In this document: piece by piece, positions 1-64,000 of the stretch
Layout: every line of letters begins with the position of its first letter
Numbering within the stretch: position 1 is the stretch's first letter
From: Hyalangium gracile
GTDB lineage: Bacteria; Myxococcota; Myxococcia; Myxococcales; Myxococcaceae
DNA: 64,000 nucleotides
Assembly: GCF_020103725.1 (NCBI RefSeq)
Contig: NZ_JAHXBG010000002.1
Coordinates: 1-64,000, forward strand
Direction: 5' to 3'
Program-made: the position numbers and the translations under genes
Notes under the pieces: model-generated
What the model was told of the DNA's origin: nothing
Databases searched by the model: none
What the model saw: only the letters and a program-made list of their open reading frames with translations

Positions 1-3
1 CCC

Positions 4-25
4 CCCCTGCGCCATGGCGCAGGGG
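4..25. terminator. Perfect 22-bp GC palindrome, possible bidirectional terminator
   Basis: Positions 4-14 are exactly complementary to 15-25, centred on CCATGG, with no unpaired loop. It lies in the 139-bp gap beyond the stop of the minus-strand cyclic-nucleotide-binding protein, so it could end that transcript or one entering from the left. There is no clear T-tract. Role is inferred from position only. Confidence 0.35.
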
Positions 26-139
26 ATTGGCGTGCCACTGTCTCTCCCGGGCCCTCACGCCGTATTTCGACGGTCTGCTTGTCATACCAGTTCGCAACAA
101 GTCCGGACGGCAGGGAGGCCCCACCTGTCCCGCGCCCCA

Positions 140-2482
140 TTAGACGAGCAGGTCCTCCGCCGTCAGCTCCAGCACCTGGGTGCCCGTGAGCGCCTCGGTG
201 CGCCGCAGCCGCTGCTCGGAGAGCTCCGAGACGAGCACCAGGATCTGCGGGTGCGTGAGGATGAGCGCGTCGAAGTCCTCTCGTGGCAGGCGCAGCAGCG
301 ACGTGCGCCGGATGGCCATCACCGTCGCCGTGGCCGGCGTCTTCGACAGCAGGGAGATCTCCCCGAACAGCTCGCCCTCCCTCATCCGGGAGAGCACCTG
401 GTCACCCTTGCGGGCCTCCACCTCGCCGGAGAGGACCACGTAGAGCCCGTCCGTCCGGTCGCCCTCGCGAACGATGATCTCGTTGCGCTTCACCTCGCGG
501 GCGCGGAACTTCTCCACCAGCACGCGCCGATCCTTGCGCCCGAACGGCTCGAACAGCGCCGAGGTGCTCATGACGTTGGACAGCATGCGCTCGCGGCAGA
601 ACTTCTTGAGCGCCCGGGCCACCTGCGGATGCTGCCGCGACAGCTCCGCCAGCACCGGGGCTGAGATCTCCAGCAACTGCGTGTCCTCCGTCGTGCTCTC
701 CACCGAGGCCATGCGCGGCGCTCCGGACAAGAGCGCCATCTCCCCGAAGAAGGCCCCGCTGCCCAGCGTCGCCAGCTCCTTGCGCTGCGAGCCCTCGTGC
801 CGGAAGACGTGAACGCTGCCCTCGCAGATGACGTAGAAGGCGTTGCCGTGGCTGCCCTGCTCGAAGACGCGCTGGCCCTGCGAGAAGCGGCGCAGCGGGC
901 AGCGCTCGAACAGCTCGATGAAGGCGTCCTGGGGCAGATCCGAGAAGAGCGGGATGTTCGGCAGCGCTCCCGCCGCGGGCGCCTCGGCGCTCACCTCTTC
1001 CGTCAGGCTGAGGATGTCCTCGTCCTCCACGTGGGTGCCGTCGGCCGAGTGCGCCGCGCGCTGTTTCACTCCGGAGATCGCCGCCGCCTCCACGGCGTGC
1101 AGCAGCGTGTCTCCTTCCGGATCCGGCTCCGTGAAGGCAGTCGACACGGGCGGTTGACTGGATGCCACTACCGCCGATCGCCCCGGTGAAGGCGTCACGG
1201 CCATGTCCGGCATTCCAGGCTCTGACGGCCGGCGCGGCCTAAGCCCGGGCGGCGCCGAGCCAGCGGGCGTTGCTGCGGCGGGAGCGGGAGCAACAGGAGT
1301 GGGCGCCGCGGGCGATGACGCAGCGGGAGGGGGCGCGCTGGAGACTGGCGCCGCAGCCACGGGAGCCGATTCCTTCGCGGCGGTAGCGACCGGGAACAGG
1401 GGCTCGCTCAGGGCAGCCCAGGCGAGCTTCTTCACCCCCCGACCCAGATCCACCTCGAGCGACGTCTCATCCGCCGACGCCACCATGTTTGCCTGAACGG
1501 GCGCTGCCTCCACGGGCGCGGGGGCGGGAGCCGCGCGCGGCGGCTCCGTCGGGACAGCGGGGACAGAGACGGAGGGACGCTGCGGGGTGCTTCGAGGAGA
1601 GAGCCCCGGGGGCCTGGCACTGACCGAGGGTGCCGGAGGTTCGGGCGCTCGAGGCGGTGGCGGGCCCTGCGTCGCGGCGGGCGTAGGATCCGGAGCCGGC
1701 GGGAAAGCTTGAACCGGCTCGCTCGCCGCTGGCTCGGACGTGACCGGCGCAGGCGGCACCTCCGGGGCCGGAGACGGTGCCGGCCGAGGGCGGACCAGAA
1801 GCTCGGTGATCGGGATGGGCACCGGATCGAGCGGAGGCGACGACACCTCGGGTGCCTGCGGCGGCGGCTGAGCCTGCACGGGCGCCGGAGCCGGGGCAGC
1901 GGGCGCCTCGGGTGGGTGCGCCATGGGCACGCCCTGAACGACGGCGAGCTCCTCGTCGGGCGGTTCCTCGACCGCCGCGGCCCGCGCTACCGGGGGAGAC
2001 TCCGGAATCTCCAGCGGCGCATGGAGCGGAATCTCCATATCCTCCTCGGGCAGCTCCAGCGGCGCCACGGATGGGCCCATCGAGACGCCCATGTTCTCGG
2101 TGAAAGCAGGAAGCTCCACCCGACGCGCGGGCTTGGAAGGACGTTGAGATGCGCCGTCGTCTCCAGCGCTCTTGCGCGCGTAGAGGTCCGCCAGCATCCG
2201 CTGCACGCCCTTGTGGGCGGGATCCAGCTCGAGGATCAGCTTGCTGGCGGCGATCGCTCGCGGGAGGAAGCCCTCGCGCGCAAAGCCCGTGGCGGCGAGC
2301 TGGTAGGCCGAGACGGCGCGGTCCTTCTGGCCGGCCTTGGCCCAGGCATCCCCCATGCGCAGGCGGGCCTGGTAGTCCTTCGGCTCCGCCTTGCAGTACT
2401 CCTCGTAGATTTCCGCGGCTTTGGAGAAGCGGCCCTTGGCAAAGGCCTCGGTGGCCTTGTCCCTGAGCTTGCGCATCTCCAT
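140..2482 (-). CDS. TPR and tandem cyclic-nucleotide-binding domain protein
   Basis: A 780-residue protein. Residues 1-110 look like TPR helices (A-x-G-R/K-Y motifs, tandem helical pairs). Residues about 115-500 are a Pro/Ala-rich, probably disordered linker. Two CRP/cNMP-binding folds follow at about 520-640 and 650-765. The first keeps the phosphate-cassette pattern G-E-M-A-L-L with the Arg (A-P-R-M-A); the second has G-E-I-S-L-L followed by T-P-A-T-A, so the phosphate-binding Arg is replaced and this site may not bind ligand. No DNA-binding HTH or enzymatic domain is visible, so it is probably a scaffold or sensor. The ATG lies one base after the stop of the upstream HEAT lipoprotein gene, with a GGAGG-type site inside the end of that gene, suggesting translational coupling. 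Ligand and partner are unknown. Confidence 0.85.
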   Translation of the reverse strand: MEMRKLRDKATEAFAKGRFSKAAEIYEEYCKAEPKDYQARLRMGDAWAKAGQKDRAVSAYQLAATGFAREGFLPRAIAASKLILELDPAHKGVQRMLADLYARKSAGDDGASQRPSKPARRVELPAFTENMGVSMGPSVAPLELPEEDMEIPLHAPLEIPESPPVARAAAVEEPPDEELAVVQGVPMAHPPEAPAAPAPAPVQAQPPPQAPEVSSPPLDPVPIPITELLVRPRPAPSPAPEVPPAPVTSEPAASEPVQAFPPAPDPTPAATQGPPPPRAPEPPAPSVSARPPGLSPRSTPQRPSVSVPAVPTEPPRAAPAPAPVEAAPVQANMVASADETSLEVDLGRGVKKLAWAALSEPLFPVATAAKESAPVAAAPVSSAPPPAASSPAAPTPVAPAPAAATPAGSAPPGLRPRRPSEPGMPDMAVTPSPGRSAVVASSQPPVSTAFTEPDPEGDTLLHAVEAAAISGVKQRAAHSADGTHVEDEDILSLTEEVSAEAPAAGALPNIPLFSDLPQDAFIELFERCPLRRFSQGQRVFEQGSHGNAFYVICEGSVHVFRHEGSQRKELATLGSGAFFGEMALLSGAPRMASVESTTEDTQLLEISAPVLAELSRQHPQVARALKKFCRERMLSNVMSTSALFEPFGRKDRRVLVEKFRAREVKRNEIIVREGDRTDGLYVVLSGEVEARKGDQVLSRMREGELFGEISLLSKTPATATVMAIRRTSLLRLPREDFDALILTHPQILVLVSELSEQRLRRTEALTGTQVLELTAEDLLV

Positions 2483-2483
2483 A

Positions 2484-4613
2484 TCAGTGAGCCCCCTCCG
2501 CGACGGTGCCCGTCTTCGCCAGCGCGGCGCTGGCAGCCTCGCGCACCCGCCGATAATAGTCGCTCTTGAGCGCGTCGAGCGCCTCGGACTGGGCGTTGGT
2601 GCCGATCTTCTGCAGCGCCGTCACCGCGGCGGCGCGGACCTCCGGAAGGTCGTGGTACAGGTCCTTCGCCACCACCTCCGCGGCCTTGGTGTCGCCAATC
2701 TCCCCGAGCGCCAGGAGCACCTCCCGCCGAGCCACGCTCGCGGGATCATCCAGCACCTTGGAGAGCGTCTCCACCGCGTCCTTGGCCTTGATCCGGCCGA
2801 GGATGTTGGCCGCCAGCACCGCCTCCGCCCCACCCTGGCGCACCACCTCCTGCAGCGCCGACGAGGCCGAGGCAGGCGCCCCGGACTGCGCCAGCGCCTC
2901 CAGCAGCACCAGCTTCTCGCTGGAGAACTGCGGCAGCAACGACACCAGCGCGTTCTGGCCGTTCTCGCCCTGCTCCGCCAGCGCCTGGGCCAGGGCCGTC
3001 TGGAGATCCCGCTCGGCCTCGAACATGCCGCCCTTGGCGGCCTCGACACCCTCGGGCCCCATCCGCGCCAGCCCCACCAGGGCCGCGGTGCGCAGCGTCA
3101 CGCTGGCGTCCCCCGCGTAGCCCTTGAGCAGCGCGAGCGCCCCCTCGGCCTTCACCGCCCCCAGCGCCCGCAGCACGGCTGCGAGCGGCTCGAGGCTCAG
3201 CGGCTCCACGTCATCGGAGAGCTCCGAGGGCACGCGCGGCTGGACCACCACCCGGCCGGCCTCGCGGGCACGCTGGGCGTTGAGCGCCCGGACGCGATCC
3301 ATCAGATGGTTCTGCTTGGCGGCCCGCGCCTCCTCCTGGGCGGAGTGCGGGTGGCTCGGAGTCTCGGAAGGCGCAGAGGGATCGAACCCCGCGCCATAGG
3401 TCTGCGGCAGGGCCGTGGGAATCCAGTCCTGGCGCGGCGCCTCGATGGCCTTGAGCTCCTGCTCATACAGCTTCTGCAGCGCCGGCGCGGCCGACACATC
3501 GCCGATGGCCCCCACCGCCTCCACCGCGAGCATGCGCTGCGCGGCATCCGCCGACGCGAGCAGCGGCAGCACCCTGGGCAGCGTGGCCTTGGCCGTGGGG
3601 CCCAGGCCGATGATGGCCTGCAGGGCACCCTCGATGCCCGCCGGGCGGGAGAGCCGCTCGTTGATGGGATCCAGCGGGCACCCACCTCGCGAGCGCATGT
3701 CGCGGGCCGCAGAGATGGCCTCCCGGCGTGCGCCCTCCAAGGCGATGGCGCACAGGGCCGCGTCGGTCTCCGGCGAGCGAGGCAGCGAGGCGATGGCGTC
3801 CTTGGCCAGCCCGCTCACGACGCTCTTCTCCACCGCCACGGCCTGCAGGCGCGGGACCGCGGTCGGATCCTGAAGCTTGCGCAGCGCGTTGATGGAGGCC
3901 TCGCGCAGCTCGGGGAAGCTCTCATCGAGCAGCAGCGCGATGGCGGGCACCGCGCGCCGGTCTCCCGCATCCCCCAGGCCACGGACGGCGGCGGCGGCCA
4001 TGACGACCTGGCTGTCCCGCACGAGCGGCATCAGCCGGTTGATGGCCTCCGGGCGCCCGCTCTTGCCGAGCTCCTCGGCGGCGCCGACGCGCTCCGGCAG
4101 CGTGCCCTCGTTGAGCGCGAGCAGGTTGCGCTCCCAGATGGCCTTGGACTCGGCGGCCACCACCTGGGCCATGGCGCCGGGCACGTTGGCGGACTTGAGC
4201 GCCTGGACGATGACCTGGCGCGTCTTCCGGCCTCGGCGGCCGTACTGCAGGGTGAGGTATGCCTTGGCCTTGTCGTTCTTGACCTTGGCGAGCGCCATCG
4301 CGGCGCGGCCCTGGACATCCTCCACGGGGTCCTCGAGCAGCTCGCCCAGCAGGTCCACCACCCGCGCGTCCTGGCTCTCGCCGAGCGCCGCGGCAGCCTC
4401 GCCCCGGACGATGGCGGCGACATCCTTGGCGGCGCGAGAGAAGAGGACCAGATCCTCCGCATTGCCCTGCTTCGCCAGCGCCTTCACCGCCTGGGCGCGG
4501 ACCTCCGGGCGGGGGCTCTGGAGGTCAGCGAGGAGCTGATCGCGATTGCCCTGACACCCCGCCAGCAGCAGCAGGGTCAGGACGACGACAAGGGGGCGCA
4601 CGCCGGTTCTCAT
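2484..4613 (-). CDS. HEAT-repeat lipoprotein
   Basis: A 709-residue protein with a lipoprotein signal peptide: a positively charged start (M-R-T-G-V-R), a hydrophobic core, and the lipobox L-A-G-C with Cys20 as the acylated residue. The rest is a continuous array of HEAT/PBS-lyase-like helical repeats (recurrent A-x-x-A-L-G-x-I-G-D and V-R-x-x-A-x-x-A-L patterns), which usually form protein-binding superhelices. No catalytic motif was seen. It is downstream of rluB (98-bp gap) and immediately upstream of the TPR/cNMP protein. With Gln-free +2 (Gly21) outer-membrane sorting is plausible but not shown. Function unknown; a scaffold at the membrane is inferred. Confidence 0.88.
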   Translation of the reverse strand: MRTGVRPLVVVLTLLLLAGCQGNRDQLLADLQSPRPEVRAQAVKALAKQGNAEDLVLFSRAAKDVAAIVRGEAAAALGESQDARVVDLLGELLEDPVEDVQGRAAMALAKVKNDKAKAYLTLQYGRRGRKTRQVIVQALKSANVPGAMAQVVAAESKAIWERNLLALNEGTLPERVGAAEELGKSGRPEAINRLMPLVRDSQVVMAAAAVRGLGDAGDRRAVPAIALLLDESFPELREASINALRKLQDPTAVPRLQAVAVEKSVVSGLAKDAIASLPRSPETDAALCAIALEGARREAISAARDMRSRGGCPLDPINERLSRPAGIEGALQAIIGLGPTAKATLPRVLPLLASADAAQRMLAVEAVGAIGDVSAAPALQKLYEQELKAIEAPRQDWIPTALPQTYGAGFDPSAPSETPSHPHSAQEEARAAKQNHLMDRVRALNAQRAREAGRVVVQPRVPSELSDDVEPLSLEPLAAVLRALGAVKAEGALALLKGYAGDASVTLRTAALVGLARMGPEGVEAAKGGMFEAERDLQTALAQALAEQGENGQNALVSLLPQFSSEKLVLLEALAQSGAPASASSALQEVVRQGGAEAVLAANILGRIKAKDAVETLSKVLDDPASVARREVLLALGEIGDTKAAEVVAKDLYHDLPEVRAAAVTALQKIGTNAQSEALDALKSDYYRRVREAASAALAKTGTVAEGAH

Positions 4614-4711
4614 CGCACTCCGAGAAAAGGAAGACGGTGGATGGCGAACGCTTATATCAGCCCCTCTGGAAAGAACTCAGCCGCGACGGAAGGCGGCCAC
4701 CCCGCGGCGCG

Positions 4712-6643
4712 TCACCGGGGGCGACGCGGACCGCCAGGCTTGCGAGGGCCCCGACCTCCGCCCGGCCCTGGGCGGCGGGAGTCCCAGTCGGCGCCCGGCT
4801 CACGCCGCTTCTGCTTGCGCCAGTCGACGAAGCCTCCGCCGCCCTCTCCTTCACCCTCCGGGCGAGCGCTCCGGCGCTCCGGCCGCGCGTCTCCACCCGC
4901 TCGGGGCGTCCGGCCAAAGGCTCCGGTTCCCCGGCTGCGGGGCCCCGGCGCGGCTCCTTCTCCGCGAGGGCTCCAGGACTTCCGGGCGGGACGATCTCCG
5001 CCCTCCCCTCGGGGCTTCCACTCCTTGCGAGCCGGACGATCACCCTCGTCCCGAGGCTTCCACTCGCGACGCTCGGGACGGCCCGCCCCCTCGCCACGAG
5101 GCTTCCACTCGCGGCGCTCGGGGCGGCCTGCCCCTTCGCCACGCGGTTTCCACTCGCGGCGCTCAGGACGGGCGCCCGCCTCTCCTCGGGGCTTCCACTC
5201 CTTGCGAGCCGGACGATCACCCTCGCCACGCGGTTTCCACTCGCGGCGCTCGGGACGGTCGCCCGCCTCTCCTCGGGGCTTCCACTCCTTGCGAGCCGGA
5301 CGCTCACCCTCGCCACGCGGCTTCCACTCGCGGCGCTCGGGACGCCCCGCCCCCTCGCCACGCGGCTTCCACTCACGGCGCTCGGAGCGCTCACCCTCGG
5401 CGCGAGGCTTCCACTCCTTGCGAGCAGGACGGTCGCCCCCGTCCCGGGACTTCCACTCCTTGCGGGCAGGACGCTCACCCTCGGCGCGGGGCTTCCACTC
5501 CTTGCGAGCAGGACGCTCACCCTCGGCGCGGGGCTTCCACTCCTTGCGGGCAGGACGCTCACCCTCGGCGCGGGGCTTCCACTCCCGGCGCTGGGGCCGC
5601 TCCCCGTCCTCGCCGCGCGGCTTCCACTCCTTGCGCTGCGGACGATCGCCTCCCTCCGTGCGCCCACGGCCAAAGCGCGCCAGCCCGGTGCCACCCTCGC
5701 TCCGGCCCTTGCCCGCCGCACGCGCGGGACGCCCCGCCGCGGCCGGCCGCATCCCCTCGGGAACCTCCTGCGCCCGAGGCAGCTTCACCACCACGGGCTC
5801 GGGCCGCTCGACCTCCGGCTCGAAGTCCTCGCCACCGTCATCCGCCTCCATGAAGCCGGGCGCGGACCGCCCATGGCGCCGCGGCGGCAGGCCAATCGCG
5901 CCCTCGGGCGGAGCCATCCGCGCCTCGGCCACGTCCTGCAGCAGGCGCACCTCGGAGTTCGTCAGCGGACGCAGCTCTCCGGGCCGCAGCCCGCCCACGC
6001 CCACGCCCGCATAGGCCGGGCGGTACAGGCGCACCACCGGGTGCCCCACCGCCGCGCACAGGCGCTTGATGAGGTGAGGCCGGCCCTCGGCGACGACGAT
6101 CTTCAGCCACGTGTTGCGCTCGGCCTGCTCGAACACCTCCACCGAGAGCGGCGTGGCCATGCCGTCCTCGAGCCGCACGCCCCCGCGCAGCTTCTCCAGC
6201 GTGGCCGTGTCCGGCGAGCCCTTCACCTTGGCCAGGTACGTGCGCGGCACCTGGAAGCTGGGGTGCGTGAGCTTGTGGGCCAGCGCCCCATCGTCCGTGA
6301 AGAGCAGCGCGCCCTCGGCGTCGTAGTCCAGCCGGCCCACGGGGAACAGGCGCTTGCCCGCCTCCTCCACGTAGCTGGCGACCGTGGGGCGCCCCTGCGG
6401 ATCCGACAGCGTCGTCACCACTCCCGCCGGCTTGTAGAGCAGGTAGTAGGACGTGTTCTCCGGCGGCGTGACGAGCTTGCCGTCCACCATCACCAGGTCC
6501 GTACCGGGCTCCACCCGGCTGCCCAGCTCCGTCACCGTCTCGTTGTTCACCTTCACCCGACCCGCGGTGATGAGCTCCTCTGCATGCCGGCGCGAAGCCA
6601 CTCCCGCGCGAGCCAGGTACTTCTGAAGTCGTTCAGCAGCCAT
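4712..6643 (-). CDS. rluB: Pseudouridine synthase RluB-type with long repetitive basic tail
   Basis: A 643-residue protein, over twice the usual length for the family. Residues 3-60 form the S4 RNA-binding domain. The RsuA/RluB/RluE-type synthase domain covers about 65-240, with the catalytic Asp at 106 in G-R-L-D-Y-D, the K-P-A-G motif near 71, and L-I-K-R-L near the end. Such enzymes isomerise uridine in 23S rRNA helix 89 (RluB) or related sites. From about residue 250 the protein is a low-complexity Arg/Lys/Glu/Gly/Pro tail with 16 tandem 14-15-residue units built on R-(K/R)-E-W-K-P-R. The tail probably adds nonspecific RNA binding. The gene follows scpB by 18 bp, an arrangement common in bacteria. 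Confidence 0.93.
   Translation of the reverse strand: MAAERLQKYLARAGVASRRHAEELITAGRVKVNNETVTELGSRVEPGTDLVMVDGKLVTPPENTSYYLLYKPAGVVTTLSDPQGRPTVASYVEEAGKRLFPVGRLDYDAEGALLFTDDGALAHKLTHPSFQVPRTYLAKVKGSPDTATLEKLRGGVRLEDGMATPLSVEVFEQAERNTWLKIVVAEGRPHLIKRLCAAVGHPVVRLYRPAYAGVGVGGLRPGELRPLTNSEVRLLQDVAEARMAPPEGAIGLPPRRHGRSAPGFMEADDGGEDFEPEVERPEPVVVKLPRAQEVPEGMRPAAAGRPARAAGKGRSEGGTGLARFGRGRTEGGDRPQRKEWKPRGEDGERPQRREWKPRAEGERPARKEWKPRAEGERPARKEWKPRAEGERPARKEWKSRDGGDRPARKEWKPRAEGERSERREWKPRGEGAGRPERREWKPRGEGERPARKEWKPRGEAGDRPERREWKPRGEGDRPARKEWKPRGEAGARPERREWKPRGEGAGRPERREWKPRGEGAGRPERREWKPRDEGDRPARKEWKPRGEGGDRPARKSWSPRGEGAAPGPRSRGTGAFGRTPRAGGDARPERRSARPEGEGEGGGGFVDWRKQKRREPGADWDSRRPGPGGGRGPRKPGGPRRPR
4955..5660. 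repeat. In-frame tandem repeats, 16 units of 42-45 bp, in the rluB tail
   Basis: On the plus strand the recurring core is G-C-T-T-C-C-A-C-T-C followed by C-T-T-G-C-G or G-C-G-G-C-G. Each unit encodes R-(K/R)-E-W-K-P-R plus an acidic/Gly spacer. Units are near-identical in places (units 3 and 4; units 12 and 13), so recent duplication or slippage is likely. Copy number may differ between strains and assemblers may collapse it. Confidence 0.9.
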
Positions 6644-6661
6644 GTGATGCCTTCGTGCCCG

Positions 6662-7634
<973 letters not shown>

Positions 7635-7648
<14 letters not shown>

Positions 7649-8510
7649 TGTCGTCCACCTCCGTGGGGACCAGCCGCTCGAGCGCGTCCCCATTGGGCAT
7701 CAGGAAGATGTCCTTGAGAGGCTCCTCCTGGAAGACGCGAATCAGGCGGCGCTTTACCATCTCCAGGATTGCCAGGAACGTAATGACGATCTCCTGGCGC
7801 GTGCTGCCCTCCGGGAACAGGCTGGCGAACGTCACCCGCTCCTGCCCTCGCACGCGCTCGACCACGCGCAGGGTGGCCTCCGAGAGCGTCAGCCGCTCGC
7901 GCACCACCTCGTGCTGCGGCTTGGGGGCCAGGCGCTCGAGCACCCGGTCCAGCGCCTCGATGAGCTTGAGGACGGAGAACTCCTGCAGCCCCACCTCCTC
8001 CTCGGGGATGGGCACCGCCTCCGCCGGCACGTTGCGGGTGAACACGTCCCGCCCGAGCAGATCCTGCTTGGCCAGCTGCTCCGCGGAGTCCTTGTACTTC
8101 TGGTACTCGAGCAGCCGCCGCACCAGCTCCGCGCGCGGATCGCCCGTCTCCTCCAGCGTCGCCTCGGTGGCCTCGACGGGGGCCGCGGCGTCCTGGCGCG
8201 GCAGCAGCATGCGGCTCTTGAGGTGCGCCAGCGTGGAGGCCATCACCAGGAACTCGCCGGCGATGTCCAGGTTCAGCTCCCGCATCTTCTGCAGGTACTC
8301 CAGGTACTTCTCGACGATGAGCGCCAGCGGGATGTCGAAGATGTCGACGCGGTGCTCGCGGATCAGGTGCAGCAGCAGATCCAGCGGGCCCTCGAAATTG
8401 GGCAGAGCAATACGGAAGGCGTCCCCTGGCGAGCGGGGCACCTCGGCATCGCTGGAGCCCTCCTCGGGCGGCGTGCGGCGGGCCTCGGTCACCGGACGTC
8501 CTTCAGGCAC
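7635..8510 (-). CDS. scpA: Segregation and condensation protein A (kleisin)
   Basis: A 291-residue kleisin that bridges the SMC heads in the chromosome condensin. The N-terminal SMC-binding helix region carries the typical F-E-G-P-L-D-L-L-L-H-L-I motif at about 35-47, followed by the I-F-D-I-P segment; the C-terminal winged helix is at about 210-285. The start is GTG at 8510, preceded by a purine-rich GGGGGAAGG. It is the first gene of the scpA-scpB-rluB run and faces away from the PATAN gene across a 370-bp intergenic region. Length and motifs are normal. Confidence 0.95.
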
Positions 8511-8880
8511 TTCACAGGCCTTCCCCCTTAGCAGCGCCCTCCTGGAGGGTCAAACATTCGCCGGGTCCGCCAAACCCCACTCCCGAGCGCGCGATGAGCA
8601 CTTCGCGTGCGGTCAACACATGCACGCGAAGCACTTGTGCCAGACACACGTGAGAACCATTCATGAGGCCGCTGACAAGCCGTCTCGGGGACGGCGCCCG
8701 TGCCCACGAAGGTGGGCATTTCCAGCAAGCCGCTCATACCCCGGTGGCCGTCTTGTCTCAAATTCTGGAACTTTGCGACAGTCTGGCAAAAAACCAGTGA
8801 ATTCAAAGGCTTGAGCATTATCAAACCTGTGATTAGCCTCCCCGGGGAGCGAGCAGGCGCCCTCAGCGGCCGGAGACATC
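8511..8880. promoter_or_regulatory. 370-bp divergent intergenic region
   Basis: No gene is supported here. The region separates scpA (minus) from the PATAN gene (plus), so it should hold promoters for both. On the minus strand TTGACC (8553-8548) is followed 17 bases later by TAAGGG (8530-8525), a poor -10. On the plus strand the A/T-rich stretch near 8760-8835 is the likeliest promoter area, but I found no good sigma-70 or sigma-54 match. Treat the sites as candidates only. Confidence 0.4.
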
Positions 8881-10047
8881 ATGGAGCACTTCAAAGGGAG
8901 CCTCACCCACTACTCGATGGACGTGGTGATCCCCGCGCTGTTGTCGCGCAAGGCGGTGGGGACGCTGCGGCTCGAGCGTGGCTCGGCCATTCGTTACTTC
9001 TTCTTCCAGGGCGGCTTCCTGGTGGGCGAGGGCTCCAACACGCCCAGCGAGCACCTGTCGCAGATGCTGGTGGATCTGGGCATCCTGGACGCGCCGCGGG
9101 CGGCGCTGGCGTACGAGGCGGCGGAGCTGGCGAACATGCCCTATGGGGCGTACCTGGTGCGCCAGCAGTTCGTGGAGATGCAGCGGATGCTGGAGGTGCT
9201 CGAGCACAAGGCGCGCGAGGCCTTCTTCGACTGCTACAACTGGGACTCGGGCGAGGTGGAGTTCAACCTGCAGCTGCCGTCGCTGGTGCACGCGGTGGAG
9301 CTGAAGCTGCCGCTGACGAGCCTGCACCGGGACGCGCTGGCGCGGCGGCGTGAGTGGAAGATGTTCCGGGACATCTTCCCGGGCATGGACACCACCTTCC
9401 GCGTCTTCCGCGAGCACGCCGTGGGGCACTTCTCCGAGGAGGAGTCCATCCTCATGAAGCGGGCGGAGGAAGGGGCCATGCTGGCCGAGCTGCTCGCCAG
9501 CGGGAAGGAGTCGCGCATCTTCGTGGCGCGGCGGCTCCTGCACCTGTACCGGCGCGGGGTGCTGGCGCCGCAGCGGGCGCGCGGCCCGTCCATGGGCGAG
9601 TCGCTGCAGGAGGCGGAGCTGCTGGAGGCCGCCCGGAACTTCCTGGACGAGGGCAAGTACGAGCACGCGATCGCGGTGGTGGAGCAGGTGCTCGAGAAGG
9701 GCCCCGTGCCGGAGGCGCACGCGCTGTACCGCGAGGCGGAGGTGAAGCTGACGCTGGCGCTGTGCGACGAGCTGTTCGCGATGGACGGGCGGCTCGTCTT
9801 CGAGCCCCTGCCCCGGCCGCTGCCCACCTCGCTGACGGCGGATGATCTCTACCTGTACTCGAAGCTGCGCGGGTCCACGACGATCCGCAAGGCGCTGAGC
9901 ACGGCGGCCATGGGTGAGGCAGCCGCGGCGCGCTCGGTGCATCGGCTGCTGGCCACGGGGCTCATCCGCATTGGCCCGGTGCTGGGCGAGCTGGAGCCGG
10001 TGCGCAAGACGGATCCGTACGGCTTCCTGCCGCGCGTGCAGGCCTGA
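8881..10047 (+). CDS. PATAN (DUF4388) domain protein
   Basis: A 388-residue cytoplasmic protein. Residues 4-105 match the DUF4388/PATAN fold: a G-S-L-T opening, helix, then G-T-L-R-L-E and a strand leading to F-F-Q-G-G-F-L-V. PATAN domains are common in myxobacterial and cyanobacterial response regulators and in gliding or polarity proteins. The middle is helical; a TPR-like unit (F-L-D-E-G-K-Y-E-H-A) lies near residue 255; the C-terminus (about 305-375) resembles a winged helix. No receiver or output domain is fused. GGAG lies 5 bases before the ATG. Exact role unknown; a signalling adaptor is inferred. Confidence 0.82.
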   Translation: MEHFKGSLTHYSMDVVIPALLSRKAVGTLRLERGSAIRYFFFQGGFLVGEGSNTPSEHLSQMLVDLGILDAPRAALAYEAAELANMPYGAYLVRQQFVEMQRMLEVLEHKAREAFFDCYNWDSGEVEFNLQLPSLVHAVELKLPLTSLHRDALARRREWKMFRDIFPGMDTTFRVFREHAVGHFSEEESILMKRAEEGAMLAELLASGKESRIFVARRLLHLYRRGVLAPQRARGPSMGESLQEAELLEAARNFLDEGKYEHAIAVVEQVLEKGPVPEAHALYREAEVKLTLALCDELFAMDGRLVFEPLPRPLPTSLTADDLYLYSKLRGSTTIRKALSTAAMGEAAAARSVHRLLATGLIRIGPVLGELEPVRKTDPYGFLPRVQA

Positions 10048-10062
10048 GCCGCTGCCTGCACG
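10035..10062. terminator. 9-bp stem hairpin between convergent genes
   Basis: CGTGCAGGC (10035-10043) and GCCTGCACG (10054-10062) are perfect inverted arms with a 10-base loop. The hairpin overlaps the stop codon of the PATAN gene and sits just before the end of the convergent metallophosphoesterase gene. No U-tract follows on either strand. A bidirectional terminator is plausible. Confidence 0.45.
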
Positions 10063-10068
10063 GCGCCG

Positions 10069-10890
10069 TCAGCCGTGGAGCTTCTTCAGCTCGATGCCGT
10101 CCCGCAGGGCGTGGACGTGGGGGTACGTCCGGGCGAGATCCAGCTCCACGTACACCTTGTCCTTGTCGTAGAGGGCGAAGCTGGTGGAGACGCAGAGCTG
10201 CTCGTCCCCTACCCGCTCGTAGCCCTCGCGCACCACGTCGTGGCCGTAGATGGCGATGCGGCCGCCCAGCGCGCCCAGGAAGGCGCGGGCCTGCTCGGGC
10301 CGGGCCATGCGGCTCCACAGCGTGGCGCCGATGACGGGCACGTAGAAGAACTCCTCGATGCCCATGTGGGCATAGCCCTCGAGCTGTACCTGCTCCAGAT
10401 CCCCGGGCCCGTTCAGGTGCGCGGAGGGCGCGGCGTGCAGCAGCACCACGCCGTTGGGGGCCACCGCCACCAGGGGGAACTGGTTGAACAGCGTCCTCAG
10501 GGCGCCGGTGGGCCCGGGCCCCAGGCGCTCCTCGAGCACCTGGGCCTCGTCCGCATGGAACTTGGCGGTGCGCGGCCCACCCACGTGCGCGTGCTCATGG
10601 TTGCCGAGCAGGCAGTGCACCCGCCCGGGGTAGCGCTCGCGCGCCTCGAGGAACTGCCGCACCACCTCCGGGGACTCGTCGCGGTAGGGCGTGCCCAGGT
10701 AGTCCGGCCAGTTCTGCTCCGTCTCCTCGTCGGGCCCGTGGATGATGTCGCCGGTGAAGACCAGGACGGTGTCGGCGGGAGCCTCCTCGAAGAGGGCCAG
10801 CATGCGCCGGAAGTCCCCGAGGTTGCCCTGGATGTCGGTGGCGACCAGGAGCCGGCCGGAGGCCGGGAGGCGCAGGAGGCGGGAAGTCAC
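10069..10890 (-). CDS. Calcineurin-like metallophosphoesterase
   Basis: A 273-residue protein with the metallophosphoesterase signature: D19-x-Q21 (the usual His is Gln), G-D at 47-48, G-N-H-E at 96-99 and a distal Y-G-H-D. The dinuclear metal site is thus nearly complete, and D-I-Q-G-N replaces the D-x-H-G-N of PPP-type phosphatases and diadenosine tetraphosphatases. The substrate could be a phosphoprotein or a nucleotide and cannot be told from sequence. It is the last gene of the minus-strand run, 30 bp after xerD. Confidence 0.85.
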   Translation of the reverse strand: MTSRLLRLPASGRLLVATDIQGNLGDFRRMLALFEEAPADTVLVFTGDIIHGPDEETEQNWPDYLGTPYRDESPEVVRQFLEARERYPGRVHCLLGNHEHAHVGGPRTAKFHADEAQVLEERLGPGPTGALRTLFNQFPLVAVAPNGVVLLHAAPSAHLNGPGDLEQVQLEGYAHMGIEEFFYVPVIGATLWSRMARPEQARAFLGALGGRIAIYGHDVVREGYERVGDEQLCVSTSFALYDKDKVYVELDLARTYPHVHALRDGIELKKLHG

Positions 10891-10920
10891 CCCCCCAGCG
10901 TAGTGGCAGTGGCGCCTTCC

Positions 10921-11871
10921 TCAAGTCTCCGACCTGGGAGATTGCGGCCGCCGCTTCGGCCGAGGAGGCGGCCGGGCGACGGTGTCACTTCGCGGGTGGT
11001 GCTCGTCATACACGGCGCGCAGGCGCGCGCTGTTCACGTGCGTGTAGATCTGCGTGGTGGCCAGGTCCGCGTGGCCCAGCATGGCCTGGACGGCGCGCAG
11101 GTCCGCCCCGCGCTCCACCAGGTGGGTGGCGAAGGAGTGCCGCAGCTTGTGGGGAGAGATCGGCTTGCGGATGCCGGCCTTCAGGGCGTAGCGCTTGAGC
11201 AGCTTCCAGAAGCCCATGCGGGTGAACGGTCCGCCGCGAGGCGTCACGAAGAGGGCGCGGGACTCCTTCTTGCCCAGCAGGAACTGCCTGGGCCCGGCCA
11301 GGTACTCCTGCACCTTCTCCACCGCCATGCGCCCCACCGGGACGACGCGCTCCTTGGAGCCCTTGCCCTTGGCCACCAGGTAGCCGGCGCCCAGCTGCAC
11401 GTCGTTGATGCCCAGCGAGCACAGCTCGCTCACGCGCAGGCCCGTGGCGTACAGCAGCTCCAGCATGGCCTTGTCCCGCTGGCCCGCCGGGTGGCGCTCG
11501 TCCGGCGCGGCCAGCAGCTGCTCCACCTCCTCCAGCGTGAGGAAGCTCGGCAGCTTGCGGGCGGAGCGCGGGGTGTCCAGGTCCTCGGTGGGATCCTTCT
11601 CCGCCAGCTTCTCGGCGATGAGGAACCGGTGGAAGCCGCGAATGGCCGCCAGGTGCCGCGCCTGGCTGCGCCGGGACAGGCCCCGCTGGCCCAGGCGTTT
11701 CAGGTGCTCGGACACGTCCTCCTGCTTCACCCGCTCCGCCGCCAGGACGCCGCGCGCGCGCAGATCCTCGAAGTACACCGTGAGATCGGCGGCGTAGGCG
11801 TCCACCGTCTTGCCGGACAGGCCGCGCTCGGCGCGGATGAAGGCGATGAATGCGTCGAGCAGCCCTTCCAT
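10921..11871 (-). CDS. xerD: Site-specific tyrosine recombinase, XerD/XerC type
   Basis: A 316-residue tyrosine recombinase. The SAM-like N-terminal core-binding domain spans 1-90. The catalytic domain has Arg146 (G-L-R-V-S-E-L), Lys170/173, H241-x-x-R244, H267 (L-G-H) and nucleophile Tyr276 (I-Y-T-H). All active-site residues are present. Length and motifs fit the Xer proteins that resolve chromosome dimers at dif. It could be XerC or XerD; motifs alone do not fully separate them, and no dif-like site was found nearby. The extra C-terminal basic tail (about 25 residues, Pro/Arg-rich) is unusual. Confidence 0.88.
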   Translation of the reverse strand: MEGLLDAFIAFIRAERGLSGKTVDAYAADLTVYFEDLRARGVLAAERVKQEDVSEHLKRLGQRGLSRRSQARHLAAIRGFHRFLIAEKLAEKDPTEDLDTPRSARKLPSFLTLEEVEQLLAAPDERHPAGQRDKAMLELLYATGLRVSELCSLGINDVQLGAGYLVAKGKGSKERVVPVGRMAVEKVQEYLAGPRQFLLGKKESRALFVTPRGGPFTRMGFWKLLKRYALKAGIRKPISPHKLRHSFATHLVERGADLRAVQAMLGHADLATTQIYTHVNSARLRAVYDEHHPRSDTVARPPPRPKRRPQSPRSET

Positions 11872-11916
11872 GCCCCCAGGGTAGCGGAGCGGCGCGGCCT
11901 GGCAACCTCGCGGCCC

Positions 11917-12912
11917 TCACCCCTCCTTGTGGGTGTCCTCCTGCTCCCCCGCCGCGGCGGCCTCCGCCTGCGCCAGCGCCGCCAGCACCCAGGGCCAGCC
12001 CAGCAGGGCGTTGCCGGGAGACTTCAGGCACGCGTTGGCCACCTCCAGCACCTCCAGGGGCCGGGAGCGCGCCGCCAGCGCCATGTGGGCCCGCAGGAAC
12101 GGGTACGGCAGATAGCTCAGGTTGTGGTGGACGACGGGGGACCACCGCAGCGTGGGCAGCCCCACCCACCGCTCCATCGCGAAGGCCCCCGCCTGGACGA
12201 GGGACTCCACCAGGAAGATGGGCAGCCGGAAGGCGGCCACCAGGTACGCCACGAGCGCGCTGGCCGCGACGGCGCCTCCGAACCGCCACTCCTTCCCGAG
12301 GCCCCAGATGACCATGGGCACCAGGCTCAGCACGATGGCGCCGATCTGCACCCGGTTGATGGACAGGCCCTTGCCCCGGGCCAGCGCGCCGATGCTCCCC
12401 GCGCACAGGCCGCCCACCAGCCCCAGACACCCGCCCGTGACGATGCCGGCCACGCCTCCCATCCGGGGCCCGAAGGCCCCGCCCACCGCCGCGTGCAGCC
12501 CCACCAGCATGGCCTGGCTCGCCAGGAAGCCCATCAGCGTCCCGGCCGCCAGCCCCGAGGACAGCGCCAGGAACAGCCCCATCAGCGAGCACAGCACCGC
12601 GCTCACCCACCACCCGGGCTCCAGCTTCAGCCCCAGGCTCGCCAGGGCCGTGCCCGCCGACACGGTCAGCAGCGGGGAGACGAGCAGGAGCAGCACCAGC
12701 ATCCGCCGTGCGTAGAGCCCCGCCGCGCGGCTGCCGTCGGACTGCTCGTGCCACAGCTGCCCTACCCGCCCTCCGGGAGACTGGATGCCGGCTCCATGCA
12801 GCCGGTAGTGCAGATCCACCGGCTGCCACAGCAGCATCCACAGCAGCCGGGGAAGCCCTGGGACCTTCTCCGGAGCGTCGGGGGCGACATCATGCGAGCT
12901 CGGGAGGTCCAC
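11917..12912 (-). CDS. Polytopic membrane protein of unknown function
   Basis: A 331-residue protein with about six hydrophobic, Gly/Ala/Leu-rich segments between residues 70 and 230. The N-terminus (1-65) and a C-terminal stretch (about 240-331) look soluble; the C-terminus includes L-R-A-H-M-A-L-A-A-R and ends in an acidic tail. No transporter or enzyme motif was recognised. The start is GTG with AGGAG ten bases upstream. It lies between yciO-like and xerD-like genes with short gaps (18 and 45 bp), so co-transcription is likely. Confidence 0.75.
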   Translation of the reverse strand: MDLPSSHDVAPDAPEKVPGLPRLLWMLLWQPVDLHYRLHGAGIQSPGGRVGQLWHEQSDGSRAAGLYARRMLVLLLLVSPLLTVSAGTALASLGLKLEPGWWVSAVLCSLMGLFLALSSGLAAGTLMGFLASQAMLVGLHAAVGGAFGPRMGGVAGIVTGGCLGLVGGLCAGSIGALARGKGLSINRVQIGAIVLSLVPMVIWGLGKEWRFGGAVAASALVAYLVAAFRLPIFLVESLVQAGAFAMERWVGLPTLRWSPVVHHNLSYLPYPFLRAHMALAARSRPLEVLEVANACLKSPGNALLGWPWVLAALAQAEAAAAGEQEDTHKEG

Positions 12913-12930
12913 TGCGCTGCTCCTCTGCCT

Positions 12931-13542
12931 CTAGGCGTCCAGCCGGCCCTTGCCCTGCCGGAGGATCTCCAACGAGTCGCCGATCAGCGACACCACCGTG
13001 GACGGCTCCATCAGCGTCACCCCGCCGTCCAGGATCAGCTCCAACCCGTGCCCCAGCTTCTCCTTGATGTCCCGAGCGTCGATGAGCGGCTCTCCGCTCT
13101 CGTCGCTCGCCGAGGTGGTGATGATGGGCCGGCCCAACCCCGCCGCCAGCGCTCGGGCCAGCGGCGCGTCCGGCACGCGGATGCCCACCTGCTTCTGCTT
13201 GGACATCATGATCTCCGGGACGATCCGCGTCGCCTCGAGGATGAAGGTGAACGCGCCCGGCGTCAGCCCCTTCATGGTGCGGTAGGCGAAGTTGCTCACG
13301 TGCGCGTACTTCGCCACGTCCGAGAGATCCGGGCACAGGAACGACAGCGGCTTCTTCTTGTCCCGCCCCTTGAGCTTGTACAGCCGCTCGATGGCCTTCT
13401 TCGACGTCAGATCGCATCCCAGACCGTAGTAGGTGTCAGTGGGATACGCGATGAGGCCGCCACGCTCGAGCACCTCCACGGCGCGTGCGACATGCCGAGG
13501 CTGAGGGTGTTGGATGTCCACCTCGAGGATGGGGGCTGCCAT
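12931..13542 (-). CDS. Sua5/YciO/YrdC-family protein (threonylcarbamoyl-AMP synthase-like)
   Basis: A 203-residue YrdC-fold protein. It carries the P-T-D-T-Y-Y-G-L-G-C motif, a K-x-R-x-x-x-K-P-L-S-F segment near 58-68, and S-A-S-D-E-S-G-E near 145, which form the ATP/threonine/bicarbonate site in the family that makes the tRNA t6A precursor. Length and the C-D-L and F-L-C-P signatures are closer to YciO than to TsaC, and YciO's physiological role is less certain. AGGAG lies 7 bases before the ATG. It follows the antiporter gene by 24 bp. Confidence 0.88.
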   Translation of the reverse strand: MAAPILEVDIQHPQPRHVARAVEVLERGGLIAYPTDTYYGLGCDLTSKKAIERLYKLKGRDKKKPLSFLCPDLSDVAKYAHVSNFAYRTMKGLTPGAFTFILEATRIVPEIMMSKQKQVGIRVPDAPLARALAAGLGRPIITTSASDESGEPLIDARDIKEKLGHGLELILDGGVTLMEPSTVVSLIGDSLEILRQGKGRLDA

Positions 13543-13566
13543 TGCGGGTCTCCTGAGCGACGTAGA

Positions 13567-14865
13567 TTACGCGGTCTGCGGGCGCTCGTCGCCTCGTGCC
13601 TCGCCGCTGCGCTCCAGGGCCTTCCGGGTGAGCACGGGCCCTACCAGCTCGTGCGTGGTGATCATCGCCACGATGAGAACCTCCACCTGGGGGCCGAAGT
13701 CCGGGAAGGTCCGGGACACCAGCGCCGCGAGCCCGAAGGTAACTCCCGCCTGTGACACCAGGCCCATCCACAGGTAGCGCCGCAGCCGGGGATCCTCCTT
13801 GGGGGCGAAGCGGCGGCAGGACTGGTGGATGGCCAGGGCGCGCACCACCACGAGCAGCAGCGCCGCCGGCCCCACCGTCACCAGCGTGGACAGCTTCAGC
13901 CCCGCCCCCGCCGCCGCGAAGAAGAGCGCGAACACGGGCAGGCCCGCCAGCTGGATGGCGTGGTGGATGCGCTGGCTCTCGCGCTCGTCCAGGTTGGCGA
14001 TGAGCGCCCCGGCCGACAGGGCCACCAGCAGCGGCGACAGGTGCAGCCGCGCTCCGCCCTCGGCCGCCGCGAAGCACAGCCCCACCAGGAACAGCGGCAG
14101 CTCGCGGTTCACCCGGCGCATGTAGATGAGCATCGCCACGGCCAGCAGCGCCCCCACCGCCACCGAGCCGAACAGCTCCCAGCCCACCCCGCCCACCAGC
14201 CCCCGGAAGTCGAAGCCTCCACCGAAGCTGGCGCGCGTCACGCCCGCGGCCACCGCGAAGGCCACCATGACGAACAGATCCCCGATGATCACCAGGGCCA
14301 TGAGGAACTCGGTGAACGAGCCGCGCGCGGACGTCTCCTGCACGATGGCGATCGTCACCGTGGGCGAGAAGGACACCACCACCGTGGAGACCAGCGCGCT
14401 GACGGCCATCGCCTGCGGCAGCGACATGGACACCATGAAGGGCAGGAACGGCTTGAGGGCGAAGAGCGCCGCGAAGCACACCACGAACGTCACCCCGCAC
14501 ACCGCGGCGCACAGCAGGGCCACCTTGGCGCCCACCCGGCGGATGAGCCCCAGGTGCAGCTCCGTGCCCGCCACCAGGGCGATGAGGCTCACCGCCAGCC
14601 CCTTCACCAGCTCCAGCCCCTTCACGCCCTCGCCCGGGAGGAAGCCCAGCGCGTAGGGCCCCACCGCCACGCCCACCAGCAGGTAGCCCGTGAGGCGCGG
14701 CAGCCCGACGCCCTTGGCCACCTTGCCGGCGAACATCCCGCACAGCAGCAGCGCGCCGGCCGCCAGCATCACCGAGTTGCCCGTGTCCGCGCGCCACAGC
14801 TGCACCCGGGAGATGCCCGCCAGCAGCGCCACCAGCAGCCCCAGGCGGATGATGGCCCCGCTCAT
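13567..14865 (-). CDS. Cation:proton antiporter, CPA2-like (second of tandem pair)
   Basis: About 432 residues with 11-13 predicted membrane segments and the Na+/H+-exchanger fold: G-L-P-R-L-T-G-Y-L-L-V-G near residue 40 and long helices ending in a cytosolic Arg-rich tail. The real start is the ATG at 14865 (M-S-G-A-I-I-R), which overlaps the preceding antiporter stop as ATGA; a longer in-frame reading to 15468 only shadows that gene. The family exchanges Na+ or K+ for H+. No RCK/TrkA-N domain is fused. Specificity is unknown. Confidence 0.86.
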   Translation of the reverse strand: MSGAIIRLGLLVALLAGISRVQLWRADTGNSVMLAAGALLLCGMFAGKVAKGVGLPRLTGYLLVGVAVGPYALGFLPGEGVKGLELVKGLAVSLIALVAGTELHLGLIRRVGAKVALLCAAVCGVTFVVCFAALFALKPFLPFMVSMSLPQAMAVSALVSTVVVSFSPTVTIAIVQETSARGSFTEFLMALVIIGDLFVMVAFAVAAGVTRASFGGGFDFRGLVGGVGWELFGSVAVGALLAVAMLIYMRRVNRELPLFLVGLCFAAAEGGARLHLSPLLVALSAGALIANLDERESQRIHHAIQLAGLPVFALFFAAAGAGLKLSTLVTVGPAALLLVVVRALAIHQSCRRFAPKEDPRLRRYLWMGLVSQAGVTFGLAALVSRTFPDFGPQVEVLIVAMITTHELVGPVLTRKALERSGEARGDERPQTA

Positions 14866-16064
14866 GCCGTGCCTCCCGTGGCCGCGCGGGGCGTCTCCAG
14901 CACCTGCCGGAAGGCCCGGTTCGCCAGCACCTCGTTGACCACCGCCCCCAGGGCCACCACGTCGAAGACGTGCTGCGACAGCTCGCCGGGCACCAGCATC
15001 AGGTACTGCACCACCAGGCACACCGCGAGCCCACCCTGGGCGATGAGCGCGTAGCCCAGCTTCGGCGGCAGCTTCAGCGCGCTCGCCGCGAAGCGCTGGG
15101 CCAGCGAGCCTCCCAGCACCTTGCCCAGGAAGCGCAGCGCCACGTACCCCGGCAGCAGCATCCACGCCTCCACGTCCCGCGCCTGCAGGTGGCAGCCCGC
15201 CAGGAACACCAGCATCAGATAGGTGGGCCGCTCGAAGCGCCCGAGCGCCCGCGCCACCTGCTCCACCGCGCGGCCGCCCACCAGCGCCAGCGTCGCCCCG
15301 CAGGCCACGCCCGCCAGCAGCGAGGAGACGCGCAGGTACGCCGCCGCCCCGCTCACCAGCGCCACGCCCCCCAGCATCACCGCCGTCAGCTCCGCCGGAT
15401 CCTTCAGCGCGTACGTGAGGAAGGCGATCAGCCCTCCGCAGAGGATGCCCAGCAGCAGCGCCAGGCACACCAGGCCCACGCCCTCGGCGGGGCTGGCCGC
15501 CGCGCCCAGCACCAGCGCCAGCGCCAGCACGCCCAGCCCCACGCCATCATCCAGCATGGTGAGCAGCGCCACGGCCAGCCCGCGCGAGCGCTCCATCCGC
15601 CCGCTGCGGTAGCCCAGCACCGCGAAGTGCCCCGAGGACAGGCTGGCCGCCGCGCCCAGCAGGGCCGCGCCGCCCATCGCCAGCCGCAGCGACACTCCCG
15701 TCGTGAACAGCAGCGCCCCCGTCAGGGGCACCGCCACGAAGAGGAAGGCCACCCCGGCGTGCGCCAGGGCCGCGGAGAACACCGGCCGGGGCAGCAGCCG
15801 CAGCAGCCGGGGCTCCAGGTTCAGCCCCAGGATGACACCCGCGGTGCCCAGCCCCAGGGACACCACGGGCCGCAGCCCTTGCAGGTCCGCCTCCGTCAGC
15901 ACCCCGGCCAGTCCGGGCCCCAGCAGGGCGCCGAAGACGAGGAAGATGAGCCCGCTGGCCGCCAGCTGTGCCACGCCGGGCAGCCTGCTGGGATCCAGCA
16001 GTGTCCGGCTCGAGGCCAGCAGCGAGAGCGCCGCGATGGCGAGGAAGACGAGCAGCGCTTGCAC
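14862..16064 (-). CDS. Cation:proton antiporter, CPA2-like (first of tandem pair)
   Basis: A 400-residue integral membrane protein, almost wholly hydrophobic, with features of the Na+/H+-exchanger superfamily: L-G-L-N-L-E-P near 100, A-A-S-L-S-S-G-H near 160, and M-L-D-D-G-V-G-L near 192, where paired acidic residues fall in the expected ion-binding helix. It overlaps the next antiporter gene by four bases. The two proteins may be independent exchangers or a heteromer; a two-subunit reading is inference from overlap only. Confidence 0.83.
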   Translation of the reverse strand: MQALLVFLAIAALSLLASSRTLLDPSRLPGVAQLAASGLIFLVFGALLGPGLAGVLTEADLQGLRPVVSLGLGTAGVILGLNLEPRLLRLLPRPVFSAALAHAGVAFLFVAVPLTGALLFTTGVSLRLAMGGAALLGAAASLSSGHFAVLGYRSGRMERSRGLAVALLTMLDDGVGLGVLALALVLGAAASPAEGVGLVCLALLLGILCGGLIAFLTYALKDPAELTAVMLGGVALVSGAAAYLRVSSLLAGVACGATLALVGGRAVEQVARALGRFERPTYLMLVFLAGCHLQARDVEAWMLLPGYVALRFLGKVLGGSLAQRFAASALKLPPKLGYALIAQGGLAVCLVVQYLMLVPGELSQHVFDVVALGAVVNEVLANRAFRQVLETPRAATGGTA

Positions 16065-16097
16065 GACTTGCGTGCTTACACCGGTCCGGCCGCTCCG

Positions 16098-16436
16098 TCA
16101 CTCTCGACGGAAGATCGGCGCCGCGATCACCGGCAGGGCGATCAGCCTGCCCATGGGCGGCTCATCCGCGTCCATCTCCAGCTGGACGCGCTGCACCAGG
16201 CGCTCGACTTCCTCACTGCTGGGCTGTGGCAGCAGGCTCACCAGCAGGAGCCGATCCTCGTCCGCGCCCAGCGCCAGACTGCGCAGGCCCGCGAAGACAG
16301 GCACCTCGGCCGACAGCGCGGCCGCCGCGCTCCTTGCGCGCAGCACCAGCGGCTCCGGGATTCCAAAGTCCCGGAGCCTGCGGATGGCCCGCTCGAGCTG
16401 CTCCACCTGGTCCAGCAGTGTGATGAGGAGGAACAC
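16098..16436 (-). CDS. Small PII-like protein upstream of antiporter genes
   Basis: A 112-residue soluble protein. The alternating hydrophobic strand (F-L-L-I-T-L-L), helix (Q-V-E-Q-L-E-R-A-I-R-R-L) and L-R-D-F-G-I-P pattern resembles the ferredoxin-like beta-alpha-beta start of PII/CutA-type proteins, several of which control neighbouring transporters by ligand binding. The match is weak and the classic PII T-loop is absent. Start GTG at 16436 with GAGG upstream. It ends 33 bp before the first antiporter gene, so a regulatory subunit role is a reasonable guess. Confidence 0.6.
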   Translation of the reverse strand: MFLLITLLDQVEQLERAIRRLRDFGIPEPLVLRARSAAAALSAEVPVFAGLRSLALGADEDRLLLVSLLPQPSSEEVERLVQRVQLEMDADEPPMGRLIALPVIAAPIFRRE

Positions 16437-16471
16437 GGCCCCCTCTTACCGGGTCCGTGTCCCCTCGTCAC

Positions 16472-16909
16472 TTACTCCCGCTGGGGCTCCTGGCCCTCAG
16501 GGGTCGCCGGAGGCGTCGCGCTCTGCTCCTCCTGCGTCGTCGGCTCCTGCGGCGCCATGGCCGCGCGAGCCGCGCGCTTGCCCTCCTCGATGAGCTTCTT
16601 CACCTTCTGCCCACCCTTGCGGCCGATCTCCTCGTAGAAGTTCGGCCCGCGGGTGGCCTTGACGCGGTCGCCACCCTTCTTGCCGATCTCCTCGTAGAAC
16701 TTCGCGCCGCGCTCGGCCTTCACCGTCTCGCCGCCCTTGCGGCCGATCTCCTCGTAGAAGGAGCGGCCCCGCTCGGCTTTGACCGTGGCACCTCCCTTGC
16801 GGCCAATCGTCTCGTAGAACTCACGGCCTCGCTCGTTGCGGACGGTCTCTCCGCCCTTCCGCCCCGCCTCAGCCACCGTCATGCTGCCCTTGTTGTCCTT
16901 GTCCGACAT
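16472..16909 (-). CDS. KGG-repeat stress protein
   Basis: About 145 residues, very hydrophilic. It contains five copies of a (R/K)-K-G-G motif spaced about 20 residues apart with intervening E-R-G-x-x-F-Y-E-x-I-G units. These are the repeats of the stress-induced GsiB/KGG family, related to plant LEA-type Em proteins and linked to desiccation or general stress. I chose the ATG at 16909 (M-S-D-K-D-N), preceded by GAGGAG, rather than a start 126 bases upstream with an unrelated Arg-rich leader. Expression is likely under a stress regulator, but no site is visible. Confidence 0.88.
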   Translation of the reverse strand: MSDKDNKGSMTVAEAGRKGGETVRNERGREFYETIGRKGGATVKAERGRSFYEEIGRKGGETVKAERGAKFYEEIGKKGGDRVKATRGPNFYEEIGRKGGQKVKKLIEEGKRAARAAMAPQEPTTQEEQSATPPATPEGQEPQRE

Positions 16910-17210
16910 GTCGCCATCTCCTCTCGTTACGTCCCGACGCCTCGCACGGTGCCCCTTGCCTGAAACCTTGGGACGGAAGCGCCCCGATGCAAGCAAGCTC
17001 CGTACACCGCCAGCCGTTCCCACCCGACAAACCACATCAGAACCCCAATGATTACGAAGGGTTGTCAGGCCTGCTCAGCGTCCTAGCCGAGCTGATGCCT
17101 GTCCGGCAGGACGCTTCTGTGTTGAGAACACGCCGCCCCACGTTGCCGATTCCCCGTCGCCCGCCCACCTTCTCGCGGAACCGTGTCAGGCAATGTCGGG
17201 GAGGTGATGG
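16910..17210. promoter_or_regulatory. 301-bp divergent intergenic region
   Basis: The region separates the KGG stress gene (minus) from the TVP38-type gene (plus). No ORF with coding character is seen. It must hold two promoters, but I could not identify convincing -35/-10 or -24/-12 elements. GGGGAGG at 17198-17204 is the ribosome site for the plus-strand GTG at 17211. Confidence 0.4.
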
Positions 17211-17966
17211 GTGGCGATGTCTCCGGGGCTGAAGAAGTGGCTGCGCGTGCTGGCACCCGTGTGTTCGTCCATTGGTGGACTGGCGCTGCTGCGGCTGCTG
17301 GGGCCGGACGTGATCGACCAGAAGCAGCTGCACGAGTTCCTCGCGCCCCTGGGGAAGACGGCCCCCTTCGCGTACATCCTGGCGCTGCTGATCCGTCCGC
17401 TCACGCTGCTGCCCGGAACGCTATTCGCCGCCGTGGGCGGCATGGTGTTCGGCACGCTGATGGGGACGATCTACGCGCTCATCGGCAGCTTCCTGGCCGC
17501 CCTGCTCATCTTCGGGATTGCTCGCAAGCTGGGCGTGCGGCCGATGAAGCGCCTGGCCGGTGAGCACTACCCGGCGCTGGCCCGCGCCGCGCGCAAGCAT
17601 GACTTCCAGTTCACCTTCCTGGTCACCATCAACCCGCTGCTGCCCACGGACATGATGCTGGCGGCGGCGGCGGCCTCGGGGGCGCGCTTCTGGCCGTCGG
17701 TGGCGGGGATGCTCCTGGGCACCCTGCCGGGCACCTTCCTCATGGTGCAGTTCGGCAGCGGGCTGGCCCAGGGGCGCACGCTGATGACGGTGGTGTCCGC
17801 CGTGGGCCTGGTGCTGTCCTTCGTGCTGGGGGGCTTCCTGGGCCGCCGCGTGTACAAGGAGATGAACACCGGAGGGCCGCCGGAGTTGGAGGAGTTCCCG
17901 GCCGTACCTCTCTCCCGGCGTGAGCACCGCAAGGCTGGCAAGGACGGGCTGCCCTCTCCGTCTTGA
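17211..17966 (+). CDS. TVP38/TMEM64 (DedA-like, VTT domain) membrane protein
   Basis: A 251-residue integral membrane protein. The VTT/SNARE-associated core is visible at about 60-190: R-P-L-T-L-L-P-G-T-L-F-A-A-V-G-G, G-T-x-x-x-x-L-I-G-S-F, and a re-entrant-like L-P-G-T-F. Related proteins act as lipid scramblases or transport-linked DedA proteins. Five to six membrane segments. The start is GTG at 17211 with GGGGAGG six bases upstream; the ATG two codons later is an alternative. It converges on the amidase gene (28-bp gap). Confidence 0.85.
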   Translation: MAMSPGLKKWLRVLAPVCSSIGGLALLRLLGPDVIDQKQLHEFLAPLGKTAPFAYILALLIRPLTLLPGTLFAAVGGMVFGTLMGTIYALIGSFLAALLIFGIARKLGVRPMKRLAGEHYPALARAARKHDFQFTFLVTINPLLPTDMMLAAAAASGARFWPSVAGMLLGTLPGTFLMVQFGSGLAQGRTLMTVVSAVGLVLSFVLGGFLGRRVYKEMNTGGPPELEEFPAVPLSRREHRKAGKDGLPSPS

Positions 17967-17994
17967 GGGGCTGAGCCGCCTCGCGCCGGCCCGC

Positions 17995-19770
17995 TCAGTC
18001 CACCTTGGCCACCCGCTTGCGGTCGCCGAGGAAGTCCTCGACGCCCTGGGCGATCGCCTCGGCCACGGAGGCCTGGTACTCCTCGGAGTCCAGGCGCTGC
18101 TCCTCCTCGGGGTTGGACAGGAAGGACGTCTCCACGAGGATGGCCGGCATCTTCACGCCCAGCAGCACGTAGAAGAGCGCCTCCTTGGTGCCCCGGTCCC
18201 GGACGTTGGAGTAGTCGTGGGACAGCTGGCCGACGAGGCTCTTCTGCACCTGGGTGGCCAGCCGCGTGGACTCCCCCGTGTTCGCCTTGGTGGCCAGGTC
18301 CGCGAGGATGAACTGCAGATCGCTGATGCCCTTCTCCGTGGAGGCGTTCTCGCGCGCGGCCAGCCGGATGGAGTAGCGGTCCGCGGAGAGGTTGAGCGTG
18401 TACGTCTCTACCCCGTGCAGCTTCGGGCTGGAGGCCGAGTTGCAGTGGATGGAGATGAACAGATCCCCGCGGGACTCGTTGGCGAACTGCGCCCGGTCCT
18501 CGAGCCGGACGTAGCGATCGTCGTCCCGGGTGAGGATGACCTCCAGGCCGCGCTCGCGGAGCTCCTCGGCCAGCTTCTCGGAGATGGCCAGCGTGACGTC
18601 CTTCTCGCGGACCCCGTTCTTGCCGATGGCCCCCGTGTCATGGCCGCCGTGGCCGGGATCGATGATGACCCGGCGCACCTTGAGGCCCAGCTGCTCCACG
18701 AGCGTCAGCTCCGCGCGGCGCGACACCTTCGCGGCGGCCTTCAGGCGGGCCTCGGCGACGTGCTTGTCCAGGGCCGGGATGGTGGGCAGCGGCTCCTCGG
18801 AAGACTTCGACGGCGCCGAGGCCACGGCCAGGGCCTCCGTCCGGGCAGGCGGAGCCGCGACGGGCGCAGGCTTCGGCGGCACCGGAGTCGCGGCGGGCGC
18901 GTCGGACCGGGCGGGCGTGGAGGCAACGAGCTCCGCGGCGGGCTTCGAGGGCACGGCGGCGGGAGGCTCGGTCCGCGGCTTCGCGGGAGGCGCCTCGGCC
19001 ACGGTGCTGGGAGCTGCCGCCGAGGTGGCGACCACCACCTCCGGCGAGGACTTCGCGGGGGCCGCTGGAGTCCCCTCGGACTTCAGCGGCGTGATGACGA
19101 CGACGCGCGGAGCCTCGGAGGACTTGGTCGCCGAGGCGTCGGTAGCGGCCGGGGTGGCCGGCGCCGCATCGCGAGCGAGCTTGGAGATGGCATTCACCAC
19201 CGAGGCACCCGGACGCTCCGGCTCGGAGGACTCGGCGACAACAGGCGCGGCCTTGCGCGGCGCCGGCGCCTTGGAGGCGGGCAGCGAGGCGAGCAGCTCC
19301 TTCAGCTCCCGGGCCCGGTCGCCCCGGCCGTTGACGGCGAGGATCTCGCTGATGACCTGGCGGGCGGACTCGGGCTGATCCAGGCGCTCCAGGTGGATGC
19401 GCGCGAGGGAGAGCGCCGCGTCGTCCGCGAGCCGGTGGCGCGGGTGGGTGTCCACCAGCTTGGAGTAGTCGGTGACGGCCGCCTGCAGATCCTCCGAGAG
19501 GAAGGAGATGCGACTGAGCTCGCTCAGCAGCTCGCCGGCGGTGAAGAGGGCATCCGGGGCGCGATTGCTCTTGGGATGATCGGTGGCCACGGCCTCGAAG
19601 CGGTGGGCCACGCTGAGCCAGTGGTGGCGCAGCTTGCGCCGCGCCGCGTCGCCCTTCAGGGCGTAGTAGGCCGTGCGCGCCTGCTGGTATGCCTCCTCGG
19701 CCGGGTCGCGCTTCGCCGCGGCGGCGACGCTCGACAGCAGCAGCAGGCAGAGGGCGAGGCGCGTGCGCAT
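17995..19770 (-). CDS. N-acetylmuramoyl-L-alanine amidase (Amidase_3)
   Basis: About 591 residues. The start at 19770 gives a clean signal peptide (M-R-T-R-L then Leu-rich, A-A-A-A cleavage region), with GGAGG 4 bases upstream. Residues about 25-160 hold TPR-like helices. A long Pro/Ala/Lys-rich linker spans about 175-355. The Amidase_3 domain follows at about 375-585, with zinc ligands in D-P-G-H-G-G, the conserved Glu in R-E-K-D-V-T, S-I-H-C-N, and the catalytic Glu in V-E-T-S-F-L-S-N. The enzyme cuts the lactyl-peptide bond of peptidoglycan and so acts in cell separation. There is no AMIN domain; the TPR/linker may replace it in targeting. Confidence 0.93.
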   Translation of the reverse strand: MRTRLALCLLLLSSVAAAAKRDPAEEAYQQARTAYYALKGDAARRKLRHHWLSVAHRFEAVATDHPKSNRAPDALFTAGELLSELSRISFLSEDLQAAVTDYSKLVDTHPRHRLADDAALSLARIHLERLDQPESARQVISEILAVNGRGDRARELKELLASLPASKAPAPRKAAPVVAESSEPERPGASVVNAISKLARDAAPATPAATDASATKSSEAPRVVVITPLKSEGTPAAPAKSSPEVVVATSAAAPSTVAEAPPAKPRTEPPAAVPSKPAAELVASTPARSDAPAATPVPPKPAPVAAPPARTEALAVASAPSKSSEEPLPTIPALDKHVAEARLKAAAKVSRRAELTLVEQLGLKVRRVIIDPGHGGHDTGAIGKNGVREKDVTLAISEKLAEELRERGLEVILTRDDDRYVRLEDRAQFANESRGDLFISIHCNSASSPKLHGVETYTLNLSADRYSIRLAARENASTEKGISDLQFILADLATKANTGESTRLATQVQKSLVGQLSHDYSNVRDRGTKEALFYVLLGVKMPAILVETSFLSNPEEEQRLDSEEYQASVAEAIAQGVEDFLGDRKRVAKVD

Positions 19771-19862
19771 GAAGCCTCCGGACACGTGGAGCAACAGCTA
19801 CAGAGGTGTGTCATGGGCTCCTTGCACTCGCAAATTTTCAGCCCTCCCCTTGCCCCCGCGGC

Positions 19863-20627
19863 TCACCGAATCCAGCCGAGGGTGCGGGCCAGATCCTCGT
19901 CGATGACGCGCACCCAGTCCGGCTCCCGAGGCACCACGGCGGCGAGCACCTTCTGGCCATTGCGCACCGGCGCACGGCCCGGGCGGGCACGCGCGCGGAC
20001 CGAGAGCTTCACGTCCTGCCGGTAATAGGAGGCGGGGAAGACGATCTCGCGGCGCGTCTCCGGCAGCGGCCCATCCGGAGTGAGCCACACGAGCGCCCCC
20101 ACGCGCAGCGGCTCCAGCTCCGCGCGGATGGTGCGGCGCAGCTCGCGCAGGAAGAAGAGGATGGCCCCCAGCGCCCCCACGCCCAGGGCCCAGGGCACCA
20201 GATCCACGGCGCCGGAGTTCGCGCGGGCGTAGCGCGCCTCCCGAGGCCTGTCCGGCTGGGTGGGATCCACCAGCAGCGTCACCTGCGCGCCGTGCCCGAG
20301 CCCCTCGGCATACTCGGCGGAGGTGCGCACGCCGCTGACGGTGTGCTGCACCCCGTCCACGTTGTAGAGCACCTCCAGCAGGGCCTCCGCGTCCACGCGC
20401 TTGTCCTTGGGCGGCAGCTTGCGGTCCGCCACCAGCCCGACGACTTCCTGGGCGCGGATGAAGAAGGAGCGCTCCTTGACGAAGAAGCGCCCGGCCAGCG
20501 CGGCCCCGGCGCCCAGACCGGCCATGAAGAGCAGCCCGAGAGCGAACGTCCGCACCAGCCGCCCCACCGCGCCCGGCACCTGGGTGAAGCGGACGCGCCG
20601 CGGCGCATGGGGAATGGCGAACTGCAC
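19863..20627 (-). CDS. DUF3592-type membrane protein
   Basis: A 254-residue protein with two membrane segments (about 22-48 and 148-168) flanking an extracytoplasmic domain. That domain includes Y-N-V-D-G-V-Q-H-T-V and V-T-L-L-V-D-P-T-Q-P-D, the hallmark of DUF3592, followed by a C-terminal cytoplasmic region. Function unknown. It lies 30 bp downstream of mutS and 92 bp upstream of the amidase gene on the same strand. Confidence 0.78.
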   Translation of the reverse strand: MQFAIPHAPRRVRFTQVPGAVGRLVRTFALGLLFMAGLGAGAALAGRFFVKERSFFIRAQEVVGLVADRKLPPKDKRVDAEALLEVLYNVDGVQHTVSGVRTSAEYAEGLGHGAQVTLLVDPTQPDRPREARYARANSGAVDLVPWALGVGALGAILFFLRELRRTIRAELEPLRVGALVWLTPDGPLPETRREIVFPASYYRQDVKLSVRARARPGRAPVRNGQKVLAAVVPREPDWVRVIDEDLARTLGWIR

Positions 20628-20656
20628 GGGGGCGACCTCCTGGGCTCGCCTCCCTT

Positions 20657-23418
20657 TTACTTCAACTCCTTCTGGAGCCGGGCCAGGAGGTTGAGGGCCT
20701 CCAGCGGCGTGGTGGTGTCCAGGGAGGTGTTGCGCAGCGCCTCCAGCACCTTCGCGTGCGCGGGAGGCACCGCGGGCGTGGCCTGCGCCGCTCCCCCCGC
20801 CGCCTCTCCGCCGCCAAAGAGCCCGAGCTGCCCGGGAGACACTCGCGCCCCCCGGCGGACGGCGACGCGAGGCCGCCCGGACTCATCCAGCTCGCCGGAC
20901 TCCAGGTTCTGGAGGATGTCCCGCGCCCGGGCCACCACCTCCTGGGGGAGCCCGGCCAGCTTCGCCACCTCGATGCCGTAGGAGCGGTTGGCCCCGCCCG
21001 CCACCAGCTTGCGCAGGAAGAGCACCTTGCCGCCCTGCTCCTTCACGGCGATGCACAGGTTGCGCACCCGGGGCTTCTCGCGCGCCAGGTCCACCAGCTC
21101 GTGGTAGTGCGTGGCGAACAGCGTCCGCGCGCCCACCTTGTCGTGGATGTGCTCGGCCACCGCCCAGGCGATGGAGAGCCCGTCGAAGGTGGAGGTGCCA
21201 CGGCCGATCTCGTCGAGGATGACGAGGCTGCGGCGGGTGGCGTGGTGGAGGATGTGGCTCGTCTCGGTCATCTCCACCATGAAGGTGGACTGGCCGCGCG
21301 CCAGGTTGTCCGCGGCGCCCACGCGCGTGAAGATCCGATCGCACAGGCCGACGTGCGCCGCCTTGGCCGGGACGAAGCAGCCCGCCTGCGCCATGAGCAC
21401 CGTGAGGGCCACCTGCCGCATGACGGTGCTCTTGCCGGCCATGTTGGGGCCGGTGATGACGAGGATCTGCGCGTCCGACGAGTCCATCCGCACGTCATTG
21501 GGGACGAAGGACTCGCTGGCATTCAGCACGCGCTCCACCACGGGGTGCCGGCCGGAGGTGATGGACACGAGCTCCGAGTCATCCACCACGGGCCGCGTGT
21601 AGCCGTACTCCGCGGAGCACCGGGCGAAGGACAGCAGCGCGTCCCCGGTGGCCACGGCCTCGGCGGCCGAGCGGATGCGCGGGGCGGCGGCCACCACCTG
21701 GGCGCGCAGCTCCTCGAAGAGGCGCAGCTCCAGGGCGCACCGGCGCTCCTCGGCGGTGAGGACCTTCTCCTCGTACTCCTTGAGCTCGGGGGTGATGTAG
21801 CGCTCGGCGCCCACCGTGGTCTGCTTGCGGATGTAGTCCTTGGGCACCAGGTGCTTGTTGCTGTTCGTCACCTCGATGAAGTAGCCGAAGACCTTGTTGT
21901 AGCGGACCTTCAGCGAGGAGATCTTCGTGCGCTCCCGCTCGCGCGTCTCGAGCTTCAGCAGGTAGTCCTTGCCGGAGGTGGACAGCGCCACCAGCTCGTC
22001 CAGCTCGGCGTTGAAGCCCTGGCGGATGAGGCCGCCCTCCTTGATCGTCACCGGGGGCTCGTCCACCACCGCTCGGAGGAGCAGCTCGGCCAGCTCCGGC
22101 AGGGCGCTAAGCGGACCGGCCAGGGCCTTGAGCAGCGGCGCCGAGCAGCGCGCCAGCGCGGCGGCCAGCCGGGGCAGCTGCCCGAGCGACACGCCCAGGG
22201 CGCGCAGGTCCCGCCCGTTGCCCGCGCCCAGCGAGAGCCGGCCGCACAGCCGCTCCAGATCCGCCACGTCCTTGAGGAGGGTGGTCAGCTCCTCGCGCCA
22301 CACGCTGCGCTGGGACAGCTCCTCCACCGCATCCAGGCGGGCGTGGATCTCCGGCAGGGCGCACAGGGGGCGGCGAGCCACCGGGCCAGCTTCCGGCCTC
22401 CCATGCTGGTGACGGTGCGATCCAGCACGCCCAGCAGGCTGCCCTTGCGAGCCCCATCCCGGAGCGTCTTGAGGACCTCCAGGTTGGAGCGCGAGGACTC
22501 GTCCATGAGCAGGTGCCCGGCGCGCTCCAGGCGGCTGAGCCGGTCCACGTGGGCGGCGTTCGTCTTCTGGGTGTCCTTCAGGTAGCGCAGGGCCGCGCCC
22601 GCCGCGCCGGTGGCCAGGGGAGCGTCAGCCAGGCCGAAGGCCTCCAGCGAGGCCACCGCGAAGTGCCCGCGCAGATAGACGGTGGCCCGAGCCGGCTCGA
22701 AGGCTGCCTTCTCCAGCTCCGTCACCGAGGGCTCGCGAGGCAGCCGCGCACTGAGGAACGCCACCTCCGGCGCTCCGCGCTGGCCCTCGGGCACGAGCAG
22801 CTCGCGGGGCTCCACGCGGGCCAGGGCCTCCACCAGCTCCTGGGCGCTGGGCACCTCGACGGTGAAGAACTCGCCCGTGGAGGCCTCGAGCAGCGCCGCG
22901 CCGAAGCCCTTCTCGCCCCAGTGCACGGCGGCCAGGAAGTTGCTGGCCCGAGGCTCGAGCACCTCCTCATCCAGCACCATGCCGGGGGTGATGATGCGCG
23001 TCACCTCGCGCTTGACGATGCCGGGCCCGTTGCCGGGCGCCTCCATCTGGTCGCAGATGGCGACCTTCATCCCCTGCTCGATGAGCCGGGCGATGTAGCG
23101 GCGCGCCGAGTGGTAGGGCACCCCGCACATGGGCACCTTCTCGCTGCCCTTGGCACGCGCGGTGAGGGTGATCTGGAGCAGCTCCGAGGCGCGCTCGGCG
23201 TCCTCGAAGAACATCTCGTAGAAGTCGCCCAGCCGGAAGAAGAGGATCGCGTCCGGATGGAGCGCCTTGGTCTCCAGGTACTGGCGCATCATCGGCGTCA
23301 GGGAGGCGATCTCACGTGCCCCAGCGGGCTCGGCGGCGCTCTCCATACCTTCCAGGTTGGCTCCCGGAGCGGCCTCGGCGGCGGCTCCCTTGGCTGTCTT
23401 CACCTGCGTCACACCCAT
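20657..23418 (-). pseudogene. mutS: DNA mismatch repair protein MutS, split by a one-base frameshift
   Basis: Together the two reading frames encode a complete MutS of about 920 residues. The N-terminal part (ATG 23418 to stop 22285) has the mismatch-contact motif G-D-F-Y-E-M-F and the connector domain. The C-terminal part (open from about 22381 to 20657) has the clamp, the Walker A G-P-N-M-A-G-K-S-T, Walker B L-V-I-L-D-E-I-G-R-G and F-A-T-H-Y-H. The frame changes at a run of five G on the plus strand (22366-22370). Adding one base there restores W-L-A-A-P-L-C-A-L-P-E, matching the family. It is either a real inactivating or slippage mutation, or a homopolymer sequencing error. All domains are otherwise intact and undecayed, which favours an error or a very recent event. 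Confidence 0.92.
22366..22370. other. Homopolymer G5 frameshift site in mutS
   Basis: Plus-strand GGGGG (CCCCC in the coding sense) where the upstream frame leaves MutS homology and the downstream frame enters it. One extra C gives an uninterrupted MutS reading frame. Confidence 0.85.
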
Positions 23419-23582
23419 GACTTCCCTTCTCTCACGCCCACCGTCCCGGATCAACGCGCTCGCGTCCTACCCGCTACGTCACCTGAATCACACCTCTAAC
23501 ACTGCCCGCCGACATCCTGCCTCCTTTTCCCGCCGAAAACGGTTCACGCCCGGCGCCCAGGAAGGCAACCTGCCGGCCACGT

Positions 23583-24917
23583 ATGGAGCCCCGCCCGCCC
23601 CCGCCCGTCCCCGCCCTCTTCAAGGTTGCGCTCGCGCCGCTCCAGGCCTTCTTCCGACTGGAGGCCAGCAGCGGCATCCTCCTGGCCCTGTGCGCCGTGG
23701 TGGCCATGGTGTGGGCCAACTCCCCGTGGGCCTCCAGCTACACGGGGCTGTTCGACGCGCCGCTGGCGTTGGAGGTATCCGGCTTCCGAGGCGCCTTCAC
23801 CTTCCGGGAGCTCATCAACGACGGGCTGATGACGCTCTTCTTCTTCCTGGTGGGCATGGAGATCAAGCGCGAGCTGTCCGCGGGAGAGCTGCGCACGCCG
23901 GCCCGCGCGGTGCTGCCGCTCATCGCCGCGCTGGGCGGCATGGTGGTGCCTGCGGGCCTCTACCTGATCTTCAACGCGGGCACGCCGGCGGCGAGTGGCT
24001 GGGCCATCCCCATGGCCACGGACATCGCCTTCTCCATCGGGTGCCTGACGCTGGTGCGCAGCCGGGTGTCCAACGGGCTGGTGGTGTTCCTCACGGCGCT
24101 GGCCATCTTCGACGACATCGGCGGCATCATCGTCATCGCCCTGTTCTACGGCACGGGGCTGCACGTGGAGTGGCTGCTGGTGGCGGGCGGCATGGTGGTG
24201 GCGATGGCGGTGTGCAACCGCTTCTACGTGCGCAACGGCATGATCTACGTCGTACTGGGGGCGGCGCTCTGGTACGCGATGCACCACGGCGGCATCCACG
24301 CCACGCTGGCGGGTGTGGTGCTGGGTATGTTCATCCCGGCCCGGTCCGTGCGCCGGGGCCGTGAGGTGCTCACCGAGCTGTCGGCCTACATCCACCGGCT
24401 CGTGGAGGAGCCCGAGGACGAGGCGGTACGCGGCGCGCAGATCCTCCACATCGAGGAGCAGCTCGAGGACATCGAGCCGCCGCTCAACCGCTTCGTGCAC
24501 CTGTGGCACGGCTGGGTGGCGTACGGCATCGTCCCGGCGTTCGCGCTGGCCAACTCGGGCATCTCGCTGGAGGGCATGTCGCTGGCGGACCTCACGAAGC
24601 CCCTGCCGCTGGGCATCATCGTGGGGCTCTTCGTGGGCAAGCAGGTAGGCATCTTCCTGTTCACCTGGGTGGCGGTGAAGCTGAAGGTGTCTCCCATGCC
24701 CGGGCAGGCGCGGACCGCCCAGCTCCACGGCGTGGCGGTGGTGGGCGGCATCGGCTTCACGGTGGCGCTCTTCGTGGCGACGCTGGCCTTCCCGGGACAG
24801 GCGGAGCTGCTGGCCGAGGCCAAGCTGGGAATCCTCCTGGGCTCGCTGCTGTCGGCGGTGGTGGGCTACCTGCTGTTGCGCTTCGGTCCGGCGCCGAAGG
24901 CGGTCCCGGCGGTCTGA
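23583..24917 (+). CDS. nhaA: Na+/H+ antiporter NhaA
   Basis: A 444-residue inner-membrane antiporter that expels Na+ in exchange for H+. Family motifs are complete: M-E-I-K-R-E-L, A-T-D-I-A-F-S-I-G with the first conserved Asp, A-I-F-D-D-I-G-G-I-I with the adjacent ion-binding Asp pair, and G-I-G-F-T-V-A-L-F near the C-terminus. About 12 membrane segments. A cytoplasmic acidic insert at about 255-305 (E-E-P-E-D-E) is longer than in E. coli NhaA, which is about 390 residues. It is divergent from mutS. No strong ribosome site precedes the ATG. Confidence 0.95.
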   Translation: MEPRPPPPVPALFKVALAPLQAFFRLEASSGILLALCAVVAMVWANSPWASSYTGLFDAPLALEVSGFRGAFTFRELINDGLMTLFFFLVGMEIKRELSAGELRTPARAVLPLIAALGGMVVPAGLYLIFNAGTPAASGWAIPMATDIAFSIGCLTLVRSRVSNGLVVFLTALAIFDDIGGIIVIALFYGTGLHVEWLLVAGGMVVAMAVCNRFYVRNGMIYVVLGAALWYAMHHGGIHATLAGVVLGMFIPARSVRRGREVLTELSAYIHRLVEEPEDEAVRGAQILHIEEQLEDIEPPLNRFVHLWHGWVAYGIVPAFALANSGISLEGMSLADLTKPLPLGIIVGLFVGKQVGIFLFTWVAVKLKVSPMPGQARTAQLHGVAVVGGIGFTVALFVATLAFPGQAELLAEAKLGILLGSLLSAVVGYLLLRFGPAPKAVPAV

Positions 24918-25049
24918 ACCATCGGGGGTTTTGAGCTCCAAAGGTCCCGACGTTTCCGAACAGTGAGCCGCCCGATGCGCTCCCGGTCGGGCTCGGCTGG
25001 AAGCTGACCGATTGCGGGAGTGCCGGGCCCGTGGGAAGGTGCGCGGCGC

Positions 25050-26732
25050 GTGATCCTCCAGGACCTCAACCGCGTCCGTCAGATCGCCGTCATCGCGGCC
25101 CGGCACGGCTTTGCCGATCTCACCGAGCGGGCCGGGCTGTGGCGGATGCTGGGCCGCAAGGAGAAGGTGGAGGTCTCTCCGGAGATGCAGCGGGCCTCGA
25201 CGGCTCGACGCTTCCGGATGCTGCTCAACGATCTGGGCCCCTCCTTCGTGAAGCTGGGGCAGATCCTGTCCACCCGTGGCGACCTGCTGCCGGCCGAGTT
25301 CGTCGACGAGCTGGCGATGCTCCAGGACCAGGTGGAGCCCATCCCGCTGGAGCAGGTGCACGCGCAGATCCGCGAGTCGCTGGGCAAGGACGTGCAGGAT
25401 CTGTTCGCCACCATCGATCCGACGCCCCTGGCGGCGGCGTCGATCGCGCAGGTGCACCGGGCGGTGACGAAGGCGGGAGACGAGGTGGTGGTGAAGGTGC
25501 AGCGGCCGGGGATCTCCGAGCGGATCGACTCGGATCTGACGGTGCTGCGCTCGCTGGCGCGGCTGCTGGAGGCGGTGATCGAGGAGACGGGCGTGTACAC
25601 GCCCTCGGGGATCGTCGACGAGTTCGACAAGGCCATCCACGAGGAGCTGGACTTCGTGAACGAGGCCTCGAACATCCGGGCGTTCCTGGCCAACCACGTG
25701 GATCGGCCGTACCTCAAGATTCCGCGGGTGTACGACGAGCTGTCGAGCCGCAAGGTGCTGACGCTGGAGTTCATCCGCGGGGTGAAGATCAGCCAGGCGA
25801 AGCTGACCGAGGACGAGCGCAAGCAGCTGGCGAAGAACATCGTGGAGGGGAGCTTCCGGCAACTCTTCGACGACGGCCTGTTCCACGGCGATCCGCACCC
25901 GGGGAACATCCTGGTGCTGGAGGACAAGCGGCTGGCGCTGCTGGACTTCGGGGTGGTGGGTCGGCTGACGAAGCCGATGCAGGAGACGCTGGTGATGCTG
26001 TGCCTGGCGGTGGCGCTGAAGGACAGCGACTCGGTGGCGCGCATCCTCTACCGGGTGGGAGTGCCGGACGCGCGAGCGAACCTGGCGGGGTTCCGCAACG
26101 ACATCGAGGGCATCCTGGGCCAGCACCTGCCGACGACGCTGGGCGAGGTGGACGCGCGGACGCTGCTGCGGGACTTGCTGGATCTGGCGGTGAAGTACCG
26201 CATCCGGATTCCGAAGGAGTACGCGCTGCTGAGCCGGGCGTCGGTGTCCACGGAGGGCATGCTGCGCAGCCTGTACCCGGAGATGAACATCCTGGAGATG
26301 GTGCTGCCGTACGCCAAGGAGCTGCTGGCGGGCCGCTACGATCCGAGCCAGCTCCAGGGCGGGCTGATGCGCACGCTGCTGCGCTTCCAGTCACTGGCGA
26401 CGGATCTGCCCACGCAGCTGTCGCAGATCCTGCTGGATCTGGAGTCCGGGAAGTTCACGGTGACGGTGCGAGCCGATCAGTTCGACAAGCTGAACGAGAA
26501 CCTGCGCACGGTGGCGATCATCGCATTCCTGGGGCTGTGCGCGTGCGGGTTCATCGTGGGAGCGTTCCTGTCGTTCGCGCAGAAGCCATGGATGTACCGC
26601 GAGGTGCCGGTGCTGGGCATCCTGGGGATCGCGCTGGCGGCGGCGTTCGCGGGCGGGGTGTTCACCTGGTACCTGTTCGGCAGCCGGTTCCGGAAGGTGA
26701 GCGTGAGCCGCTGGCTCAAGAAGCGCCGGTAG
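25050..26732 (+). CDS. ABC1/UbiB-family atypical kinase
   Basis: About 560 residues. ABC1 signatures are all visible: V-K-L-G-Q-I-L-S-T-R (KxGQ motif), the Ala-rich A-A-A-S-I-A-Q-V-H nucleotide loop, V-V-V-K-V-Q-R-P-G, H-G-D-P-H-P-G-N-I and L-D-F-G-V-V-G. Two C-terminal membrane helices (about 495-520 and 530-550) anchor it. UbiB/COQ8 proteins are ATPases needed for ubiquinone or other isoprenoid-lipid biosynthesis. I prefer GTG at 25050, behind GGAAGG; GTG at 25020 is possible. No ubiquinone genes are adjacent, so the lipid partner is uncertain. Confidence 0.88.
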   Translation: MILQDLNRVRQIAVIAARHGFADLTERAGLWRMLGRKEKVEVSPEMQRASTARRFRMLLNDLGPSFVKLGQILSTRGDLLPAEFVDELAMLQDQVEPIPLEQVHAQIRESLGKDVQDLFATIDPTPLAAASIAQVHRAVTKAGDEVVVKVQRPGISERIDSDLTVLRSLARLLEAVIEETGVYTPSGIVDEFDKAIHEELDFVNEASNIRAFLANHVDRPYLKIPRVYDELSSRKVLTLEFIRGVKISQAKLTEDERKQLAKNIVEGSFRQLFDDGLFHGDPHPGNILVLEDKRLALLDFGVVGRLTKPMQETLVMLCLAVALKDSDSVARILYRVGVPDARANLAGFRNDIEGILGQHLPTTLGEVDARTLLRDLLDLAVKYRIRIPKEYALLSRASVSTEGMLRSLYPEMNILEMVLPYAKELLAGRYDPSQLQGGLMRTLLRFQSLATDLPTQLSQILLDLESGKFTVTVRADQFDKLNENLRTVAIIAFLGLCACGFIVGAFLSFAQKPWMYREVPVLGILGIALAAAFAGGVFTWYLFGSRFRKVSVSRWLKKRR

Positions 26733-26745
26733 AGGGAGGGATGAC

Positions 26746-27423
26746 ATGCTGCGAAAGCTGGACGAGAACCTGTGGGTGGCGGAGCAGCCGCTGAAGTTCC
26801 TGGGGCTGGAGGTGGGGGCCCGTATGACGATCGTCCGGCTCGCGGATGGCGCGCTCTGGGTGCACTCGCCGCTGCGCCTCACTCCGGAGCGGCGCCAGGC
26901 CGTGGAGGCGCTCGGACCGGTTCGCTTCCTCGTGGCCCCCAACACGTTCCACCACCTGTTCATCGGCGAGTGGATGGCGGCCTGGCCCGAGGCCCGCGCG
27001 TACGCCTCCCCCAGCCTGATCGAGAAGCGCAAGGATCTGAGCTTCCATGGCGTGCTCTCCGAGAAGGCTCCCTCGGAGTGGGCGGGACAGGTGGAGGTGC
27101 TGCCCTGGAGCGGGGCTCCCTCGCTCGGCGAGATCGTCTTCTTCCACCACGCCAGCCGCACGCTCGTGCTCACCGACAGCCTCCACAACCTGGCCTCCGA
27201 CGCCCCGGCCTTCACCCGCTTCTCCTTCAGGCTCTTGGGTGGCCGCACGGGCCGGCCCAGCACCTGGCTGATCGATCGCCTGATCAACCGCGATCGCAAG
27301 GCGGCCCGCCGCACCGTGGACACCATCCTCCAGTGGGACATCCAGCGCGTCATCGTCGCCCACGGCAACGTCGTGGAGCACGACGCCGCCCGGGCCTTCC
27401 GGGAGGCCTACGCCTGGCTGTAG
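26746..27423 (+). CDS. DUF4336 protein (metallo-hydrolase-like fold)
   Basis: A 225-residue protein matching DUF4336: N-L-W-V-A-E-Q-P at the start, M-T-I-V-R-L, V-A-P-N-T-F-H-H-L-F-I-G-E-W and V-L-T-D-S-L-H-N-L. The H-H-L and T-D-S-L-H-N segments resemble altered metallo-beta-lactamase ligand motifs, so a hydrolase fold with an unusual metal site is possible. It follows the UbiB-like gene by 13 bp with GGAGGGATGAC before the ATG, so the two are probably co-transcribed. Confidence 0.8.
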   Translation: MLRKLDENLWVAEQPLKFLGLEVGARMTIVRLADGALWVHSPLRLTPERRQAVEALGPVRFLVAPNTFHHLFIGEWMAAWPEARAYASPSLIEKRKDLSFHGVLSEKAPSEWAGQVEVLPWSGAPSLGEIVFFHHASRTLVLTDSLHNLASDAPAFTRFSFRLLGGRTGRPSTWLIDRLINRDRKAARRTVDTILQWDIQRVIVAHGNVVEHDAARAFREAYAWL

Positions 27424-27513
27424 GCCCTTCGCGTCCGAGGGCGTCACATCCACGAGCAACGCCGCTCCATCGGGGACGACGGATTCCATGAGTCCCTGCT
27501 GGAGGGAGCAGCC

Positions 27514-28179
27514 ATGTCGAAGGCGCTGAAGTCGTTGCTGATCATGATGGTCTCGCTCGCGGTGCCGACCCTGGTGCTGGGGGTGATCAGCCTGGTGAGC
27601 GGTGGAGCGCTCGCCGCGGATGTGGCGGTGGTCATCAGCGTCGTATTTGGCCTGGGCTACGGCCTCGAGGCTGGCCTGCTGCGCAGCTACGATCTGTCCC
27701 GGGGCGTGGGCTGGCTGGAGCTCCTCGTGGACCTCACCTGGAGCCTGCCCAACACCGTGTTCGGCTTCCTCATCGGCAACGCCACCTACATCTGGTTCGG
27801 CACCCTCTCGCGCGCCCGCTCCGAGGACAAGGGCTGGATCGTCTACATGCCGCGCCCGGGCAGCTCGTTCGGTCGGGACGTCCTCCAGACGCTCGGCACG
27901 GTGAACATCGGCGGCGAGGGCCAGCACGAGAAGATGCACCTGCTCCAGGCCCGCATCTTCGGCCCGCTCTACCTGCCCTTCGTCGGCGCCTCCTACGTCA
28001 TCACCTTCATCCTGCAGGTGCTGTGGACGATCACCCTCGGCGGGCTCCTGAAGCTCCTCGGCGTTCGGCAGAAGGCGTACTTCCAGCCCCCCGCCCACTC
28101 CGCCGTCGGCGGCTTCTTCGGCTGGATCTACTACGCCACGCCGATCGAGCTCTGGGCCTACGCCTCGGGCAACCCCTGA
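27514..28179 (+). CDS. Polytopic membrane protein, function unknown
   Basis: A 221-residue protein with hydrophobic segments at about 5-28, 32-52, 75-95, 155-180 and 193-215. A soluble loop between the third and fourth (about 100-150) contains R-P-G-S-S-F-G-R-D and E-G-Q-H-E-K-M-H-L. The charged His-rich loop next to the membrane is the only distinctive feature. GGAGGGAG precedes the ATG. No known family recognised. Confidence 0.7.
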   Translation: MSKALKSLLIMMVSLAVPTLVLGVISLVSGGALAADVAVVISVVFGLGYGLEAGLLRSYDLSRGVGWLELLVDLTWSLPNTVFGFLIGNATYIWFGTLSRARSEDKGWIVYMPRPGSSFGRDVLQTLGTVNIGGEGQHEKMHLLQARIFGPLYLPFVGASYVITFILQVLWTITLGGLLKLLGVRQKAYFQPPAHSAVGGFFGWIYYATPIELWAYASGNP

Positions 28180-28305
28180 GCCGCGCCTGCTCCCCTGCCC
28201 CCGCGTGCCCGCCTGGTTCACAGCCAGCCGGGCGCGCGCTGGCGCGAGGGCTCACCGTGAGCACCGTTAGCGCTGCGACACCATCCACGGGGGGAGGAGC
28301 GGAAG

Positions 28306-29169
28306 ATGTCGACGCTGAACGTGACGCGCGGGCCTGACTTGAGGCGGATGTCCGAAGACGTCCGAGCCTCGGCTCATGGAGGCTGGGTCGAGCGCTGTGC
28401 TCGACTCGGTTTCACGGCCCAGGGGGTCGTCTACACCCTCATCGGGACCCTGGCGCTGCAGCTCGCCCTTGGCGAGAGTGGAGGCCGCACCACCGACGCC
28501 CGTGGCGCGCTCGAGCGCATCGCGGAGCAGCCCTTCGGCGTGTTCCTGCTCGCGCTGCTCACCGTGGGCCTGGTCTCCTTCGTCGCGTGGCGCTGGGTGC
28601 AGGCGATCCTGGATCCCGAGCATGAGGGCACGGACGGCAAGGCCCTCGTGAAGCGCGCGGGCTGGTTCATCAGCGGCGCCATCTACGCCGGCCTCGCGGT
28701 CAGCGCCGTGCACCGCATCCTTGGCCGCGAGGACTCCGGCGGGCACAGCGCGCGGAGCTGGACGGCGAAGCTCCTCAGCCAGCCGCTGGGCCAGGTGCTC
28801 GTGGCCATCGTCGGGGGGATCGTCATCGGCTACGCCGTGAAGGAGCTCCACAGCGCGTACACCAAGCGCTTCAGCCGCAAGCTCGACCTCCAGCGCCTCA
28901 CCACGCGGCACTCGGACACCGTCATCCAGCTCTGTCGCTTCGGGCTGGCGGCCCGCGGCGGCGTCTTCCTCCTCATGGGCGGCTTCCTCCTGAGCGCCGC
29001 GCTCCACTCCGACGCCCGCGAGGCCAAGGGGCTGGGCGAGGCGCTGGCCACCCTGGCCCGCCAGCCCCACGGCGCCGTGCTGCTGGGCATCGCCGCCGCC
29101 GGGCTACTCGCCTACGCCCTCTACCTCTTCATCGTGGCGCGCTACCTCCGCATCGGCCGCGCCACCTGA
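28306..29169 (+). CDS. DUF1206 membrane protein
   Basis: A 287-residue protein with three repeated two-helix units, each opening with a G-x-x-A/S-x-G-x-x-Y/F motif: G-F-T-A-Q-G-V-V-Y (about 30), G-W-F-I-S-G-A-I-Y (about 118) and G-L-A-A-R-G-G-V-F (about 210). This threefold arrangement defines DUF1206. About six membrane segments; function unknown. GGAGGAGCGGAAG precedes the ATG. It converges on the oxidoreductase gene with a 2-bp gap. Confidence 0.88.
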   Translation: MSTLNVTRGPDLRRMSEDVRASAHGGWVERCARLGFTAQGVVYTLIGTLALQLALGESGGRTTDARGALERIAEQPFGVFLLALLTVGLVSFVAWRWVQAILDPEHEGTDGKALVKRAGWFISGAIYAGLAVSAVHRILGREDSGGHSARSWTAKLLSQPLGQVLVAIVGGIVIGYAVKELHSAYTKRFSRKLDLQRLTTRHSDTVIQLCRFGLAARGGVFLLMGGFLLSAALHSDAREAKGLGEALATLARQPHGAVLLGIAAAGLLAYALYLFIVARYLRIGRAT

Positions 29170-29171
29170 CG

Positions 29172-30188
29172 TCAGCGCCAGCCCTCGAGCACGAGCTTGC
29201 CCACCATCTTCCCGGACTCCAGCTTCGCGTGCGCCGCGCGGAGCTGCGCCGCCGAGATGGGCGTCAGCTTCTCCGTCAGCGTCGTCTTCACGCGCCCGGC
29301 GTCGATCCACTGGGCCACCTGCGTGAGGATCCGGTGCTGCTCGTCCATGTCCGGCGTCTGGAACATGGGCCGGGTGAACATCAGCTCCCACGCGAAGCTC
29401 ACGCTCTTGCGCATCAGCGCCCCCAGCTTCAGCGGCTCGTCCGTCTCGACGATGGACACGATGCGCCCGAAGGGCTTGATGACCTCCACCATCGTGTTCC
29501 AGTAGGCCGCCGTGTTCACCGTGTTGAAAATGTAGTCCACCTCCGCGCTCCCCAGCTCCTTGAGCTGCTTCGGGATGTCCTCGCGGTGGTTGATGACGTG
29601 GTCCGCCCCCATGTCGCGGCACCATTGCTGGGACTCGGGGCGCGAGGACGTGGCGATCACGCGCAGCCCCGCCAGCTTCGCCAGCTGGATCGCGATGGAG
29701 CCCACCCCACCCGCTCCGTTGATGACCAGCAGCGTGCGCCCCGCCTGCTTCCCGCCCACGTCGATGGAGAGCCTGTCGAACAGGGCCTCGTGCGCGGTGA
29801 GCGCCGTGAGCGGCAGCGCGGCCGCCTGCGCGAAGTCCAGCGAGCGCGGCTTGAGCGCGACGATCCGCTCGTCCACCAGGTGCAGCTCGCTGTCACAGCC
29901 CGGGCGGGTGAGGCTGCCCGCGTAGAAGACGGCGTCCCCTACCTTGAAGTGCTGGACCTCCGGCCCCACCGCCTCCACCACGCCCGCCGCGTCCCAGCCG
30001 AGCACTCGCGGCGAGGCCTCCGTCTTGTCCTTGGGCGAGCGCACCTTGGTGTCCGCCGGGTTCACCGACACCGCGTGGACCCGCACCAGCAGATCCTTCC
30101 CCTGGGGCTTGGGATCCGGCAGCTCCACGTCCAGCAGGGACTCCGGATCGGAGATGGGCAGGTAGCGCTTCAGGGCAACGGCCTTCAT
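29172..30188 (-). CDS. Zinc-type alcohol dehydrogenase / quinone oxidoreductase family protein
   Basis: About 338 residues. MDR superfamily: GroES-like N-terminal domain with V-N-P-A-D-T-K, then a Rossmann fold with G-A-G-G-V-G-S-I-A-I-Q-L-A at about 150-163. The catalytic-zinc Cys/His set and the structural four-Cys lobe are absent, and H-x-x-x-G-D-A-V-F-Y is kept, so this is the zinc-free NADPH:quinone reductase (ZADH/QOR) branch. Start ATG at 30188 with GAAGGAG seven bases upstream. Substrate unknown. Confidence 0.9.
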   Translation of the reverse strand: MKAVALKRYLPISDPESLLDVELPDPKPQGKDLLVRVHAVSVNPADTKVRSPKDKTEASPRVLGWDAAGVVEAVGPEVQHFKVGDAVFYAGSLTRPGCDSELHLVDERIVALKPRSLDFAQAAALPLTALTAHEALFDRLSIDVGGKQAGRTLLVINGAGGVGSIAIQLAKLAGLRVIATSSRPESQQWCRDMGADHVINHREDIPKQLKELGSAEVDYIFNTVNTAAYWNTMVEVIKPFGRIVSIVETDEPLKLGALMRKSVSFAWELMFTRPMFQTPDMDEQHRILTQVAQWIDAGRVKTTLTEKLTPISAAQLRAAHAKLESGKMVGKLVLEGWR

Positions 30189-30425
30189 GACTCTCGCTCC
30201 TTCGGGAAAGACGGGCGCCAATACGCGCGAGGCCGCGGAACCTAGGACTCCCGATGAATCGCCACAACGCCCATCTGGGCCGGGGTGTGTTCGCCATCAG
30301 GTGAGCGGCCCCCCGTCAATATGCCGTTGGTACACCATTTGACACACCGCGTTGCCAACTTGGGTTCCCCCGTTTTCCCCAGTTGTCATAATGGGGCGGC
30401 AGAAGCACACCCGTCGGGAGTCTTC
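30189..30425. promoter_or_regulatory. 237-bp divergent promoter region
   Basis: This lies between the oxidoreductase gene (minus) and the histidine kinase gene (plus). It is more A/T-rich than its surroundings. It contains TTGACA near 30339 and CATAAT near 30388, but their spacing is wrong for one promoter; either might pair with a weak partner. GGGAG lies 6 bases before the kinase ATG. Confidence 0.4.
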
Positions 30426-32609
30426 ATGCTTCAGCCGTGGGTTCATGAGCCGAGGCTCGATGAAGAAGGGCGCGTCAGGGCGCTCCACCGCCACCTCCTC
30501 AATGAGGAGCCGGATCCCGAGTACGACGCCATCGTCCAGCTCGCCTCGGCGATCTGCGAGACACCCATCTCGCTGCTGACCCTGGTGGACAGGGATCGCC
30601 TGCGCTTCAAGGCCAAGGTGGGGCTGCCGAGGATCCTCCAGGACGAGCGCACCGACTCGTTCTGCAGCCACGTCATCGAGCAGGAGGAGCTCTTCCTCAT
30701 CGAGGATGCGCTGGCCGATCCGCGCTTCCGGGACAACACGCGCGTGCGTGGCGAGCCCCACATCCGCTTCTACGCGGGCACGCCGCTGCGGACCGAGGAG
30801 GGGTACCGGATCGGCGTGCTGTGCGTCATCGATCATGTCCCCCGCCGGCTGAGCCCCCTGCAGCTGCGCACGCTGGAGCACCTGGGGCGGCAGATCGAGA
30901 CCCACTTCCGTCTGCGCCTCCAGCTGCTCCAGGCCCAGGAGCGCAACGTGGAGCTGGAGCAGGCCCGCTCGCGGCTGCACGCGATCAACGAGAGCCTCCA
31001 GGCCGAGATCGTCGAGCGCCACCGCGTCGAGCGCGAGCTGCGCTCCCAGGGCGCGGTGCTGAGCACGGTGCTGGCCCACATGCCCCACTCGGTGTTCTGG
31101 AAGGACCGCGAGGGCACCTTCCTGGGCTGCAACAATGCGTTCGCGCAGCAGGTCGGCCGTGCCTCGCCCGCGGGCATCATCGGGCGCAAGGACCAGGACC
31201 TGGGCTTTCCGCCCGAGCAGGTGGAGGCCTACCGCCGGGATGATCGGGCGGTGATGGACAGTGGCCGCCCGATCCTCGACATCGAGGAGCCCTTCCGCGT
31301 CGGGGGCGGACCGGAGCGCTGGCTGCTGACGAGCAAGGTGCCGCTGAAGGATCTGGATGGGAAGGTGTGGTCCGTGCTGGGCATCTTCGCGGACATCACC
31401 GAGCGTCGAGAGCAGGAGGCCACGCTCCAGCAGGCCCTGAGCAAGGCCGAGCTCTACGCCGCGCGCATGGAGTCCGTGGTGTACGAGGCCCGGGCGCGCA
31501 CCCGGCGGCTCATGGAGGCCTCGCTGGATGCCGTCTTCGTGCTCGACAGCGAGGGCCGCGTGCTCGAGGCCAACCCGGTGGCCCGGCGGCTGCTGGGGAT
31601 GGAGGCCGAGCAGCTGCTGGGCCGCCCCTTCGACTCGTTGGCACCCGAGTCGGATCGGGCGTCGCTGAGGCGAGCGCTGGGGGAGCTGCGTCCCCAGGGG
31701 TCGGTGCGCCTGGACGATCAGTCCCTGCTCACCGCCACGGGTGGTCGCCTGGCGGTGCAGCTGCTCGGCTCGGTGCAGGATGAGGGCGAGGCGCTGCGGC
31801 TGCTCATCGTCGTGCACGATCTCACCGAGCGACGGCGCCTGGAGCAGCAGGGCATCCAGAACGATCGGCTGGCGGCCATGGGCGTGCTGGCGGCGGGCAT
31901 CGCCCACGAGATCAACAACCCCACGGCCTATGTGCTCTCCAACCTCGACTACCTGCGGCAGTGGCGGGAGGAGCTGGAGCAGCACCTGGCGTCGCTGCCG
32001 GAGCTTCCGGCCTCGCTGAAGGAGGGGCTGGCCGAGACGCGCCAGCTCCTGGCCGACTGCATCGACGGGTGCGCGCGCATCCAGGACATCGTCCGCGGCA
32101 TGCGGCACCTGTCGCACCAGGGCCACGCGGAGGAGCAGACGCTGGTGGACGTCCACACCACGCTGGACTCGGTGCTGAACATCTCCCAGGGAGAGCTGAA
32201 GCACACGGCGCGGCTGGAGAAGGACTACGCGCCGGATCTGCCGCTGATCCTCGGCAGCGAGGGGCGGCTCGGGCAGGTGTTCCTCAACCTGATCGTCAAC
32301 GCCATCCAGGCGATGCGGCCGGGCAATGCCCGCGACAACCGGCTGCGCGTGCGCACGCGAGCGGACGAGCACCACATTCGCATCGACATCTCCGACACGG
32401 GCCACGGCATCCCCAAGGAGGCCCTGCCCCACATCTTCGATCCCTTCTTCACCACCAAGCCCGCCGGGGTTGGCACCGGCCTGGGCCTGTCCATCAGCTA
32501 CGCCATCATCCAGAAGATGGGCGGAGAGATGAGGGTGGAGACCCAGGTGGGCCAGGGCACCACCTTCTCCCTGTTGCTGCCCATCCACCACGAGGCCAGC
32601 CCGGTCTGA
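30426..32609 (+). CDS. GAF-PAS-PAS sensor histidine kinase
   Basis: About 727 residues, no membrane segment, so cytoplasmic. A GAF domain spans about 25-165 (S-L-L-T-L-V-D near the start). A coiled coil at about 165-205 leads to PAS 1 (about 215-330) and PAS 2 (about 365-475). The HisKA box has phospho-acceptor His494 in G-I-A-H-E-I-N-N-P; the HATPase has N-L-I-V-N-A-I-Q-A-M, D-T-G-H-G-I-P and G-T-G-L-G-L-S. The GAF resembles the cysteine-poor redox/nucleotide type, so the signal cannot be named. It is an orphan: no response regulator gene is adjacent. ATG at 30426 fits GGGAG; an upstream GTG at 30285 is unlikely. Confidence 0.93.
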   Translation: MLQPWVHEPRLDEEGRVRALHRHLLNEEPDPEYDAIVQLASAICETPISLLTLVDRDRLRFKAKVGLPRILQDERTDSFCSHVIEQEELFLIEDALADPRFRDNTRVRGEPHIRFYAGTPLRTEEGYRIGVLCVIDHVPRRLSPLQLRTLEHLGRQIETHFRLRLQLLQAQERNVELEQARSRLHAINESLQAEIVERHRVERELRSQGAVLSTVLAHMPHSVFWKDREGTFLGCNNAFAQQVGRASPAGIIGRKDQDLGFPPEQVEAYRRDDRAVMDSGRPILDIEEPFRVGGGPERWLLTSKVPLKDLDGKVWSVLGIFADITERREQEATLQQALSKAELYAARMESVVYEARARTRRLMEASLDAVFVLDSEGRVLEANPVARRLLGMEAEQLLGRPFDSLAPESDRASLRRALGELRPQGSVRLDDQSLLTATGGRLAVQLLGSVQDEGEALRLLIVVHDLTERRRLEQQGIQNDRLAAMGVLAAGIAHEINNPTAYVLSNLDYLRQWREELEQHLASLPELPASLKEGLAETRQLLADCIDGCARIQDIVRGMRHLSHQGHAEEQTLVDVHTTLDSVLNISQGELKHTARLEKDYAPDLPLILGSEGRLGQVFLNLIVNAIQAMRPGNARDNRLRVRTRADEHHIRIDISDTGHGIPKEALPHIFDPFFTTKPAGVGTGLGLSISYAIIQKMGGEMRVETQVGQGTTFSLLLPIHHEASPV

Positions 32610-32694
32610 GTCCGTGAGAGGGAGTCACAGCGAGGATCGCGAAGGCTGAACCGCTGTAGAATCCTGGGTTTCCGCCCCACCAGGAGGTCCGGCC

Positions 32695-34047
32695 ATGCCG
32701 CTGAAGTACCTGCTGCCCGAGGAGCAGATCCCCCGCCACTGGTACAACATCATCCCGGATCTCCCCTCGCCTCCCGCTCCCGTGCTGCACCCGGGCACGC
32801 TCCAGCCCGTGAAACCGGATGACCTGGCGCCGCTGTTCCCGATGCCCCTCATCGAGCAGGAGATGAGCGGCCAGCGGGAGATCCCCATCCCGGAGGAGGT
32901 CCGCGCCGCGCTGGCTCGCTGGAGGCCCTCGCCGCTGTTCCGCGCCCAGGCGCTGGAGCAGAAGCTCGGGACGCGCTCGCACATCTATTACAAGTACGAG
33001 GGCGTCTCTCCCGCTGGCAGCCACAAGCCCAACACGGCGGTGGCCCAGGCCTTCTACAACGCGAAGGCGGGGGTGCGGCGGCTGGCCACCGAGACGGGGG
33101 CGGGCCAGTGGGGCAGCTCGCTGGCCTTCGCGGGCCAGCTCTTCGGGCTCGCCGTCACCGTGTACATGGTGAAGGTGAGCTACGAGCAGAAGCCTTATCG
33201 CCGCTCGCTCATGCGCACCTGGGGCGCCGAGGTCTTCGCCTCGCCCACGGACAAGACGAACGCTGGGCGCGGCATCCTGGGGCAGGCTCCGGAGAGCCCG
33301 GGCTCGCTGGGCATCGCCATCTCCGAGGCCGTGGAGGACGCCGCCACCCACGATGACACGAAGTACGCGCTGGGCTCGGTGCTCAACCACGTGTGCCTGC
33401 ACCAGACGGTGGTCGGCCAGGAAGCCCAGGAGCAGATGAAGCTGGCCGGCGAGTACCCGGACGTCGTCATCGGCTGCCACGGGGGAGGCAGCAACTTCGC
33501 AGGCATCGCCTTCCCCTTCGCGCGGGACAAGATGCACGGCAAGCAGGTGCGGCTGGTGGCCGCGGAGCCCACGAGCTGCCCCACCCTCACCAAGGGCGTG
33601 TACACCTACGACTTCGGCGATACCGGGAAGATGACCCCGCTGATGAAGATGCACACGCTGGGGCACGACTTCATGCCACCGGGCATCCACGCGGGAGGCC
33701 TGCGCTACCACGGCGCCAGTCCGCTGGTGTCCCAGCTCGTAGACGCCGGACTGGCGGAGGCTGTCGCCTACCCGCAGCGGGCCTGCTTCGAGGCCGCCGT
33801 CCTCTTCGCGCGAGCCGAGGGCATCCTGCCGGCGCCGGAGAGCTCACACGCCATCAAGGCAGCCATCGAGGAGGCGCGGCGAGCCGACGCGGAGGGCCAG
33901 CAACGCGTCATCCTCTTCAACCTCTCCGGCCACGGGCATTTCGATCTGGGAGCCTACGATCAGTACCTCGCCGGCCAGCTCGAGGACTTCGAGTACCCAC
34001 GCGAGGCCGTTGAGGCCTCAATGGCGAAGCTGCCCAAGGTGGGCTGA
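32695..34047 (+). CDS. TrpB-like PLP-dependent enzyme (TrpB2)
   Basis: A 450-residue fold-type II PLP enzyme. The PLP Lys111 lies in G-S-H-K-P-N-T, followed by [10 protein letters not shown] and the phosphate-binding G-C-H-G-G-G-S-N. Length and the long N-terminal arm (I-P-x-x-W-Y-N) identify the TrpB2 branch, which condenses indole or O-phosphoserine-type substrates with serine and often lacks a TrpA partner. No trpA is nearby. AGGAGG sits 8 bases before the ATG. It marks the left edge of the accessory island. Confidence 0.92.
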
Positions 34048-34124
34048 GCCCCCCTCGTCTCATAACCGATCGGGGCCGACTCAAAGTCACGTCGGGACAG
34101 TCTTGCGGAGGCCCCACCGTCGGC

Positions 34125-35183
34125 ATGACAAGTAGGTTGCAGCCAAGCCTGAAGGCTGAACTACTGCGGTACATGGCAGGCGAAAATTCGGATGGACTCG
34201 ACAACCAAGCCGCTCCTGAGCAAGAAGAACACTCTGAGGCTCAAGAGCCATCTCCTCAGATACTCGATACGCAAGACCTTCTGCAAAGGATCGCAGATTC
34301 ATTGCGAAGTGAGTTCACGGCATTTCAAGCCATTCCTCATCGTGGAGAAGCAGGCCGCGCATTAGAAGACGCTTTGCGGCACACACTTGAAAGGCACCTC
34401 CCTGGGCGGGTTGGGTTACGGAGCGGCTTCGCTCTTGGAGTAGACCGGAGCGTGAGCCGACAGGCTGATCTTCTGTTGGTGGATGCTCTCGCGTGCCCGG
34501 CGCTTCTACAGGCCAAGTCGATGGGCATCTATCCCATTGACGGGGTGATTGGCGCCATTGAGGTCACGAGCAAAATCACCAAACGGAAGTGGCTCACGGA
34601 CTGTGCCAAGCTCATGGAGTTCAGGCAATTGTTACCGTCCTCCTTTCTGCAGTCGAGCGCCCTTCCACCGGCAGGAATGATGTTCGCAGCAGACGCAGAT
34701 TCCTCGCTACGGACTGTTGGCGACTGGGTTGCCACACGCTTCACCGAAGTTCGTGAGGACGAACGGCAGTATCTGCCGAATTGTGTCGTCGTTCTTGAGA
34801 AAGGGCTAGTGTGCTACCTTGAGATTGAGAATGGCGTCGTGAAGCTATCGTTCAATCCTATCAATGCCGGAATGGTGGCTGTTATCGAATCGCCACAACT
34901 CCATCTCGGTGTTTTCCTGCATCTCCTCCTGCATGAACTCCGTCGCGTATTGGCTTCGCGCATGAGGGGATATCTCCTGCACCTCCTCAAAGAAGCTCAT
35001 CATCTGCCGCACCAAAAAGGTGGTCTCATTGGACTGGAGAGCGAGACTATCCAAACTACGTTTGCAATCACCCAACAGTTAGCTGACGCCGCGGCATTTT
35101 TTCCCGACTACGCCACATACTTGGGTGACGATCTGTCGGGTAAGCTTGCGGATTCGCTGCACCGCATCCCCGTCGGACCGTGA
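34125..35183 (+). CDS. DUF6602 domain protein
   Basis: A 352-residue soluble protein. The recognisable part is residues about 50-180: H-R-G-E-A-G-R-A-L-E, R-H-L-P-G-R-V-G-L-R-S-G-F, D-L-L-L-V-D and V-I-G-A-I-E-V-T-S-K. This is the DUF6602 pattern. The D-x(n)-E-V-x-S-K order resembles a PD-(D/E)XK nuclease core, but the position that is usually Lys after E-V is Thr, so activity is doubtful. Base composition and codon use are clearly less GC-rich than neighbours, which points to horizontal acquisition. No strong ribosome site; ATG at 34176 is an alternative start. Members are frequent beside defence genes (family knowledge, not shown here). Confidence 0.72.
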   Translation: MTSRLQPSLKAELLRYMAGENSDGLDNQAAPEQEEHSEAQEPSPQILDTQDLLQRIADSLRSEFTAFQAIPHRGEAGRALEDALRHTLERHLPGRVGLRSGFALGVDRSVSRQADLLLVDALACPALLQAKSMGIYPIDGVIGAIEVTSKITKRKWLTDCAKLMEFRQLLPSSFLQSSALPPAGMMFAADADSSLRTVGDWVATRFTEVREDERQYLPNCVVVLEKGLVCYLEIENGVVKLSFNPINAGMVAVIESPQLHLGVFLHLLLHELRRVLASRMRGYLLHLLKEAHHLPHQKGGLIGLESETIQTTFAITQQLADAAAFFPDYATYLGDDLSGKLADSLHRIPVGP

Positions 35184-35475
35184 GCGGCGGAAGCACGCCA
35201 GGAAGGCAGCGAGCATCGAGGAGCGCCAACTCTGGCCGAGTAAGCACCCACGCGGGACAACGGCGGCTCGCGCCCACTGAAGAACGCCAGGAGCGAAGCC
35301 CGCAGCCTTCCGGGCTTCACCGTCGCGGCAGCAGACTGGTGGCCACCTTCACGAGACGTTGGATCCACGAGCGGTTGAGACGCCCCACTAGGCGCAACAG
35401 GCGCCGCGTGTCCGGCGTGTCCTCCAGTCCGGGGGCACCGGGCTTGCCTCGTGGGCGTGCTGCGGTGGTGGTAGC

Positions 35476-35984
35476 GTATCCGTCCGGCGGACGCCGCGGC
35501 GGAGTGCTTGAAGACGGAGGGGCACCGTGCTCGGTGCTACTCTCGTGGAGACGAGCCCCAAGAAGCGCGGCGAAACGATCGCGGCGACCGCGATCGAAAC
35601 TTACATGGAGCGCGGGCTCAGTTGATCGGAAAACCAGGAAAGTGCCCGCGCTCGCGAGTTCTGGGGGCCTACAGCCCCCAAGCCCCCCTGTGGCGTCGAC
35701 AAGCCCCTGTTTTGCGAAGGAGTGAAGACAAAACAGGGGCTTGTCGACGCGATCGTTCAGAACGCTCCTGCCAAGCATGGGTCACCCAGGGATTCGGGCG
35801 CCCGCAGTCCGAAGATCGCCAACCGACCGATGGGGCTGGATTCTGATCGAAACCAGAGGGGGCGATCCTGCGGTTGCTCGCAGTCGCCGCGATCGGAATC
35901 CCACGTTCCTCAACGATCGTTTCCAATGTCCCGAGCCGCTCAGCTCGGCAATGCCCCGCAGCACGTCGTCTGCCGGACGGATAC
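35476..35984. repeat. Large imperfect inverted repeat with conserved blocks
   Basis: Perfect inverted blocks: GTATCCGTCCGGC at 35476-35488 against 35972-35984; GATCGCGGCGAC at 35577-35588 against 35883-35894; GAAACGATCG at 35572-35581 against 35914-35923. Their midpoints (about 35730-35748) fall close to the midpoint of the central hairpin (35722). The order is roughly nested, so this is one diverged inverted duplication of about 510 bp rather than chance matches. Confidence 0.65.
35693..35750. repeat. Perfect 21-bp inverted repeat, 16-base loop
   Basis: Left arm 35693-35713 (GCGTCGACAAGCCCCTGTTTT) is written here only by its ends: it starts GCGTCGAC and ends CTGTTTT; the right arm 35730-35750 is its exact complement. 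The loop 35714-35729 is purine-rich and includes GAAGGAG. In RNA the stem would be very stable. It could be a recombination site, a transcription terminator, the core of a mobile element or a folded RNA. Confidence 0.85.
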
Positions 35985-36036
35985 CCCCAAACGGCGGAAC
36001 AGGCTTCCAGGCGCGCGACTAACTACGCTTGGTCCA

Positions 36037-36960
36037 TCACGCGTTTCTTGGAGCGGGCGTTCCCTGTCCTTGGAGGTAGATGCCAAGGGGTGAGTATCGG
36101 TAGCTAATCCCGATGTGCACGCCACAATAGCCGGGGGTTTGAAACGACAGGAGACCTGGGCGAAGCCGGCCATTCCGCACCCAGCGCCTGTGCTCATGGC
36201 TCATCAGAAATACGAATTCCATACCGCAGAAGTGCAGGCGGAGCCCGGCAGGATCCCCACCGCGCGGATCATCAATGGGCGTCGCCGACATGCTCGGGGC
36301 TCCGTCGGGAAACATCCAGAACCCGCCAAGGTTGAGCCACAGCCCGGCGCCACTTGGCATGGCCTCATTCAGCTTGAGGAGTGCCTCAAGCCACGGTTTC
36401 GGAGCGCACCACTGAGCACCTTTCACCTCTGCTTCCATCGCCGTGACGCCACACAGTGTTTTAAGAAACCATCGCTCAAGATCCTCACCATTGAACAATC
36501 CAGTGGCCGTACGCGCATCGTTTGCTGGCTCTCCCGTCTTCAGGAGCAATTCATAAAACCGGTCACCAATTCCGTCGTATGGCGATAGTGCTGCGTTATG
36601 AGCTGTGCACAGGACCTTCGCCTTGAGCTGAGATGGCGGAATTCTCAGCGACTTTCCAGGGGGGAGCCACGCCATCTTACTGACTTGAAGTTGACCACCG
36701 CCATAGTTGGTCATCCTCCGGAGGATAGCGTGACTCAAATAGTGCTCACCGGAAAGCTGAGGGGAGCATCCTCCTATCGGTGCCGCATAGCACCTCAAGG
36801 TTGTAGACTCAGCAGGACCGAGGCGCGGCGCCGGAATTGCTGCCGGAACCCCGCGAATACGGCCACGCTCATCAAGGCAACATTCCCGCCCCGGCTTGCT
36901 TGAACCGCACGGGCAGGCGGCATAAGGATCTGCAATCTCGACTTGGGCGGCGCTAATCAT
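36037..36960 (-). CDS. SEC-C and HNH-like zinc protein
   Basis: About 307 residues. The N-terminus carries a SEC-C zinc knuckle, C-P-C-G-S-x(5)-C-C, as at the end of SecA, where it binds zinc and protein partners. Residues about 65-130 contain S-G-E-H-Y-L-S-H-A-I-L and later L-C-T-A-H-N-A-A-L-S, the E-H ... C-x-x-H-N spacing seen in HNH-like nuclease folds. The remaining C-terminal half (about 190-300) is unrecognised and ends in Tyr/Gly-rich strands. Start ATG 36960 with AGGTG upstream, or GTG three codons earlier. Lower GC than the core genome. A nuclease or nuclease-derived role is inferred, not shown. Confidence 0.7.
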   Translation of the reverse strand: MISAAQVEIADPYAACPCGSSKPGRECCLDERGRIRGVPAAIPAPRLGPAESTTLRCYAAPIGGCSPQLSGEHYLSHAILRRMTNYGGGQLQVSKMAWLPPGKSLRIPPSQLKAKVLCTAHNAALSPYDGIGDRFYELLLKTGEPANDARTATGLFNGEDLERWFLKTLCGVTAMEAEVKGAQWCAPKPWLEALLKLNEAMPSGAGLWLNLGGFWMFPDGAPSMSATPIDDPRGGDPAGLRLHFCGMEFVFLMSHEHRRWVRNGRLRPGLLSFQTPGYCGVHIGISYRYSPLGIYLQGQGTPAPRNA

Positions 36961-37223
36961 GGGATGCACCTAGCAGTTGCGTCTCATTCTAGCCTAGGGC
37001 GAGACCCAGGAGGAACCCGGGCCGCCTGCTCCCGAGTGCACCGAGCTGGAGCATCAGAACGGCCGACGCGGGGACCAATGGGCGTAGGTGCTTCACAGGG
37101 CTCTGCGTCGGGGGTCTGGTCGACTCCGAGAGGAGGGGCAGTCCATCTCCTTTGGATGATGGCACCTGCTCCTTGGTGTCGCCCTTGCAAATTGCAAACC
37201 CGGGTGAGGCACTTCCAACTGGT

Positions 37224-38117
37224 TTAGAGCCGTTCCACGTTCCCGCCCTGTACGGACAGTGCGCTGCACCTACTTCCATCATCGAGTTTGGAGGCCTTCT
37301 TGGCCTGTTTTTGCAGGTGGTCAGCCCGCTGCAACTCAGCCTCGGCCTGTGCCTGAGGGGAGTTCACCGAAAGCAGCCCACAGGCCGATGATAGTTTCCG
37401 GGGCTCGCCATTCACGCTGACCACCTCCGTGTCGAGCGCTTTCAGGGCTCCGCGCAGGCGCTGCCGAGCCGTCTCAAGCGGGGTTTCGGGCATGATGACC
37501 ACCACCTCGTCACCGCCCTTGCGGTAGGCGTCGCCCAATCCTGCGACTGCCTTATCCACTGCATTGAAGAAGGCTTTGATGGCGATGTCGCCTGTTGCGT
37601 GATCGCCATCCTCGTTGAAGGCCTTGAGACCGTTCATGTCGAGATAAGCGAGCGAAACAGGAGCCTCGGGCCGACTGTTGAGGATGGCCACTGCTAGATC
37701 GCGTTCGACGTAACGGCCGTCAAAGAGAATGTTGAACGGTTCGCGGATTCGCGTTGCCTTCAACTGGTCTTGCAACTCGGCGAGGCGCACACGACCCGGA
37801 TGACCTATCTCCAAGGACACCTCTTGACCTTTCAGGAGCGCCTCGATGAGGCTCACCGTTTCAATGCGGTCCTGGTGCTCCATGCTATCGGCAAGTTCGG
37901 CCATCTGCCAGGTAACCGAGTCTGAGTAGGAATGCGTGCGGACATCCGGTCCATTGAGCATCCCGTGACGAATGAGCCACAGGACCATCTGGCGGTCCTT
38001 AGCGCTCTCGAAAGTGTCGCTACCAGCGGGATATCTCACCTTCACCCAGCGCATCTGCTCGAACTGGGCGAGGAACTGCATTTCCCGAAATCGAGCGTCG
38101 TTCTTGTAGTTAGCCAA
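37224..38117 (-). CDS. GGDEF-domain protein with variant GGDEV motif
   Basis: A 297-residue soluble protein. The C-terminal half (about 135-275) is a GGDEF fold: first metal site in Y-L-D-M-N-G-L-K-A-F-N, then G-D-H-A-T-G-D, and the active loop R-K-G-G-D-E-V in place of the canonical R-G-G-(D/E)-E-F. The catalytic acidic pair is kept. The N-terminal half (1-130) is helical and matches nothing known to me; it is not PAS, GAF or a receiver domain. The start is TTG at 38117 with AAAGGGA upstream. A nucleotide cyclase activity making c-di-GMP or another product is possible. No EAL partner nearby. Confidence 0.75.
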   Translation of the reverse strand: MANYKNDARFREMQFLAQFEQMRWVKVRYPAGSDTFESAKDRQMVLWLIRHGMLNGPDVRTHSYSDSVTWQMAELADSMEHQDRIETVSLIEALLKGQEVSLEIGHPGRVRLAELQDQLKATRIREPFNILFDGRYVERDLAVAILNSRPEAPVSLAYLDMNGLKAFNEDGDHATGDIAIKAFFNAVDKAVAGLGDAYRKGGDEVVVIMPETPLETARQRLRGALKALDTEVVSVNGEPRKLSSACGLLSVNSPQAQAEAELQRADHLQKQAKKASKLDDGSRCSALSVQGGNVERL

Positions 38118-38274
38118 GCGAGTAGTCCCTTCTTTCCTGGCATCGCAGGCTGTAGTCCGCCCGTGGAAGCCAGAGCATCAGCCTAAAGGGTTTGAGGGGC
38201 ATTTCGGAGGAGAATCTCCGCTAGGTCAATCGGCCAGCCATCCCTCGCTTCGGACGCAGGCCCTTCATTGCTCG

Positions 38275-39625
<1,351 letters not shown>

Positions 39626-39691
39626 AGGCTCTGTGCTCTGCGAGGAAACATCTGTCCGTCGTGAGACGAGCCTGGGGTAGTCCACCCCGGC

Positions 39692-41443
39692 TCAATCCCC
39701 GTCGGGAAGCGTGAACTCCTCGTCGGAGGGCTCGATGACCACAGCCTCGAGTACTCCAAGGTCGCGCTGCAAGGGGGCCAGGCTCTCCTTGCAGACGGAC
39801 AGGAGCAGCCCTCCGACGCGCCAGTTGGCGAATCCCTCGGCCTTGTCTCCCTGAACGCTCCAGCGGAGCTTCTGGAAGTACTCCGAATTCCCCGCCATGC
39901 GGCTGACGACATGGTTGGCGCGGTCGACGGCCAGCTTCAGCGCCGTGGCCTTCGCAGTCTTCAGCGTGGAGGCCGCCTGGGGCGAAGGAGCCGTCTCCTT
40001 CAGCCGGAGGCGCAGCGTGCAACGGATGAACTTGCGCGCGTCTCCGTCCCCTCGATGCACCAACTGGCCCAGGCCCTCTAGTGAGAATGGAAGCCGCCGG
40101 AAAGAACTCAGCCACAGCAACGCCCGGATCAGCGAGGGTCCCCCGAGCGCCGCATAGGACGCCGCGAGCACTCCCGCCCCGAACTGGATCCCGGCCACCG
40201 TATCGAGCGCGGGAATCGGCATCAGGTCGAACGCCGGGAAGCTGGCGTACACGCCCGTGCCCAGCAGCAACCCCACCCAGGGCAGCACGGCCGGTGACAG
40301 GAACACCGGGCTGGCCATCTTGTAGAAGTCCAGCAGGGAGAGCCGGTCATCCTCGTGGCGAGCCTTCTGCTTGTCGCGATCCCTCGCCTCGCCCCGGGCC
40401 GCCTCGATCGCCTCTCGCTTCTGGCGCCCCACGGACTTCGCCGTGGTCGCCCGGGCCGCCTGGGCCTCCTGCTGGAGTCGCGCCAGGGCAGCAGGCGCAT
40501 CCGGCGAGAGCGCCACGGGCGCCGCCTTCACCGGACGCGCGGGAACTCTCCCCCCGGGCTTGAGCGCGGCCAGCGCCTGCCGAGCCGCCGCCGCGCTGGA
40601 GTACCGATCCTCGGGCTTGAGCGCCGTCATCTTCCGGAGCCACGTGCTCAGGACCGGCGCTTCCAGGTGCCCCAGGTCCAGCCCGCGATCCGGATGAAAG
40701 TGGTCCGACGGAGGAGTGCCCCCCAGCAGGTGCACCAGCGAAGCCCCCAGCGCATACAGATCGCTGGTGACGTCCACCGTGCCGCCCAGCTGCTCCAGAG
40801 GCATGTAGCCAAACGTTCCCACGAGCGTGGAGCCCACCGTGGCCCCCCGCGCGGACTCCCTCGCGGAGCCGAAGTCCACCAGGACGATCGATCCGTCCGG
40901 CTGGCGGATGAGGTTGGCCGGCTTGATGTCCCGGTGGAGGATCCGCGGCTTGCGCCCGTGCAGGTAGTCCAGCAGCTCCAGCACCTGGAGGCCGATCACC
41001 TGGGCCTCTTCCTCGCTGAACGCATGGTGGGACAGCCGGTCCAGCAGGGTCTCACCCGCGACGTACTCGGCGGCCAGGTAGAGCCGTAGACCCGCCCCCT
41101 GCCCCTCCTGGAAGTGCCCCAGCAGCTTGGGGATGCGCGGATGCGAGAGCGTCTCCAGCAGCCGAGCCTCCCGCTCGAAGGCATCCAGCTGCTGGGTCCC
41201 CGGGATCTGCGCCAGCAGCAGCTCCTTGAGCGCCACCTCCTGGCCCTGGGTCCCCCGAGCCAGGTACACGCGGCTGTGCTGCGTCTGCGCGATCAGCCGC
41301 TGCACCGCGTAGCCCCCCGGATGGGCCGCCGCTCCGCACGCCGCGCAGCGAGCCTCCGTGAGCCGGGCTCCACAGATGGGACACGTGGAGGCCCCCTTGG
41401 ACGGGCCATCCGACTCGACGGCGGGCGATTCTGTCAGGCTCAT
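39692..41443 (-). CDS. Serine/threonine protein kinase of the T6SS cassette
   Basis: A 583-residue protein. Residues 21-37 form a zinc ribbon (C-x-x-C ... C-x-x-C). The Hanks-type kinase domain spans about 45-310 with Lys73 (A-L-K-E-L), H-R-D-I-K-P-A-N-L (Asp172) and D-F-G (Asp190), so it should be active. A basic Ala-rich linker is followed by two hydrophobic segments (about 410-460) and a C-terminal domain with acidic end. Kinases of this sort regulate T6SS assembly in other bacteria (PpkA/Fha pathway, established knowledge). Its place after vgrG genes suggests control of this cassette; that is inference. Confidence 0.9.
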   Translation of the reverse strand: MSLTESPAVESDGPSKGASTCPICGARLTEARCAACGAAAHPGGYAVQRLIAQTQHSRVYLARGTQGQEVALKELLLAQIPGTQQLDAFEREARLLETLSHPRIPKLLGHFQEGQGAGLRLYLAAEYVAGETLLDRLSHHAFSEEEAQVIGLQVLELLDYLHGRKPRILHRDIKPANLIRQPDGSIVLVDFGSARESARGATVGSTLVGTFGYMPLEQLGGTVDVTSDLYALGASLVHLLGGTPPSDHFHPDRGLDLGHLEAPVLSTWLRKMTALKPEDRYSSAAAARQALAALKPGGRVPARPVKAAPVALSPDAPAALARLQQEAQAARATTAKSVGRQKREAIEAARGEARDRDKQKARHEDDRLSLLDFYKMASPVFLSPAVLPWVGLLLGTGVYASFPAFDLMPIPALDTVAGIQFGAGVLAASYAALGGPSLIRALLWLSSFRRLPFSLEGLGQLVHRGDGDARKFIRCTLRLRLKETAPSPQAASTLKTAKATALKLAVDRANHVVSRMAGNSEYFQKLRWSVQGDKAEGFANWRVGGLLLSVCKESLAPLQRDLGVLEAVVIEPSDEEFTLPDGD

Positions 41444-41484
41444 GTGGACACGGAGGGCTCGGGACGCGGGCCAGCCCCGCGACC

Positions 41485-42879
41485 CTACCCCAGCTTGATG
41501 AGGTTACCCTTCACCATCACGTTGCCGCTGTCCACGATGTTCACGTAGGTGCTCCGGTTGCCCAGCTGCACGCTCGAGTCCTGCACCTTGGCGTGCATCC
41601 CGGAGGACTTCAGGATGATGTTGCGGCCCTTCACTGTGATGATCGGATCGGACGGCGTGCCGTTGTCGCCCTTGCCGATCTTGATGCCGTCCGTCTTCAC
41701 CTCGATGCAGTAGGAGCCCACCTGGATGCGGACGGCCTTGTCCGCCTTCACCTCGAAGTTCTCCTTGGCTTCCACCTTGGTGGACTTGCCGGTGTTGACC
41801 TTGAAGGTCTGCTTCGAGTCGAAGGCGATCTCCTGCAGCGCCTTCACCTTGATCTTCGTGGTGGCCAGCTGCGTCCACTTGGGATCGTGCGAGCCGATCT
41901 CGATCTCCAAGGCCTTGAGCTTGAGCTTGCCGCGCAGGCACGAGACGCCCAGCGCCACGCCCGCCTTCACGTCCGCGTAGGTGCCGCCCTCCAGCGAGGC
42001 CTTCAGGCCGCCGAAGCACTTCACGCCCTGCACCGCCATCATCGTGCTGCTCGCGGCGCTGGAGATCGTCACGCCCCAGCTGGCGAACACCTTCACGCTG
42101 TCCTCGGCCGTGAGCGACACCTTCTTGGGCGTCATGATGTTCACCCCCTCCTTCCCGTAGATGTTCACGTCCTTCTTGGGGGTGGGCGGGTCGAACTTCT
42201 TCTTCAAGTCATAGAGCTTCTTGCCCGTGGACCAGGCCGTCTCGGCCGTCTTGATCCAGCTGTTGGTGTCCTTGACGTCCAGCGGCGAGAAGAAGACGGC
42301 CGTCGCCACCAGGCTCAGCACCGACAGGCCGATGTCCCAGCCGCTGCCCACCGCCGCCAGGTGCGCCATGGCGGGCGTCAGATCATTGCCGGTGTTGGGC
42401 GACAGATCCGCGCCGTTGTTGACCCGGAGCGACGGCGCCTGCACGGAGTCCGTGGCCCCCAGGAACACCTGGCCGCCCACCACCTTCACCGCCGCGGGCG
42501 AGCTGAGCTCCATCAGGCTCGTGGAGTACTGCTGCCACAGATCCTGGGTCTGCATCAGGGTGAAGCCCTGATTCTGGATGACGATGTCCTCCTTCACGTC
42601 GATGAAGAGGTTGCCCACCGTCTGGAGCGACGCGCCGGTGTAGCCGAACGTCGGGACCCCCGCTGGGGTGCCCTTGGCGCGCTCGCCGAGCAGCAACTGC
42701 GTGTCCGGCTTGGGCACGTGCACCCGGAACCGCTGCAGCGACGACACAGGCTCCGGGGCCGCGACGACGTCGTCCGTGACGATGACGAGCTTGTTCGGCA
42801 GGTTCTTGCCGCTCTCTGGCTGGGAGTCCCCACCGTTGCGGTCGGAGCCCTGGCGATTCTGAGGCGAAGGGGAAGGCAT
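41485..42879 (-). CDS. gp5/VgrG-type beta-repeat protein of the T6SS cassette
   Basis: A 464-residue protein. Residues about 90-110 and 240-460 show short repeated strands typical of the VgrG/gp5 C-terminal beta-helix (V-N-I-Y-G-K-E-G-V-N-I, V-S-L-T-A-E-D-S-V-K-V, V-E-A-K-E-N-F-E-V-K-A-D-K-A-V-R-I). A hydrophobic stretch (about 190-215) could insert in a membrane. There is no VgrG gp27-like head and no known enzymatic motif. GAGGA precedes the ATG; it ends 41 bp before the kinase gene. It may be the missing needle of the adjacent short VgrG or a spike-carried effector. Confidence 0.72.
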   Translation of the reverse strand: MPSPSPQNRQGSDRNGGDSQPESGKNLPNKLVIVTDDVVAAPEPVSSLQRFRVHVPKPDTQLLLGERAKGTPAGVPTFGYTGASLQTVGNLFIDVKEDIVIQNQGFTLMQTQDLWQQYSTSLMELSSPAAVKVVGGQVFLGATDSVQAPSLRVNNGADLSPNTGNDLTPAMAHLAAVGSGWDIGLSVLSLVATAVFFSPLDVKDTNSWIKTAETAWSTGKKLYDLKKKFDPPTPKKDVNIYGKEGVNIMTPKKVSLTAEDSVKVFASWGVTISSAASSTMMAVQGVKCFGGLKASLEGGTYADVKAGVALGVSCLRGKLKLKALEIEIGSHDPKWTQLATTKIKVKALQEIAFDSKQTFKVNTGKSTKVEAKENFEVKADKAVRIQVGSYCIEVKTDGIKIGKGDNGTPSDPIITVKGRNIILKSSGMHAKVQDSSVQLGNRSTYVNIVDSGNVMVKGNLIKLG

Positions 42880-42908
42880 GATCGGATTCCTCTAGAAGGC
42901 AGGGACGC

Positions 42909-44387
42909 TCAGGCGTCGTCCTCGAACTCGACGTGGATGCCGGCGCGGGTGCGGATGACGCTCTGGGTGGCGTTGTCCTCCACCACGGGCGTCATCGTCT
43001 CGGGGTTGGGCACCGAGCCGATGATGACGGGGCGATCCGGATCTCCATTGACGTGGCCGATGGCCACCTCGGTGCCCACGTGCAGCGGCAGGTGCATGCC
43101 GTAGTTGGCGCCGCTGCTGGCCTGCAGCATGCGGACGGCCCGCGAGGCCCGGCCCCCGGCGCGACCCACGGTGTCGATGGGCATCAGCACGTGGTAGCGC
43201 CCCTGCTCGTCCAGCGGCGCCGCGGCGCCGTTGACGGGCCCGTCCACCACTCCGTTCAGCACGCCGCTCACCAGCGGCCTGGGCGTGCGGCGCTCGGGAC
43301 GGAAGGGCACGTCGGCGGGGATTCCGACCCAGGAGTTCGTGTACCCCTGCGTGCCCCGCGCGCCCTCGGTGAACTCCGAGACGGGCGTCTGATCCACCTG
43401 GTGCAGCACCTCGGTGACGAGGTAGCGCTGGTCGAACTGGCCCAGCGGGTGGCCCGTGAGGGTGAACAGGTGCCCGCTGCGCAGGGCGCGCACGCGGCTC
43501 TTGCCCACGTACACGTTGCGGCGCGCGTTGAACTCCTCGGAGCGCACCTTCGCCAGGCGCTTGCCCTCTCCCGCGTCCTTGAAGTGCTCGCCGTAGAGCA
43601 CCTGGTGCCCGCGCCCCTTCTCCTGCACCGGCTGGTGCGCCAGCAGCGGCACCGTGGGCGTGCGGTAGTTGTAGTCGCGCAGCGTCACCTGCCGGGGCAC
43701 CATCCGGTGGTTGCACGACATGCTCCAGATGGACTCGCCGGGATCCGTGGCGCCGTCCCGCTGCAGGTAGGCGATGCTCTCGTGCCCCTCCAGCTTGCCG
43801 AACTTGCCGTTGGCGTCCACGAAGAGGATCTTCTCGCCCTTCACCGTCTGCTCGAAGAAGAAGCTGATGCCCTCGTGCTCCAGCAGGCGGCAGCAGAAGT
43901 CGAAGTCCGTCTCCTGGTACTGCAGCACGTACTCGCGCTTGGGGTAGGTGCCCTCGAGCTTGAAGTCGAAGTGCTCCCCTTCCTTCATGCCCGCGTCCTT
44001 CAGCACCGCGGTGACGATCTCCCGCACGGTGGAGCCCTGGTACACGCGAGAGCGGCGCGTCTGCGTGGTGTACCAGAGCCTCGGCACCATCACCGCGCGG
44101 TAGAGCGGCGCCCGGCTGTCGTCGCGCGCGACGAGCTCGATCTCCTTGAGCACGCCCCAGATGGGGAACTCGAAGCCGAGCCCGAAGGCCACGCCCACGG
44201 TGCCCGCCATCACGTCCTCGATGGTGTCGGAGGCCAGGGCCACCTCGCCCTCGCCGGCCAGCCACAGCTCGAAGGAGTACAGCTCGCTGATGGCCTCGCG
44301 GCCCTTCAGGCTCAGCAGCACCAGCTCCTCCGGCCCGAGGGCCGAGGAGAGGAACGTCACGTTGTTCTCGATGAGCAGCTCAGGCAT
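42909..44387 (-). CDS. vgrG: Type VI secretion spike protein VgrG, short form
   Basis: A 492-residue VgrG. The gp27-like head covers about 1-370 (F-L-S-S, the S-E-L-Y-S-F-E motif, Y-Q-E-T-D-F-D-F-C-C-R-L-L-E-H-E-G-I). The gp5 OB fold spans about 385-480 (P-L-D-E-Q-G-R-Y-H-V, V-G-T-E-V-A-I-G-H-V-N-G-D-P-D-R-P). The protein ends at once after the OB fold in E-D-D-A, with no beta-helix needle, which is unusual. VgrG trimers tip the Hcp tube and carry effectors across target envelopes. It lies 12 bp downstream of the PAAR-like gene. Confidence 0.94.
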   Translation of the reverse strand: MPELLIENNVTFLSSALGPEELVLLSLKGREAISELYSFELWLAGEGEVALASDTIEDVMAGTVGVAFGLGFEFPIWGVLKEIELVARDDSRAPLYRAVMVPRLWYTTQTRRSRVYQGSTVREIVTAVLKDAGMKEGEHFDFKLEGTYPKREYVLQYQETDFDFCCRLLEHEGISFFFEQTVKGEKILFVDANGKFGKLEGHESIAYLQRDGATDPGESIWSMSCNHRMVPRQVTLRDYNYRTPTVPLLAHQPVQEKGRGHQVLYGEHFKDAGEGKRLAKVRSEEFNARRNVYVGKSRVRALRSGHLFTLTGHPLGQFDQRYLVTEVLHQVDQTPVSEFTEGARGTQGYTNSWVGIPADVPFRPERRTPRPLVSGVLNGVVDGPVNGAAAPLDEQGRYHVLMPIDTVGRAGGRASRAVRMLQASSGANYGMHLPLHVGTEVAIGHVNGDPDRPVIIGSVPNPETMTPVVEDNATQSVIRTRAGIHVEFEDDA

Positions 44388-44399
44388 GGCGGTTCCCGA

Positions 44400-44810
44400 T
44401 CACGGAGCGACGATGACCTTCACCTGGCTGGGGGCCACCTGGGTCCCCGGCGGTGAGTTGGCGTTCGAGCCGTTCTGCCCCACCATCTTCAGGTGGGTGA
44501 CGATCTCGTTGCCCTCCACCAGCACCTTGCTCGCGGACGTCTTGTAGGCGGCCTTGTCCCCCGTCGTCTGGGACACCATGCCCTTGAGCGTGCCGGCCTG
44601 ATCTCCCTGCGTGGAGGAGATCTCCGAGGCCTTGGTGAGCACCGCCTTGTTGAGGATCTTCACCTTCTTGCTGCAGGTGTCTCCGCTGGCGTTCGAGCAC
44701 TGCCCGATGCTCGGGTACGGGATGGGGATGGGCGAGGGCGCCGCGGGAGTCTTGCAGACGTTGGGGAAGGCGAAGCACATCCCTCCCCCCTTGGTTGAAG
44801 CCGGAAACAT
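44400..44810 (-). CDS. PAAR-like (DUF4150) T6SS spike tip protein
   Basis: A 136-residue protein rich in Pro, Ser, Thr and Gly. It matches DUF4150: a start with G-G-G-M-C-F-A-F-P-N-V-C-K-T-P, then I-P-I-P-Y-P-S-I-G, and V-T-H-L-K-M-V-G near the end. DUF4150/PAAR-like proteins cap the VgrG trimer and hold the effector at its tip. Three or more Cys are available for metal or disulphide binding. GGAG lies 7 bases before the ATG. Here it is a standalone tip with no toxin domain fused. Confidence 0.9.
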   Translation of the reverse strand: MFPASTKGGGMCFAFPNVCKTPAAPSPIPIPYPSIGQCSNASGDTCSKKVKILNKAVLTKASEISSTQGDQAGTLKGMVSQTTGDKAAYKTSASKVLVEGNEIVTHLKMVGQNGSNANSPPGTQVAPSQVKVIVAP

Positions 44811-44852
44811 GTCGCCACTCCTTGAAGATCGAACGCGTGGAGCCCAGGGGGC

Positions 44853-45737
44853 TCACGCCAGGTGGATCTTGTCCGCCTTGAGCTTGAGGTCTTCCTTGGC
44901 CTTGAAGAGCGTCCGCCGTCCGAAGAGGTGGAAGGTCGTCTCGGCGAACAGGCGCACGCGGCCCGCGCGCGTCTGGGCCAGCTCCTTCACGTCGCGGTAG
45001 ACGTTCTCCGCGCGCTCGAGGATGCGGCCGGCCTGCACCTCCAGCACGTCCACCGCGTGGTGAGCCTTCTGGACGGTGGTGCTGAGCGCGCGAGCCGTGA
45101 GCGAGACTTCGTCCAGCTCCGCCCGGGCCGTGTCCGCGCGAGCGTCCAGCCGCGGCGTGTCCAGCCGGGTGCCGCGCGCGTCCATCGCCAGCGTGGAGGC
45201 GGGGCGATCACCGCCGGGCGTGGTGCCCAGCCGCACCGCGTGATCGGACTCCAGCCGCACCTCGCGAGCGCTGTGCACGCGCACCGCGTCCCGCGCGGAG
45301 AGCAGGATGCCGCCCTCATCCGCGCGCAGCTCGAGGTTGCCCGCGGCGTGGACGACGCTGCGGTGGGCGGCGGCGTGGTGCTCGAAGACGAGGCGACCGG
45401 TGGCGTCCCGCACGGAGAGCACCTCACCCTCGGGCCCTTCGGAGACCTCGGCGCTGGTCCCATCCCGGAGCACCAGCGGCGGCGTGGCCTCGCGCAGGGC
45501 CACCAGCACGCCCACCACGTAGCGCTCCCCGCCGGGGCCGGGCGCCACGAGGACGGAGTCCCCCACGCGCGGCGTGTACGGAGCGGGCACCGCCATCAGC
45601 GCGGACACGGGCGCCTGCCCCTCCACCTCCAGCGTGACGCGCCCGTGAGACACGGCCTTCACCGTGGCGGGGCGCAGCGTGGGCGTCGTGACTTCGAGTG
45701 AATCTTCCTGGGACGGACTGTGCTGAGGCTTCTGCAT
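44853..45737 (-). CDS. DUF3540 protein (OB fold and gp5-like repeats)
   Basis: About 294 residues. Residues 20-85 look like an OB-fold (A-T-V-K-A-V-S-H-G-R-V-T-L-E-V, V-G-D-S-V-L-V-A-P). Residues about 95-170 are beta-repeat-like (V-L-S-V-R-D, S-V-V-H-A-A-G-N-L-E-L-R-A-D). The C-terminus is helical. DUF3540 is found almost only in T6SS spike clusters. Start is ATG at 45737 with a weak purine stretch; an upstream GTG-type start gives an unlikely leader. It may form part of the spike or load cargo. Confidence 0.85.
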   Translation of the reverse strand: MQKPQHSPSQEDSLEVTTPTLRPATVKAVSHGRVTLEVEGQAPVSALMAVPAPYTPRVGDSVLVAPGPGGERYVVGVLVALREATPPLVLRDGTSAEVSEGPEGEVLSVRDATGRLVFEHHAAAHRSVVHAAGNLELRADEGGILLSARDAVRVHSAREVRLESDHAVRLGTTPGGDRPASTLAMDARGTRLDTPRLDARADTARAELDEVSLTARALSTTVQKAHHAVDVLEVQAGRILERAENVYRDVKELAQTRAGRVRLFAETTFHLFGRRTLFKAKEDLKLKADKIHLA

Positions 45738-45806
45738 GGTCTTTTCTGGAGCTTCCTGGATTCCTCCCACGCGAAGCAACCCCGCGCGGACGAATGACCT
45801 GACGCG

Positions 45807-47750
45807 TCACCCCGCCGGAGCGCCGCCACCGGACCGGCCAGGTTTGAAGTCCTCGGCGGCGGCCAGAGCGGGATCCGTGCGCTCGACGTCGGTGAGCACC
45901 GCCTGGTTCCAGCGCGTGCCGGCATCGGAGATCCGGTGCAGCTTGCCACCCTTCAGGTGGGCCGAGGTGAAGTCGGCCAGCTCCAGGTGGGCGTGGGAGA
46001 AGTCGGCGCCGGGGGCGTGGATGTGAGACAGGTTCGCGCTGCGCAGGTCCGCGTGAACGAACAAGGCGTTGTCCAGCCGGCAGCGGGTGAACGAGGCCTT
46101 GAGCGCGCTGGCGTGCCGGAAGTGGGCCTGCCAGAGGTCGGCCTGGGAGAGGTCCGCTCGCTCCAGCCGCGCCCGGGAGAAGTCGGCCGAGCGCAGCTTC
46201 GCGTCGCGCAGCTTCGCCTCGGTGAGGTTGGCACCGGAGAAGTTGGCCTGCTTCGCGGAGACGGCGGACAGGTTCGCGCCGGTGAGGTCGGCCTGGGAGA
46301 GGTCCACGTCGGTGAGCTCGCAGCGGGAGAAGTCCTGCCGGGCGGCCTTGGCTCCGATCAGGCTGCAGCGGGTGAGATCCGCGCCCTGGAGCAGGACCCC
46401 CTCCAGGTTGGCGCCATCCAGATCCGCGCCCACGAGCCGCGCACCCACCAGCCGGGCCTTGGCGAGCGCCGCGCCAGCGACTTGCGCGCCCTCCAGGTTG
46501 GCCTGCTCCAGGTTTGCCTCCTGGAGATCGGCCTCCTCCAGCAGCGCGCCCATGAGCTTCGCGCCCGCGAGGTTCACCTGGGTCAGCGCTGCGCCATTGA
46601 GGACGGTCTCCTCGAGCCGCGCCCCTTCCAGCTGCGCGCCCACGAGCCGCGCGCCCGTGAGATCGGTTCCCGAGAGATCCAGGCCCCGCAGGTCCATGCC
46701 CTCCAGGTTCGCCCCCGGCAGGGCCAGCTTCGTCAGCCGGACGCCCTCCAGCTTCGCCTGGCGCAGGTCCGCTTCCTCCAGCTTGGAGCCCTCCAGCTTC
46801 GCGCCGACGAGCGTGGCGCCCTGGAACCGAGCGCCCGTCACATGAGCCCCCTCGAGCCGCGCCTGACGCAGGGAGGCCTGCTCGAAGCGCGCGCCCATGG
46901 CGCTGGCCTCGCGGAGATCCGCCCCGTCCAGGCGGGCGCCAGTCAGGTCGGTCTCGTCGAGCGTGCACCCGGAGAGATCCGCCCGCTCCAGCACGGCCTC
47001 CCGCAGATCCGAGCCGCTCAGGTCCGCGCCCGCGAGCTGAGCGTCGGCCCAGGAGACCTTGGTGAGCTTCATCTTCGCGAGCCGCGCCCGCACCAGCCGC
47101 GTGGGCAGCACGGCGGCCGTGGCGAGGGCGGTCTTCTGGAGATCGGCGCCCTCCAGATCCGCGCCGTCCATGACGGCGCCCTTCACGTTGCAGGCGGTGA
47201 GGCGGGTCTCGGCGAAGCAGGCCTTGGAGAACCGGCCCCGCTCCAGCAGGGTGCCGTGGAGCGTCGCGCCTCGGAAGTCCGCGCCCTCCGCTCGGGCCTC
47301 CACCAGCTGCGCCCCCGAGAGCTCCGCGTTCGCCAGGAAGGCCCCGGTCAGCTCGGTGCGGGTGAGATCCGCGTCCGTCAGCAGCGCCTCTTCCAGGTGC
47401 GCGCCCGCCAGGCATGCGCCGCCCAGCCGGGCCTTGCTGAGGTCCGCCTGCTCGAAGCGGGCCCCCGTCGCGTCCACCCGCAGCTCTCCGTCTCCGGAGA
47501 GATCCACGGCCTGGAGCAGCGCGCGGGTGAAGTCCGCCTCGCGCAGGTTCACGCCGCGAAACACCACCTCGATGCACTGGGCCTCGGTGAACTTCGCGCC
47601 GCTCAGGTCCACCTTCTCGAAGCGCACGCGCACGAGCGGGCGCGAGGCGAAGTCGTAGCCGCTCAGGCTCAGGCCCTGGATGAGCACCTCGCGCAGGCCC
47701 CCGAGTTCCAGCTCCCGGGAGATCTCCTCGATGGTTCGCAGCACCCTCAT
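45807..47750 (-). CDS. Pentapeptide-repeat protein of the T6SS cassette
   Basis: About 647 residues, with almost the whole length made of A-(D/N)-L-x-x pentapeptide repeats that fold as a right-handed square beta-helix. The ATG at 47750 overlaps the stop of the preceding gene as ATGA, so translation is coupled. The first 30 residues are helical. No enzymatic motif. Repeat rods of this kind mimic DNA or act as structural scaffolds; in T6SS clusters they are usually found with DUF2169 proteins. Its size is large for the family. Could be an effector, a chaperone or a structural part of the spike. Confidence 0.85.
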   Translation of the reverse strand: MRVLRTIEEISRELELGGLREVLIQGLSLSGYDFASRPLVRVRFEKVDLSGAKFTEAQCIEVVFRGVNLREADFTRALLQAVDLSGDGELRVDATGARFEQADLSKARLGGACLAGAHLEEALLTDADLTRTELTGAFLANAELSGAQLVEARAEGADFRGATLHGTLLERGRFSKACFAETRLTACNVKGAVMDGADLEGADLQKTALATAAVLPTRLVRARLAKMKLTKVSWADAQLAGADLSGSDLREAVLERADLSGCTLDETDLTGARLDGADLREASAMGARFEQASLRQARLEGAHVTGARFQGATLVGAKLEGSKLEEADLRQAKLEGVRLTKLALPGANLEGMDLRGLDLSGTDLTGARLVGAQLEGARLEETVLNGAALTQVNLAGAKLMGALLEEADLQEANLEQANLEGAQVAGAALAKARLVGARLVGADLDGANLEGVLLQGADLTRCSLIGAKAARQDFSRCELTDVDLSQADLTGANLSAVSAKQANFSGANLTEAKLRDAKLRSADFSRARLERADLSQADLWQAHFRHASALKASFTRCRLDNALFVHADLRSANLSHIHAPGADFSHAHLELADFTSAHLKGGKLHRISDAGTRWNQAVLTDVERTDPALAAAEDFKPGRSGGGAPAG

Positions 47751-49993
47751 GAGCGATCCGCCAGCTTGGTTCGGGTGAGGATGGCCAGCTCCAGCCGCGT
47801 GGTGGCCGTCTGGGCCTTCCAGAACTCGGCGCCGAAGAGGTTGGCGCCTCGCAGATCCGCGTGGGACAGATCCGCGGCCTCGAAGAGGCCCTCGAAGACG
47901 TTGGCCTTGAGCATCGACGCGCCCACCATCCGAGCGCTCGCGAAGCGGCTGTGCGGCAGGTTGCAGCCTCCGAAGCGCGCCTTCACCAGCGAGGCGCCGC
48001 TGAAGTCCGCCCGCTCCAGCTCGGAGAAGCTGAAGTCCGCCTCGTCCAGGAACGCCCCACCCCACCGGGAGTTCGCCGCCTGCACGCGCTTAAAGGAGGC
48101 CTGGGCCATGCGCACCTTCCGCGACGCCCGGAGCTGCGTGAGGTTGGCGCCATCGAAGTTGGCGCGGCTGGCATCCACTCCCGCCAGCTCCGTGTCCTTC
48201 AGGCTCGCTCCCTCGAGGCGCGCGTCCGCCAGCAGTGCACCGGTGAGATCCGCCTCGTCCAGGCAGGCCTCGCGGAGATCGGCCTTGGGCAGACGCGCCT
48301 CCACGAGCTGCACGTGAGCGCACCTTGCCTTCTGGAAGGAGGCCTGGGAGAAGTCCCCTCCGTTGAGCGTGGCGTCCTCGAGGTTCGCCTCGTCGAAGCG
48401 AGCGGAGGCGGCCTTCACGCCGGTGAGCTCCGCGGCGGTGAGGCTGGCCTTGCTCAGGTTCGCGCCGGAGAGGTCTGCTCCCGAGAGGATCGCGCCGTCC
48501 AGCTTCGCCTCGTCCAGCCTTGCGCCTCGCAGCGATGCGTTCTGGAGGATCGCCCCGGACAGATCGACGCCGCGCAGGTCCAGCCCGGAGAGGTCCGCAT
48601 CGGTCCAGTCCTCGCCGGCCACGGGCTGCTTGGCCTTCACCCGGCGCAGCAGCTGCTGGCGGAGCCCCTGCGGCCCCGTGTCCACTTCGATCTGGGTGGC
48701 CAGCTCGGTGGCTTCCTCGGGCTCATCGATCTCCGCGAGGAGCTCCTTGACCCCCTCCGCCTCCTTCAGTCCAGCGGCGGCGAAGGCCTTCTTCAGTACC
48801 TCCGCCTTCTCGTCCGGAGGCACGGCAGCCTTGGGATCCACGGTGTCCGGCGGGGGCGGGCCCAGCAGCTCCCGGATCTTCGCCTCGGTGTCGGGAGGCT
48901 CGGGGGCCTGGGGCTCGGCGCTCTCGGGCGCGGCCTCGATGAGCGGCTCGGGCGAGGGCGGCGGAGCCTCCGGCTCGAAGTCCTCGTCCTCCTTCTCCCG
49001 CTCGGCGAGCTTCTGCTGGAAGCGGGCCTGGTGCGCCTCCGGGGAGAGGGGCGCGCTCAGGGGCTCGTGGGCGAGGTAGAGGAAGTCCACCTCGTCCAGG
49101 GCCTCGGTCTTCACCTCGACCATGCCGCGCCAGAGCACGAGCGCCACGCCCGCATCCGCGTCCACGGTGATCGTGTCCAGGCGCAGGGGCACCTCGCGGA
49201 AGCCCGTGTCCTTCTCCATCAGGAAGGCGCGAGCGCGCAGGCCGGGCAGCCGCGTCCGCAGCACCGCGTGGCGAGGGTGCAGGTTCTGCAGGACGATGTC
49301 CTCGTCTCCCTTCCAGTAGCCCTCGATCCACTGATCCTGGGGCGCGGCGTTGAAGAAGCTGCCGTCGAAGTCCTCGGGGAAGAACGGCCAGCGGGTGGTC
49401 AGCCACTTCTTGTCGTAGCGCCCCGCCCGCTGCTGCCGGCTCTTCCAGTCGGGAAGGAGGGGGAAGGCGCCCGCGGGCCTGGGCTTGGACCGGGGCGAGG
49501 TGATGAGCTCGCGCGGATCCTCGATGTTGGGGACGGGGCTGCCCAGCGGGTTGGCGTCGTTGCCCGGCCCGCCGAAGCTGCGCTCGTAGCTCAGGGGCAT
49601 GGAGGTGAAGGGCTTGGGCGCGCTCAGGACGCCCAGGCTCGACCAGGTGCGATCCCCGATCACCGCCAGCGTCTTGGACACCTTGCCCACCTGGAAGGCC
49701 ACCGCAGAGGTCTGCGCGGGCTTGCCGCCGGGCGGATGGCAGGTGCCCGCGAGGAAGCACTCGCCCCGGATCTTCCAGACGGCGAAGTCCGTGTCCAGGC
49801 GCATGCTCTTGAGCGGATCCTCGTCATGGAAGACGGGGCCTGTGACTGGCTGCTGCTCCTCGGCGAGCGTGCACGTGCCGTCTGGCACCAGCGCGAACGT
49901 GGCCTTGGCGATGACCGTCAACGAAGGGCGCGGAGGCCGCACCTGCCAGAGCAGGTACCCCACTTCCATCACGGTGTCCTTGACGATGTCCAT
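47747..49993 (-). CDS. DUF2169 and pentapeptide-repeat fusion protein
   Basis: A 748-residue protein. Residues about 10-330 are DUF2169 (L-L-W-Q-V-R-P-P-R-P-S-L-T-V, F-H-D-E-D-P, Y-E-R-S-F-G-G-P, P-L-G-S-P-V-P-N-I-E). A Glu/Pro/Ala-rich acidic linker (about 345-470) leads to a pentapeptide-repeat rod (about 485-745). DUF2169 proteins are T6SS cluster members thought to act as adaptors for spike-borne effectors. It is the first gene of the cassette; ATG at 49993. The upstream gap of about 99 bp is shared with the divergent secreted protein and must carry the cassette promoter. Confidence 0.9.
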   Translation of the reverse strand: MDIVKDTVMEVGYLLWQVRPPRPSLTVIAKATFALVPDGTCTLAEEQQPVTGPVFHDEDPLKSMRLDTDFAVWKIRGECFLAGTCHPPGGKPAQTSAVAFQVGKVSKTLAVIGDRTWSSLGVLSAPKPFTSMPLSYERSFGGPGNDANPLGSPVPNIEDPRELITSPRSKPRPAGAFPLLPDWKSRQQRAGRYDKKWLTTRWPFFPEDFDGSFFNAAPQDQWIEGYWKGDEDIVLQNLHPRHAVLRTRLPGLRARAFLMEKDTGFREVPLRLDTITVDADAGVALVLWRGMVEVKTEALDEVDFLYLAHEPLSAPLSPEAHQARFQQKLAEREKEDEDFEPEAPPPSPEPLIEAAPESAEPQAPEPPDTEAKIRELLGPPPPDTVDPKAAVPPDEKAEVLKKAFAAAGLKEAEGVKELLAEIDEPEEATELATQIEVDTGPQGLRQQLLRRVKAKQPVAGEDWTDADLSGLDLRGVDLSGAILQNASLRGARLDEAKLDGAILSGADLSGANLSKASLTAAELTGVKAASARFDEANLEDATLNGGDFSQASFQKARCAHVQLVEARLPKADLREACLDEADLTGALLADARLEGASLKDTELAGVDASRANFDGANLTQLRASRKVRMAQASFKRVQAANSRWGGAFLDEADFSFSELERADFSGASLVKARFGGCNLPHSRFASARMVGASMLKANVFEGLFEAADLSHADLRGANLFGAEFWKAQTATTRLELAILTRTKLADRS

Positions 49994-50092
49994 GGCGTTT
50001 CCGGCGGCGGAGCTTAGATGAGCCTCCCCCGAAGCAATAGCTCCGGGCCTCCCCCGTAGAGAGCGTACCGCACCTCTCCACGGAGTCCGATC

Positions 50093-50665
50093 ATGCGCTC
50101 GATGTGCCTGCCCACCCTGGCCCTCTGCAGCCTCCTGTCCCTGCCCGCACTCGCGGAGGACTCTGGTAAACCCCAGGCATCAGCGCCCAAGCCAGCCCCG
50201 GCCCGGAACTCCGCGTCCCCTCGCGTGCAGTGCTCCGTCCACTCCAAGGATGGCAGCCGCGCCGTTCAAGGCACCAACCTGGTCATCAACGCCGGCGAGA
50301 AGACCAGGGATGCCGTGGCGGTGGATGGGGACGTCCTGATCCGGAAGGGCGCGGTGGTGGAGGACGTGGTCTCCATCCACGGCAGGATCACCATCGAGGA
50401 AGGGGCGCGGGTGAAGGGGGATGTCGTCGCGCTCGGCGGCGAGCTGCGCCTCCAGAAGAACGCCCGGGTGGAGGGGGATGCGGTGGCGCTCGGCGGCACC
50501 CTCCAGCTCGGCGAGGGGGCCACCGTGGGTGGTGACCAGGTCAGCTTCTCCCTCAACATCAATGGGGACGATCTGGCGAAGAGCTTCCTCAAGAAAGCCC
50601 TCGAGAACTCCGATTGCCAGATCACCCTCAGTGACGATGACGACGAGGATGACCACGACGACTAG
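50093..50665 (+). CDS. Secreted bactofilin-like repeat protein with acidic tail
   Basis: A 190-residue protein. A signal peptide (about 1-21) ends at A-L-A. Residues about 70-160 repeat a V-x-G-D-(V/A)-(V/L)-x-L-G-G / I-x-x-G-A-x-V-x-G-D pattern like the beta-helical turns of bactofilin/polymer-forming domains, but exported. The C-terminus is a run of Asp/Glu (about 176-190), suggesting cation binding. GGAG lies 9 bases before the ATG. It faces away from the T6SS cassette. Function unknown; an envelope-exposed structural protein is inferred. Confidence 0.75.
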   Translation: MRSMCLPTLALCSLLSLPALAEDSGKPQASAPKPAPARNSASPRVQCSVHSKDGSRAVQGTNLVINAGEKTRDAVAVDGDVLIRKGAVVEDVVSIHGRITIEEGARVKGDVVALGGELRLQKNARVEGDAVALGGTLQLGEGATVGGDQVSFSLNINGDDLAKSFLKKALENSDCQITLSDDDDEDDHDD

Positions 50666-50943
50666 GCCGCCCCTGCCTCGGCTCATGGGTCCGGAGTGAG
50701 GCTTCGGCCCCTGCCCCTCTCTCTCTTCGAGCAGCCAGGAGAGAGGGCGCAAGGGCCCTGGTCCTCCCCGCTCGGATGGCCTGGGAACTCCCAAATCCTG
50801 CTCACTTCTGGGATTGGCCTCTCGCTCCCCTGCCCTCTCGCCATGGAAGAGGCCTGACAGCCTTCGCTCGGTGGAACCTGCCGGGTTGTTCTGCCGTAGG
50901 GGTTTGCCGCCTTTTGCGGCTATCTTCCGCGCACCCCTCGGCT
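50666..50943. other. Intergenic stretch with a weak hairpin
   Basis: No gene seen. A 9-bp stem (50715-50723 with 50739-50747, 15-base loop) could end the bactofilin-like transcript; no U-tract follows. The promoter of pntAB should lie at about 50850-50940, but no convincing -35/-10 pair is visible. Confidence 0.4.
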
Positions 50944-50957
50944 AGGAGGCTGTCATT
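50944..50957 (+). promoter_or_regulatory. Shine-Dalgarno AGGAGG before a non-canonical ATT start of pntA
   Basis: AGGAGG at 50944-50949, a five-base spacer, then ATT at 50955-50957. An in-frame TAG at 50943-50945 closes the frame just upstream, and no ATG, GTG or TTG lies between it and the conserved R-I-G-V-P-R-E start of PntA. Confidence 0.7.
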
Positions 50958-52526
50958 CGCATCGGAGTCCCTCGAGAGATCCTCCCCGGTGAGCGGCGTG
51001 TCGCCGCGACCCCCGAGTCCATTCGCAAACTCCGTGAGCTCGGCTTCGAAGTCTCGGTCGAGCGAGGCGCGGGCACCGACTCCGGCATCGCCGACGAGGC
51101 ATATGTCGCCGCGGGCGCCACGCTGGCGGAGACGGCGGATGCGCTCTGGAAGGCCGCGGACGTCATCGTGAAGGTCCGGCCTCCGACGCCGGAGGAGGCT
51201 TCACGGGCGCGCCCGGGCGCCACGCTCATCTCGCTGCTGCAGCCGGAGCGCAACCCGGAATTGCCCCCGGTCCTCCAGTCGCTGAAGCTGTCGGCCATCG
51301 CGCTGGAGCGCATCCCTCGGGTGACGCGCGCCCAGAAGATGGACGTGCTCAGCTCCATGGCGAACCTGGCGGGCTATCGCGCGGTGATCGAGGCCGCGCA
51401 GCACTACCAGGGCTTCTTCGGTCCGCAGATCACCGCCGCGGGCGCCAGTCCGCCAGCGAAGGTGCTCATCATCGGCGCCGGAGTGGCGGGCCTGGCCGCG
51501 ATCGCCGCGGCGAAGTCCCTGGGCGCGGAGGTGCGCGCGTTCGACGTGCGTGCCGCGGCGCGTGAGCAGGTCGAGAGCCTGGGAGCCTCCTTCCTCCAGG
51601 TGGACATCCAGGAGAGCGGCGATGGCGGGGGCGGCTACGCCAAGACGATGAGCAAGGAGTTCATCGAGGCGGAGATGGCCCTGTTCCGCAAGCAGGCGGC
51701 GGAGGTGGACATCATCATCACCACCGCGCTCGTGCCCGGGACCCGGGCGCCGATCCTGCTGCCTCGGGACGTGGTGGAAAAGCTCAAGCCCGGCTCCGTC
51801 GTCGTGGACATGGCCGCCGAGCAGGGCGGCAACTGCGAGCTGTGCAAGCCGGGGGAGATCGTCGAGTTCAACGGCGTGAAGATCATCGGCTTCACGGATC
51901 TGGCCAGCCGCATGGCCGGCACCGCCAGCCGCTTCTTCGCCAACAACCTGGTGCACCTGATCACCGAGATGGGCCCTGGCGAGAAGTTCCGCGTCGATCT
52001 GGAGAACGACGTGGTGCGCCCGGCGCTCCTCACCCACGGGGGCGAATTGCTGCCGCCGCCTCCGCGCAAGGAGCCCTCCCCCGCCGCGGCGCCCAAGCCG
52101 GCACCGAAGCCTCCTCCGGCGGACGCGAAGCCTCAGCAGCAGGCCATCATGGCTCCCACGCGTCGGGCCTGGGGGACGACGATCGGCGGGCTGCTGATGA
52201 TTGGCATCCTGTTCCTGCTGGGCCGCTTCGCTCCCGAGGACTTCCTCAAGCACTTCACGGTCTTCATCCTGGCCTGCTTCGTGGGCTGGCAGGTCATCTG
52301 GAGCGTCTCTCCGGCCCTGCACACGCCCCTGATGAGCGTCACCAACGCCATCAGCGGCATCATCATCATCGGCGGCATGCTCCAGATAGGAGGAGGCGAG
52401 GTCGATCTGGCCTCCATCCTGGGCGCGATCGCCGTCCTCGTCGCGGCGATCAACATCGCGGGTGGCTTCCTGGTGACGCAACGCATGCTGAAGATGTTCC
52501 GGAAGAATCCCGGAGGTGGCGCATGA
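50955..52526 (+). CDS. pntA: NAD(P) transhydrogenase subunit alpha
   Basis: About 523 residues. PntA carries the NAD(H)-binding domain I of proton-translocating transhydrogenase. Seen: R-I-G-V-P-R-E at the start, E-R-R-V-A-A-T-P, the Rossmann motif G-A-G-V-A-G-L-A-A, and R-A-P-I-L. A Pro/Ala/Lys linker (about 365-395) leads to three or four membrane helices of domain II, as in E. coli PntA. The coding frame starts before the first GTG at 51168: homology runs back to the ATT at 50955, where a perfect AGGAGG is placed. Without that start 71 conserved residues would be lost. It overlaps pntB by four bases. Confidence 0.93.
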
Positions 52527-53956
52527 ACGGCGTGACGACTGTCGCCTACCTCCTGTCGGGGGTGCTCTTCATCCGCAGCCTGGGAGGCCTCTCCAAGCAG
52601 GAGACCGCGGCGCGCGGCAACCTGTACGGCATGCTCGGCATGGCGCTCGCCGTGGGCGTGGCCGGCTTCACGTGGCTGGTCACCCGCGAGGGCTCGTTCG
52701 GCGCGGGGCTGCCGCTGCTGGTGGGCTCGGTGCTGGTCGGCTCGGTGATCGGCTCGGTGCTCGCGAAGCGGGTGGAGATGACGGGGATGCCGGAGCTGGT
52801 CGCCATCCTCCACAGCTTCGTGGGGCTTGCGGCCGTGCTGGTGGGCATCTCGTCCTATCTGGCGCCTCGGGCGGGCTCGCACGCGACGGCGGGCGCGGCC
52901 CATGTCGTCGCCATGGTGGAAATCTGGGTGGGCGTGGCCGTGGGCGCGATCACCTTCACGGGCTCCATCATCGCGTGGGCCAAGCTGCGCGGGAGCATCT
53001 CCGGCAAGCCGTTGCTGCTGCCGGGCCGGCACCTGATCAACGCCGCGATCGCCGTGGGCATCGTGGCGCTGGCGGTGCCCTTCGTGGCGGCCAGCGGGCC
53101 GGGCATGGGGTTGATGTGGCTGCTGGTGATGACGGTGCTGGCGGGCCTGCTGGGCATCCACCTGGTGATGGCGATTGGCGGCGCGGACATGCCGGTGGTG
53201 GTGTCGCTGCTCAACAGCTACTCGGGGTGGGCGGCGGCGGCGGCGGGCTTCGTGCTGGCCAACGATCTGCTCATCGTCACCGGGGCGCTGGTGGGCGCCA
53301 GCGGCGCGATCCTGTCCATCATCATGTGCCGCGCGATGAACCGGTCGATCCTGAACGTCGTGTTCGGTGGCTTCGGCACGGGGGACGTGAAGGCGTCCGA
53401 GGGGCCTCGCTCCGGCGAGGTGCGCGAGCTGTCCGCGGACGAGACGGCGGCTCGGCTGCGCTCGGCGCGGAGCGTCATCATCGTGCCGGGCTACGGCATG
53501 GCGGTGGCGCGCGCGCAGAACGCGGTGGAGGAGCTGACGCGGGAGCTGCGCGAGCAGGGCGTGAACGTGCGCTTCGCCATCCACCCGGTGGCGGGCCGGC
53601 TGCCCGGGCACATGAACGTGCTGCTGGCCGAGGCGGGCGTGCCGTACGACATCGTCCAGGAGATGGAGCACATCAACCACGACTTCGCGAGCACGGACGT
53701 GGTGCTCGTGATTGGCGCCAACGACATCGTCAACCCGGGGGCGCTGGATGATGCGTCCAGCCCGATCTACGGGATGCCGGTGCTGGAGGTGTGGAAGTCC
53801 AAGCTGGTGGTGGTGCTCAAGCGCGGCATGGCGGCGGGCTACGCGGGAGTGGAGAACCCGCTCTTCCTGCTGGACAACACGCGCATGCTGTTCGGCGATG
53901 CGCGCAAGTCGATCGAGTCACTGCTGGCGTCTGTCAGCCGGTCCAAGGCGGCGTGA
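52523..53956 (+). CDS. pntB: NAD(P) transhydrogenase subunit beta
   Basis: A 477-residue partner of PntA. About nine membrane helices (residues 5-260) form the rest of the proton channel; the NADP(H)-binding domain III follows at about 300-477 with [22 protein letters not shown] and G-A-N-D-I-V-N-P. Together PntAB uses the proton gradient to reduce NADP+ with NADH. The ATG at 52523 overlaps the pntA stop as ATGA, with GGAGG 8 bases upstream. All conserved motifs present. Confidence 0.96.
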
Positions 53957-54156
53957 GCCTGGGGGCAGCATGGCGTGAACGGCGGATGCTGCCCTCTTCC
54001 CCGGATACGCCTCGCCCGCCACGGTCAGACGAGATGCCATGAGGCGCCCTACAGAGCGAGGAGGGCATCAGTATAGACGGCACTGTCATCCAGAAGCCTC
54101 GGCGGGTGGAGAGAGACTGAGCAGGGCCCTCAGCGAGCGCCAACCCACTCCGGGCC
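53957..54156. other. 200-bp convergent intergenic region
   Basis: It separates pntB (plus) from the NYN gene (minus), so both genes end here. I see no strong hairpin with a U-tract and no gene. Confidence 0.4.
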
Positions 54157-55095
54157 CTACCCCTCCGAGTCCTCCGGATCGGGGTACGACTCCAGGTCCT
54201 CCTCGTCCTCCACCTCCTCGCGCGCCGCGCCTCGCTTGGAGTGCCCACCGCGCGCCGGAGGCGCCGCTTCCGGCGTCACCACGTACCACTGCCGCCCCTG
54301 CTGCTGACGCTTGAGCAGCCCCTCCTGCTCCATCGCCTCGAGCAGCTTGGCGAAGGTCGCGAAGCCATGATCGCGCTCGTCGAAGTCCGGCTCCTTTCGG
54401 ACGATCGTCTCCTTGATCAACGACGGGTTGATGGGCCCCGCCGCGCTCCCCAGCAGCCGCTTCACCACCGACCGGGCGATGTCCGGCACCTTCGGGCGCC
54501 CCTTCTGCGTGCCCCCGCCACTCTCCGCCTCCGCCGCCTTGCTCCCGTGCCCCTTGGCTCGGTGTCCGGAGCGCGAGCCGCGTGCCGGCTCCTCGGCGCT
54601 GACGTCGCTCTTGTCCTTGTCCCCGCGGGCCTGCCGGGGCCGCAGGTAGAGGAACTCGTCACACGCCTTCACGAAGAGCGGTGACGTGGAGCCCTTCACC
54701 GCCAGCCCGATGACCGTGCGGCCGTTCTCCCTCAGCTTGTACGCCAGCGGGCAGAAGTCGCTGTCCCCCGACGCAATCACGAACGTGTCGATGTGCTCGC
54801 GCGCGTAGCACAGCTCCAGCGCGTCGATGACCAGGCGCATGTCCGCGCCGTTCTTCCCCGAGCGCGTCGAGGGCGGCACGTCGAGCAGCTCCACCCCGTA
54901 CTCGTGCAGCCGCGTCTTGGCGTCCGGGAAGCGGGACCAGTCGCAGTAGGCGCGGCGGAACACCACCTTGCCCTTCTCCAGCAGCCGATCGAGCGATGGC
55001 TGCAGATCGAAGTTGCCGGCGCTGATGCCGGTGTTGGTGACCAGGTTCTCGAAGTCGAGGAAGAGGGCGATGCGGTGCTCGTTCTGTCCGTTCAA
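54157..55095 (-). CDS. NYN-domain and LOTUS/OST-HTH protein (predicted RNase)
   Basis: About 312 residues. The NYN (PIN-like) nuclease domain spans about 8-155 with conserved acidic residues Asp14 and Asn17 in F-L-D-F-E-N, Asp85/Asp91 in A-D-M-R-L-V-I-D and Asp111/Asp113 in S-G-D-S-D-F. A charged linker leads to an OST-HTH/LOTUS-like winged helix at about 210-275 (F-D-E-R-D-H-G-F-A-T-F-A-K-L-L). The C-terminus is acidic. NYN-LOTUS proteins (limkain/MARF1 type) cut or bind RNA. No ATG fits; the start is TTG at 55095, nine residues before the conserved strand. RNA targets unknown. Confidence 0.87.
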   Translation of the reverse strand: MNGQNEHRIALFLDFENLVTNTGISAGNFDLQPSLDRLLEKGKVVFRRAYCDWSRFPDAKTRLHEYGVELLDVPPSTRSGKNGADMRLVIDALELCYAREHIDTFVIASGDSDFCPLAYKLRENGRTVIGLAVKGSTSPLFVKACDEFLYLRPRQARGDKDKSDVSAEEPARGSRSGHRAKGHGSKAAEAESGGGTQKGRPKVPDIARSVVKRLLGSAAGPINPSLIKETIVRKEPDFDERDHGFATFAKLLEAMEQEGLLKRQQQGRQWYVVTPEAAPPARGGHSKRGAAREEVEDEEDLESYPDPEDSEG

Positions 55096-55208
55096 GGGCC
55101 GTCTCGAAGAGGGCTGGGCGCCGTGGAGGCGCGAGCTCGGTAGGAGCTGGATGAAGCTACGGGCCCACCCTACACCCTTCCCGCCAATCGGTGTGGGTTC
55201 TCTCTCTC

Positions 55209-56012
55209 CTATCCGCGCCGAGCCTTCCGGTACCGCCACCCCATCCACCCGACGACCAGGAGGACGAGCGCCGCCGGCACCAGCACCTTCGCGAAGTCCA
55301 TCCCCAGGGCCATGGACATGTCCCCGCCGAACGCCTCCACGTCGATCGTCAGCGGAACCTGCATCGTGGAGATGATCCGCGCCCCCACGCTCCGGGCCGC
55401 CTCCAGATCCCGCTGGTGGGCATTGAGCGAGAGGATGTCGAGCGTGTCGCGCGAAGGAATCAGGTAGACCACCGCGCTGGCGGTGTTCGCCCGGGAGTCC
55501 GCCTCCGGCAGATCCGTCGTGTACTCCCAACGCGCCACCGGAACGCCTCCCACCTTCTCGAGGGTGTACGCCGGAGCCTTGCCATCCACGAGGTGTGTCG
55601 AGGCCCCGAACTCCTGGGACAGGTTCTTCAGCGTCCCATCGACGAAGCCCTGGAGCTGCCGATCGTACATCTGGCCGATCCCCGGCCGAGGGATGCTCGC
55701 CACCGTGAGGACGAACACCCGCTCGGGCTGCCTCAGGATGACCAGCGCCCGCACGTTCTGGCCCCTCCCCTGCGGAGCCGCCACCTCCTCCCGGGGAATC
55801 CCCGCGCACGCCTGCTCATCGTAGGCCTGCTGGGGAATCAGGATGCAGGCCGTCGTCCCCTCCACCTTGAAGTCCAGGGAGAGCCGCGTCTCGGGATTGA
55901 TCGTGAGGCGCTCCGCGAACACCACCGAGCCTGCGAGGAGGCTCCAGAGCCACGCGATCCCACAGGCATGGCTCCAGACGGTGCTCCTCGACACCCTGGC
56001 TGGCTGTCTCAT
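55209..56012 (-). CDS. Secreted protein with C-terminal membrane anchor
   Basis: About 267 residues. An N-terminal hydrophobic segment (about 18-36) acts as signal peptide or anchor. The central extracytoplasmic region (about 40-230) is mixed alpha/beta and has two Cys (A-C-I-L, Q-A-C-A-G). A single membrane helix near the end (about 235-257) is followed by R-Y-R-K-A-R-R. No known domain recognised. I chose ATG at 56012; a start 84 bases upstream is possible. Transcribed divergently from the macroglobulin gene across about 106 bp. Confidence 0.72.
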   Translation of the reverse strand: MRQPARVSRSTVWSHACGIAWLWSLLAGSVVFAERLTINPETRLSLDFKVEGTTACILIPQQAYDEQACAGIPREEVAAPQGRGQNVRALVILRQPERVFVLTVASIPRPGIGQMYDRQLQGFVDGTLKNLSQEFGASTHLVDGKAPAYTLEKVGGVPVARWEYTTDLPEADSRANTASAVVYLIPSRDTLDILSLNAHQRDLEAARSVGARIISTMQVPLTIDVEAFGGDMSMALGMDFAKVLVPAALVLLVVGWMGWRYRKARRG

Positions 56013-56118
56013 CTGGCCAGGATAGCGCGACGGAGTGCCCCCCGTGCTCACCCTGTAGATTCTATTCGCGTCTGGTGCGTTGATGAGTCCGCGCACTCTG
56101 CAAGCCTGGAGTCTCCCA

Positions 56119-59100
56119 GTGTCCTACCCTGTCCGCCGCGCGGTCCTGCTCCTGCTGGCCATGGGCCTCGTCGCCTCCGGTCTGGCGATCGCCGCCACCG
56201 CCTCTCCCACCCCGAGCGCCCCAGACGCCGAACAGTCCGACTTCGACGCCGCCAACCGCTACCTCGCGGAGCAGTCGAATGCCCGTGCGTGCGAGGCGTT
56301 CCGCGGCTTCCTCCGCGAGCACCCCTCCTCCACGCTGGCCCCCGAGGCGAAGGTGAAGGCGGCTCGGACCTGCCTCTCCGTGGGGAAGGACAGCTCCAAC
56401 GCCCTGCAGGAGCTCCGCGCCGCGGGAGGAGAAGGCTCGGTGGATCTGCCCCGCGCCCTGGCCAACCTCACCCTGGCCCAGCAGGGGGAGAACTGGATGA
56501 GCAAGGGCAGCCGGGATCGGCTCACCCTGGCCCTGGAGCAGCTCGAGGCCGTGGCGCGCGGCTCCGGGGGCCGCTGGGCGAAGGAGGCTCGCGGGCTGTT
56601 CTTCCACTCCGCGCTCGAGCAGATGGCGCAGCAGTCCTACAACGAGAAGCTCGTGGAGAACCTCTGCGGACGCGTGCTGGCCCTGGAGCCATCGGCCCGT
56701 GACCGCGCTCAGGCCATCCTCCTGCGGGCGCGCATGTGGTTTCAGACGGGCGCGAAGGATCGCATCGCACGCGCCGAGAAGGAGCTGCTCGAGCTGGGGC
56801 GCGGAAAGACCGAGTTCGCCGACGACGCCCTCTTCGCGCTGGCCGAGCACAAGGAGAACACCGGCCAGTACGCGTCAGCGCTCGAGCTCCATGGCCAGAT
56901 CCTGTCGCGCTTCGACGGCACCACGAGCAACGTGCGTGACCAGGCGCGCTCGCGCAGCGAGGAGATCCAGCGTCCGCAGCTGACCATCACCACGTATTAC
57001 ATCGAGCAGCCCGGAGTGAAGCCGACGCTGCGGATCTCCTTCCGCAACCTGCCCGACGTCACCCTGGTGCTGCGCCGCGCCAGCCCGCTCCAGCAGCCCC
57101 CGGAGAAGGTGCTGGGCTCCACGCCCGTGGGCCCCGCTGGCGACGAGGTGAAGCGGTGGAGCCGGAAGCTCACCGCCCCCGCCCCCTATGCGCCCGGCTC
57201 GGCCGAGGAGGTGTTCGAGGTGCCTGGCGCCGGTGCCTGGGTCGTCGAGGCCTTCAGCGGCAAGGTGAGCGCCTCCGACTGGCTGCTCCTCACCCCGCTG
57301 GCCATGGTCGTCAAGGTGGCTCCCAAGGAGGTCGCCGTGTTCGTGGCCGACGCGACGACGGGCGCGGCCGCGAGGAACGCGGAAGTCGCCGTCTCCGTCA
57401 GGAGCTACGAGAACCAGACGCACTACACCCGGTTCCAGGGCCGCACGGACGAGACGGGCCTGGCCCGCATCCCGATGAAGTTCCCGGGTCGTCTACAGGA
57501 GCTCACCGCCTGGGCGAGCGCGGGCACCCACGTCACCTTCTCGCGCGGCTGGTCCAACGGCTACGGCTCGGAGGAGCAGCGTGACTGGCTCGCGTACGTG
57601 CTGACGGATCGGCCGCTCTACAAGCCGGGAGAGACGGTGGGGGCGAAGCTGTTCGTGCGAAGCCGCGCCAACGGCCCCTCGACGCCGGTCGCGGACCGCG
57701 CCATCCGGGTCCGGGTGTATGACGCCCAGTCCCGCGAGGTGCTCAAGAAGGAGCTCACGACGAGCGCCTTCGGCACCGCGGCGTTCGAGCTTCCGCTCGG
57801 CAAGGACGCGGCACTCGGGCAGTGGCGCTTCCACGTGGAGTCCGCCTCGGGAGAGCACCTGTCCTTCCAGCAGGCGAACCACGTCTTCCGGGTGGAGGAG
57901 TTCAAGCCCCCGGAGTTCATCGTGTCCGTGGAGCCCTCCGAGAGTCCCGCCCCGGGCAAGCCAGTCAAGGTGCGCATCTCCGCCTCGCGCTACTCCGGTG
58001 GGCCCGTGGCCAATGCGAGCGGACGGGCCGTCGTGACGGAGATGGGCTACACCCACCGATGGAGCCGCTGGGAGGACGACATCGAAGTCGGCTGGGGCGG
58101 CTACGGCTACGGCCATGGCGACGAGGAGCCCTACTACCATCCGGGCTGGCGCCCCACGTACCGGGAGACGACGCTGACCTTCAAGACGGGCGCGGATGGC
58201 CGCGCGGAGCTGGAGCTGCCCAGGCCCGAGGACGCCGGGGACCGCAGCTACCTGATCCACGTCTTCGTCACCGATGCGACCCGCCGCGAGGTGACGGGCA
58301 GCGGCACCGTCAACGTGTCCTCCACGCCCGTCTTCGTCGACGTGCGGAGCAACCGCTACCTCTACAAGCCGGGCGAGCCCATCCAGCTCAAGCTCCGCGC
58401 CGAGGACGCCAACGGGCGCAGCCAGTCTCCCGAGGTGGAGCTGCGACTCTTGCGGCTCGACCAGAATGGAGGCCAGAGCCTCATCCTGAAGCGCTCCGCG
58501 AAGCTGGTGAGCGGCCGCGGCGAGGCGGTGCTGGATGGCGACGCGGTGGGCGCTACCCGCATCGAGGTCCGCCGACCCGGCGCTCCCGACACCGAGCCCC
58601 CCTACGCCACCACCGACGTGTGGCTCACGAGCGACGTGAAGCCGTTCACGCCGCCGAACATGGGCTTCGCGCTCCTCACGGATCGCGCGCCGCTCGCCGT
58701 GGGCGGGACGGTCCGCGCGCTGGCGATCACTCCCTCCAGCGGCGGACACGTGCTCTTCACCGTCGAAGGCCACGGGCTGCATGCCGCGAAGTCGTTCCCG
58801 CTGAACGGGCGCGCGCGCTTCGTGGAGCTGCCGCTCACCGCCGCCATGACGCCCAACGCCTGGCTCCAGCTCGGCCGCTTCGAGCAGGGCAACTTCCTCC
58901 AGCACCAGGCGGTGGTGAAGGTGTCTGGCACCGACAACGCCCTCCAGGTGAACGTCTCCCATGGCGCCGAGGTGGTGGAGCCCGGCTCGCCGCAGAAGGC
59001 CCGCATCGATGTGAAGGGTGCCCAGGGAGAGGTGGAGCTCATGGTGTCTTCCGTCGACGAGGCCATCTTCGCCATCGCCCCCGATCAGAGCGATGTGCTC

Positions 59101-61524
59101 TCGTTCTTCGGCCGCCGTCCCCAGCAGCAGTGGGTCACCACCGGCTACACCCAGAACATGCGCTCCTTCCGGCCGATCCCTCGCAAGGAGCAGGCCCCCG
59201 AGCGACGGGACGCGAATGACAGGCCCGCCAAGGCGCCCGTTCCTCCCTCGGCCATGGCGTCCGAGGATGACGCGGCGGGGTTCGCCCAGAAGGCCTCCTC
59301 CATGGACATGGAGCGAGCGAAGAAGAGCGAGGCGCCTGCCGCGGAGCTGGCCGCGGCGGCTCCCTCCCCTGTCGAGTCCGCTCCAGCGGGCCCCAGGGGT
59401 GGCCTCGCCGAGCCTCCCGTGAAGGTCCGCACGAACTTCAGCTCGTCCGCGGGCTGGTTCCCCCAGGTGCGCGCGAGCCGGAGCACGGAGCTGGCGCTCC
59501 GCGTGCCGGACTCACTCACCCGCTTCCGCACGCTCGCCGTGGCGATGACAAACGGCGCGCAGATGGGCGTGGGCAAGGCCAGCTTCCGCACCGAGAAGCC
59601 GCTCATGGTCCGCCTCCAGTCGCCCCGCTTCTTCACCGAGCGCGACGAGGTGACGCTCTCCGCGCTCGTGTCCAGCAAGCTGGACCGGTCCGCCTCGGTG
59701 CAGGTGTCCTTCAGCGCTCCTGGCTTCGAGCCGATCGGCGCCACCCAGCGCACCGTCGAGGTGCCCGCGGGCGCGGACCGGCGCGTGGATGCGCGCTTCC
59801 GCGTCGTGAAGCCGGGCGAGGTGAAGCTCCAGGTCGTCGCCCGAGGCGGTGGCTCGCAGGACGCCATGGAGCTCACTCTGCCCGTCGTCGTCCATGGCTC
59901 GGCCCAGCGCGCCGCGTTCGCCGGACGTCTCTCGGACGCCGTGGAGCTCGAGCTGAAGCTCCCCGAGCAGCGCAACGCCAGCGCCACCCGCTTCGAGCTC
60001 ACCGTCTCCCCCACCCTCGCCTCGGTGATGATGGACGCGCTGCCCTACCTGGCGCAGTACCCGTATGGCTGTGTCGAGCAGACCCTCTCCCGCTTCGTCC
60101 CGGCCTCCATCGCCGCCCGGACGGTCCGCGATCTGGGGCTCCCCAAGTCCCGCGTGCCGGCGGAACTGGACGCCATGGTCGACGCCGGCCTCAAGCGCCT
60201 CTACGGCTTCCAGCACGCGGACGGCGGCTGGGGCTGGTGGCAGTCCGACGCGACGAACCGGTGGATGAGCGCCTACGTCGTCTATGGCCTGTCGCTCGGC
60301 CGCGACGCGGGGCTGCAGGTGGACCCCAGCGTCCTGGAGCGGGGCCGCGCCTACCTCTCCAGCAACCTCGGCGCCGCGCTCGACAACTCCGAGGAGCACA
60401 CGTGGATGGTCTTCGCCCTCGCGTCCACGGGCGGCGCCCCGAGGACCGCGCTCACCAAGGCCTTCGAGCGCAGGAGCCAGCTCTCCAACCGGGGCAGAGC
60501 CCTCCTCGCGCTGGCGCTGATCTCCGCGAAGGATCCGCGCGCACGCATCGCCGTGGAGAACCTGGACGACATCATCAAGGCGGCCCAGGAGCGGCGGGAT
60601 GCGTCGGCTGGAGACGCCAACGACATCTGGCAGACCTCCGAGGCCATCGAGGCCACCGCCTACACGCTCATGGCCGTCTACCGGCACGACCCGGCCAGCC
60701 CATGGGTGAAGCCGCTGACCGACTTCCTCGTGATGCGCCGCAACGGCGGCAAGTGGCGCACCACCCGTGACACCGCCTTCTCGATCTACGCGCTGTCCGA
60801 GCTCGCCGCCCGTGAGAAGGCCGCGGCGAGCTCCGGCGCCTTCATCGTCCAGGTGAACGGGCGCGAGGCGGCGCGCGTGCGCTTCAGCTCGGGCGGAATG
60901 GATCTGTCCGAGCCGGTGGTCCTCCCGGACTCGGCGTTCCGCCCCGGCAAGAACACCGTGGTGCTCAAGCGCGACGGCGCCCCCGTCACCGGCTACTACG
61001 CGGCGATCTTCGACGTGTACAACCGCGACGAGAACGTGAAGGGCGTGGGCGGAGACGTGAAGGTGGCGCGCACCTACACGTTGCTCGGCAAGCCCTCCGC
61101 CGCCTCCGAGCGCGTCACCGCCCCCACCGAGTACGGCATGCCCGTGGAGTCCGGCGTCCGCGTGCGCGTGGACCTGGAGGTGAAGGCGAACAAGCCCGTC
61201 GAGTTCCTCATGGTGGAGGACCTCAAGCCCGCAGGCCTCGAGGCCGTGGCGCTCCAGAGCGGCCCGGAGCTCTGCAACTACCAGTGCGCCCACGTGGAGC
61301 TGCGCACCGACCGGGTGGCCTTCTTCCTGTCCCGGATCCCCGCCGGCGTGACGAAGCTCTCCTACGAGCTGCGCGCCGAGGCCCCTGGCCGCTTCCACGC
61401 CCTGCCCGCCCGCCTGGAGGCCATGTACGCTCCAGAGCTCCGGGCCACCTCCGACGAGATGCGGATGGAGGTCCGGGACGCACCCGAGGCGGGGGATCAC
61501 GGGGTGGCGAAGGAAGGGCGCTGA
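56119..61524 (+). CDS. Alpha-2-macroglobulin family protein with thioester
   Basis: About 1801 residues. A signal peptide (R-R-A-V-L-L-L-L) is followed by TPR-like helices (about 25-280), then macroglobulin-like beta domains (about 290-850). A Pro/Ala/Lys-rich stretch at about 1015-1115 (K-E-Q-A-P-E-R-R to P-P-V-K) looks like a protease bait region. The thioester motif G-C-V-E-Q is intact (Cys about 1318), followed by the thioester alpha-toroid and a C-terminal receptor-like domain (about 1640-1790). Such proteins trap invading proteases. GTG at 56119 has GGAG seven bases upstream; ATG at 56083 is possible. No penicillin-binding partner (pbpC) is adjacent, unlike many type 1 bacterial macroglobulins. 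Confidence 0.92.
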   Translation: MSYPVRRAVLLLLAMGLVASGLAIAATASPTPSAPDAEQSDFDAANRYLAEQSNARACEAFRGFLREHPSSTLAPEAKVKAARTCLSVGKDSSNALQELRAAGGEGSVDLPRALANLTLAQQGENWMSKGSRDRLTLALEQLEAVARGSGGRWAKEARGLFFHSALEQMAQQSYNEKLVENLCGRVLALEPSARDRAQAILLRARMWFQTGAKDRIARAEKELLELGRGKTEFADDALFALAEHKENTGQYASALELHGQILSRFDGTTSNVRDQARSRSEEIQRPQLTITTYYIEQPGVKPTLRISFRNLPDVTLVLRRASPLQQPPEKVLGSTPVGPAGDEVKRWSRKLTAPAPYAPGSAEEVFEVPGAGAWVVEAFSGKVSASDWLLLTPLAMVVKVAPKEVAVFVADATTGAAARNAEVAVSVRSYENQTHYTRFQGRTDETGLARIPMKFPGRLQELTAWASAGTHVTFSRGWSNGYGSEEQRDWLAYVLTDRPLYKPGETVGAKLFVRSRANGPSTPVADRAIRVRVYDAQSREVLKKELTTSAFGTAAFELPLGKDAALGQWRFHVESASGEHLSFQQANHVFRVEEFKPPEFIVSVEPSESPAPGKPVKVRISASRYSGGPVANASGRAVVTEMGYTHRWSRWEDDIEVGWGGYGYGHGDEEPYYHPGWRPTYRETTLTFKTGADGRAELELPRPEDAGDRSYLIHVFVTDATRREVTGSGTVNVSSTPVFVDVRSNRYLYKPGEPIQLKLRAEDANGRSQSPEVELRLLRLDQNGGQSLILKRSAKLVSGRGEAVLDGDAVGATRIEVRRPGAPDTEPPYATTDVWLTSDVKPFTPPNMGFALLTDRAPLAVGGTVRALAITPSSGGHVLFTVEGHGLHAAKSFPLNGRARFVELPLTAAMTPNAWLQLGRFEQGNFLQHQAVVKVSGTDNALQVNVSHGAEVVEPGSPQKARIDVKGAQGEVELMVSSVDEAIFAIAPDQSDVLSFFGRRPQQQWVTTGYTQNMRSFRPIPRKEQAPERRDANDRPAKAPVPPSAMASEDDAAGFAQKASSMDMERAKKSEAPAAELAAAAPSPVESAPAGPRGGLAEPPVKVRTNFSSSAGWFPQVRASRSTELALRVPDSLTRFRTLAVAMTNGAQMGVGKASFRTEKPLMVRLQSPRFFTERDEVTLSALVSSKLDRSASVQVSFSAPGFEPIGATQRTVEVPAGADRRVDARFRVVKPGEVKLQVVARGGGSQDAMELTLPVVVHGSAQRAAFAGRLSDAVELELKLPEQRNASATRFELTVSPTLASVMMDALPYLAQYPYGCVEQTLSRFVPASIAARTVRDLGLPKSRVPAELDAMVDAGLKRLYGFQHADGGWGWWQSDATNRWMSAYVVYGLSLGRDAGLQVDPSVLERGRAYLSSNLGAALDNSEEHTWMVFALASTGGAPRTALTKAFERRSQLSNRGRALLALALISAKDPRARIAVENLDDIIKAAQERRDASAGDANDIWQTSEAIEATAYTLMAVYRHDPASPWVKPLTDFLVMRRNGGKWRTTRDTAFSIYALSELAAREKAAASSGAFIVQVNGREAARVRFSSGGMDLSEPVVLPDSAFRPGKNTVVLKRDGAPVTGYYAAIFDVYNRDENVKGVGGDVKVARTYTLLGKPSAASERVTAPTEYGMPVESGVRVRVDLEVKANKPVEFLMVEDLKPAGLEAVALQSGPELCNYQCAHVELRTDRVAFFLSRIPAGVTKLSYELRAEAPGRFHALPARLEAMYAPELRATSDEMRMEVRDAPEAGDHGVAKEGR

Positions 61525-61592
61525 TGTAGGTAGACCGCGCCGAAGGCTCGTGCGTTGAAGAAGTCCTCGGATTGCAGAGGAGAGAGACCGCC

Positions 61593-63917
61593 GTGTACGC
61601 CCCGCAACGCCTGCTGCTGCTCACCGCCTTCCTGGTGCCCCTGCTCGCCTCGGCCCAGGGCATGCTGCTGCCCACCACGCCCAACGCCCGCCCCCTGGCC
61701 ATCAAGAGCCAGCGGGTGAGCGTGGAGATCCAGGACGGCACCTCCGTCACCCGCGTCGAGCAGACGTTCCAGAACGACGGACCCTCGCAACTCGAGGCCC
61801 ACTACATCTTCCCGCTGCCCAAGGGCGCCGCGCTCTCCGAGTTCTACCTCTGGATCAACGGCAAGAAGACCAAGGGAGAGATCCTCGAGAAGGAGAAGGC
61901 CACCTCCATCTACGAGGGCATCGTCCGGCGGCTCGCGGACCCGGGCCTGCTGGAGTACGTGGACTCGGACGTGTTCCGCGTCCGCGTCTTCCCCGTGCCC
62001 GCGCGCGGTGAGCAGAAGGTGGAGCTGGCCTTCAGCCAGGTGCTCAACTACTCCAGCGGCCTCTACCACTACCACTACCCGCTGGGCGCCACGGCCAAGG
62101 CGCAGCCCGCGGACTGGCGTCAGGTGGGCGGCACGGCGACGCGCGACTTCACCTTCAGCGCTCGCATCTCCAGCAAGACACCGCTGCGCAGCATCTACTC
62201 TCCCACGCACCAGGTGGACGTCTCCCGCCGGGGCGAGGCCAGCGCCGTGGTCGGTATGGAGCAGGTGGGCGGCGCGGATCTCTCCAAGGATCTGGACCTC
62301 TACTTCTCCGTCTCCGACAAGGCAGTGGGCCTGTCGCTGCTCACGTACAAGCAGGCCGACGAGCCCGGCTACTTCGTGGCCCTCATCACCCCGAAGACGG
62401 AGGTCAGCCCCAACGAGATCGGCGCCAAGCGCGTCACCTTCGTCATCGACACCTCGGGCTCCATGCAGGGCGATCGGATGAAGATCGCCAAGGACGCGCT
62501 CAGGTACTGCGTCACGCGGCTCAATGCCCAGGACACCTTCAACGTGGTGCGCTTCTCCACGGACGTGGAGCCGCTCTTCCCGGGGCTGAAGCAGGCCTCC
62601 AAGGAGAACATCCAGAAGGCCGTCTCCTTCGTGGATCAGATGGAGGCCATCGGCGGCACGGCCATCGACGAGGCGCTGGTGCGCGGGCTCCAGGACAATG
62701 ACGGCAAGTCCCCCACCCCGCACCTGCTGCTCTTCATCACCGACGGCCAGCCCACCATCGGCGAGACGGACGAGAGCGTCATCGCCCAGCACTCCAAGGA
62801 GGGCCGCAAGACGAAGACGCGCGTGTTCACCTTCGGCGTCGGCGAGGATCTGAACGCGCGGCTGCTGGACCGGCTCTCCGCCGAGGGCAACGGCACCTCG
62901 GACTTCGTCCGGGACGGCAAGGAGTTCGAGACCAAGATCTCCAGCTTCTACGACAAGGTGAGCAACCCGGTGCTGGCGGACCTGGCGCTCGATCTGTCCT
63001 CCATCGACGCGTACGATCTCTACCCGCGCAAGCTGCCGGATCTCTTCAAGGGGACGCAGGTGGTGGTGATGGGCCGCTACCGCAAGCCCGGCGACGCCAA
63101 GGTCGTCCTCACTGGCTACGTGAACAGCGACAAGCGCACGTTCGACTACGGCACCACGGCGCCCCGCGAGGCCACCCGGGACGACTTCATTCCCCGGCTG
63201 TGGGCCATCCGCAAGGTGGGCTTCCTGCTCGAGGAGATCCGCCTGCGCGGCGAGCGCCCCGAATTGCGCGACGAGGTGCTCGCGCTGGGCAAGAAGTTCG
63301 GCATCGTGACGCCCTACACCAGCTACCTGGTGGTGGAGGACGAGCCCCTCGCGGTCACCGGCCAGCCGCCCCCGCCGCCCGTCATCCGCCCGTGGGAGGA
63401 TCACCCGCCGCATCGTCACGAGAACCGCCCCATGCCGAAGGCGGAGGCCCGGGAAGCGGAGGACGACTTCGGCGATCTGTTCGGCGCGAGCCGTGGCCGC
63501 GCGGGAGGCGGCGCGAGCGGGGCCATGGCGCCCTCGGCCGCGGCGCCCGCTCCGGCCGAGTCCATGACGATGGCCGAGGGCAAGGGCGGCGTGGCCGTCT
63601 CCCGCGCGACGAAGAAGATGAAGGAGCAGGAGCGCGGCCCCTCGGCGAGCGATCCGGTGCGAGTGGCCGCGGGCCGGACGTTCATCTTCCGGGACGGCGG
63701 CTGGATCGACTCCGAGGCGCTCACCAGCCCAGGCAAGCAGCTCAAGGTGAAGTTCCTCTCCAAGGCCTACTTCGCGTTGCTCCAGGTGAAGCCGGAGCTG
63801 AAGGCGGCGTTCTCACTCGGAGACCGGGTGGTGGTGATGGTCTCCAAGGGGCGGAGCGTCATCGTCGGCCCGGACGGTGAGGAGGACGAGGCCAAGGCCC
63901 GCGCCTTCCTCAAGTAG
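61593..63917 (+). CDS. VIT and von Willebrand A domain secreted protein
   Basis: About 774 residues. Signal peptide 1-22 (R-L-L-L-L-T-A-F, ending A-S-A). The VIT domain spans about 35-165 (V-E-Q-T-F-Q-N, Y-I-F-P-L-P-x-G-A-A). The vWA domain follows at about 275-450 with a complete MIDAS, D-T-S-G-S-M at Asp286, and T-A-I-D-E-A. The C-terminus (about 610-770) has an Ala/Gly/Pro-rich linker and a small strand-rich domain (R-T-F-I-F-R-D-G-G-W-I-D). No LPxTG or sortase signal was seen. GTG at 61593 lies behind GAGGAGAG. It follows the macroglobulin gene by 68 bp; co-transcription is likely. Confidence 0.9.
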   Translation: MYAPQRLLLLTAFLVPLLASAQGMLLPTTPNARPLAIKSQRVSVEIQDGTSVTRVEQTFQNDGPSQLEAHYIFPLPKGAALSEFYLWINGKKTKGEILEKEKATSIYEGIVRRLADPGLLEYVDSDVFRVRVFPVPARGEQKVELAFSQVLNYSSGLYHYHYPLGATAKAQPADWRQVGGTATRDFTFSARISSKTPLRSIYSPTHQVDVSRRGEASAVVGMEQVGGADLSKDLDLYFSVSDKAVGLSLLTYKQADEPGYFVALITPKTEVSPNEIGAKRVTFVIDTSGSMQGDRMKIAKDALRYCVTRLNAQDTFNVVRFSTDVEPLFPGLKQASKENIQKAVSFVDQMEAIGGTAIDEALVRGLQDNDGKSPTPHLLLFITDGQPTIGETDESVIAQHSKEGRKTKTRVFTFGVGEDLNARLLDRLSAEGNGTSDFVRDGKEFETKISSFYDKVSNPVLADLALDLSSIDAYDLYPRKLPDLFKGTQVVVMGRYRKPGDAKVVLTGYVNSDKRTFDYGTTAPREATRDDFIPRLWAIRKVGFLLEEIRLRGERPELRDEVLALGKKFGIVTPYTSYLVVEDEPLAVTGQPPPPPVIRPWEDHPPHRHENRPMPKAEAREAEDDFGDLFGASRGRAGGGASGAMAPSAAAPAPAESMTMAEGKGGVAVSRATKKMKEQERGPSASDPVRVAAGRTFIFRDGGWIDSEALTSPGKQLKVKFLSKAYFALLQVKPELKAAFSLGDRVVVMVSKGRSVIVGPDGEEDEAKARAFLK

Positions 63918-63929
63918 TCCACCTCGAGG

Positions 63930-63957
63930 CCCCAGGCCCCTTCCGGGGGGCCTGGGG
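63930..63957 (+). terminator. Strong GC hairpin downstream of the vWA gene
   Basis: CCCCAGGCCCC (63930-63940) and GGGGCCTGGGG (63947-63957) form an 11-bp perfect stem with a six-base loop, 13 bases after the stop codon. Only a short T pair follows, so it may act with Rho or as a transcript-stabilising structure. Confidence 0.6.
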
Positions 63958-64000
63958 TTCAGGTGCCTGATGCTGCCTACCCTGCCGGTTGCGCCGAAAA

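Follow-up and report, generated by a model that had tools for sequence, protein, structure and literature searches.

Insertion sequences (IS) of the IS66 family duplicate 8 bp of their target. For the IS21 family, the ends of IS21 and IS5376 are described in one report as built of a pair of repeats, each bearing a terminal CA, and a target duplication of 5 bp is mentioned there (PMC10122671). ISPve1, an IS21-family element of Paracoccus, makes an 8-bp target duplication, and its insertion was accompanied by deletions of 0.5-4.5 kb beside the element; these deletions arose in trap plasmids, affected a single flank of the IS and were not seen by the authors with their other IS21-family elements (PMC3281130). 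In the accessible text of a recent review, prokaryotic MITEs are short, gene-less elements that have inverted repeats in common with an IS and occur at more than one site (PMC10969869). A term search found neither IS21 nor IS66 in that text of the review, and the available portion of PMC3281130 describes no MITE-like element of the kind reported here. Full-text searches of freely available papers, for IS21 or IS66 with MITEs and for myxobacteria with both IS families, brought up no description of a MITE family with IS21-type ends.

The locus analyzed here occupies positions 35476-35984 of the window (the whole stretch of DNA that was analyzed, 64,000 nucleotides), which is part of contig C2 of an 11.7-Mb assembly of 81 contigs. 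On one side of it lies a DUF6602 gene (34125-35183, plus strand; Pfam, 6.3e-17) and on the other a frame for which Pfam gave no match (36037-36969, minus strand). A first-pass annotation had described it as a nested inverted repeat, and this proved to be real: aligned with each other, the two arms score 104, whereas 500 dinucleotide shuffles averaged 46 (sd 7, maximum 76), and when the central stem is removed they still score 86 (shuffles: mean 45, sd 7, maximum 68). Two 13-bp perfect blocks, GTATCCGTCCGGC and CGATCGCGGCGAC, were recovered from the three pairs that had been reported, with the third unmatched in the arm alignment. The central stem is perfect as had been stated, with a length of 22 bp rather than 21 (35693-35714 pairs with 35729-35750 across a loop of 14 nt), and the 64-kb window has no other perfect stem that reaches 12 bp with a loop of up to 30 nt. 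We are strongly confident that the locus is a two-layer transposon nest, in which an IS21-type MITE lies between the ends of an IS66-family remnant, and our confidence in the identity of both layers, as judged by sequence comparison, is very high. The two layers are, by the elements that they match, unrelated transposons and not one inverted duplication; the arms resemble nested inverted repeats because both transposons have inverted terminal repeats and the two are concentric. Nested IS remnants such as this one are commonplace debris in genomes.

The outer layer comprises the two ends of one IS66-family element, both on the minus strand. The right end (35476-35545) carries the terminal repeat GTATCCGTCCGGCGGACGCCG at 35476-35496 and matches the right end of the L098 element. 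It also matches, in L044 and L094, the element end that follows tnpC, which in L044 comes just downstream of the gene. The left end (35926-35984) carries the opposite terminal repeat at 35964-35984, and its counterparts are the left ends of two elements, that of L098 and the tnpC-bearing one of L043; the two outer repeats are 90% complementary over 21 nt. Our full-length yardstick is the 2397-bp IS66 element of L098 (560-2956), which is bounded by both end types and contains IS66 transposase domains, its transposase being split over two frames. The window remnant resembles the IS66 family in that both of its ends match elements with IS66 transposase genes, and differs from it in what is left: 70 + 59 bp with the genes lost, about 2.27 kb less than L098. 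The 8-bp target duplication of the family was not seen, since the window flanks outside the IS66 ends do not match by eye; this is not unexpected in a damaged remnant, and the bases outside the IS66 ends of L098 also do not match each other.

The distribution of matches within the order shows where the outer layer stops. Some match to the feature was found in at least 52 of the 145 genomes of the order, and some match to the 3.3-kb region in at least 16 of 59 genomes (the window's own included); both counts are lower bounds, because only the best four candidates per genome were scored in the 145-genome search and the best five in the 59-genome search. Query bases 1-59 to 1-70 and 451-509 to 481-509 of the feature match many places that are distinct from those matched by the inner element. 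The longest right-end matches (one place in G126 and two in G131) stop at query base 70, which is 35545, and the longest left-end matches (in G121, G115 and G125) span query bases 451-509, which are 35926-35984. Since these matches stop exactly at the borders of the inner element, the latter sits inside the IS66 remnant. On the left flank, 35300-35467 (minus strand) is the 3' remnant of a regulator gene with a helix-turn-helix, XRE-type by reading of the protein, that is 84% identical to loci in G005 and G004. The homologous frame in G005 continues to 159 aa (L041 1609-2088, minus strand) and the homology ends at about 35467. The upstream part of the gene is missing from a point close to the IS66 remnant, and it was probably the IS66 insertion that truncated it. 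No clean empty site was found in G004 or G005: the left flank is homologous and diverges near 35467, and the matches listed include none to the right flank.

The inner layer (35546-35925, unstranded) is a 380-bp, non-autonomous MITE-like element of IS21 type by its ends. These are imperfect inverted repeats of about 51 bp that start TGGARACGATC..., namely an istB-side (B) terminal repeat at 35546-35596 on the plus strand and an istA-side (A) terminal repeat at 35875-35925 on the minus strand. The borders at 35546 and 35925 were placed by comparison, as 23 of 25 aligned ends start TGGA at the same column and the bases upstream vary; the two exceptions are TTAA at the A end in G006 and an end placed three bases off, and some matches to the MITE end extend beyond it, by 10 bases at most (G040, query 61-121). 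Four reading frames scanned over the region gave no Pfam match. In the sister species G006, an 86% identical copy of 378 bp corresponds to 35545-35922, hairpin included, and is the best match from another genome among those listed. It lies at G006:C79 with different flanks and is the sole match between the 3.3 kb of the window and 4.5 kb of G006; as the element is present there without a matching flank, the inner part moved as a unit. In this region of G006 (L026 577-2069), the copy was also seen to begin about 50 bp from the end of the DDE_Tnp_1 transposase gene of another IS.

The self-search that had been proposed did reveal further copies. Contig C17 of the same genome has a partial copy, 90% identical to 35546-35709, and shorter matches to the feature are found on C13, C1 and C10; G002 has a short match to the MITE. 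Near-complete copies thus number two (the window and G006), plus the partial one on C17, and the flanks of these sites differ. The target-site duplications sought in the same proposal are missing (0 bp at the window MITE borders), and we therefore term the element MITE-like and not a proven MITE. Compared with prokaryotic MITEs as described in the accessible part of PMC10969869, the window element is alike in being short, gene-less, present at more than one site and equipped with inverted repeats that an IS also has, and unlike in its low copy number and lack of a target duplication.

The assignment to the IS21 type comes from the elements that share these ends. When the end was searched for as a degenerate pattern, 9 of 59 genomes contained it, and a wider pattern was present in 18 of the 145 genomes of the order, with no matches to the backwards control in either case. 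With an nhmmer profile of the end (matches taken to E 0.1), inverted pairs were found 86 bp to 3.3 kb apart, the short elements among them measuring 86-432 bp; the pair in L057 was left out as its right match covered part of the model only, and L030 (86 bp, with a mutated right end) was kept despite its weakness. Four elements in four genomes, including the window's own, have istA and istB between the ends: L045 (3345 bp; IstB matches Pfam IstB_IS21 at 3.3e-62), L077 (3259 bp), L072 (3285 bp) and L009 (2915 bp). L072 is contig C53 of G040, which begins and stops exactly at two ends; its IstA matches the NCBIfam IS21 transposase at 1.4e-77 and its istB is not a single open frame. L009 is the C13 copy of the window's own genome, whose left and right arms, 2.9 kb apart, are the two C13 matches; its IstA frame is open and 67% identical to IstA of G040, and its istB is damaged or incomplete, no counterpart of residues 239-340 of the L045 frame having been found. 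Two further frames without a Pfam match, orfX and orfY, lie upstream of istA in all four long elements. Stray short matches aside, the similarity of the window element to these four partners is confined to its terminal ~51 and ~60 bp, and it is on this account also classed as MITE-like.

The ends themselves fall into two types, which we compared with B and A consensus strings made within this analysis. Over 51 bases, 20 of the 21 elements, that of the window included, pair an end closer to the istB-side consensus with one closer to the istA-side consensus and the remaining element ties, several of the margins being just 1-2 bases. When the last 13 bases only are used, 12 of the 21 have one B and one A end, eight are undecided at one end (the window among them) and one has two B-like ends. 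The B end of the window element is clear. Its other end is probably of the istA-side type: it agrees with the A and B consensus at 40 and 35 of 51 bases, respectively, and at nine each of the last 13, and its homology to the A end of L009 reaches ~35867. A TG start and a CA finish on both sides are present in 17 of 21 elements, again including the window, the exceptions being L026, L030, L046 and L081; the right border of L081 was placed one base apart in the comparison of terminal dinucleotides and partners and in the count of target duplications. Among internal repeats in ten ends, mean identity was 0.48 at an offset of 24, the highest of offsets 15-33, and 0.45 at an offset of 33, with the others at 0.20-0.37; the window's own ends gave 0.41 at both 24 and 33. 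These values hint that the two-repeat architecture described for IS21 ends may be present here. The family is therefore like IS21 in its istA- and istB-bearing partners and in its TG...CA termini, and unlike it in that the window element has the ends only, that its partners have orfX and orfY in addition to istA and istB, and that target duplications are mostly not seen.

Other members of the collection were recorded alongside. By eye, L027, L047, L048 (G002), L058 (G006) and L082 (G087) form a second subfamily of 192-250 bp with a common interior of its own, found in both orientations. Two insertions in the window's own genome with B-type ends, L008 1856-2503 and L009 5064-6011, lie beside genes that share segments (...EAESWLQNHP...) and have no match above the Pfam cut-off.

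The shared ends also account for the peptide motif to which attention had first been drawn. The sequence ETx4RGxxIAATA can indeed be read, by eye, in each arm, as would be seen if a small gene had been duplicated in inverted orientation and had then decayed. The same motif is, however, the terminus of the istA/istB elements, and short elements whose interiors differ end in it as well; none of the four frames scanned matches Pfam, which leaves a duplicated gene as a very remote reading. It appears in both arms because it is an IS21-type terminal repeat read in frame. The first-pass annotation had offered a gene duplication, a MITE-like element and a structured RNA locus as options, and the second is the one that fits the inner 380 bp, whose ends are common to istA/istB elements and which has copies at other sites.

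On the nested-transposon reading, we infer the following order of events. An IS66-family element would first have inserted beside the regulator gene, probably truncating it, and the 380-bp gene-less IS21-type MITE would then have landed in the IS66 element, presumably mobilized by IstA and IstB that were supplied in trans, with IstA binding its ends. About 2.27 kb of the IS66 body would have been lost at or after this insertion, leaving 70 bp of IS66 on one side of the MITE and 59 bp on the other. Both trans mobilization and an insertion-coupled deletion are plausible. ISPve1, in the part of its description available, is alike in being an IS21-family insertion with an adjacent deletion, a precedent for the missing IS66 body, and unlike in that it is a complete IS whose deletions were observed, the deletion in the window being deduced (PMC3281130). 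Deletion upon insertion of this kind would explain both the loss of IS66 and the absent duplication. The family as a whole rarely shows duplications: among 20 elements with both flanks, one has 4 bp, one 3 bp and one 2 bp, and the rest have 0-1. In G040, identical ends of a multicopy IS21-family element lie beside seven different left and five different right flanks, and no pairing of these seven left and five right contig-end junctions shares 3 bp or more.

The MITE may instead have landed, without causing any deletion, in an IS66 element that was already shortened to an IS66 MITE of ~130 bp. We regard this as possible, and as clearly the less probable course. It would leave the same two sharp borders. 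Against it, the places listed (the best four per genome, read by eye) include no left and right end closer than ~2.3 kb, single ends matched by both query ends aside; a closer pair, 1466 bp apart, does occur in L043. The target bases at the MITE borders are also not duplicated. We favor loss of the IS66 body at or after the MITE insertion.

The central hairpin (35693-35750, unstranded) is an internal part of the MITE. In the G006 copy, 18 of its 22 Watson-Crick pairs are kept, 17 unchanged and one by a compensatory change on both sides, and four are broken on the plus strand; three of these four are G-U on the minus strand (strand read by eye). RNA folding gives z of -7.2 for the window hairpin on the minus strand (-6.1 and -6.7 for the two strands in another folding) and of -3.5 and -3.0 for the two strands in G006. 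The pairing kept in G006, together with the value of -7.2, could point to a structured RNA or DNA hairpin signal that is kept by selection, perhaps in a minus-strand transcript, with the MITE as its carrier. We consider this improbable. Between the window and G006, the two complete copies on which the comparison rests, the stem differs at 6 of 44 positions and the rest of the element at 48 of 334 (Fisher p = 1.0), and at least one compensatory pair is expected by chance with p ~0.13. In the C17 copy, similarity to the element reaches the first part of the stem, breaks off there and begins again at 35759, so that most of the hairpin is absent from it. No Rfam family reached its gathering score in the window, and a miRNA precursor model matched both strands at ~32 bits (100 being required; E ~0.001), most likely reflecting the shape of the hairpin. 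No promoter-like or terminator-like match was found, and the window contains no tRNA.

Other roles for the hairpin were considered and set aside. Compared with C17 it first looked like an insert, as if a very small palindrome had moved by itself; G006 has the same interior with the hairpin, and a deletion in C17 is accordingly the better reading. A role as terminator was dropped for want of a terminator-like match, and a coding reading of the stem region found no sign of support, as changes relative to G006 fall at all codon positions by eye. The exact hairpin occurs nowhere else in the genome contigs searched (which may not have included the records of the window's own genome), and one stem arm, with at most one mismatch, is found singly at two other places in the own genome.

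The presence of the hairpin in both the window and G006 copies indicates an old, inherited part of the MITE interior that predates their separation, and a stem that changes at the background rate does not show selection. Judged from these two copies, the hairpin was inherited together with the MITE and gives no evidence of constraint, where recent origin or selection had been suspected. Template-switch correction of near-palindromes is a described process, and the perfect state of the stem in the window could be due to it or to chance survival. The absence of further copies and of a conserved stem in relatives had been named as grounds against the first-pass view; copies do exist, and the stem is partly kept in one of them (G006).

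Some members of the family may carry genes. A segment of the window's own genome (L050 2266-5022; G000:C1, ~357265-360021) has an IS21-type end (3.6e-8) and, facing it in inverted orientation, a partial one with a weaker match (0.0024), and between them lie an intact-looking SitA5-type polymorphic toxin (escort) with Tox-REase-5 and an Imm52 immunity gene; this segment is possibly a mobile insertion cassette. In L046 1812-3163 (G006:C51), 1352 bp between one A-like and one B-like end include a frame that reads as a cysteine-rich lipoprotein. The toxin/immunity pair of L050 and the lipoprotein-like gene of L046 are candidate passengers. Separately, the window itself encodes, at 38275-39685 on the minus strand, an Imm11/Gmx_para_CXXCG-like protein, with a match to NCBIfam SitI6 below the cut-off, and an adjoining lipoprotein-like frame with an NHH motif; by reading, the two resemble another toxin/immunity pair.

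What looked like a puzzling palindrome can in this way be read as two stacked transposons, and with the end sequence defined, IS21-type MITE-like elements can be found across this bacterial order. As a speculative extension, which we hold to be rather unlikely in full, the order may carry a cross-mobilized family of IS21 ends whose insertions seldom duplicate the target and may take the place of target DNA; this family would include both gene-less MITEs and passenger cassettes, so that IstA acting in trans would spread kin-discrimination genes. If IstA does move these ends in trans, the members with passengers would be of importance to how toxin and immunity genes spread.
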